Assembly: GCA_002842755.1 (NCBI GenBank)
Contig: PHDU01000039.1
Span: 1-32,670 of the forward strand
From: Bacteroidetes bacterium HGW-Bacteroidetes-1
GTDB taxonomy: Bacteria; Bacteroidota; Bacteroidia; Bacteroidales; F082
Length of the DNA stretch: 32,670 nt
Direction of reading: 5' to 3'
Shown here: in pieces, positions 1 to 32,670 of the stretch
Layout of the letters: the number at the start of each line of letters is the position of its first letter
Position numbering within the stretch: the stretch's first letter is position 1
Made by a program: the position numbers and the translations under genes
Notes under the pieces: model-generated
Seen by the model: the letters and a program-made list of their open reading frames with translations, nothing else
Databases searched by the model: none
Told to the model about the DNA's origin: nothing

Positions 1-465
1 GCTGTTGTCTTCATAGGTCATAAAGTCTCTGGGTGAACGAATTTCTAATTCTTTGTAGCCATTCTTGATGTTAATTGCATTATAGCCGCGAATTCTCTGG
101 ACATTCACAATATGTTTGAAATTCCAGCTAATTAAATAGTCCGCACGGTTTATTGTTGCCAAGGCAATATGCAGACAGTCTGCAAAACTTGTCTGACCGA
201 TAACTTTCTCTGCAATGTAATGCGTTGCTAATTCAACCGCTTCGTTGTTGGTTTCTATAAATTCAGTGTTCTCAGCCCTTAAACTTGTAACAAGTTTCTT
301 AACGCTCTCCGGAGCAGAGCTCAGTTCATCCTGAGTGACGGCAGAGAATAAAAGCCTGAATTCTCCATTCTGAAGTCTTTCGTATAGCGGTCTCGTGAAT
401 TCGGAAAATTCCTCGTCGAAATAGCCGCCAAAAACTGAAGTGTCGATATAAAGTCTTTGTTTCAT
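1..465 (-). CDS. PIN-domain protein (VapC-like ribonuclease toxin), partial at window edge
   Basis: I translated this frame directly. It is open from an ATG at 465 to the window edge, giving 155 residues with no stop seen, so the 3' end is missing. The N-terminus MKQRLYIDTSVFGGYFDEEF has the Asp-Thr-Ser start typical of PIN domains (Asp8). A TQDEL segment follows, then ADCLHIALA and a SWNFKH segment near the C-terminus, which fit the later acidic positions and core of PIN proteins. Family members are Mg-dependent ribonucleases, usually toxins paired with a small antitoxin. No antitoxin gene lies upstream: only 73 bp separate the start from repeat copy A. A partner could lie beyond the window. 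A perfect TATCTTTG -7 element sits so close to the ATG that the mRNA may be leaderless. Confidence 0.8.
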   Translation of the reverse strand, partial: MKQRLYIDTSVFGGYFDEEFSEFTRPLYERLQNGEFRLLFSAVTQDELSSAPESVKKLVTSLRAENTEFIETNNEAVELATHYIAEKVIGQTSFADCLHIALATINRADYLISWNFKHIVNVQRIRGYNAINIKNGYKELEIRSPRDFMTYEDNS

Positions 466-470
466 GCAAT

Positions 471-478
471 CAAAGATA
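471..478 (-). promoter_or_regulatory. -7 element of PIN gene promoter
   Basis: Reads TATCTTTG on the minus strand, a perfect match to the Bacteroidota TAnnTTTG element. It ends 6 bp before the ATG at 465. No clear TTG is found at the -33 position. Confidence 0.45.
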
Positions 479-538
479 CTATAAATCCATGAAATTTTGT
501 CAGATTTTCGTGGGTCGGATTTTTTTTAGCCTACTGCA

Positions 539-796
539 TAATGAGTATATACCCGCAATACCTCGCCTATTTTCACTTTGTGATTATCTCCCATTTTACA
601 TGGTTTTTTTCAAGACATAAAGATAAAAAACATATCCTTCCACCTCGCAGTTCTTCCGGGTTTTTATAGAAATAAAATTGAGAGCAAAGAACGTCTATTC
701 AACTTTTTATTAAAAACCACCAAAAACGGTCGATACGTACATTGCAACTTTTTGGACGCTGGTGGGGATGCGCTGCATCGAGCCAGTCGAGATGTA
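539..796 (-). repeat. Dispersed cassette-like repeat, copy A (fused to ATPase 3' end)
   Basis: Positions 549-634 are identical over 86 bp to 3247-3332 (copy C). The rest aligns with copies B and C up to position 796. The gene-distal end on the minus strand reads ATACTCATTATGC. The gene-proximal 87 bp lie inside the ATPase reading frame that stops at 710. The gene-proximal part contains an imperfect hairpin in which CTGG pairs with CCAG outside GATGC/GCATC. Copies B and C continue for about 165 bp past the point where A enters the gene, so A is truncated on that side. Confidence 0.85.
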
Positions 797-1954
797 TATA
801 CTTGTATTATCAAAATCGAGCGTTAAAAGATACTTTGGATAATTGTCTTTTATATTTTTTAATGCCGAAATCTCTCTTGTAAAGGTTTTTTCGTCATTAA
901 CGGTAAAAGCTACTTGGTAATATTCACGTTCATTATTAGGTTTTTGCACTACAAAATCGATCTCCTTATCGTTGTGTTTACCTACATAAACCTTACCTCC
1001 ACGTCTAAATAACTCGAAATAGACAACATTCTCTAGTTTATGGCCTAAGTCTGTATCATATTTATTTGTTGTTGTAATATTTCTTAACCCCAAATCTACA
1101 AGGTAATATTTTTCGTTTGTTGTAAGCAACTCTTTGCCTTTTATGTCATAACGTGGGGCAGCATATAGAATATATGATTGAGTAAGATAATCCAAATACT
1201 TAATAATAGTGTTATGGGATATTTTTTTTTGTGAATTCTTATTGAGCTCTACTGCAATATTTGTCGGAGAAACATTAGACCCAACCGAGTCAAATAAAAA
1301 ACTAATAATACGATGCAGATTGTAAATATTTCTTAGCTTATACCGTTTAGCAATGTCTTTAATAATAACTGTGTCATAAATAGTTTGGAGGTAATCCTTT
1401 ACCAAATCATTGCTGTTTCGAGAAAGAGTAACTACCTCAGGAAAACAACTTTCATTGATATACTTGCGAAAAAGACGGTCGGTATTTTTTTCATCCGCGT
1501 TAGCTAAGGCATACTCTTTAAAAGAATAAGGTTGAATATTAATGGCAATGTATCTGCCTGTTAATAGCGTTGCTAACTCGCTTGATAGTAAATAAGCATT
1601 TGAGCCGGTTATGTATAAATCTATGTTCTTTTTTACAAATAAACTATTAATAAGCTTTTCAAAATCGTTAATAAGTTGTATTTCATCTAAAAAGATGTAA
1701 TATTTATTGTCGGGGATTACGCTCTTTATGATTTCATCATATAAAGCTGTCCAGTTTGTAAAGTTTAGATTTTCACGTTCCTCAAAATTGATAAAAATTA
1801 TATTCCTCGAAGAAACGCCACTTGATAGTAGTTCATTTTTAAAGGCTTCTAAAAGAGTTGATTTTCCACTCCTTCTTATTCCGGTAATGACTTTTATTAA
1901 GTTTTGGTTTCTGAGTTGTCTTAACTTGCTTAAATAGGTTTCTCGCTGTATCAT
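710..1954 (-). CDS. AAA_14/DUF4143 family ATPase (COG1373-like), C-terminus replaced by repeat
   Basis: A 414-residue protein from ATG 1954. It has a Walker A GIRRSGKST (25-33), a Walker B IFLDE (87-91) and a sensor-like ITGSNAYLL (115-123). A winged-helix-like middle follows, and then a C-terminal domain with KEIDFVVQK resembling the PD-(D/E)xK-like DUF4143 fold. The family is widespread and poorly understood. Roles in defence, toxin-like systems or mobile elements have been suggested, but none can be read from this sequence. The family-like sequence ends near KYLLTLDFDNTSIY. The last 27 residues (388-414) are encoded by repeat copy A and are not family sequence, so the natural C-terminus appears to have been replaced. 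Gene order and strand match the neighbouring cassettes. Confidence 0.85.
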   Translation of the reverse strand: MIQRETYLSKLRQLRNQNLIKVITGIRRSGKSTLLEAFKNELLSSGVSSRNIIFINFEERENLNFTNWTALYDEIIKSVIPDNKYYIFLDEIQLINDFEKLINSLFVKKNIDLYITGSNAYLLSSELATLLTGRYIAINIQPYSFKEYALANADEKNTDRLFRKYINESCFPEVVTLSRNSNDLVKDYLQTIYDTVIIKDIAKRYKLRNIYNLHRIISFLFDSVGSNVSPTNIAVELNKNSQKKISHNTIIKYLDYLTQSYILYAAPRYDIKGKELLTTNEKYYLVDLGLRNITTTNKYDTDLGHKLENVVYFELFRRGGKVYVGKHNDKEIDFVVQKPNNEREYYQVAFTVNDEKTFTREISALKNIKDNYPKYLLTLDFDNTSIYISTGSMQRIPTSVQKVAMYVSTVFGGF

Positions 1955-1962
1955 TTTTTTTA

Positions 1963-1970
1963 CAAAGGTA
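1963..1970 (-). promoter_or_regulatory. -7 element of ATPase 1 promoter
   Basis: TACCTTTG on the minus strand, a perfect TAnnTTTG, 8 bp before the ATG at 1954. An inverted pair TGACGA/TCGTCA lies just upstream (1979-1984 and 2007-2012). No -33 TTG is seen at the usual spacing. Confidence 0.45.
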
Positions 1971-2035
1971 CACCTTAATGACGAAAAATAAAAATAACAT
2001 CATTTATCGTCAATAGCTTTAGTTTTGCTTGTGCG

Positions 2036-2365
2036 TAACGAGTATTTACACCCAATACTGCCTCTATTTTCACCTTGTGTTTATGTCCCGTTTTTCTGTT
2101 TTTTTTCAAGATATAAAGATAAAAAACATAAACATCCATCTTTATTTTCTTTGGAATTTTTATGGAAATTAAATTGAAATCAAAGAGCGTTTGTTCAGCT
2201 TTTTATTAAAAACCACCAAAAACGGTCGATAAGTACAAGGCAACTTTTTGGACTCTGGTGGAGATGCGCTGCATCGAGCCTGCCGAGATGTAGTTCAATC
2301 CTGCAAATGTGGGAAGTTATGGATGGGTTTCCGTCTTGCCGGGACGCTCAGAGTCCTATTTATTA
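2036..2365 (-). repeat. Dispersed cassette-like repeat, copy B (full length)
   Basis: About 330 bp aligning end to end with copy C (3237-3571). It fills most of the 418-bp gap between ATPase 1 and the peptidase gene. The minus strand begins 7 bp after the peptidase stop and ends in ATACTCGTTACGC. It holds the same reading frame that forms the C-terminus of ATPase 1 (GSMQRIST ... VFGGF, then stop), here without a gene attached. In its gene-distal half B resembles copy D more than A or C, so there are at least two subtypes. Confidence 0.85.
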
Positions 2366-2372
2366 CCGGGTG

Positions 2373-3170
2373 CTATTCTATCTTTTCATGTTTTATGTAC
2401 TGAATCCATTGTTTTTCTAAGGTGTTTTCCGGCAAACCATATATGGTTTCAATATTTTCAGGCTCTTTTATCAGAGAAACCAATTTGTCAATACCGTAAG
2501 TATCAACAAGGAATTCAACAATCGTAACAGAAAGTCCATAACCATTCATGTGGCCAAATTCCATAGCCGATGCGGTAATAAGTTGTGTCCAAGTTGGCGG
2601 CACCTTATCACGCAAACTTGATTCTACAGATTTTCGAATAGGTTCATTCACCTGACCTGCTTCGTATTGTGCATATCCTTCGTTAAGCCATTTTGGTAAT
2701 CCGGTAACGACTTTATTCCCAATTGCATAATACACAGCAATATGTACAAATTCATGGACAATCACCTGCATAAGGGATTCATAGGTATGAATACTTCCTG
2801 GATTCAATGGTGATACCATCAATAACTCATCTCCAATACATGAGCCAACAACCCAGTCAGGTGCATCAGGATAATTTATTGCGACATGAAAAGACTTAAT
2901 ATCTGGAAAGACTCTCACGTTAATTTTTTTTTCGATTTGTAACCCTAAACGATTCGTAATTCTGGAGTAATTTTTCTCTAAAGTTAGTGCAAGTGAATCT
3001 AAAACTTTAATGTCGCCATTGGTTGAATAAAATTTGAAATGCTGACTCTCTTTTGTTAAATTCAGGGAATCGTTATTTTGCCCGACTAATTTTGGGATTG
3101 TTAAACACACAAAAAAAACTATTAAAAGTACATTCACAACTATGGGTTTTATTTTCGTTTTCATAAACAT
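2373..3170 (-). CDS. Secreted gluzincin-type metallopeptidase-like protein (peptidase MA-like)
   Basis: 265 residues from ATG 3170; a second in-frame ATG at 3164 is equally plausible. Residues 1-31 form a signal peptide with a hydrophobic core ending LVGQ, so the protein should be exported. The zinc site is clear: VIVHEFVHIA gives His139, Glu140 and His143, and WLNEGYAQYE gives the third ligand Glu164. This HExxH plus downstream NEG-Y arrangement is typical of the peptidase MA-like gluzincins. The substrate is unknown. The gene ends 7 bp from repeat copy B and its start is 67 bp from copy C, so it makes up one gene-plus-repeat unit. Confidence 0.8.
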   Translation of the reverse strand: MFMKTKIKPIVVNVLLIVFFVCLTIPKLVGQNNDSLNLTKESQHFKFYSTNGDIKVLDSLALTLEKNYSRITNRLGLQIEKKINVRVFPDIKSFHVAINYPDAPDWVVGSCIGDELLMVSPLNPGSIHTYESLMQVIVHEFVHIAVYYAIGNKVVTGLPKWLNEGYAQYEAGQVNEPIRKSVESSLRDKVPPTWTQLITASAMEFGHMNGYGLSVTIVEFLVDTYGIDKLVSLIKEPENIETIYGLPENTLEKQWIQYIKHEKIE

Positions 3171-3236
3171 ATTATTTTGTTGGTATTTTTATGATTCTTA
3201 AATATTCCTATGACAGACAATAGCCTTAATAACCGC

Positions 3237-3571
3237 TAACAACGAAATACCCGCAATACCTCGCCTATTTTCACTTTGTGATTATCTCCCATTTTACATG
3301 GTTTTTTTCAAGACATAAAGATAAAAAACATAAACATCCATCTTTATGTTCTGCTAGATTTTTATGGAAATAAAATTGAAATCAAAGAACGTTCGTTCAA
3401 TATTTTATTAAAAACCACCAAAAACGGTCGATAAGCACTTAGCACCTTTTTGAATCTGGTGGGGATGCGCTCCATCGAGCCAGTCGAGATGTAGTTCAAT
3501 CCTGCAAATGTGGGAAGTTATGGATGGGTTTTCGGCTTGCAGGAACCAGCTGTTCAGAGGCTTGTTTATTA
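3237..3571 (-). repeat. Dispersed cassette-like repeat, copy C (full length)
   Basis: About 335 bp, homologous to copy B throughout and identical to copy A over 86 bp (3247-3332). The gene-distal end on the minus strand reads ATTTCGTTGTTAGCGG. Compared with A and B, the frame coding GSMQRIP carries a 1-nt deletion after the AGATTC segment, so it no longer reaches the VFGGF stop. Confidence 0.85.
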
Positions 3572-3714
3572 ATGCCATTGATTCTTTTTTCAGTCAAGAT
3601 TTTCCTTTACCGAATTCTCCTAAAAAATCTGTCTGGGCAGTATTGAATTTCGGATCTACTATTGAAATCTTTCAGCAACTATCTTTGTCGTCTATTGCAA
3701 TTATACTAATCTCT
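3572..3714. other. Gap between repeat C and small membrane protein gene, no gene seen
   Basis: With repeat C this makes a gap of more than 500 bp without a gene. The minus strand has short gene-like stretches (for example ISIVDPKFNTAQTDFLGEFG) broken by stop codons. They could be the remains of a gene, but I cannot assign a family. Confidence 0.3.
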
Positions 3715-3927
3715 CTATTTTGAGAAAAGTTTTTTCAGAAGAAAATCAACTGAAAAGTAAACAAATCCCCATAATGCCAAATCAATCAGCAACCTTATGT
3801 TTACAATGCCTTCAGTAAAGTCATAATGGAATCCTGTCAATTTATACAAGATTTTCACAATTATGTATGTAATTATGATTGTACCAAATGGAATAAAAAA
3901 ATTGGTTTTTTTCTGCGAGTCTCTCAT
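3715..3927 (-). CDS. Small two-helix membrane protein, unknown function
   Basis: 70 residues from the ATG at 3927. An upstream GTG at 4014 would give 99 residues but runs into repeat copy D, so the shorter form is preferred. The N-terminus is polar (MRDSQKKTNF). Two hydrophobic segments follow, around residues 10-29 and 45-63, then a basic tail KKLFSK. I do not recognise the family. Its place between repeat D at its 5' side and repeat C downstream, on the same strand as its neighbours, supports it as a cassette-like gene. The 144-bp distance to repeat C is the largest in the set. Confidence 0.55.
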   Translation of the reverse strand: MRDSQKKTNFFIPFGTIIITYIIVKILYKLTGFHYDFTEGIVNIRLLIDLALWGFVYFSVDFLLKKLFSK

Positions 3928-4005
3928 TTTTATTGAATTTTCATGGTTAAAAAATATTGAATTTATGTTCAATCGCCCTTTCCTGGCAACATTGGTACTA
4001 AGGAA

Positions 4006-4069
4006 AATATACACGCAATAGTGCGTCTATTTTCACCTTGTGTTTATGTCCTATTTTTCTGGGTTTTAA
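4006..4069 (-). repeat. Dispersed cassette-like repeat, truncated copy D
   Basis: About 64 bp matching the gene-distal end of copy B, including the shared stretch CTATTTTCACCTTGTGTTTA. The gene-proximal 260 bp are missing. It lies 3 bp from the stop codon of ATPase 2 at 4073, so the repeat has been cut back to the gene end. Confidence 0.7.
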
Positions 4070-4072
4070 TTT

Positions 4073-5242
4073 TTAGTAATTTAATCCAAAAGCCCAAAGT
4101 GGTATTACATTGAGGTACCCAAATTCAATATCATCTTTTACCACAAATGATTTAACGTCTTTCTCTATTTGCGTCTGCTGTTTGTTTTTTCCACCCACTT
4201 CAAACGTATAATTATCTATAACGAAATCGGCTTTTTCTGATGATATTACTTCATTTTTTAGTCGCATTTGATTGAAGAAGAACGTTTCTCGTATATTTCC
4301 TATATTTGATTTCTCTCCAACCAAGTTAAAAATAATATTTGTATTATCCAGATACACCTTGTCAACTTTCCCTAATCCCCGGATACCGCTTGTTTCGTTG
4401 CGTAACTGACCAATAAGTCCGGCTTTTTCCATATATGTAAAATAATCGTCCAGGGAGTTCCGACTTACACCAATTATTTCTGATATTTTGGAGAAATTTG
4501 GTTTAAATGGAACACTCTCTGCGATAATGGAAAGTAATCGTTTCAATTTACGACTTGTTCCAACGTTTAGGTTGGCATATTGCGGAATATCAGTTTCCAA
4601 TGTTTGAACAATGATTTGTCCTAAACGTATATCCATTTCATTTTCAAGTCCGAAAGGATAGTAACCCCGTTTCAAATAGTCATTAAACAATGGTAGCGGA
4701 TGTATAATATCTGTAAGCTTTACTTCATTGTTGACTATTTGTTTTAGCGAATGAACTTCTGTTTCGTAATTATGAAATAATTTTAAATATTCCCGAAATG
4801 AGAGTCCGTGTAATTTGTAGATTATGGCACGGCGGCTTAAATCTGCTGAACCTTTAAGGATATCAAGTACAGAAGAACCTGTGAAAACAATTTTTAAGGC
4901 AGGAAAAGAATCGTAAATATTTTTTAATTCACGAGACCAATCCGAATATTTGTGTATTTCATCAATAAACAAATACTCGCCTGCATTCTTGTAAAATTCA
5001 TCAGCTAAATCAAAAAGTCTGTTTTCACCAAAATACATATCGTCTGCCGATACATATAAGGCTTTTTTGCTGTCTAAATTTTCCTTGATGTGTTGCAATA
5101 TCAACGTCGTTTTACCGACACCACGAGCGCCAATAATCCCAATCATTCGATTATCCCAGGAGACTTTCTCGTATAAGTAGCGTTTAAAGTCTGTTGTCGT
5201 ATTTTGTAAAAGTGTTTCAAATTTCTGGTAAAGTGTTCTCAT
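4073..5242 (-). CDS. AAA_14/DUF4143 family ATPase, paralogue 2
   Basis: 389 residues from ATG 5242. A longer GTG start at 5266 would overlap the -7 promoter element, so it is rejected. Walker A GARGVGKTT is at 38-46 and Walker B LFIDE at 91-95. FTGSS and ADLSRRA follow, then a winged-helix-like segment (ISEIIGVSRNSLDDYFTYME). A C-terminal ADFVIDNYTFEVGGKNK has the D...ExxxK spacing of PD-(D/E)xK-like folds. It is much closer to ATPase 3 (same Walker spacing, same NIYD-FPALK segment) than to ATPase 1. The family function is unsettled. A palindrome inside the promoter suggests repression, possibly by its own helix-turn-helix part. Confidence 0.85.
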   Translation of the reverse strand: MRTLYQKFETLLQNTTTDFKRYLYEKVSWDNRMIGIIGARGVGKTTLILQHIKENLDSKKALYVSADDMYFGENRLFDLADEFYKNAGEYLFIDEIHKYSDWSRELKNIYDSFPALKIVFTGSSVLDILKGSADLSRRAIIYKLHGLSFREYLKLFHNYETEVHSLKQIVNNEVKLTDIIHPLPLFNDYLKRGYYPFGLENEMDIRLGQIIVQTLETDIPQYANLNVGTSRKLKRLLSIIAESVPFKPNFSKISEIIGVSRNSLDDYFTYMEKAGLIGQLRNETSGIRGLGKVDKVYLDNTNIIFNLVGEKSNIGNIRETFFFNQMRLKNEVISSEKADFVIDNYTFEVGGKNKQQTQIEKDVKSFVVKDDIEFGYLNVIPLWAFGLNY

Positions 5243-5265
5243 TATTTTTATCCAATAATTTTTCA

Positions 5266-5298
5266 CAAAGATACAAAATGCACAACAAAATGTGCAAA
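5266..5298 (-). promoter_or_regulatory. ATPase 2 promoter with internal palindrome
   Basis: On the minus strand TTTG (5295-5298) is followed by 21 bp and then TATCTTTG (5266-5273), a perfect Bacteroidota promoter. The perfect inverted repeat TGCACA-N6-TGTGCA (5279-5296) lies across the spacer and touches the -33 box. A further TGTGCA (5311-5316) and an ATGCAAA (5324-5330) lie upstream. This is the layout expected for a repressor site. Confidence 0.65.
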
Positions 5299-5428
5299 TA
5301 TTTCAATAAATGTGCAATCAAATATGCAAAGTGTTTTTTTACCTGGCGTTAACGAGTATATAAGCATAAATCAAAGTTCAGGCCTAAATCCGCCAGAAAG
5401 TATTATGCATTGTTGTGCTTTCGTGCTG
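5299..5428. other. Gene-free stretch with a remnant of the dispersed repeat end
   Basis: At 5350-5360 the plus strand reads TAACGAGTATA, matching the gene-distal ends of repeat copies A and B; no further homology follows. An inverted pair CTGGCG/CGCCAG (5343-5348 and 5391-5396) encloses it. No gene is seen. Confidence 0.35.
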
Positions 5429-5540
5429 TAAAATCGGGATGCTCTGCCAACTGAGCTACAATCATAAAAAAACTGCACTCACTTTTTCGCGTTTGTGCAG
5501 TTTGTTGTCTCCCCGACAGGGCTCGAACCTGTGGCCCGCT
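5429..5540 (-). repeat. 112-bp duplicate of the tRNA-Lys end (attachment-site-like)
   Basis: Matches 7382-7493 at 109 of 112 positions. On the minus strand it holds, in order: the 3' end of tRNA-Lys (5508-5540: end of the anticodon stem, variable loop, T arm, acceptor 3' strand), the terminator hairpin that follows tRNA-Lys (5470-5503), and the 5' half of another tRNA-like sequence broken at its anticodon loop (5429-5465). No complete tRNA can form here. Duplicated tRNA 3' ends are the usual mark of integration by a tyrosine recombinase. Confidence 0.85.
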
Positions 5541-5662
5541 TTCAAATTCTCAAATCAAAAATCCTTAAATCAGAAATGAGAATTCCCATCCTTTCAATCT
5601 ACATATCTTTACAATCACTTTTAAACTTCACCTCAAAACATCTGCAAATATTAATTGTATTT

Positions 5663-5715
5663 ATGTTGTGCGAAAACAACATTATTTATATAATTATGTT
5701 GTTTCTGTACAACAT
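5663..5715 (+). promoter_or_regulatory. Twin identical-arm palindromes upstream of ATPase 3
   Basis: ATGTTGT-N6-ACAACAT occurs twice, at 5663-5682 and 5696-5715. The arms are perfect and identical, the 6-bp spacers differ (GCGAAA and TTCTGT), and the period is 33 bp, close to three helical turns. The second copy covers the -33 TTG of the promoter. This looks like a pair of operators for a dimeric regulator. Confidence 0.65.
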
Positions 5716-5730
5716 TTTTTACGATCTTTG
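5699..5730 (+). promoter_or_regulatory. ATPase 3 promoter
   Basis: TTG (5699-5701), 21-bp spacer, GATCTTTG (5723-5730), one mismatch from TAnnTTTG. Transcription would begin near 5737, which supports the ATG at 5749 and rules out the GTG at 5668. Confidence 0.55.
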
Positions 5731-5748
5731 AGCCCTAATTCAATCCGT

Positions 5749-6945
5749 ATGCAAAAATATATTGCTATCATGCACAGGCTCACTGCGGCTTGTTCGATAG
5801 AAAAAATCAGGTACCTCTATCACCAGATTGATTGGAATCAACGGTTAATTGGTATATTAGGGGCTAGGGGTGCCGGCAAGACAACACTCATGCTGCAATA
5901 CATTAAACTGAATTTCCTAAAAAATGAGGACGTACTATATCTGTCCCTTGACCGCGTTTTTCCACCTGACTTTAGCATTTATCAGCTTGCTGAACAATTT
6001 TATATGCAGGGCGGGCGACATTTGCTTTTGGATGAGGTGCACAAATACCCCGGCTGGACAGTGGAAATCAAAAACATTTACGATGACTTCCCTGCATTGA
6101 AACTGGTATTTTCAGGTTCGTCAGCGCTATTATTGCACCGCTCTGAAGCCGACCTCAGCCGCAGGGCCTCAATGTATCACCTGCGAAATCTGTCATTTCG
6201 GGAATTTATTCTGTTTAAATCCGGCTTCCGGTTTGAGCCTTATGGTCTGCAGGAAATACTGGAAACGCATGTAAAATTGGCCAATGAAATCAATCAAAAA
6301 ATAAGACCCGTTCAACTTTTTCAGGAGTACACAAAGTTCGGCGCTTATCCTTACTATTTCGAGAATGCTTCGCTTTACCACGACAGGGTGATGGCAACGG
6401 TGAAAACGATCATCGAAACAGATTTCCCTGCTATTACTTCGTTCAACTATTCCAGTGTGGTGGCCATTCAGAAATTACTTTCCTTCATAGCCGACAGCGT
6501 TCCATTCAAACCGAATATGGCTGAGCTAAGCCGGAAAACCGGTATTTCGAGAGACGTTTTGCTCAGGATGATCGATTTATTGTTGAGGGCTGATCTGTTA
6601 TTGGTTCTGCGTCAGAAAAGCACCCCAACAGGATATTTTACAAAGCCTGACAAAATTTATCTTCACAATTCATCCCTGGCCTGGGCATTGTCTCAAACAA
6701 ATGAACCTGATATTGGCAATATTCGTGAAACATTCTTTATCAATCAATTAGATGGAATTCATCAACTAAGCCTACCTGATTCAGCTGATTTTTTTGTTGA
6801 CAATAAATATCTCATTGAAATTGGCGGCTCCAATAAAACAAGAAAGCAGTTACAGAAAGCTGAAAATGCCTTTGTAATTCGCGATCAAATCGAAACAGGT
6901 TATAGCAATATTGTTCCTTTGTGGCTTTTTGGCTTCTTATACTAA
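5749..6945 (+). CDS. AAA_14/DUF4143 family ATPase, paralogue 3
   Basis: 398 residues from ATG 5749. A GTG at 5668 is in frame but lies inside the first palindrome, upstream of the promoter. Walker A GARGAGKTT is at 38-46 and Walker B LLLDE at 92-96. FSGSSALLL and ADLSRRA follow, then a winged-helix-like segment (MAELSRKTGISRDVLLRMID). The C-terminal ADFFVDNKYLIEIGGSNK has the acidic residues of the PD-(D/E)xK-like part, but Ser replaces the Lys found in ATPase 2 (GGS against GGK). It is the only plus-strand gene of the accessory region. It has its own operator-promoter and terminator and lies between displaced tRNA-Lys 3' ends, so it looks like a self-contained cargo unit. Confidence 0.85.
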   Translation: MQKYIAIMHRLTAACSIEKIRYLYHQIDWNQRLIGILGARGAGKTTLMLQYIKLNFLKNEDVLYLSLDRVFPPDFSIYQLAEQFYMQGGRHLLLDEVHKYPGWTVEIKNIYDDFPALKLVFSGSSALLLHRSEADLSRRASMYHLRNLSFREFILFKSGFRFEPYGLQEILETHVKLANEINQKIRPVQLFQEYTKFGAYPYYFENASLYHDRVMATVKTIIETDFPAITSFNYSSVVAIQKLLSFIADSVPFKPNMAELSRKTGISRDVLLRMIDLLLRADLLLVLRQKSTPTGYFTKPDKIYLHNSSLAWALSQTNEPDIGNIRETFFINQLDGIHQLSLPDSADFFVDNKYLIEIGGSNKTRKQLQKAENAFVIRDQIETGYSNIVPLWLFGFLY

Positions 6946-6960
6946 AGCTAATGAAAACAA

Positions 6961-6990
6961 TCCTTGTCACAATGCGACAAAGGAATTTTT
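6961..6990 (+). terminator. Rho-independent terminator after ATPase 3
   Basis: TCCTTGTC (6961-6968) pairs with GACAAAGGA (6976-6984, one bulged A), followed by TTTTT at 6986-6990. It begins 15 bp after the stop codon. Confidence 0.75.
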
Positions 6991-7010
6991 ATTTACAAAA
7001 GATCAGGTGA

Positions 7011-7127
7011 TTTTATCTTTCAAATGTAAAAAAATATGTTGATTTTAAACCAGCACGCGACCTATCACTTGGGCAAATGGTTTTGGTGCCGAAAGCATTC
7101 GGCATTACCGAAATAAAAGAACAATAA
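7011..7127 (+). pseudogene. Possible 3' fragment of a lost gene
   Basis: A frame open from 7011 (just after a TGA) to TAA 7125-7127 reads FYLSNVKKYVDF and then ARDLSLGQMVLVPKAFGITE. It has protein-like composition but no start codon or promoter. I cannot name the family. The perfect hairpin TGCCGAA-agca-TTCGGCA (7087-7104) lies inside it. It may be chance. Confidence 0.25.
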
Positions 7128-7200
7128 TAAACCCAGATTCAGTCTTGAATGGATTATTGTCTCCCCGACAGGGCTCGAACCTGTGGCCCTCCCGATGTAA

Positions 7201-7381
7201 TACCGATCGGAGAATTGTAATAGTCCAATTATCGCTCACTCAATTGGCCTAACATTTCTAACCTTCGGCATTATACCATGACAGCTTTTGAATTCATTTA
7301 TAATTCACTTTGATATAACATTTCTATCCATCGGCATTATACCATTAATGCTTTTAGATTCATCTATAATTCACTTTGGTA
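7201..7381. mobile_element. 181-bp insert in the tRNA-like remnant
   Basis: It begins TACC and ends GGTA (4-bp inverted ends) and is flanked by TAA on both sides, consistent with a 3-bp target duplication. It has no coding capacity. Most of it is the 66-bp tandem repeat. The mechanism is unknown. Confidence 0.4.
7250..7381. repeat. 66-bp imperfect tandem repeat, two units
   Basis: Units 7250-7315 and 7316-7381 have the same length with no gaps and differ at 9 positions (about 86 percent identity). Both contain CGGCATTATACCAT and ATAATTCACTTTG. Confidence 0.9.
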
Positions 7382-7418
7382 TAAAATCGGGATGCTCTAC
7401 CAACTGAGCTAGGATCAT

Positions 7419-7456
7419 AAAAAAACTGCACTCACTTTTTCGCGTTTGTGCAGTTT
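7419..7456 (-). terminator. Terminator after tRNA-Lys
   Basis: On the minus strand AAACTGCAC and GTGCAGTTT (7448-7456 and 7423-7431) form a perfect 9-bp stem, followed by a run of T (7419-7425 on the plus strand is all A). It starts 4 bp after the tRNA 3' end. A copy lies at 5470-5503. Confidence 0.8.
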
Positions 7457-7460
7457 GTTG

Positions 7461-7533
<73 letters not shown>

Positions 7534-7547
7534 TGGTAAAAGGTGTG

Positions 7548-7579
7548 CAAAGTTAAAAACTTATTTGATTCTGCTGCAA
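7548..7579 (-). promoter_or_regulatory. tRNA-Lys promoter
   Basis: On the minus strand TTG (7577-7579), 21-bp spacer, TAACTTTG (7548-7555), a perfect match to the Bacteroidota consensus. It lies 14 bp upstream of the mature tRNA. Confidence 0.8.
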
Positions 7580-7640
7580 TTTTTAACCAAGGTTTTAACA
7601 GAATGCGGGATGACCAAACCAAGAAGTCTGGAAAAAAATC

Positions 7641-8099
7641 TTAATTGAACACCCTTAACAATCCGCCATAATAGGTTGTATTGTAACGAATCATCGGGTA
7701 ACGGCCATCTCCTTCAAAGATGCTGCCGTCCAAAAGAGAATAGGTTGTTCCGGTGCAATTGTCTTTTGCAAAAGGATAGTTGTCATCTACAACCAAACGG
7801 GTGCAATTTATGCCATCACAACATTTATTGGGATCGTTTGGCGGGAAACGGTCAAATGCCACAAATTCATCCAGATTAATACGGTGAACAATAATACCGC
7901 GACTTGGAGGCTCTGAAGTAAGATACATCCAACCACCGGCAGTATTGAGTGGCTGATAAATTGTTGAGTTAGGGTCAATGGTGAAATTGATATAAACCTC
8001 GGGTATGTTTGGATTACGTTCTTCTTTTTTGCAGGAAGAAAAAAACAATACCACAATCATAAGAGGTAGCGTCCAACAAAATAACCGGTTTGAATTCAT
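7641..8099 (-). CDS. Lipoprotein resembling a Rieske protein without cluster ligands
   Basis: 152 residues from ATG 8099. A hydrophobic stretch ends in the lipobox FSSC with Cys23, followed by KKEERN, so it should be a lipoprotein. The C-terminal half follows the order of small Rieske ferredoxin-like proteins. A Cys-rich loop (KCCDGINCTRL) and a second loop (CTGTTYSLLDGSIFEG) are followed by GRYPMIRYNTTYYGGLLRV, close to the usual G-SxF-(x)G-A--PL--Y end. The two His ligands expected in C-x-H and C-x-x-H are absent, so no 2Fe-2S cluster of the normal kind should bind. The assignment is by pattern only. It lies on the chromosomal side of tRNA-Lys, divergent from the next gene. Confidence 0.6.
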   Translation of the reverse strand: MNSNRLFCWTLPLMIVVLFFSSCKKEERNPNIPEVYINFTIDPNSTIYQPLNTAGGWMYLTSEPPSRGIIVHRINLDEFVAFDRFPPNDPNKCCDGINCTRLVVDDNYPFAKDNCTGTTYSLLDGSIFEGDGRYPMIRYNTTYYGGLLRVFN

Positions 8100-8198
8100 T
8101 GCTATAAAAATTTCTTCGTTATATTAATTGGATTTGATTGTAATACTACCCAAGGCAAAAATAACGTTATTTTTGTTTTAAAATTGCACCTCATTGTG

Positions 8199-8465
8199 AT
8201 GTTAAAGAATTACCTGAAACCAAGTCTTATTCTGATCCTTTCTGTTTTTATGGTAACGGTAGTATTCCTCTCTTGCAATACAAGTAAGGCGACCAAATCG
8301 ATGAAGGCCACCCAAAAAAGGGAGGCTGCCAAACAAAAGACTGCAGAAAAAAATTATAAGACACTCATTAAAGAACACGAAAAAAGGCAAGCAGATGATA
8401 CACGAAAGATGATGAAGAAAATGAAGAAAAAAAACAAGAAGCTCATCAGGCCTTTTAAGAAATAA
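8199..8465 (+). CDS. Small lysine-rich lipoprotein, unknown function
   Basis: 88 residues from ATG 8199; a TTG five codons upstream is less likely. A signal sequence ends in the lipobox VVFLSC (Cys26 from this start), followed by NTSKATKSMK. The rest is almost entirely Lys, Glu, Arg and Gln with no hydrophobic core, and ends KKMKKKNKKLIRPFKK. It is strongly basic and probably helical. It ends 16 bp before the sensor kinase and may be cotranscribed with it. It could act as a periplasmic partner of that sensor, but this rests on position alone. Confidence 0.6.
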   Translation: MLKNYLKPSLILILSVFMVTVVFLSCNTSKATKSMKATQKREAAKQKTAEKNYKTLIKEHEKRQADDTRKMMKKMKKKNKKLIRPFKK

Positions 8466-8481
8466 TGCTATCAACTTTGTA

Positions 8482-11400
8482 ATGTTTAAAAATATACAGC
8501 AAAATATTTCTCTTCTACTTAAGCCTATCCAATGGATAAGTTTTGTATTATTATTTTTGGCTTTTTCCCCGACAATAATAGCACAGTCTTCGCTGTACTT
8601 TGATCGCTTTTTATCTGAAAATACAAGGATTGAACGTGGTCTCAGCCAAAACAGCATCTATACTATTTTTCAGGATGAAGAGGGTTTTATGTGGTTTGGA
8701 ACCTGGGATGGACTGAATCGTTTTGATGGTTATAATTTTGTTACCTATAATAAGGAACAAGGGCTAAGCAATGAAACGATCAGAGCTGTTTTTCAACACG
8801 AAAATGTGCTTTGGGTTGGGACCGAAATGGGGCTAAATGCCATCAACCTCGAAGATGGAAAAATTTCCAGTTTCTTTTCCATCGAAGGTGACAGCGCAAG
8901 CCTTAGCGATAACTGGATCAATCACATAACGCGTGATCATGATAGTAAACTATGGATTAGCACTGCCAAAGGATTAACCGAATTAGATTCCAAAACCATG
9001 CAGTTTCGGCAAGTTTTCAGTCGCGATTACGGCAACCCTATCCGAAGCAATAAATTTAATATGCTGGTACAGGATGAAAAAAATAACTATTGGATAGCTA
9101 CCAGTCATGGTCTGGTATTTTTTGAGATTCGTACCCAAATCGTTACCCGCTTTTTCAATATACCCGGCGATTCAACTTCGTTGCCTGATAATCAGGTAAA
9201 TTGTCTTCTTTTTGATCCTGATGGAACGCTTTGGATTGGTACAAAAAATGGAGTAGCCCACTATGACACAATAAAGAAAATATTTCATAGTCCTCCAATT
9301 TTTAAAGATCAATCCATAAACCTGCAAGAAACAGATGTTTTAAGCATGATGTTTGAAAAAGACAGTTCGCTTTGGATTGGAACCAATGGACAAGGACTGT
9401 TTCGCTACAAAATTCAAAAACAGGAATTGGTAAAATTTTCAAACATCCCCAACCACCCTTCCAGTTTAAGTGATAACAGAGTTTTTAATATTTATCGTGA
9501 TCAAAATGGGATGATATGGTTTGGAACTTTTAACGGATTGAACAAACTCAATCACAATGCTCCAAAGTTCAGAACCTACAGAAGCAATCCTGATATTCCC
9601 AACTCTCTGTCAAATAATTCTGTTTGGTGCTTTGAAGAAGACCTTCAGGGACGCATTTGGATTGGAACTGAAGATGGTCTTTCTGTTTTGGATCAATCCA
9701 CAAACAATTACTTTTTTTTGAAAAATGATCCGGGCAATCCAAACAGTTTATCCGGAAACCAGATCCGGACCATAAGAAAAGATGCTGAAAACCGTTTTTG
9801 GATTGGAACACGTTACACCGGACTCAACAGCTATAATTCAAAGACTAAGCAATTCACCCGATACCGGCACAATTTGCGCGATCAAACTTCTATTCCGGAT
9901 GATTTTGTACTATCCCTTGCTGTCGACAGCAACTTTATCTGGGTTGGAACAGATAAGGGCCTTGGAAAACTTAACCCTGAAACCGGCCTTTTCACAAACT
10001 ATTACCATAAGGAAAGTAATCCTGCATCACTTCCCGACAACAGGATTTATGATCTTTTTATCGACAGCCAGCAAACATTATGGATATGCACTTCTGATGG
10101 CCTGGCACGTTATAATGAACGGACCGATGATTTTAAAGTGTATAAAATAGAAACAGATAAACAGTTGGTCACACCTATATCTAGCAATAAGTTCTTTTCC
10201 ATAAGGCAAGATCGAAACGGAATTCTTTGGATGGGAACAAGAGGAGGAGGGCTTGTTCGTTTTGATGCACAAAAAGAAGTCTTCAAAGTGTTTACCGATC
10301 AGGATGGTCTGCCAAATAACATTACCTATCTCGCCATTGAAGACAATCAGGGTGATTTATGGATTACCAGTAATTGGGGACTCACACGTTTTTCTCCAGA
10401 CAGGATGATGTTTACAAATTATGAAGTTACCGATGGCTTGCAAAGCAACGAATTCAACTTCAATGCCGGAATGATAACCTCAAAAGGAGAACTTCTTTTT
10501 GGTGGGATGAATGGATTCAATGCCTTCTATCCCAATGAAATTGAGTTGAACACAAAACCTCCTGTCATTCAAATTACCGCTTTCAAGCTTTTTAATGTTT
10601 TAAAAAACAGAAGAATTAAAAACAATGATACACTTTTATTGCGGTACGATGATAACGTGTTTTCGTTTGAATTTGCTGCACTTGATTATACAAATCCTGA
10701 TAAGATAAAATATCGTTATACGTTAGAGAATTATAATAGCGGTTGGATTGAACGAAATGCTGACCAGCGTTTTGCTGAATATGCAAAAGTCAGTCCTGGC
10801 ACCTACCGCTTTCGTGTTATTGCCTCCAATAGTGATGGTTTTTGGAATGAGGAAGGTGTTAGTGTAAATATTACCATCCGACCTCCCTGGTATGGGACAT
10901 GGTTGTTCCGTAGTTTTTTAATGCTGCTGACAATATTTTTGGTTTATCTAGTCATTTTTCTGCGTATGCGTGCCATTCGAAAAGAGCATGAAGTAGAAAA
11001 AAAATATCTTGAATTTGAAAAGCAAATGTTTGGATTGGAACAAAAGGCATTGCAGCTGCAAATGAATCCACACTTCTTATTCAATTCACTCAACAGCATT
11101 CAAAGTTTTATCGTAAACAACGACATCGATAATGCCATTCACTATCTTTCAAAGTTTTCGATGCTGATGCGCCGGACGCTTGCCAATTCACGGGAGAGTT
11201 ATGTGTCGCTTCGCGATGAAATACAGGCTTTGCGTTTGTACATTGACTTGGAAAAGTTACGTTTCAACGAAAAGTTTGATTATATTTTGGAAATTGATCC
11301 CGATATAGATGAAAGTTTTATTGAAATTCCACCTATGATTTTACAACCTTATGTTGAAAATGCAATTATCCATGGATTGATGCACAAAGCCGAAACAGGC

Positions 11401-11670
11401 CATTTGTTGATACAATTAAATATGGAAGATGAAAATATTATGGTGGTGATACAGGATAATGGTGTTGGTCGGGAAAAAGCAAATGAAATAAGAAGAGAAT
11501 CAGGTATTGAGCGTAAATCGCGCGGCATGCTTATTACGCGGGAAAGACTCGAAATGCTCAATCAATATACCAAAGATACATATACCGTGAATGTTATTGA
11601 CTTGACAGACGAAAATGGAAATCCGTCAGGAACACGTGTAGAAATAATGATTCATGCTAACGTTAGTTGA
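8482..11670 (+). CDS. Propeller sensor histidine kinase, LytS/YpdA type (Reg_prop, Y_Y_Y, His_kinase)
   Basis: 1062 residues. A signal peptide (about 1-35, ending IIAQ) leads into a periplasmic beta-propeller of repeated W-I-G-T...G-L units (about 50-690). A Y_Y_Y domain covers about 715-800 and one membrane helix about 806-828, followed by a short coiled coil. The kinase part is of the LytS type: MNPHFLFNSLNSIQ places the phospho-acceptor at His864. An HATPase domain with PYVENA (Asn960) and DNGVGR (Asp992) completes it. There is no receiver domain, so phosphate must pass to a separate regulator. The LytTR regulator starting 164 bp downstream is the natural partner. The ligand is unknown, and no polysaccharide utilisation genes lie nearby. 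Confidence 0.92.
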   Translation: MFKNIQQNISLLLKPIQWISFVLLFLAFSPTIIAQSSLYFDRFLSENTRIERGLSQNSIYTIFQDEEGFMWFGTWDGLNRFDGYNFVTYNKEQGLSNETIRAVFQHENVLWVGTEMGLNAINLEDGKISSFFSIEGDSASLSDNWINHITRDHDSKLWISTAKGLTELDSKTMQFRQVFSRDYGNPIRSNKFNMLVQDEKNNYWIATSHGLVFFEIRTQIVTRFFNIPGDSTSLPDNQVNCLLFDPDGTLWIGTKNGVAHYDTIKKIFHSPPIFKDQSINLQETDVLSMMFEKDSSLWIGTNGQGLFRYKIQKQELVKFSNIPNHPSSLSDNRVFNIYRDQNGMIWFGTFNGLNKLNHNAPKFRTYRSNPDIPNSLSNNSVWCFEEDLQGRIWIGTEDGLSVLDQSTNNYFFLKNDPGNPNSLSGNQIRTIRKDAENRFWIGTRYTGLNSYNSKTKQFTRYRHNLRDQTSIPDDFVLSLAVDSNFIWVGTDKGLGKLNPETGLFTNYYHKESNPASLPDNRIYDLFIDSQQTLWICTSDGLARYNERTDDFKVYKIETDKQLVTPISSNKFFSIRQDRNGILWMGTRGGGLVRFDAQKEVFKVFTDQDGLPNNITYLAIEDNQGDLWITSNWGLTRFSPDRMMFTNYEVTDGLQSNEFNFNAGMITSKGELLFGGMNGFNAFYPNEIELNTKPPVIQITAFKLFNVLKNRRIKNNDTLLLRYDDNVFSFEFAALDYTNPDKIKYRYTLENYNSGWIERNADQRFAEYAKVSPGTYRFRVIASNSDGFWNEEGVSVNITIRPPWYGTWLFRSFLMLLTIFLVYLVIFLRMRAIRKEHEVEKKYLEFEKQMFGLEQKALQLQMNPHFLFNSLNSIQSFIVNNDIDNAIHYLSKFSMLMRRTLANSRESYVSLRDEIQALRLYIDLEKLRFNEKFDYILEIDPDIDESFIEIPPMILQPYVENAIIHGLMHKAETGHLLIQLNMEDENIMVVIQDNGVGREKANEIRRESGIERKSRGMLITRERLEMLNQYTKDTYTVNVIDLTDENGNPSGTRVEIMIHANVS

Positions 11671-11751
11671 AAAAAATGCGAATACTGAATCAGTCTCGCC
11701 ACTGTATTTCTTTTGGGTGGCTGTTAAGGCAATAAAAGAATAGATTTAATG

Positions 11752-11759
11752 TACTTTTG
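11752..11759 (+). promoter_or_regulatory. -7 element upstream of the LytTR regulator
   Basis: TACTTTTG is a perfect TAnnTTTG 75 bp before the regulator start; no convincing -33 TTG. It suggests that the regulator can be transcribed apart from the kinase. Confidence 0.4.
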
Positions 11760-11834
11760 TATCCATTGCACAGATTTACATTTTTGCAGATCAGACATTA
11801 GTTTTTAAAAACCTTAAAAAAAACTCACGATAAT

Positions 11835-12584
11835 ATGATAAGGTGTATCATTGTTGAAGACGAAGCAAAATCCAGGGAGACCCTGAAAGGTTTGTTAAGT
11901 CGGTTTTGTCCTGATGTGATGGTTGTTGCCGAAGCCAATGGTGTGCAATCAGGCAGGGAAGCCATTCATAAACATAACCCCGATTTGGTATTTCTCGACA
12001 TCGAGATGCCTGATGGAAGCGGGTTTCGTTTGCTCGAATATACCGATAAAATGGATTTTGAAGTGGTTTTTACAACTGCTTTTGATCAGTTTGCAATAAA
12101 GGCTATCCGATATGCTGCTCTGGATTATCTGCTTAAACCAATTGTCCCTGAAGAGCTTGAAGCAGCGGTTGAAAAAGTAAGGCAGCAAAAGGTGAAGAAA
12201 AGCAACATGAAAAATTTTGAAGTGCTTCTAAGTAATATTGGTCCTAATGCCATTGAACCAAAAAAAGTTATTCTTTCTACTGTTGAAAAAATCCATGTAG
12301 TGGAAGTAGATAATATCCTTCGTTGCGAATCTGATAATTACTATACGCATTTTTATTTCGTTCAGGGAGGACATTTACTTATCAGCAAAACTTTAAAAGA
12401 TGTTGAAGCATTGCTCGAAGGAGGCAATTTTATACGTCCGCACAAATCACATCTCATCAATATAAAGCATATTCAAAATTTTATGCGCGATGAAGGCGGC
12501 TTTATTACCTTAACAAGCGGAGACAAAATACCTGTTTCTCGTAGAAAAAAAGAAAAAATTCTTGAAATTATCCGCAACCTCTAA
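11835..12584 (+). CDS. LytTR-family response regulator
   Basis: 249 residues. The receiver domain (1 to about 118) has the acidic pocket VEDE (Glu8, Asp9), the phospho-acceptor Asp55 in VFLDIEMPD, Thr81 in FTTAF and Lys101 in LLKPI. A linker leads to a LytTR DNA-binding domain (about 145-249) with HVVEVDNILRCESDNYYTHF and FIRPHKSHLINIKHI, both typical of the family. The protein ends KILEIIRNL. It probably receives phosphate from the LytS-type kinase immediately upstream and binds DNA as a dimer. Target genes cannot be read from this window. Confidence 0.95.
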   Translation: MIRCIIVEDEAKSRETLKGLLSRFCPDVMVVAEANGVQSGREAIHKHNPDLVFLDIEMPDGSGFRLLEYTDKMDFEVVFTTAFDQFAIKAIRYAALDYLLKPIVPEELEAAVEKVRQQKVKKSNMKNFEVLLSNIGPNAIEPKKVILSTVEKIHVVEVDNILRCESDNYYTHFYFVQGGHLLISKTLKDVEALLEGGNFIRPHKSHLINIKHIQNFMRDEGGFITLTSGDKIPVSRRKKEKILEIIRNL

Positions 12585-12744
12585 AAACACAATTCCAACA
12601 GATAAGGGTACTTCTAAAGTAAACAATTGCACAAAAAAGATGGATTTTTTCTTTAATGACGCCAAAAGCAATTTGTTTAACCTTTTATCAAAGGTATTTT
12701 CATTACTTTAGCCAACCATTGGAGAACTTAAAAGATATACTAAA

Positions 12745-13194
12745 ATGGAAGATTATATTTACATTGTAATTGGAATTATCTGGATTGTGTTTTCAATCGT
12801 AAAAGCCAAACAAAAGAATCGGCCTCGTGAGGGCATGGAAGATGAGGAACAACTTCCGCGCAAAAAATCAAGTCTGGAAGAGCTTTTTGAGGAAATAATG
12901 CCTTCTTCGTTAAAAGAAGAAGTGGTGTACGAATCCTATGATGATATTGTTGAGGAAGAAGCCTATTCGATTCCTGGCTATGAAGCGTATTCAGGAATGG
13001 TTGAAAATGAAACCCACAATGAAAAGATTATTTCTTTGGAAGAAATGGATGACCCAAGACATCTTCTGCATAACACTGTTGAGGATGAAAAATATCATAG
13101 CTGGTCACCTTCTCCAATTTTAAAAGACATGGATTTTTTTGATTTACGTAAAGCCGTGCTTTACAGTGCAATCCTCGAAAGACCATATCAATAA
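12745..13194 (+). CDS. Membrane-anchored acidic protein, unknown function
   Basis: 149 residues. An N-terminal helix (about 4-20, YIYIVIGIIWIVFSIVK) is followed by a basic KAKQKNRPR, so the rest is probably cytoplasmic. The middle is rich in Glu and Asp and likely disordered. The C-terminus ends FDLRKAVLYSAILERPYQ, a short helix-like tail of a kind common in small Bacteroidota membrane proteins of unknown role. It lies between the regulator and the TonB-dependent receptor operon, with gaps on both sides that suggest its own transcript. Confidence 0.7.
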   Translation: MEDYIYIVIGIIWIVFSIVKAKQKNRPREGMEDEEQLPRKKSSLEELFEEIMPSSLKEEVVYESYDDIVEEEAYSIPGYEAYSGMVENETHNEKIISLEEMDDPRHLLHNTVEDEKYHSWSPSPILKDMDFFDLRKAVLYSAILERPYQ

Positions 13195-13203
13195 GCCAGC
13201 ATC

Positions 13204-13226
13204 AGGATGCCAGCATCTTTTTTTTT
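13204..13226 (+). terminator. Possible terminator after the acidic membrane protein
   Basis: AGGATG (13204-13209) pairs with CATCTT (13214-13219, one wobble) around a CCAG loop, leading into a run of T to 13226. The stem is short. Confidence 0.45.
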
Positions 13227-13245
13227 GTCAGCGAGGAACTGTTTT

Positions 13246-13280
13246 TTTGTTAATTAATGTGAAAATGTTTTTTATCTTTA
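13246..13280 (+). promoter_or_regulatory. Promoter of the TonB-dependent receptor operon
   Basis: TTTG (13246-13249), 23-bp spacer, TATCTTTA (13273-13280), one mismatch at the last base. The leader to ATG 13328 is about 40 nt. Confidence 0.5.
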
Positions 13281-13327
13281 CCGGCCTTTAACGCACATAA
13301 GAGTAGTATAACATAAATTTACATGGT

Positions 13328-16300
13328 ATGTTAAGAAATTTACTAATTACCTTGGGTATAGTGTTGAGTACCTTTACATTAACGTATGCCCAACAAGGAA
13401 GATTACAAGGAAAAGTTTACGAGAAGGACTCCCGGGAACCAGTAGCTTTTGCCAATATCGTACTTGAAAATGGAGGAACTATAGTAGGAGGAGCAACATC
13501 CGACTTCGATGGGAACTATGTAATTAACCCCATTCCTCCAGGAAAATACGATTTAAAAGCAACATTTGTGGGATATAATCCTGTCACTGTTAGAGGAATT
13601 ACAATTCCAAGCAATCAAATTACTTTCTATGACATTGTTATGGTTGGCACCTCAATTGACCTTCAAACTGTTGAGATCATTGAATATAAAGTGCCTCTTA
13701 TCTCAAAGGACCAGACAACCAGTGGTGCCTCTGTTACATCCGAGGAAATAAAAAAGATGCCTAACCGCTCTGCGGATGCTGTTGCAGCAACAGTAGGCGG
13801 CGTTTTCTCCGCAGACGGTGAGCGAGGCAATGTTCGTGGCGCGCGCTCAGATGCTACTGCTGTTTACATTGATGGTGTGCGCGTTATTGGTAATAGTAGT
13901 GTTCCGCAATCTGCTATTGAGCAGGTAGATGTTATCCTAGGTGGAACGCCTGCCATGTATGGAGATGCAACCGGTGGTATTATTAACGTAACCACCAAAG
14001 GACCTTCGCGTAAATTTGGTGCCGGTGTCGAATTTGAAACTTCAGAGCTTTTAGATGCCTATGGGCATAACCGAATGGGTTTTAATATTCAGGGACCACT
14101 GATCAAAGGAAAAAATCAGAATACAGCGCTATTGGGATTCTTCATCGCCGGCGATGTCAATTTTGATCGTGATGGCAGAATTTCTTCGAATGGCTTTTAT
14201 CGTGCTTCAGAATCCGTTTTGCAAAGCCTTCAACAAACACCATTGCGTCCATCCGGTACAGGAACCGGAACCCTTCCTAACGGAGAGTTTATTCTTCTTT
14301 CGGATATGGAAAAATCACGTCGCTCAATGAATACCCAGAATTATAATGTCAATCTTTCAGGGAACATAAATATACGCACAACAGAAACAATTAACCTAAC
14401 TTTTGGAGGAACTTACAATATTGCAAGCGGGAACTCTTTCAGATATTCCGCATCTTTTTTCAACTGGGATAAAAATACTGAATACAACAACAATACATGG
14501 CGTGTATTTGGTCGCTTTACGCAGCGATTCCCTACAGCAAGTGAGAGTACCTCAATTGTTAAAAACCTTTATTACTCCATTCAGGCTGACTTTACAAGAC
14601 AGGTTAATTCCTACGGCGATCCTGATCATTACGATAATTTGTTTGATTATGGATATATTGGAAAATTCTCTATCGACAAAATACCGACTTTTGAAGTAGG
14701 CAGCGATACTGTAAATGGTCACTTTTATCAAAATGTGCAAGTGCTCAATTCATGGGATTTTGATACACTCGTATCCTGGACACCGTTTGAAGTGAATCCT
14801 TTGGTAGCCAACTATACTACCGGTTATTACAATTCTTATTTTGGCCAGCCTGAAGGCCATTACCGTAATATTGACCAGATCCTTCTTGGAGGTGGTCTCA
14901 TCAATGGAAATAACCCAAGATCTTTTTATGGTTTATATCAAGCTCCTGGTGCCAATCAATCAGGATACGGAAAAGTTGACAATGATCAGTTCAGCATCAA
15001 CGTTGCCGGATCAATGGACATTGGTAATCATGAAATTAAGTTAGGATTCCAATATGAACAACGTACAAATCGTTCTATTGACTATGCTCCTACGAGCCTT
15101 TGGACGCTTATGAGAGGCCTGACCAATTTTCATCTTATTGAGCTTGATAAACAAAATCCGTTTGTAATTAGCTATGATGGTGTTGTAGATACCATTATGT
15201 ACAATAGAAAATATGATGCTAATTCGCAACGTATTTTTGATCAAAATTTCAGGCAAGGTTTGGGACTGCCTGTTGACGGACTTGATTATATTGTTATTGA
15301 TTCATATGATTATAACAACAATACCATAGAATATTACGACAAAACCGGGCAAAAACACACAATTACTGCTGGTGAAAATTTATTCGATATCAGCATGTTT
15401 AGTCCTGATGAACTGCTTAATAATAGCAGCTCCCTGCCTAATGGTGGCACCTCCTATGTAAGTTATTTTGGATTCGATTATCAGGGTAACAAGCTAAAAG
15501 GAAGACCGAGCTTTGAAGATTTCTTTAATGAAAGAGACGAAAATGGCATGTACACACGTCCTGTTGGTTCATTCCAGCCCATCTATATGTCAGGATATCT
15601 TCAGGATAAATTTGCTTTCAGAGATCTTATCTTTAATATAGGTGTTCGTGTTGACCGTTTTGATGCCAATCAAAAAGTTTTGAATGATCCTTATCTTCTT
15701 TATAATGCATTTACCGTTGGTGAAAAAGATCAAATCAAAGGACAGACCATTCAGCATCCTGCCGGAATTGGTAATGATTACACCATTTATGTAGATAAAA
15801 CTGACGATCCTAACCGTATTGTTGGATATCGTTTTGAAAATACATGGTATAATGATCAGGGAGCTGTGATTCAAGACCCAACTGTTTTAGACGTTGGTTC
15901 AGGGGTTTCGCCCTGGATTATCAATCCTGATCAGGAGCGGGTAAACATCAGCTCATTCAAAGACTACGAACCTCAGATCAGCTTGATGCCGCGTATTTCA
16001 TTCTCCTTTCCAATTTCAGATGAAGCTCTGTTCTTTGCTCACTACGATGTGCTCACACAAAGACCTACAAGCAATTTATTCTCTAATCCGGCTATCTATT
16101 ATTTCTTTGAAAATATTGGAGATGTAGTTAATAATCCTTCTTTAAAACCTTCGCAAACCATTGATTATGAATTAGGATTTACTCAAAAACTTACGAACAC
16201 TTCCTCATTGACATTTACAAGTTTCTATAGGGAAATGCGTAATATGATTCAAATTTTTAGATTCACGGGTGCTTATCCAAAAGATTACACATCGTTTAGT

Positions 16301-17056
16301 AATCTTGACTTTGGAACAGTAAAAGGATTGACTGTTGAATATGATTTGCGCAGGACCAACAACACGCGTATCCGCGCAGGTTATACCCTTCAGTTTGCAA
16401 ATGCAACAGGAGCGAGCACAACCACAGCTGCATCCTTGGTAGCAGCAGGTTTGCCGAATCTTCGTTCAACAGTACCAATGCCCTGGGACCGTCGTCATCA
16501 GTTCAATCTTTTACTTGACTATCGTTATGGTACTGGTAAAGAATATAACGGGCCGCGAATCAGCCGTGAAAGTAAAAATAAGGCCCCTGTTAATCTTCTT
16601 GAAAATACAGGATTTACTTTAACTGTTTTAGGTGGTTCTGGCACTCCTTACACTGCTGCAAGAAACGTTAACTCACCTCTTTCCGCTGGTAACAGTTTGT
16701 TACGAGGCACTTATTTTGGTTCACGTCTGCCATGGCAGTTCCGTCTTGATTTAAGGGTGGATAAGGACATCGACCTGAAAATGGGCAAGAGAGATAATGG
16801 AGATATACGCAATGCCTATCTAAATGTTTATGTTCAGGTACTAAATTTATTGGACACAAAGAATGTACTCCGTGTCTATCCTGCTACTGGTAACCCTGAT
16901 GATGATGGTTTCCTTTCAGCTCCTGAATGGCAACGTCAGATTAACAGTCAGACGAGCCCTCTGGCCTTCCGGGAATTGTACGAAGTTTATATCAATTCAC
17001 CCGGGAATTATAGCTCACCTCGTCAGATTAGGTTGGGAGTTATGTTTAACTTCTAG
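13328..17056 (+). CDS. TonB-dependent outer membrane receptor with carboxypeptidase-regulatory-like N-terminus
   Basis: 1242 residues. A signal peptide ends near Ala21 (TLTYA). A carboxypeptidase-regulatory-like domain (about 25-110) has GRLQGKVYEKDSREPVAFAN and FDGNYVINPIPPGKYDL. The plug (about 125-225) includes VRGARSDATAVYIDGVRV and GGTPAMYGDATGGIINVTT. A long beta-barrel runs to the end, which is GVMFNF with a terminal Phe as in other outer membrane barrels. Such receptors import large or scarce substrates with energy from TonB. No SusD-like partner follows. Instead the next two genes are an exported giant protein and a PorV/PorQ-type barrel, 24 and 29 bp apart. A role in handling a secreted or surface protein is therefore as likely as nutrient uptake. 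Confidence 0.9.
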   Translation: MLRNLLITLGIVLSTFTLTYAQQGRLQGKVYEKDSREPVAFANIVLENGGTIVGGATSDFDGNYVINPIPPGKYDLKATFVGYNPVTVRGITIPSNQITFYDIVMVGTSIDLQTVEIIEYKVPLISKDQTTSGASVTSEEIKKMPNRSADAVAATVGGVFSADGERGNVRGARSDATAVYIDGVRVIGNSSVPQSAIEQVDVILGGTPAMYGDATGGIINVTTKGPSRKFGAGVEFETSELLDAYGHNRMGFNIQGPLIKGKNQNTALLGFFIAGDVNFDRDGRISSNGFYRASESVLQSLQQTPLRPSGTGTGTLPNGEFILLSDMEKSRRSMNTQNYNVNLSGNINIRTTETINLTFGGTYNIASGNSFRYSASFFNWDKNTEYNNNTWRVFGRFTQRFPTASESTSIVKNLYYSIQADFTRQVNSYGDPDHYDNLFDYGYIGKFSIDKIPTFEVGSDTVNGHFYQNVQVLNSWDFDTLVSWTPFEVNPLVANYTTGYYNSYFGQPEGHYRNIDQILLGGGLINGNNPRSFYGLYQAPGANQSGYGKVDNDQFSINVAGSMDIGNHEIKLGFQYEQRTNRSIDYAPTSLWTLMRGLTNFHLIELDKQNPFVISYDGVVDTIMYNRKYDANSQRIFDQNFRQGLGLPVDGLDYIVIDSYDYNNNTIEYYDKTGQKHTITAGENLFDISMFSPDELLNNSSSLPNGGTSYVSYFGFDYQGNKLKGRPSFEDFFNERDENGMYTRPVGSFQPIYMSGYLQDKFAFRDLIFNIGVRVDRFDANQKVLNDPYLLYNAFTVGEKDQIKGQTIQHPAGIGNDYTIYVDKTDDPNRIVGYRFENTWYNDQGAVIQDPTVLDVGSGVSPWIINPDQERVNISSFKDYEPQISLMPRISFSFPISDEALFFAHYDVLTQRPTSNLFSNPAIYYFFENIGDVVNNPSLKPSQTIDYELGFTQKLTNTSSLTFTSFYREMRNMIQIFRFTGAYPKDYTSFSNLDFGTVKGLTVEYDLRRTNNTRIRAGYTLQFANATGASTTTAASLVAAGLPNLRSTVPMPWDRRHQFNLLLDYRYGTGKEYNGPRISRESKNKAPVNLLENTGFTLTVLGGSGTPYTAARNVNSPLSAGNSLLRGTYFGSRLPWQFRLDLRVDKDIDLKMGKRDNGDIRNAYLNVYVQVLNLLDTKNVLRVYPATGNPDDDGFLSAPEWQRQINSQTSPLAFRELYEVYINSPGNYSSPRQIRLGVMFNF

Positions 17057-17080
17057 GAAGGACTGCTGAAGATAAAAATC

Positions 17081-20000
17081 ATGAAGAAAATGAAAAAAAT
17101 CACTGGAAATATGAAGAATATAATCCGAATGTTGTTTGTAGCATCTTTCATTTTTTTGACCATCAACCAAGCCTGGTCAAGAGAGATGCAACTTCCCAAT
17201 GGTCAAAAATCAACTTTTGTACTCAAGCAGACTACTGCTGGATGCTCACCCTCCTCAGCTTTTGAGTGGCTCGATATTAACAATGTCAGAGCTCGTGTAA
17301 ATGCCGGCGGTGATATGTGGTGGGATCTACCAGGCGGTACAGGTTCAAAATACTATATACCAAAAGCTGGTTCGGCTACTTCAATGTTTGCAGGCTCGCT
17401 CTGGATTGGTGGTTTGGATATTAATAACCAGCTGAAACTTGCAGCATTGCGTTTTCGTCAGGTTGGTAATGATTACTGGACTGGCCCGCTAACTGTGGAT
17501 GGAACAGCGGCTATCGATGAAGTTACTTGTTCACAGTATGACAGGCAATGGAAAATTACCAGAGCCGTTGTTGATGAGTTTCTTGCACATACTGATCCCA
17601 TAACTGGAGCATTTATACCTGATGAAGAGTACACCATACCAAAGGAAATTCTTGAATGGCCTGCCCATGGCGATGTATCAAAAAATCAAAGTTACTATTT
17701 AGCTCCTTTTTATGATGTTGATGGTGATGGAGAATACAATCCACTGGCCGGAGATTATCCATATTACGATATTGATAACAGCTTGTGCCAAACAAGAACT
17801 CCCACAATGGATGAATCCATTGAAGGAGTTATCTGGGGCTCTGTTCTTGCTGACCAGGTAATCAAAGGCGACCAGACGATCTGGTGGGTTTTCAACGATA
17901 AAGGAAATTTCCATTCTGAAACAGGTGGATCTGCCATTGGAATGGAAATTAGAGCTCAGGCATTTGCTTTTGCCACCAATGACGAAGTAAATAACATGTC
18001 CTTTTATAGTTATGAAATTATAAACCGTTCAACATTCGAATTAACTGAGACCTTTTTTGCACCCTGGGTTGATACCGACCTTGGATATGCAAGAGATGAC
18101 TTTGTCGGTTGTGACGTTGGACGTGGTTTAGGTTATTGCTATAACGGCAGAGCCGTGGACGGAAGCGGTGAACCAGAATCCTATGGCGATCAGCCACCAG
18201 CTATTGGAGTCGACTTTTTCCAAGGACCTTATATGGATCCGTTGCCGGAAGACAGACCACAGTATCGTTTTATCTATGATCCAACAACCAACGAACTAAT
18301 TGGTCGTGAACAACTTTGCGATGAAAGTATCAATGGTGTTAACTTTGGTGATAGCATTCCTGGAAATGAGCGTTATGGGATGCGTCGTTTCGTTTATCAC
18401 AACAATAGTGGCGCATTTAATGGCGACCCACAAATTGCTGCAGAATACTACAATTATCTCCGTGGTATTTGGAGAAACGGACAAAAGATGGAATATGGCG
18501 GTGATGCTTTCCCTGGAAATCCAGGAACAGTAGGACCAATTACAGACTTCATGTTTCCAGGTGATACGGATCCTTGCAACTGGGGCACCGGTGGAATGCC
18601 ACCCAATGGAGGTTTTGGACAGAATGGTTTTTACTGGACAGAAGAAACCGGAAATAATGGATCTCCTAATCCACCTGAAGACCGTCGTTTTATGCAATCA
18701 GCCGGTCCATTTACATTGAAACCAGGTGCAGTAAACTATATCACAGTAGGTATTCCATGGGCTCGCGCCACATCGGGCGGACCATTTGCTTCTGTACAGT
18801 TACTTCGTGTTGTTGACGATAAAGCACAAGCGTTGTTTGATAATTGTTTCAAAGTTATTGATGGGCCAAATGCTCCGGATTTATCTTTCCAGGAACTTGA
18901 CAGGGAAATCATCCTTTACATTTCTAACTCACCTTCTTCGAATAATTTTGGTGAAAGTTATGAAGAGTTTGATCCTAACATCATTCAACCATTTCCAAAT
19001 GATCCTGAACAAAGAAGCGACTCCTTATATCGTTTTGAGGGTTACCAGATTTTTCAGCTCAAGAGCCCGACAGTAGGTGTTGAAAGCTTAAAAGATGCCA
19101 ATCTTGTTCGACTTGTTGCACAATTTGACAAGAAAAATGGTGTTGGAAAACTGGTGAATTTCAATTATGACGAATCAATAGGCGCAACTGTGCCTGTTGT
19201 CGAAGTTGTTGGGGGCGACAATGGAATTCAACATTCATTCCGTCTTACTCAGGACGCCTTTGCAACTGGAGATGTAAGACTTGTAAATCATAAGCAGTAT
19301 TATTTTATGGCTATTGCATATGCTTACAATGAATACATGCCTTATTCTGATATTCCGGACATATTAAATGGCTTGTTTGGTCAAAAACGCACCTATCTTT
19401 CAGGGAGAAAAAACATTAAAACCTATACTGCCATACCACACAAAATCATCAATGGTATTGTGGCCAGAGCAAACTTTGGCGATAGCCCCGAAATAACACG
19501 CCTTGCTGGTCATGGCAATGGTGGCTTAATGGTTGATCTTAAGCAGGAGAGTATTGATGAAATTTTGAGCAAAGCACCAGCTAGCGAGGATAATATTTTT
19601 GGAGGTCCAAACTATCCTATTGCTTACAACCCGGTTTATCAAAAGAACGCCGGACCTTTGAACGTCAAAGTTATCGATCCTTTGAATGTTTTAGGAACAG
19701 ATTATGAATTTTGGCTTGATACTTTAAGGTATATTAGAATCTTTAATGTAACAGGAGAAACTGATATTTCAGGTGACACGGCAAGTAAATTTATTTCAAG
19801 ATGGTTCTTAAAAGATTTGACAACTGGGCAGGTTTTTAAATCTGATACAACAACACTTGCCAATGACGAACAGATTTTCCTTGACAGAGGTATCTCTATT
19901 CAAGTCAACCAGCCTTTTTATCCAGGTCCTTATAGTGTTGGGAATAACAACGACAACAAAATGATGTATAGGGTACTTGCCAATAACAATGGCGTGATTG

Positions 20001-21451
20001 AATCTTCAATTTCCTATGCTGACAGTTCGCGCCGCTGGCTTAATGGTATTAATGATTCAGATGTGCCAAGTTCACCCTTAAACTGGATTCGGGCTGGTAC
20101 AGTAAAAGATCAGGAAAACAACAGAAACGATGACTGGAATATGTCGACCGACCCTGACAGACCTTGGGATCCTGCACAAGCATATGAAAAGATTCTTGGG
20201 GGCACCTGGGCACCTTACCCTTTAACTTCATATGGAAATAATACAGGTGAAAGTGGTCAAAGTAGTGTTGGTCCTGCTTATAGTGCTCTTTCAAAGAAAA
20301 CCAGAACTTTTGAGAACCTTGCCAGTGTTGATATTGTTTTGACACCGGATAAGTCAAAATGGTCGCGTAGTCCTGTTTTGGAAATGCAATTTGATCAATC
20401 TCTGGCTCAAGGTAACGCTGTCCGCTTTGGATTAAGAAAATCTCCTTCTGTAGATAAAGACGGTAATGCTGCTGCTTCAATGGATTTGCCACCAAGTGAT
20501 AATCCAGCCGATCCAAATTATATTGGCAGTTATGGTATGGGTTGGTTCCCCGGCTACGCAATCAATATTGAAACAGGTGAACGTCTTAATATTATGTTTG
20601 GTGAAGATTCATATCTTTCAGCTCAGAATGGGCGTGATATGCTGTTCAACCCGCCTCCAAAGGATATTTCCCTTGACGATCAGCTGGATGATCCTAATAT
20701 TTATACGCAGGTATTACCACAAAGACCTTTGATGGGTGGGCAGCATTACGTTTATATCATGGGTCATGATTTAACCGAAGTGTCTTTTCTCGGTACACCA
20801 TTTAGATATTACTCACCAGCTTATGATGCCGGACATTATTCCTACTCAATGTTGGATACTTTATTTACTAATGCTGGGTATATACCTATCAATACTCAGT
20901 TCTTCTTCTCACAAATCATGTATGTTGGTATGCCAATGGCTGTTAAAGGTGAGGAGTGGTTATCAAATGAAGTGAAAATTCGCATCCGCATTGGCAAACC
21001 TTACACACGTAACCATGCACTTGTACCTCTGGATACTATTTATCCGGGAGTATTTTTAAACAACGGTTACCCCATGTATTCTTTCTCAACAAAAGATATG
21101 GCTGCCGAGCAACGCAATGAGGATAAGCTTCAAACTGACCTGGACATGATAATTGCAGTTCCGAATCCTTATTATGCATATTCTGCTTACGAACGCAATG
21201 CCCTTGATAACAGGATTAAAATAGCCAATCTTCCTGAAACGTGTGTTATCACAATCTACAATATGAGTGGCACAAAGATCAGACAGTTCAAAAAAGATGA
21301 ACCTAAGACATCTATTGATTGGGATTTGAAAAACTTTGCCGGCGTGCCTATTGCAAGCGGAATTTATCTTATTCACATCAAATCGGATGAAGGAGAAAGA
21401 ATTATCAAGTGGTTTGGAACAATGCGACCTATTGACCTGAACACATTCTAA
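17081..21451 (+). CDS. Large exported protein with a type IX secretion-like C-terminal domain
   Basis: 1456 residues. In-frame starts occur at 17081, 17090 and 17111. The signal peptide core (MLFVASFIFLTI) ends near NQAWS. The body is rich in Asn, Asp, Gly, Pro and aromatics, as in secreted beta-rich proteins. It carries an EF-hand-like loop DVDGDGEYNP (Asp212 onward) that could bind calcium. No catalytic motif is recognised. The last 85 residues resemble a type A sorting domain: PNPYYAYSAYE, then ITIYNMSGTKIRQF, then GVPIASGIYLIHIKSDEGE. They are followed by an additional tail KWFGTMRPIDLNTF. With PorV/PorQ next door, I infer export by the type IX system. The function is unknown. Confidence 0.75.
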   Translation: MKKMKKITGNMKNIIRMLFVASFIFLTINQAWSREMQLPNGQKSTFVLKQTTAGCSPSSAFEWLDINNVRARVNAGGDMWWDLPGGTGSKYYIPKAGSATSMFAGSLWIGGLDINNQLKLAALRFRQVGNDYWTGPLTVDGTAAIDEVTCSQYDRQWKITRAVVDEFLAHTDPITGAFIPDEEYTIPKEILEWPAHGDVSKNQSYYLAPFYDVDGDGEYNPLAGDYPYYDIDNSLCQTRTPTMDESIEGVIWGSVLADQVIKGDQTIWWVFNDKGNFHSETGGSAIGMEIRAQAFAFATNDEVNNMSFYSYEIINRSTFELTETFFAPWVDTDLGYARDDFVGCDVGRGLGYCYNGRAVDGSGEPESYGDQPPAIGVDFFQGPYMDPLPEDRPQYRFIYDPTTNELIGREQLCDESINGVNFGDSIPGNERYGMRRFVYHNNSGAFNGDPQIAAEYYNYLRGIWRNGQKMEYGGDAFPGNPGTVGPITDFMFPGDTDPCNWGTGGMPPNGGFGQNGFYWTEETGNNGSPNPPEDRRFMQSAGPFTLKPGAVNYITVGIPWARATSGGPFASVQLLRVVDDKAQALFDNCFKVIDGPNAPDLSFQELDREIILYISNSPSSNNFGESYEEFDPNIIQPFPNDPEQRSDSLYRFEGYQIFQLKSPTVGVESLKDANLVRLVAQFDKKNGVGKLVNFNYDESIGATVPVVEVVGGDNGIQHSFRLTQDAFATGDVRLVNHKQYYFMAIAYAYNEYMPYSDIPDILNGLFGQKRTYLSGRKNIKTYTAIPHKIINGIVARANFGDSPEITRLAGHGNGGLMVDLKQESIDEILSKAPASEDNIFGGPNYPIAYNPVYQKNAGPLNVKVIDPLNVLGTDYEFWLDTLRYIRIFNVTGETDISGDTASKFISRWFLKDLTTGQVFKSDTTTLANDEQIFLDRGISIQVNQPFYPGPYSVGNNNDNKMMYRVLANNNGVIESSISYADSSRRWLNGINDSDVPSSPLNWIRAGTVKDQENNRNDDWNMSTDPDRPWDPAQAYEKILGGTWAPYPLTSYGNNTGESGQSSVGPAYSALSKKTRTFENLASVDIVLTPDKSKWSRSPVLEMQFDQSLAQGNAVRFGLRKSPSVDKDGNAAASMDLPPSDNPADPNYIGSYGMGWFPGYAINIETGERLNIMFGEDSYLSAQNGRDMLFNPPPKDISLDDQLDDPNIYTQVLPQRPLMGGQHYVYIMGHDLTEVSFLGTPFRYYSPAYDAGHYSYSMLDTLFTNAGYIPINTQFFFSQIMYVGMPMAVKGEEWLSNEVKIRIRIGKPYTRNHALVPLDTIYPGVFLNNGYPMYSFSTKDMAAEQRNEDKLQTDLDMIIAVPNPYYAYSAYERNALDNRIKIANLPETCVITIYNMSGTKIRQFKKDEPKTSIDWDLKNFAGVPIASGIYLIHIKSDEGERIIKWFGTMRPIDLNTF

Positions 21452-21480
21452 AACCATCAGAATTGCGAATCAAAAATTTA

Positions 21481-22548
21481 ATGAACATGAATACTTTTTA
21501 TAGATATTTAATCGCAGTAAGTCTCATCATGATGGTTGGGGCGAGTAGTTTACAAGCCGGAAATAAAGACAGATCGGGACAGGCAGGGGCTTCAGAATTA
21601 TTGATTAATCCTTGGGCAAGAAGCACCGGTTGGGGCAATGCCGGAATTTCAAGGATTAAAGGACTTGAAGCTATCTGGAGTAATGTTGGAGGCACGGCCT
21701 TCACCAAAAAAACAGAACTGATCTTTGCCCATACTACCTGGCTCAAAGGAGCTGATGTAAATATTTATTCCTTTGGGTTAACCCAAAAAGTGAGTGAATC
21801 AGGAGTGCTTGGACTGGCAGTGATGTCAATGAATTTTGGAGATATCCCGATCACTACTACTGAATATCCTGATGGTGGTCTTGGAAGTTTTTCTCCCAGT
21901 TTGCTCAACATCAGTTTATCCTACGCAAAATCATTCTCGAATAGCATTCATGCTGGCTTCGTAATGAAAATTATTTCAGAGAGTATTTCTGACATCAGCG
22001 CACAGGGAGTTGCCCTTGATGCAGGTATTCAGTATGTTACAGGAACAATGGAAAATATCCATTTTGGAATTACCCTAAAGAACATTGGACCAACCATGAA
22101 GTTTTCTGGTGACGGCTTGTCCCTGAGGGCTTTCATTCCTGGACAGGAAACACAGTTTACTCTTGAGCAACGATCAGATGCATTTGAACTTCCCACACAG
22201 CTGGTTATTGGAACAGCCTACGATTTTCTGTTTGAAAACGACTATCGTTTTTCACTCGCCGGCAACTTCACTTCGAACTCTTTCACCAAAGATCAAATTA
22301 CACTGGGTGGCGAATTTAGTTTGAAAGACTATGTTATGCTACGCGCAGGTTATACCTACGAAGATGGAATATGGGACGAAATTGAAACATCCACCCGTAC
22401 CAACGTATCAAAAGGGTTAAGCGCTGGTTTCACTGTACAGGTTCCATTGAACAAAGAAAGTGGTTCTGTATTTTCAATAGATTATTCTTATCGTTCAACA
22501 GATCATTTTCAAGGAAATCATAGTATTGGAGCAAGGATGACTTTCTAA
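21481..22548 (+). CDS. PorV/PorQ-family outer membrane beta-barrel protein
   Basis: 355 residues from ATG 21481; the longer TTG start at 21463 is unlikely. A signal peptide ends SSLQAG. The mature N-terminus has the family's AGASELLINPWARSTGWGNA and IWSNVGG segments. Amphipathic strands continue to the end, RMTF with a terminal Phe. PorV is the shuttle that carries cargo from the type IX translocon to the attachment complex; the related PorQ acts nearby. Which this one resembles more cannot be decided here. It lies 29 bp after the large exported protein, probably its cargo or partner, in one operon. Confidence 0.85.
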   Translation: MNMNTFYRYLIAVSLIMMVGASSLQAGNKDRSGQAGASELLINPWARSTGWGNAGISRIKGLEAIWSNVGGTAFTKKTELIFAHTTWLKGADVNIYSFGLTQKVSESGVLGLAVMSMNFGDIPITTTEYPDGGLGSFSPSLLNISLSYAKSFSNSIHAGFVMKIISESISDISAQGVALDAGIQYVTGTMENIHFGITLKNIGPTMKFSGDGLSLRAFIPGQETQFTLEQRSDAFELPTQLVIGTAYDFLFENDYRFSLAGNFTSNSFTKDQITLGGEFSLKDYVMLRAGYTYEDGIWDEIETSTRTNVSKGLSAGFTVQVPLNKESGSVFSIDYSYRSTDHFQGNHSIGARMTF

Positions 22549-22549
22549 C

Positions 22550-22581
22550 TTGCATTTTTGTTAAAAAAATAAGTACTTTTG
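22550..22581 (+). promoter_or_regulatory. Promoter between the PorV-like gene and greA
   Basis: TTG (22550-22552), 21-bp spacer, TACTTTTG (22574-22581), a perfect match. Transcription would begin near 22588, at the base of the hairpin that follows. Confidence 0.6.
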
Positions 22582-22586
22582 TGTTG

Positions 22587-22619
22587 AAAAAGGCCCTTAC
22601 ATTGCTAAGGGTCTTTTTT
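22587..22619 (+). terminator. Strong hairpin terminator in front of greA
   Basis: A 13-bp stem with one G-T wobble (22587-22599 with 22606-22618) and loop CATTGC, ending in a T run. It can end the upstream operon. It also lies downstream of the promoter at 22550-22581 and upstream of greA, so it could act as a leader attenuator. Confidence 0.85.
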
Positions 22620-22646
22620 ACTTCATATTATTAAAACCAAAGAGCG

Positions 22647-23120
22647 ATGTCGGAGACAAAATATTTTACAGAAGAAGGACTGCAACGCCTTAAAAACGAA
22701 CTTGAAGTACTTTTGAACAAAGAACGCCCTCGTATCTCCCAGATGATTGCTGAGGCACGCGACAAAGGCGACTTGTCAGAAAACGCTGAATATGATGCAG
22801 CCAAAGATGCTCAGGGAATGCTTGAACTAAAAATTGTTCAATTGCAGGATCTTTTGATGAGCGCTCGTATTTTAGATGAATCAAAAATGGATACTTCAAA
22901 AGTGTTGCTTTTATCAAAGGTTAAAATCAAAAATCTAAAGAATGGTGCTTCGATGAATTATATGCTGGTACCTGAAAAAGAGGCTGATATGAAAAGCGGA
23001 AAAATATCAGTTAACTCGCCTATTTCGAAAGGGCTGTTGGGTAAATCAGTAGGTGACAAGGTTGAAATAGATGTTCCCGCCGGAAGGATGACATTTGAAA
23101 TTATTGAAATTTCACGCTAA
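22647..23120 (+). CDS. greA: Transcription elongation factor GreA
   Basis: 157 residues, the normal length. An N-terminal coiled coil (1 to about 75) has the acidic tip GDLSENAEYDAAKD, with Asp42 and Glu45 at the positions that enter the RNA polymerase secondary channel and promote cleavage of backtracked RNA. The C-terminal FKBP-like domain includes SPISKGLLGKSVGDKVEI, the hallmark of the family. Start ATG 22647 fits the family N-terminus SETKYFTEEGLQRL. The HIT-family gene follows after 13 bp, most likely in the same transcript. A promoter and a hairpin lie in the leader. Confidence 0.97.
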   Translation: MSETKYFTEEGLQRLKNELEVLLNKERPRISQMIAEARDKGDLSENAEYDAAKDAQGMLELKIVQLQDLLMSARILDESKMDTSKVLLLSKVKIKNLKNGASMNYMLVPEKEADMKSGKISVNSPISKGLLGKSVGDKVEIDVPAGRMTFEIIEISR

Positions 23121-23133
23121 AAAAACACCAATC

Positions 23134-23526
23134 ATGGCAAGTATTTTTTCAAAAATTGTTCAGGGAGAAATTCCATGCTATCGCATTGCAGAAGATGAAC
23201 TTTTTCTGGCCTTTTTAGATATCAATCCTTTGACTGCTGGTCATACGCTTGTTATTCCTAAAAAAGAGACGGATTATATCTTTGATATAGAAGATATGGA
23301 ACTTTCAAAGATGATGGTTTTTGCAAAAAAAGTTGGAAAAGCGATCGAAAAAGCGATACCATGCAAAAGAATCGGTATTACAGTGATCGGACTTGAGGTT
23401 GCTCACGCACATATCCACCTGATTCCTATTAACAGTATTTTTGACATGGATTTTAGTAAGACGAAACTCAAATTGGAATCTGATGAACTTGCCCGAATTC
23501 AAAAATTAATTGTTTCCAATTTGTAA
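23134..23526 (+). CDS. HIT-family hydrolase (Hint-like nucleotide-binding protein)
   Basis: 131 residues from ATG 23134. An in-frame ATG at 23095 lies inside greA and is rejected. The N-terminus ASIFSKIVQGEIPCYRIAED and the catalytic HAHIHLIP (His91, His93, His95) are diagnostic of the HIT family. These enzymes cleave purine nucleoside phosphoramidates or dinucleoside polyphosphates in the cytoplasm. Exact substrates differ between members and cannot be told here. The usual N-terminal FxDI-P segment is present as FLDINPLTAGHTLVIPK. It is probably cotranscribed with greA. Confidence 0.93.
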   Translation: MASIFSKIVQGEIPCYRIAEDELFLAFLDINPLTAGHTLVIPKKETDYIFDIEDMELSKMMVFAKKVGKAIEKAIPCKRIGITVIGLEVAHAHIHLIPINSIFDMDFSKTKLKLESDELARIQKLIVSNL

Positions 23527-23604
23527 AACTTCAAGGTTTACGTTTTCAATTTGTCGGCCTTTTAATTGGAATAACATGTTAGCAATTAGCATAATACAAT
23601 TATT

Positions 23605-25506
23605 TCAATAAGCCCTTTCATCGCGGCCTTCAATGTAATTAATGAAAGATTTATTGACCACTTTGTTACCTCCGGGTGTTGGATAGTCACCCGTAAAATA
23701 CCAATCTCCTAAATGATTGGGGATGGCTTTATGTAAGTTTTCGATGGTTTGATAGACAACGGTTACTTTTGATTTAACTGTTGGGGAGGTGACCATCTGT
23801 GCTATCTTTCCGGATATCTGCTCAGCAGTAAAGGGTTTGTAAATCTTCTTTACATGATTAACAATTTCTTCCTTGGGAAGCTTTTCCTGAGCTTTACAGC
23901 GTTGGTATACTTCGTTAATAATATGTTCCTGTCGGGTCTCCTTGAGCAATGCGATGGCAGCTCTGAAAGCAATAAAATCGCTCAATTTGGCCATGTCGAT
24001 ACCATAACAATCCGGATAACGTATTTGTGGTGCTGAGGATGCAATAACAATATGCTTTGGTTCGAGACGGTCAAGAATTCGCACAATGCTGTTTCTTAAC
24101 GTGGTTCCACGAACGATGGAGTCATCAATAACGACCAAAGAATCAGTACCTGCACGAACAACTCCGTATGTTACATCATAAATATGGGCAACCAGATCGT
24201 TGCGTTGGTTATCCTGGGTGATAAATGTGCGAAGTTTCATATCTTTAACCGCAATATCATCCACCCTAAGTCTTACATCAAAAATATCATCCAAAAGTTC
24301 TTCTGTAAGAATGTTTCTTGAAGCAAGAACCTTTTCTTTTTTCATTTGAAGACAATAGCTGTTCAGTTCTTCAACCATACCTCTGAAAGCGGCCGAGGCA
24401 GTATTTGGGATATAAGAGAAAACAGTATTCTTTAAATCAAAATCTATTGTATTTAAAATGAGGGGAGTGATCAGCTTTCCCAACATCTTGCGCTCCTGAT
24501 AAATGTGGGCATCTGTACCGCGTGAAAAATAAATCCGCTCAAAAGAACAGGATCGTTTTGCGGTAGGTGCCTTGCATATTTCTTCAGACCAGGTGCCATC
24601 TTTTTTTATGATTAAGGCATGGCCTGGCTTTAACTCCTTAATGAGTTCCAACTTTACGTTAAAGGCGGTCTGTATTGGAGGTCTTTCAGAAGTGGCTACC
24701 ACAATTTCATCATCCGCATAATAATATGCTGGTCGAATTCCTGCAGGATCTCTCATCACAAAAGCATCACCATGACCTATCATTCCGGTAATAACATATC
24801 CGCCATCCCAGTATTGCGAGCTTTCCTCTAAAATACTTCTAACATCAAGTTCGGATGCAATTTTGTGGGATATTTCCCGCTTACTCAACCCTGAAGTTCT
24901 ATACTTCTGATAAATGCGTTCATTTTCTACATCAAGAAAATGGCCAATCTTTTCCAGCACTGTAACTGTATCAGAAGTTTCCACAGGATACTGTCCTAAA
25001 TCTACAAGTTTATCGAAAAGCTCATCGACATTTGTCATATTGAAATTACCGGCAAGAACCAGATTGCGCGTCATCCAGTTATTGGCTCTCACAAAAGGAT
25101 GAAGGTTTGCGATGCTGTTAAGACCAAAAGTTCCATAGCGTAAATGACCCATGAAAAGCTCGCCGGTAAAGTCAAGATTTTGCTTGAGCCATTGAACATC
25201 GTTAAGTCGTGCCGGATGCTTTTCGTTGATCTCTTGCAGTTTATCATAAACTTGGTTAAAGATATCCTTGATAGGCGTGTTGGAATTGCTTCGTAACCTG
25301 CTAATGTATTTATTTCCAGGTGTCATATCAAGTTTTATCCCGGCAATACCCGCTCCATCCTGCCCGCGATTGTGCTGTTTCTGCATTAATAAGTGCAGTT
25401 TCTGAAGCCCGTAAAACGAAGATCCGTATTGGCCAAGATAGTATTCAAGTGGCTTTAATAGGCGGATCATCGCAATGCCACATTCATGTTTGATTTGGTC
25501 GCTCAT
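23605..25506 (-). CDS. Long PurF-like amidophosphoribosyltransferase (class II glutamine amidotransferase)
   Basis: 633 residues, longer than typical PurF (about 470-510). The N-terminal glutaminase has its nucleophile at Cys9 (HECGIA), so maturation must remove eight residues. QKQHNRGQDGAGI and GHLRYGTFG are typical of the fold. The phosphoribosyltransferase part has the PRPP loop VVIDDSIVRGTTLRNS near residue 455. PurF makes phosphoribosylamine from PRPP and glutamine, the first step of purine synthesis. The extra length includes a region after the glutaminase and a C-terminal extension (KVTVVYQTIENLHKAIP ... YIEGRDERAY). Bacteroidota often carry such a long paralogue beside a normal PurF, so I leave the symbol blank. 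It is convergent with the HIT gene and divergent from the GNAT gene. Confidence 0.85.
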   Translation of the reverse strand: MSDQIKHECGIAMIRLLKPLEYYLGQYGSSFYGLQKLHLLMQKQHNRGQDGAGIAGIKLDMTPGNKYISRLRSNSNTPIKDIFNQVYDKLQEINEKHPARLNDVQWLKQNLDFTGELFMGHLRYGTFGLNSIANLHPFVRANNWMTRNLVLAGNFNMTNVDELFDKLVDLGQYPVETSDTVTVLEKIGHFLDVENERIYQKYRTSGLSKREISHKIASELDVRSILEESSQYWDGGYVITGMIGHGDAFVMRDPAGIRPAYYYADDEIVVATSERPPIQTAFNVKLELIKELKPGHALIIKKDGTWSEEICKAPTAKRSCSFERIYFSRGTDAHIYQERKMLGKLITPLILNTIDFDLKNTVFSYIPNTASAAFRGMVEELNSYCLQMKKEKVLASRNILTEELLDDIFDVRLRVDDIAVKDMKLRTFITQDNQRNDLVAHIYDVTYGVVRAGTDSLVVIDDSIVRGTTLRNSIVRILDRLEPKHIVIASSAPQIRYPDCYGIDMAKLSDFIAFRAAIALLKETRQEHIINEVYQRCKAQEKLPKEEIVNHVKKIYKPFTAEQISGKIAQMVTSPTVKSKVTVVYQTIENLHKAIPNHLGDWYFTGDYPTPGGNKVVNKSFINYIEGRDERAY

Positions 25507-25532
25507 GTAAAACCGTTAATTCAAAAAAATGG

Positions 25533-25563
25533 TAAATTTGCCTGCAAATAGGATGCAAAAGTA
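25533..25563. promoter_or_regulatory. Divergent -7 elements between PurF-like and GNAT genes
   Basis: Plus strand: TAAATTTG (25533-25540) for the acetyltransferase. Minus strand: TACTTTTG (25556-25563) for the PurF-like gene. Both are perfect TAnnTTTG matches within 69 bp of shared spacer, but neither has a clean -33 TTG at 19-23 bp. Confidence 0.4.
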
Positions 25564-25575
25564 AGTAAAATTCAA

Positions 25576-26025
25576 ATGACAAAAATCCGAAAAGCCAAAC
25601 CTGAAGAATGGTCTGTAATTGTTGATTTTCAGCAACTCATGGCAATGGAAACAGAAAACATTCAACTTGATGCCAAAATTCTGTCCGCTGGAGTAAAGGC
25701 ATTGTTTGAACATCCCGAAAGAGGATGTTACTTTGTTGCTGAAAACGATAAAGACATCGTTGGATCACTGCTTATAACTTATGAATGGAGCGATTGGCGC
25801 AATAAAACAATTTTTTGGATACAATCCGTTTATGTGAAACAGACCTCTCGGCGCAAAGGAGTATACAGACAACTTTATGAGCACATCCGTCAAATGGCTG
25901 AAAATGATCCAACGATAGGTGGAATTCGATTATATGTTGATAAAACGAATATTCCTGCACAAAGTACTTATACCAATCTTGGAATGAATGGAGAGCATTA
26001 TCAACTGTTTGAGTGGATGAAATAG
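25576..26025 (+). CDS. GNAT-family N-acetyltransferase
   Basis: 149 residues. N-terminal TKIRKAKPEEWSVIVDFQQ is followed by GCYFVAEND and GSLLITYEWSDWRN. The acetyl-CoA-binding motif A reads IQSVYVKQTSRRKGVYRQLY (about 84-103), and C-terminal LYVDKTNIPAQSTYTNLGM is typical of motif B. The last Gly of RRxGxG is replaced by Tyr, as in several real members. These enzymes move an acetyl group from acetyl-CoA to an amine. The acceptor is unknown. Confidence 0.88.
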   Translation: MTKIRKAKPEEWSVIVDFQQLMAMETENIQLDAKILSAGVKALFEHPERGCYFVAENDKDIVGSLLITYEWSDWRNKTIFWIQSVYVKQTSRRKGVYRQLYEHIRQMAENDPTIGGIRLYVDKTNIPAQSTYTNLGMNGEHYQLFEWMK

Positions 26026-26171
26026 TTCCAAAGTCCTATAATTTCCTGAATATTTTGGTTTGTTAATTAATAATACAAACTTGAGATTTTCTTTTTATTT
26101 AATTCTCTGTGAAGGCAATTTGCATCATAGTTTATTACCAATTTTGTGATGGTCATTATATCCAAAAACTA

Positions 26172-26179
26172 TATATTTG
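26172..26179 (+). promoter_or_regulatory. -7 element of the YfcC-family gene
   Basis: TATATTTG is a perfect TAnnTTTG 18 bp before the ATG. A TTTG at 26143-26146 lies 25 bp upstream, a little far. Confidence 0.45.
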
Positions 26180-26197
26180 CTGATCAACGATTGAAAT

Positions 26198-27823
26198 ATG
26201 AGTAGAAAGATCAAAGTCCCACACACCTATGTCATTGTTTTCGGAATCATCCTTATTGCTGCCATGCTTACCTGGATTATTCCTCCCGGGAAATATATCG
26301 AAACCAAAAGTTTTTCTGATGGAATTGAGAAGACCGGACTCTCTTTTCACTACAAGGATGAATTGCCAGATAATGAAAGTATTAAATTTCATAGTGAGCC
26401 TCAAACCTGGCAGGTTTTTGCAGCATTATTCAAAGGATTTGTCAAGCAAAGCGGAATCATCATTTTTATTCTTATGATCGGAGGGGCGTTTTGGATCATG
26501 AACCAAAGCAAAGCCATTGATGTAGGAATATTTGCTTTTCTTAAATTCACCAGAAAACTCGAACACAACCGGATAATGAAACGATTGGGCGTTGATAACG
26601 TCATTATGATTATGATCATGACGATGTTCAGCTTTTTTGGTGCTGTATTTGGAATGAGCGAAGAAACAATCGCTTTTGCAATTATTCTGATTCCATTGGC
26701 GATATCCATGGGATATGATTCAATTGTTGGCGTTGGATTGGTTTATGTAGCTGCACACCTGGGTTTTGCGGGGGCGATACTTAATCCTTTTACCATTGGA
26801 ATAGCACAGGGACTTGCAGACATTCCCTTGTTCTCAGGCATTGAATATCGTATTTTTTGTTGGGTGGTTATCAATGTGATCGGTTTCTACTTTGTATTAA
26901 GATATGCTGCCAAACTGAGAAAAAATCCACAATCATCTCTTGTTTACGAAGAAGATGCCTATTGGAGAAATAAAGAGACAGTTCAAGATGAACAAATTGT
27001 GTACTATACACCTCGTATGGCCTGGATTGTTTATGTGTTCATCTTGCTTTCATTGATCGTTTTTTCGTTGCTTTATCCAATAACTGTAATGACCATTGGC
27101 AACAGTTCTTTTAGTTTCTGGGTGTTACCGGCTTCTACAGTACTTTTCGCACTTTTTGGCTGGTTAACCTTAAAAAAATCAGTACACTATTTTATTTTAC
27201 TGCTGCTTACTTATACAATACTTTTTCTTATAATTGGCGTGATGGGTTATGGGTGGTATGTGATGGAAATTGCAACCTTGTTTTTAGCCATGGGAATTGC
27301 CAGCGGGTTGGCAATTAACAAAACCGCTGATGACATTGCCAAATTATTTCTTGAAGGAGTAAAAGATATTCTCTCAGCTGCAATCATTGTAGGTCTTGCA
27401 GGAGGAATTATCGTTATTCTGGAAGATGGTGGAATTATTGATTCCATCTTATATGGTCTTTCAAAAGCTATGGTCAATTTTGGTGAAATTGCCTCCATTG
27501 GAGTAATGTACATGATTCAAACGATCATTAATATTGTAATACCGTCAGGGTCCGCTAAAGCCGCTATCACCATGCCTATTATGGCCCCTTTCAGCGATTT
27601 AATAGGTATTTCGCGGCAGGCTACAGTAATGGCATTCCAGTTTGGCGACGGATTCACAAACATGATAACACCAACATCAGGAGTACTGATTGCCGTTTTA
27701 GGCGTTGCCAGAATCCCTTATGATAAATGGGTACGATGGGTATGGCCCATGGTGTTATTGTTGGTAATTCTTGGATTTTTACTTTTAATCCCAACTGTAA
27801 CAATCCATCTTAATGGTTTTTAA
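26198..27823 (+). CDS. YfcC-family membrane carrier (DcuC/C4-dicarboxylate anaerobic carrier superfamily)
   Basis: 541 residues with about a dozen hydrophobic helices. It opens with the family's KVPHTYVIVFGIILIAAMLT and WIIPPGKY. MSEETIAFAIILIPLAISMG and GFAGAILNPFTIGIAQGLA match the first conserved half, and IPSGSAKAAITMPIMAPFSD and FQFGDGFTNMITPTSGV match the second, re-entrant half. Relatives carry dicarboxylates or amino-acid-like substrates, usually with ions, across the inner membrane. The substrate here cannot be named. It is a single gene with its own -7 element; a hybrid sensor follows after 205 bp, which might be a regulator but shows no direct link. Confidence 0.88.
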   Translation: MSRKIKVPHTYVIVFGIILIAAMLTWIIPPGKYIETKSFSDGIEKTGLSFHYKDELPDNESIKFHSEPQTWQVFAALFKGFVKQSGIIIFILMIGGAFWIMNQSKAIDVGIFAFLKFTRKLEHNRIMKRLGVDNVIMIMIMTMFSFFGAVFGMSEETIAFAIILIPLAISMGYDSIVGVGLVYVAAHLGFAGAILNPFTIGIAQGLADIPLFSGIEYRIFCWVVINVIGFYFVLRYAAKLRKNPQSSLVYEEDAYWRNKETVQDEQIVYYTPRMAWIVYVFILLSLIVFSLLYPITVMTIGNSSFSFWVLPASTVLFALFGWLTLKKSVHYFILLLLTYTILFLIIGVMGYGWYVMEIATLFLAMGIASGLAINKTADDIAKLFLEGVKDILSAAIIVGLAGGIIVILEDGGIIDSILYGLSKAMVNFGEIASIGVMYMIQTIINIVIPSGSAKAAITMPIMAPFSDLIGISRQATVMAFQFGDGFTNMITPTSGVLIAVLGVARIPYDKWVRWVWPMVLLLVILGFLLLIPTVTIHLNGF

Positions 27824-27880
27824 GGATAAATTATTCCAATAGATATTAAATGCGTTCATTTAGAGCAAAGTCATTTTTAA

Positions 27881-27923
27881 TTTGACAGGAATTATTGTTT
27901 AAAGTTAACTTTGTGTATCTTTG
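27881..27923 (+). promoter_or_regulatory. Two overlapping promoters of the hybrid sensor gene
   Basis: TTTG (27881-27884), 21 bp, TAACTTTG (27906-27913); and TTG (27895-27897), 18 bp, TATCTTTG (27916-27923). Both -7 boxes are perfect. The small palindrome AACCTT-A-AAGGTT (27932-27944) lies just after them. The leader is about 105 nt. Confidence 0.6.
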
Positions 27924-28037
27924 AATGCTGCAACCTTAAAGGTTTATTATAATCCGTTGCTTATTCAGTATAATTGGAAAAGTATAAAAGAGCCCTTTGA
28001 AGTTTATTGCATTTAAGACAATTTAGAGGTGTATCTC

Positions 28038-31000
28038 ATGTGTAATTTTAAACCCAGATTTATTATCATTGGACTCATTCTGATTTTATTATTGGGGCAA
28101 AATACCACATGGGGTCAGAAAGAAATTAATAAAAATATTCGTTTCCAGTCACTGACGACACGTCAAGGTTTGTCGCGTGCCCTTCTTAAAGCCATGGAAA
28201 CGGATGATTACGGGATGTTGTGGATCGCTACAGAGAATGGCCTCAATCGGTGGGATGGCTACCAGTTCGTGGTTTTCCGGAACGAAACTGAAAACCCAAA
28301 ATCGTTGCCCGATAATCATGTAATTTCACTTTATAATGCCGGTAAAAAAGGATTGTTTGTTGGAACCCGTAACGGAATATTGGCGAGATATAACTACTAT
28401 TTCAATAATTTTGATCGAATTCTGTTTCCTGAGAATATTGCAGAAGCTTTTACTTCTTCAGAGCCTGAATATATGGCTATGGATGAAAGGGGAGTTCTTT
28501 GGATTGCCTCAACCAATGGTTTTTTCGGCTATGAAAATGAAACCGGAAAAGCCTGGCACTATCATCCCGGAAACTCAGGTTTAGAATCCCAATATATCAA
28601 ACATGTTTTTATTGATTCGCAGCAAAGGATGTGGCTTTCAACCGATGCTGGATTGGCAATTGTGCAGGATTATCAAAATCCTGATTCTCTAAAAATTATT
28701 ACATTTAGTTCTTCAGAATTACCAAGTCCCTATGCAAAAAGAATTATAGAAGATTTAAAAGGCAGGATATGGTTGGGAACTGATGGCGGATTAAGCCTTT
28801 TTGATGATCAAGAGGAACGATTTATCGCACATTATCAGCATATTAATGATGATTCATCAAGTCTGGCAAACAATTATATCAAAGCAATGGTGCTTGATCA
28901 AAAAGGCAATCTGTGGATTGGTCACGACCTTGGAATTTCTATCTTTAATCCGGATGAAAGATTTTTTAACAATTACGAAGCCAGTTATACAGATGATTAT
29001 GGGCTGATCAACAATTATGTGAAAAGCCTTCTTTTAGACAAACAAAATATAATGTGGATTGGCACAGACATGGGTATCAGTTACTTTAATCCATTGAAAG
29101 AACCCTTTCATTCCGTTCTGCATAAACCAGGAAGAACCGATGGGCTTAGTGGAAGTCTTGTATATGCCATCTGGGAAGATTCCCCCGATAGTATCTGGCT
29201 GGCTACCAATAATGGTTTGAACTTATGGAACCGCCTAACGGGAGAGATTCAAATATTTCAACATCAACAGAACAATACCAAGTCACTTTCGAGCAATATC
29301 GTTCGATGTGTTATGCGCGACTCAAGAGGGGTGCTTTGGGTTGGAACAGATCTTGGGATAAGCATACTTGTTAAAACTATCCGAGGCACAGAATTCCAGC
29401 ATATTTATGCCGGTGAATCGGATAATAAATTGTTAAATAATAACTTCGTCGTTACCATTAAAGAACTTTCAGATGAGAAACTTTGGATTGGTACATGGGG
29501 AGGCGGCGTAAATATTTTAGATACTGATTCGATGTTGTTTAATTATTTGAATGAAGTACCCGATGCGAATGGAATAAAATTAAACAACAATAAAATTGCC
29601 AATATTTTTGAGGACAGCCAACGTCAAGTTTGGTTACGCAGCGGCGACATTTATGATCTGAATACGCAAACTATCAAACCGTTTCCCTTCCCCGAAACCC
29701 TCAACAACATCAATTTCTTTTTTGAAGACAGCCAGAAACGTATCTGGATTGGAACCTCTTCCAGCGGTTTAAGTTATTATGATCCTCAAAATAACAAACT
29801 GTATCAGCTGGAACAATTTCCATTATTAAATGAAGGGGCTTCGGCAAGCATGCTTGAAGACGATTCGGGCAATTTTTGGATTGCACTTAATAAACAACTT
29901 TTTCAACTTCGTTCTAATTTGAAAGAAATACGGGTTTTCGATGACAGCGATGGCCTACAAGGAGACGACTTTAGCAATGAAACAGCCTTTTTGGGTAGTG
30001 ATGGCTTCTTTTATTTTGGCGGTAATCTAGGTGTAACATTTTTTAAACCTTCCGAGATCTTTTTAAATGAAAATCCGATTCAGGTTTATCTAACCGGTTT
30101 ACACCTGAATAATCAGTTGCTAAAACCAATGAAAGGAACGCTGCTTGACTCTACAATTTTCACAAAACATAAACTCATCCTGCCTTATAATCACCGTGAA
30201 CTTATGTTTGAATTTGTAGGTATCAATTACACCAATCCGGAAAAAAACCAATTTGCTTTTATGATTGAAGGTTTGCAAAACGATTGGGTTTATACTTCAG
30301 CCAGCCAGCGAAAAGCAAGCTATTTCAGACTTCCTCCCGGAAAATATACATTCAAGGTTAAAGGTGCAAACAACAGTGGAATCTGGAATGAGAACGCCAC
30401 TACATTAGAAATCGTTGTTTTGCCGCCATGGCACCAACTCTGGTGGGTTAGGGTAATCGCAGCAATAATTGCTTTGATGATGATTTATCTTTTTACTGTT
30501 TGGAGAACCAAAAAACTAACCAGACAAAAGCGAATTTTGGAACAAAAAGTAAGCGAAAGAACACTTCAATTGGAAATTCAAAACAAAGAGATCGCATTGA
30601 AGAATATTCAGCTGAAAGAGGCAAGCAGGGCCAAATCAGAATTTCTTGCCAATATGAGTCACGAAATAAGAACTCCACTAAACGGAGTGATTGGTTTTAC
30701 TGATTTGGTACTGAAAACAGATCTTAATGCCAATCAAACGGAATACCTAAACATCGTTAATCAGTCTGCCGAGGGTTTACTCAATATCATCAATGATATT
30801 CTTGATTTTTCAAAGATAGAAGCTGGTAAATTAGAGCTTTATATAGAAAAAATTGATTTAAAAGAGATTGGAAATCAAGCTGTTGATATTGTCTCTTTTC
30901 AAGCACAAAATAAAGGTCTTGAGATACTTCTTAATCAGCCACCTCACCTGCCCCACTTCGTTTGGGCCGATATTGTGCGCCTCAAACAGGTTATTGTCAA

Positions 31001-32540
31001 TTTACTCAGTAACGCTGTAAAATTTACTGAAAAAGGTGAAATTGAATTCAAAATTGAACTTGTAAGTGAGGATGATGGAGGGAATGCCAATTTTCGTTTT
31101 AGTGTCAGGGACACTGGAATAGGAATCAAACCAGAGAATATGAAGCTCATTTTTGATGCTTTTACGCAAGAAGACAGTTCAACAACAAAGCGCTTTGGAG
31201 GAACTGGTTTGGGATTAACCATCTCCAACCGACTGCTCGGCTTGATGGGGTCTAAACTACAAGTAACAAGTGAATCAGGAAAGGGAAGCACATTCTTTTT
31301 TGATATCCAGCTTAAATATGAAAATGATGCAACTGCAAAACCTGACGAAATAGAGGAAATAGACAAGGTGCTGATTGTGGACGACAATGAAAACAACAGA
31401 ACTATTTTAAAGGAGATGTTGTTGTATTACAATATCATCGCTTCTGAGGCTGAAAGCGGTTTTCGGGCATTAGAGATTATGAAGGATAATGCAGAATTTG
31501 ATCTTATTTTTATGGACTATCACATGCCGGAGATGGATGGTTTGGAAGTAGTAAAAAGATTAAAAGAAACCCCAGGATTGTTGAACCCACATACTAAAAT
31601 CATTATGTGGCACAGTTCGTCGGATGATCAGGATTTCATAAATAAATGTGAGCATCTTGGAGTTAAAATTCGCATGGTAAAGCCTATTAAGTTGAAAAGT
31701 CTCTTTCAAACACTGAGCAAAATTTCTCATAAAGCAGAAATACAATTAAATACCAATCAAAGCATTCATTTTGTCTTCGAAGGAATGTTTAATATTTTGC
31801 TTGTTGAAGATAATATGGTGAACATTCTTCTTTCTAAAACGATCCTTCAAAAAGTATTGCCCCAATCGAAATTATATGAAACCCATGATGGGTCTGAAGC
31901 TGTAGAATTTTGTAAAAAGCAGATACCCGACCTGATATTTATGGATATACAAATGCCGGTAATGAATGGTTATGAGGCAACAAAAAATATAAGAACCATT
32001 CAAGGTTGTGAAAAAATACCAATTGTGGCGCTTACTGCCGGTAATGTTAAAGGTGAAAAAGAGAAATGCTATGATGCAGGGATGAGTGATTTTGTTACCA
32101 AACCTGTGATCGAACGTACAATCGCCTTAACGATCAAAAAATGGCTCAATCCCGATGTTTTACATTTAAATAAAGTTGATCCCTTAGTTCACCAACAAAA
32201 CGAAAATTTTTCTTTGGAATTATTAAAGAATGACTTGGGAGAAGATCCTGTTTTTCTTAAAGAATTTCTTCTTGTTCTTCAGGAAAACCTGTTAACATCA
32301 AAATCTGAAATACGAATCCACTTTGATGCTCAAAATCTGGCAGCCTATCATGAAGCAATTCATAAGTTGAAAGGTACTGCCTTTTCCATTCACTTAAATG
32401 TTTTGGCAAAGCTTGCTGTTGAACTTGAGAAAATAGAGGACTTCTCTGATAAAAAAGTAATCGCTACGATGATTGACTTTGAGAAAACAATAGACGATTT
32501 GTTACCTCAGATTGAATTAGAGCTAAAAAAATATAGCTGA
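28038..32540 (+). CDS. Hybrid sensor histidine kinase with two receivers and an Hpt domain
   Basis: 1500 residues from ATG 28038; GTG 28029 is an alternative start. A signal peptide (ending TTWGQ) leads into a periplasmic propeller of WIGT...G-type repeats (to about 680). A Y_Y_Y domain covers about 735-796, one membrane helix about 799-821, then a coiled coil. HisKA has His875 in [10 protein letters not shown] and HATPase has Asn992 in [10 protein letters not shown] plus [13 protein letters not shown]. Two receivers follow, with Asp1160 ([12 protein letters not shown]) and Asp1303 ([12 protein letters not shown]). A C-terminal Hpt has His1442 in [10 protein letters not shown]. Classic Bacteroidota hybrid systems end in an AraC-type DNA-binding domain; this one has none. 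The signal must leave through Hpt to a separate regulator that is not evident next to the gene. Confidence 0.92.
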
Positions 32541-32670
32541 ATTTTCAGGGTAACTGATTGATAAACTGTAAGTGATAGATTTGTAGCACCAGTATCTAAT
32601 ACAGTCTGAATATTATAAGGTTTCATCACTGCTTATCATAAATACTGAATCTATTAGTCAAATATTTTTA

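Follow-up and report, generated by a model that had tools for sequence, protein, structure and literature searches.

We interpret the array of genes and repeats near the beginning of the window (the whole stretch of DNA analyzed here, 32,670 nt from Bacteroidetes bacterium HGW-Bacteroidetes-1) as what is left of an old series of mobile gene cassettes, now decayed in part, that belonged to an integron-like system. We assign this reading a probability of roughly 0.78; it rests on computation only, with catalysis inferred. In the ancestral cassette, a crossover at G^TTR would have been followed by a short leader, one gene, and an attC site whose start would be the reverse complement of the cassette start. 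This attC would fold as a single-strand hairpin, the form in which a tyrosine recombinase would act on it; a 512-aa frame on contig C121 of the same genome encodes an enzyme of this kind.

Repeats and genes of the window

A first-pass annotation of this DNA had placed four copies (A to D) of a dispersed repeat, all in one orientation, along four consecutive minus-strand genes, and both the places and the orientation were confirmed from the sequence and by whole-genome BLAST (Table 1). Searching the genome with copy B recovered C (E 3.8e-98), A (4.7e-71), and D (1.7e-14), as well as partial copies outside the window on contigs C3, C85, and C28; contig C176 gave a weak match to the repeat-core profile. 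The copies are 71-89% similar to each other. That they represent one dispersed repeat holds for the copies as such, but not for a single unit, since B and C are composites of an attC-like and an attI-like module. On the minus strand, the ~330-bp repeat reads as gene, then an attC-like module of ~126-130 nt, then a module of ~205-206 nt with an attI-like end. The first module begins 3 nt (B, TAATAAATAGGACTCTGAGCG) or 139 nt (C) past the gene and closes near ...AAAAAGTTG. Copies A, B, and C each have a second module of 205-206 nt that terminates in ...CTCGTTA or a variant, and D consists only of the 3' end of this module (the core). The edge of copy A lies inside a gene, as had been annotated: its truncated first module falls within the ATPase-1 frame, and the C-terminus of ATPase 1 is unlike that of its homologue in genome G075. 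The letters of site E (AAGCACAAC..GTTAACGCC plus a AATGCATAATACTTTCTGGCGG arm) resemble the site closing the first cassette of locus L123. The window thus contains two near-complete attC-like modules (B and C) and one short module (E).

Table 1. Features of the window array, in order of position
Feature	Position	Strand	Remarks
PIN-domain protein, after A	1..465	minus	Pfam; cut by window edge
Copy A	539-796	minus	one of four window repeats
Copy A, second module	542..747	minus	attI-like core at end, ...ATACTCATTATG
ATPase 1 (AAA_14/DUF4143)	710..1954	minus	Pfam; C-terminus within repeat A
Copy A, first module (attC-like), remnant	748..796	minus	inside ATPase-1 reading frame
Copy B	2036-2365	minus	composite, two modules
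Copy B, second module	2039..2243	minus	attI-like core at end, ...ATACTCGTTAC
Copy B, first module (attC-like)	2244..2370	minus	126 nt, start to crossover G
Peptidase (Peptidase_MA_2)	2373..3170	minus	Pfam
Copy C	3237-3571	minus	composite, two modules
Copy C, second module	3240..3445	minus	attI-like core at end; crossover G at 3240
Copy C, first module (attC-like)	3446..3576	minus	start GGCATTAAT; terminal GTT altered
Small membrane protein unit	3715..4001	minus	first bases partly complementary to start of C (6 of 9)
Copy D	~3999-4069 (core 4002..4069)	minus	attI-like core only; crossover position 4002 is C, not G
ATPase 2 (AAA_14/DUF4143)	4073..5266	minus	Pfam; without full attC behind
Site E, attC-like	5345..5420	minus	short (76 nt); crossover G at 5353; left edge of ATPase-2 cassette, before ATPase 2

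The window order is ATPase 2, D, small protein, C, peptidase, B, ATPase 1, A, PIN. The accessory gene types proposed for the cargo were borne out by Pfam for the PIN-domain protein, the AAA ATPases, and the peptidase, but the small membrane protein has no Pfam match at E<=0.001. The next gene starts ~70-85 bp past copies A, B, and C, and the second module contains an A+T-rich box, both of which would suit repeats that act as transcriptional leader or terminator elements in what is only an operon-like cluster. We give this very little credence: the same repeat precedes different genes, units come and go among related genomes, and in an Rfam search of the window sequence only tRNA reached the gathering score, with no family for the repeats. 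The predicted RNA fold of copy B is unremarkable (z -1.9; 4 of 100 shuffles were equally good).

For comparison within the genus, we used 25 copies to build a profile that covers the 3' portion of the second module. Across nine genomes it found 34 matches, in five of them, and the strand was uniform in all eight contigs with at least two matches (27 of the 34 matches). Gene calls from a home-made program around 44 repeat hits put the 3' neighbour on the strand of the repeat in 44/44 and the 5' neighbour in 36/38. Repeats oriented at random with respect to genes, which would have refuted a cassette array, were therefore not what we observed. Neither was a fixed gene order, the other observation named as fatal, because single units have been gained or lost between the arrays of the window, G075, and G013. 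Contig C114 of G075, a genome of the same genus, has the small-protein unit next to the ATPase-1 unit, with no peptidase unit in between. Its order is GNAT-like gene, repeat, small membrane protein, repeat, ATPase 1, truncated repeat, with the GNAT-like gene in the place of the window's ATPase 2. This array adjoins CopA-like and AraC-like genes; the same flank is found on contig C15 of G013, beside a different array. On contigs C43 of G075 and C65 of G013, the outer genes and one inner gene are common (judged by matching protein ends), two genes are present only in G075, and two only in G013. The labels GNAT, CopA, AraC, HigBA, restriction-like, and XerC/XerD are our own reading, made without family searches. 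Unit gain and loss, uniform orientation, and the attC-like and attI-like modules together support the cassette array that the first-pass annotation had suspected. Its remark that no recombinase is present is correct for the window, but a candidate exists on C121.

The dispersed copies, some of them truncated and spread over several contigs, could also be non-autonomous MITE-like transposable elements downstream of genes; long direct repeats can recombine, and the differences in units would then be later homologous rearrangements. We find this unlikely in view of the single orientation per contig (8/8) and of three observations described below: the reverse complement of the next repeat's start agrees better with the real unit start than with permuted ones, the first module of B has the commonest attC length of intact arrays, and the core resembles attI and occurs behind broken integrase ends.

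Intact arrays beside related integrases

The layout, the boundaries, one common cassette, and the features of the enzyme could be shown in relatives, many of which are represented by draft or metagenome assemblies. The intact layout has every part on the same strand: an integrase, a promoter-like box, an attI ending in GTTR, and then cassettes with attC sites at their joints. The integrase is directly upstream of and co-oriented with an intact array, with a cassette starting at most 450 nt past the integrase stop, in 28 of 60 loci, mostly from Bacteroidia. Each cassette starts at G^TTR, and its closing hairpin site opens with the exact reverse complement of the first nine bases of the cassette. 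Requiring this exact match and a strong stem, we found 113 self-complementary cassettes in the 60 loci versus 4 in one shuffle; the longest runs contain 8 cassettes (L162, Flavobacterium enshiense) and 7 (L287). Single bases were shuffled within 300-nt blocks, and the 5' side of the integrase served as second control. The antisense strand was also tried as a control for attC chains and is invalid (109 cassettes antisense versus 113), since a hairpin site looks the same from either strand. Under these strict rules, an attI-started cassette is absent in 32 of the 60 integrase loci; several of these 32 have, in our reading, frames of Xer length.

Closure of the first cassette was followed in 13 loci. 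An exact nine-base reverse complement is present in five (L121, L123, L128, L129, and L125), and one mismatch is seen in L130 and in C121 of the window's own genome. Four of the same 13 have <200 nt past attI, L092 has no match, and L132 has only an unconvincing one. A contig scan extended the survey to at least 80 loci, mostly named, including Rufibacter, Flavobacterium, Winogradskyella, Algoriphagus, and Cyclobacterium, many of which show the same arrangement of integrase and cassettes. An exact match between start and site occurs at 21 of 39 loci, with that of L172 read as chance; control sites matched in 70 of 962, some of them possibly genuine cassette starts. The site behind the integrase ends in GTTR in 13/15 loci (L127 is masked there, and L131 ends at GTT), and the full GTTRRRY is not kept, as in GTTGTAC of L042.

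Of 36 chosen loci, 16 have the box TAnnTTTG, the -7 promoter element of Bacteroidetes, in sense between the integrase stop and attI, and 5 have it in antisense; shuffling the sense strand 1000 times gave a mean of 2.2 and a maximum of 8. The 36 loci are not independent, since several are close kin, and promoter activity is inferred.

The sites closing these cassettes were read by the general anatomy of attC sites; of 109, 53 are 125-128 nt long, and 126-127 nt is the commonest length. We aligned 49 of 60 listed sites, excluding 11 near-copies. Neither the A that follows AAC nor the C that precedes GTT varies; AAC and GTT were conditions of the search for attC. Double changes were found at 16/16 consensus pairs of the stem and one-side changes at only one pair, and G-U steps are nearly absent, which fits a DNA hairpin. 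As the listed sites were picked partly by stem strength, the pairing is not independent evidence, and the strand that forms the hairpin is inferred.

The boundaries are sharp, as in a large restriction-like cassette shared by two genomes, second in the array of G032 (behind an attC) and first in that of G022 (behind the attI). The alignment of the two copies (3876 bp, 84%) starts exactly at the crossover (offset 0). Assemblies break at the array, downstream of the integrase. Among the matches listed, a contig end lies within 3 kb downstream of 46 of 83 minus-strand hits versus upstream of 3 of 67 plus-strand hits, and the contig start lies within 300 bases on the downstream side of 15 of 83 minus-strand hits versus on the upstream side of 1 of 67 plus-strand hits. 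In L124 and L131 the contig stops right at the crossover (GTTA and GTT), as it does in L151 and L170.

Relation of the window array to the intact system

The inverted R''/R' ends and the hairpin, present in the attC sites of relatives, are found in the window only in degenerate form, and no exact 9-nt pair of start and site remains there. When unit starts and site starts were compared for 11 hand-chosen units of the window type, we observed 64 matches of 99, against 46.5 (sd 4.7) expected, a value reached in 85 of 200,000 permutations. The two window units match at 6 of 9 positions; two of the 11 units match at only 3 of 9 and were kept. Automatic pairing without fixed anchors, which skipped 10 repeat ends without a clear GTT, gave a weaker result (76 versus 69.5; 65 of 20,000 permutations; 11 units).

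Kinship of the core with attI rests on two observations, because the window-type core profile has no match at the C121 site. Firstly, aligning the ends of A to D directly with 12 attI sites of the C121 family gave a mean score of 19.8, compared with 10.5 (sd 1.5) in shuffled controls, which reached it in 0/300. Secondly, in genome G035, pieces of broken integrases run into a window-type core (tblastn; L043 and L048). Taken together, the second module probably ends in an attI. L047 of the same genome has, in our reading, the same arrangement of broken integrase and core.

Intact arrays offer no clear counterpart of the ~205-nt second module. Action of the C121 enzyme on A to D is therefore unproven, and the building of the window array by an enzyme of this type is inferred. 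Given the absence of an exact pair we read the array as decayed, and its present shuffling may therefore be homologous recombination between long repeats, which alone could now add or drop units. The occurrence of an attI-like module after each full attC-like module might reflect an attI fragment that was captured as a cassette and copied with its neighbours, although this is no more than a guess. Pieces of attI are also carried in the cassette array by the delta-attI-type cassettes of mobile integrons (PMC12901181). The likeness is limited to the attI pieces: those cassettes are from mobile integrons, whereas in the window the attI-like module follows each full attC-like one.

The integrase family and its relation to integrons

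The window's own genome encodes three Phage_integrase genes (Pfam), two of them XerC/XerD-like (299-301 aa) and the third the 512-aa frame on C121; none of its proteins passes the IntI cut-off. At E<=1e-40, 44 of 149 family genomes match a C121-type integrase, many over the catalytic part only. A related site follows the integrase stop, reading ...AAAGTGGAAATATATGCCATA-GGGTGCGTTTAGCAAGTAGTTR in the nearest kin of C121, and similarity stops after it. Judged by sequence, the integrases beside intact arrays are not IntI. The IntI-specific insertion (~31+10 aa) is present in 5/5 of the IntI shown and in 0/10 of the new integrases shown. With the IntI profile TIGR02249 (cut-off 265), all eight wider relatives score below (197-241), and C121 scores 165. 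With NF040815 (cut-off 220), six of the eight score above, and C121, at 200, below. A quick tree with only two Xer as outgroup places the new enzymes outside a clade (support 100) that unites the 28 IntI, and leaves the deep branches unresolved; L161 groups with the IntI side (support 90) and is flagged as a long branch.

The new system has in common with integrons the joining of cassettes at G^TT, attC hairpins with inverted R''/R' ends, and a same-strand array that starts from one attI beside a tyrosine recombinase. It differs in the enzyme, which lacks the IntI-specific insertion, falls outside the IntI clade, and has one or more extra N-terminal domains; in the array, which lies 3' of the enzyme gene; and in not keeping a strict GTTRRRY. 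Integrase and cassettes usually diverge in integrons, but here they are co-oriented: in 16 loci of the new integrases, 45 cassettes lie 3' of the integrase and 0 on the 5' side (ten shuffles gave 0-4), while in 16 IntI control loci the same array finder placed 62 cassettes 5' of the integrase (divergent) and 10 3' of it. Canonical IntI loci with cassettes on the 3' side only were L293, L297, and L301 of the phylum sample. In the reverse integron of Treponema denticola, integrase and cassettes share one direction of transcription (PMC7691350); this is its likeness to the new system, and the difference is that the enzyme there is IntI.

The absence of an integrase from the window, the shared logic of attC hairpins and GTT crossover, and the presence of IntI over the cut-off in 105 of 395 phylum-sample genomes are all compatible with the remnant of a canonical IntI integron (CALIN) that has lost IntI. 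We consider such an origin quite improbable, since only 1 of 395 class genomes, and not the window's own, has IntI over the cut-off, the integrases adjoining intact arrays are of another kind, and the array is on the 3' side of the integrase. Further differences from a CALIN are that the window sites combine an attC-like with an attI-like module, and that IntI is not the likely enzyme family.

The structure model of the enzyme is moderate (pLDDT 79, pTM 0.52); it folds the N-terminus into two similar beta-beta-alpha-beta-beta-alpha-beta units. In a PDB profile search, the nearest solved structures were archaeal XerC-like, IntI4 (two stretches), and XerA. Residues 50-201 additionally gave a weak match to rotavirus NSP2 (E about 5e-4). 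Among the best 50 of 593 Foldseek matches, those at E<=0.001 are recombinase or integrase entries and SroF of phage phi3T, which leaves the N-terminal part unexplained. Pfam HARP was found in three of the eight wider relatives, over the cut-off in L160 and sub-threshold in L135 and L166. It has no match up to E 1 in the 13 close relatives of alignment A2, C121 included, and thus "HARP-like" is only a lead.

The class surveyed is inferred to be Bacteroidia, the class of the named relatives. With a profile of the wider integrase alignment (A3), matches at E<=1e-70 were obtained in 198 of 395 class genomes; this is a count of profile matches rather than of verified arrays and may include other recombinases. 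We consider it somewhat more likely than not that as many as half or so of all Bacteroidia species have a distinct integron lineage, with a co-oriented array and a Xer-like recombinase that has one or more extra N-terminal domains and no IntI-specific insertion. If this is true, hairpin cassettes are captured without the domain thought to enable it, the system is either a second invention or the form from which IntI arose, and Bacteroidia would have a general route for swapping accessory genes. The missing insertion, we assume, includes the I2 helix. The shift of IntI from double- to single-strand recombination has been attributed to the acquisition of this helix (PMC7790495), an idea that a hairpin-cassette system without the insertion would make directly testable.

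IntegronFinder identifies IntI by overlap with an IntI-specific domain profile (PMC9668308, PMC9024848); under this rule the new integrases would not count as IntI, and the arrays beside them could be overlooked or taken for orphan attC clusters. Earlier papers name Bacteroidota among the phyla with integrons (PMC8618304), report intI in the Bacteroidetes/Chlorobi group (PMC2426708), and record for Bacteroidetes earlier In0 and one complete integron, in Salinibacter ruber (PMC9024848). Our search of open-licence papers, preprints excluded, found no description of the present system. The NCBI name of NF040815 already reads "site-specific tyrosine recombinase/integron integrase."

Surroundings of the repeat copies

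Two ATPase genes look similar, lie on opposite strands and have an inverted repeat in common (81%). Beside the array, partial tRNA-like copies (one of 117 nt at 96%, one of 36 nt) accompany a complete tRNA-Lys, and have perhaps arisen by insertion or duplication at a tRNA. In many copies, among them A to D, the core of the second module can be read as a short, GHKHKVKIDAVLRVYTR-like open frame, which may be either chance or coding.

Coordinates of features in the window and on related loci
Feature	Sequence	Positions	Strand or place
ATPase genes	window	4073-5266; 5668-6945	opposite strands
Inverted repeat	window	4496-4538 / 6474-6516	
tRNA-Lys, complete	window	7460-7533	minus
tRNA and tRNA-like stretches	window	5424-5540; 7154-7189; 7377-7533	immediately outside left edge of array
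Second-module core (example)	window	2039-2104	
Integrase (residues 50-201 match NSP2 weakly)	L042	1193-2635	
Gene pair, then first-module site	L006 (own contig C28)	1501-2306	

Isolated site on another contig

On C28 of the same genome, a gene pair that looks like a HigB/HigA toxin-antitoxin (our reading, without a family search) precedes a stand-alone first-module site with the terminal sequence GTTATGC.

Integrase relatives

N-terminally, the integrase profile gave a weak match to rotavirus NSP2 (E about 5e-4). The clearest match to the Pfam family HARP was the integrase of L160, a contig with a Spirochaetota MAG title; it carries an integrase, an attI-like site and a first cassette, all of the kind described here. 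Three canonical IntI loci (L293, L297 and L301) have cassettes on the 3' side only, resembling in this the reverse integrons of Treponema.
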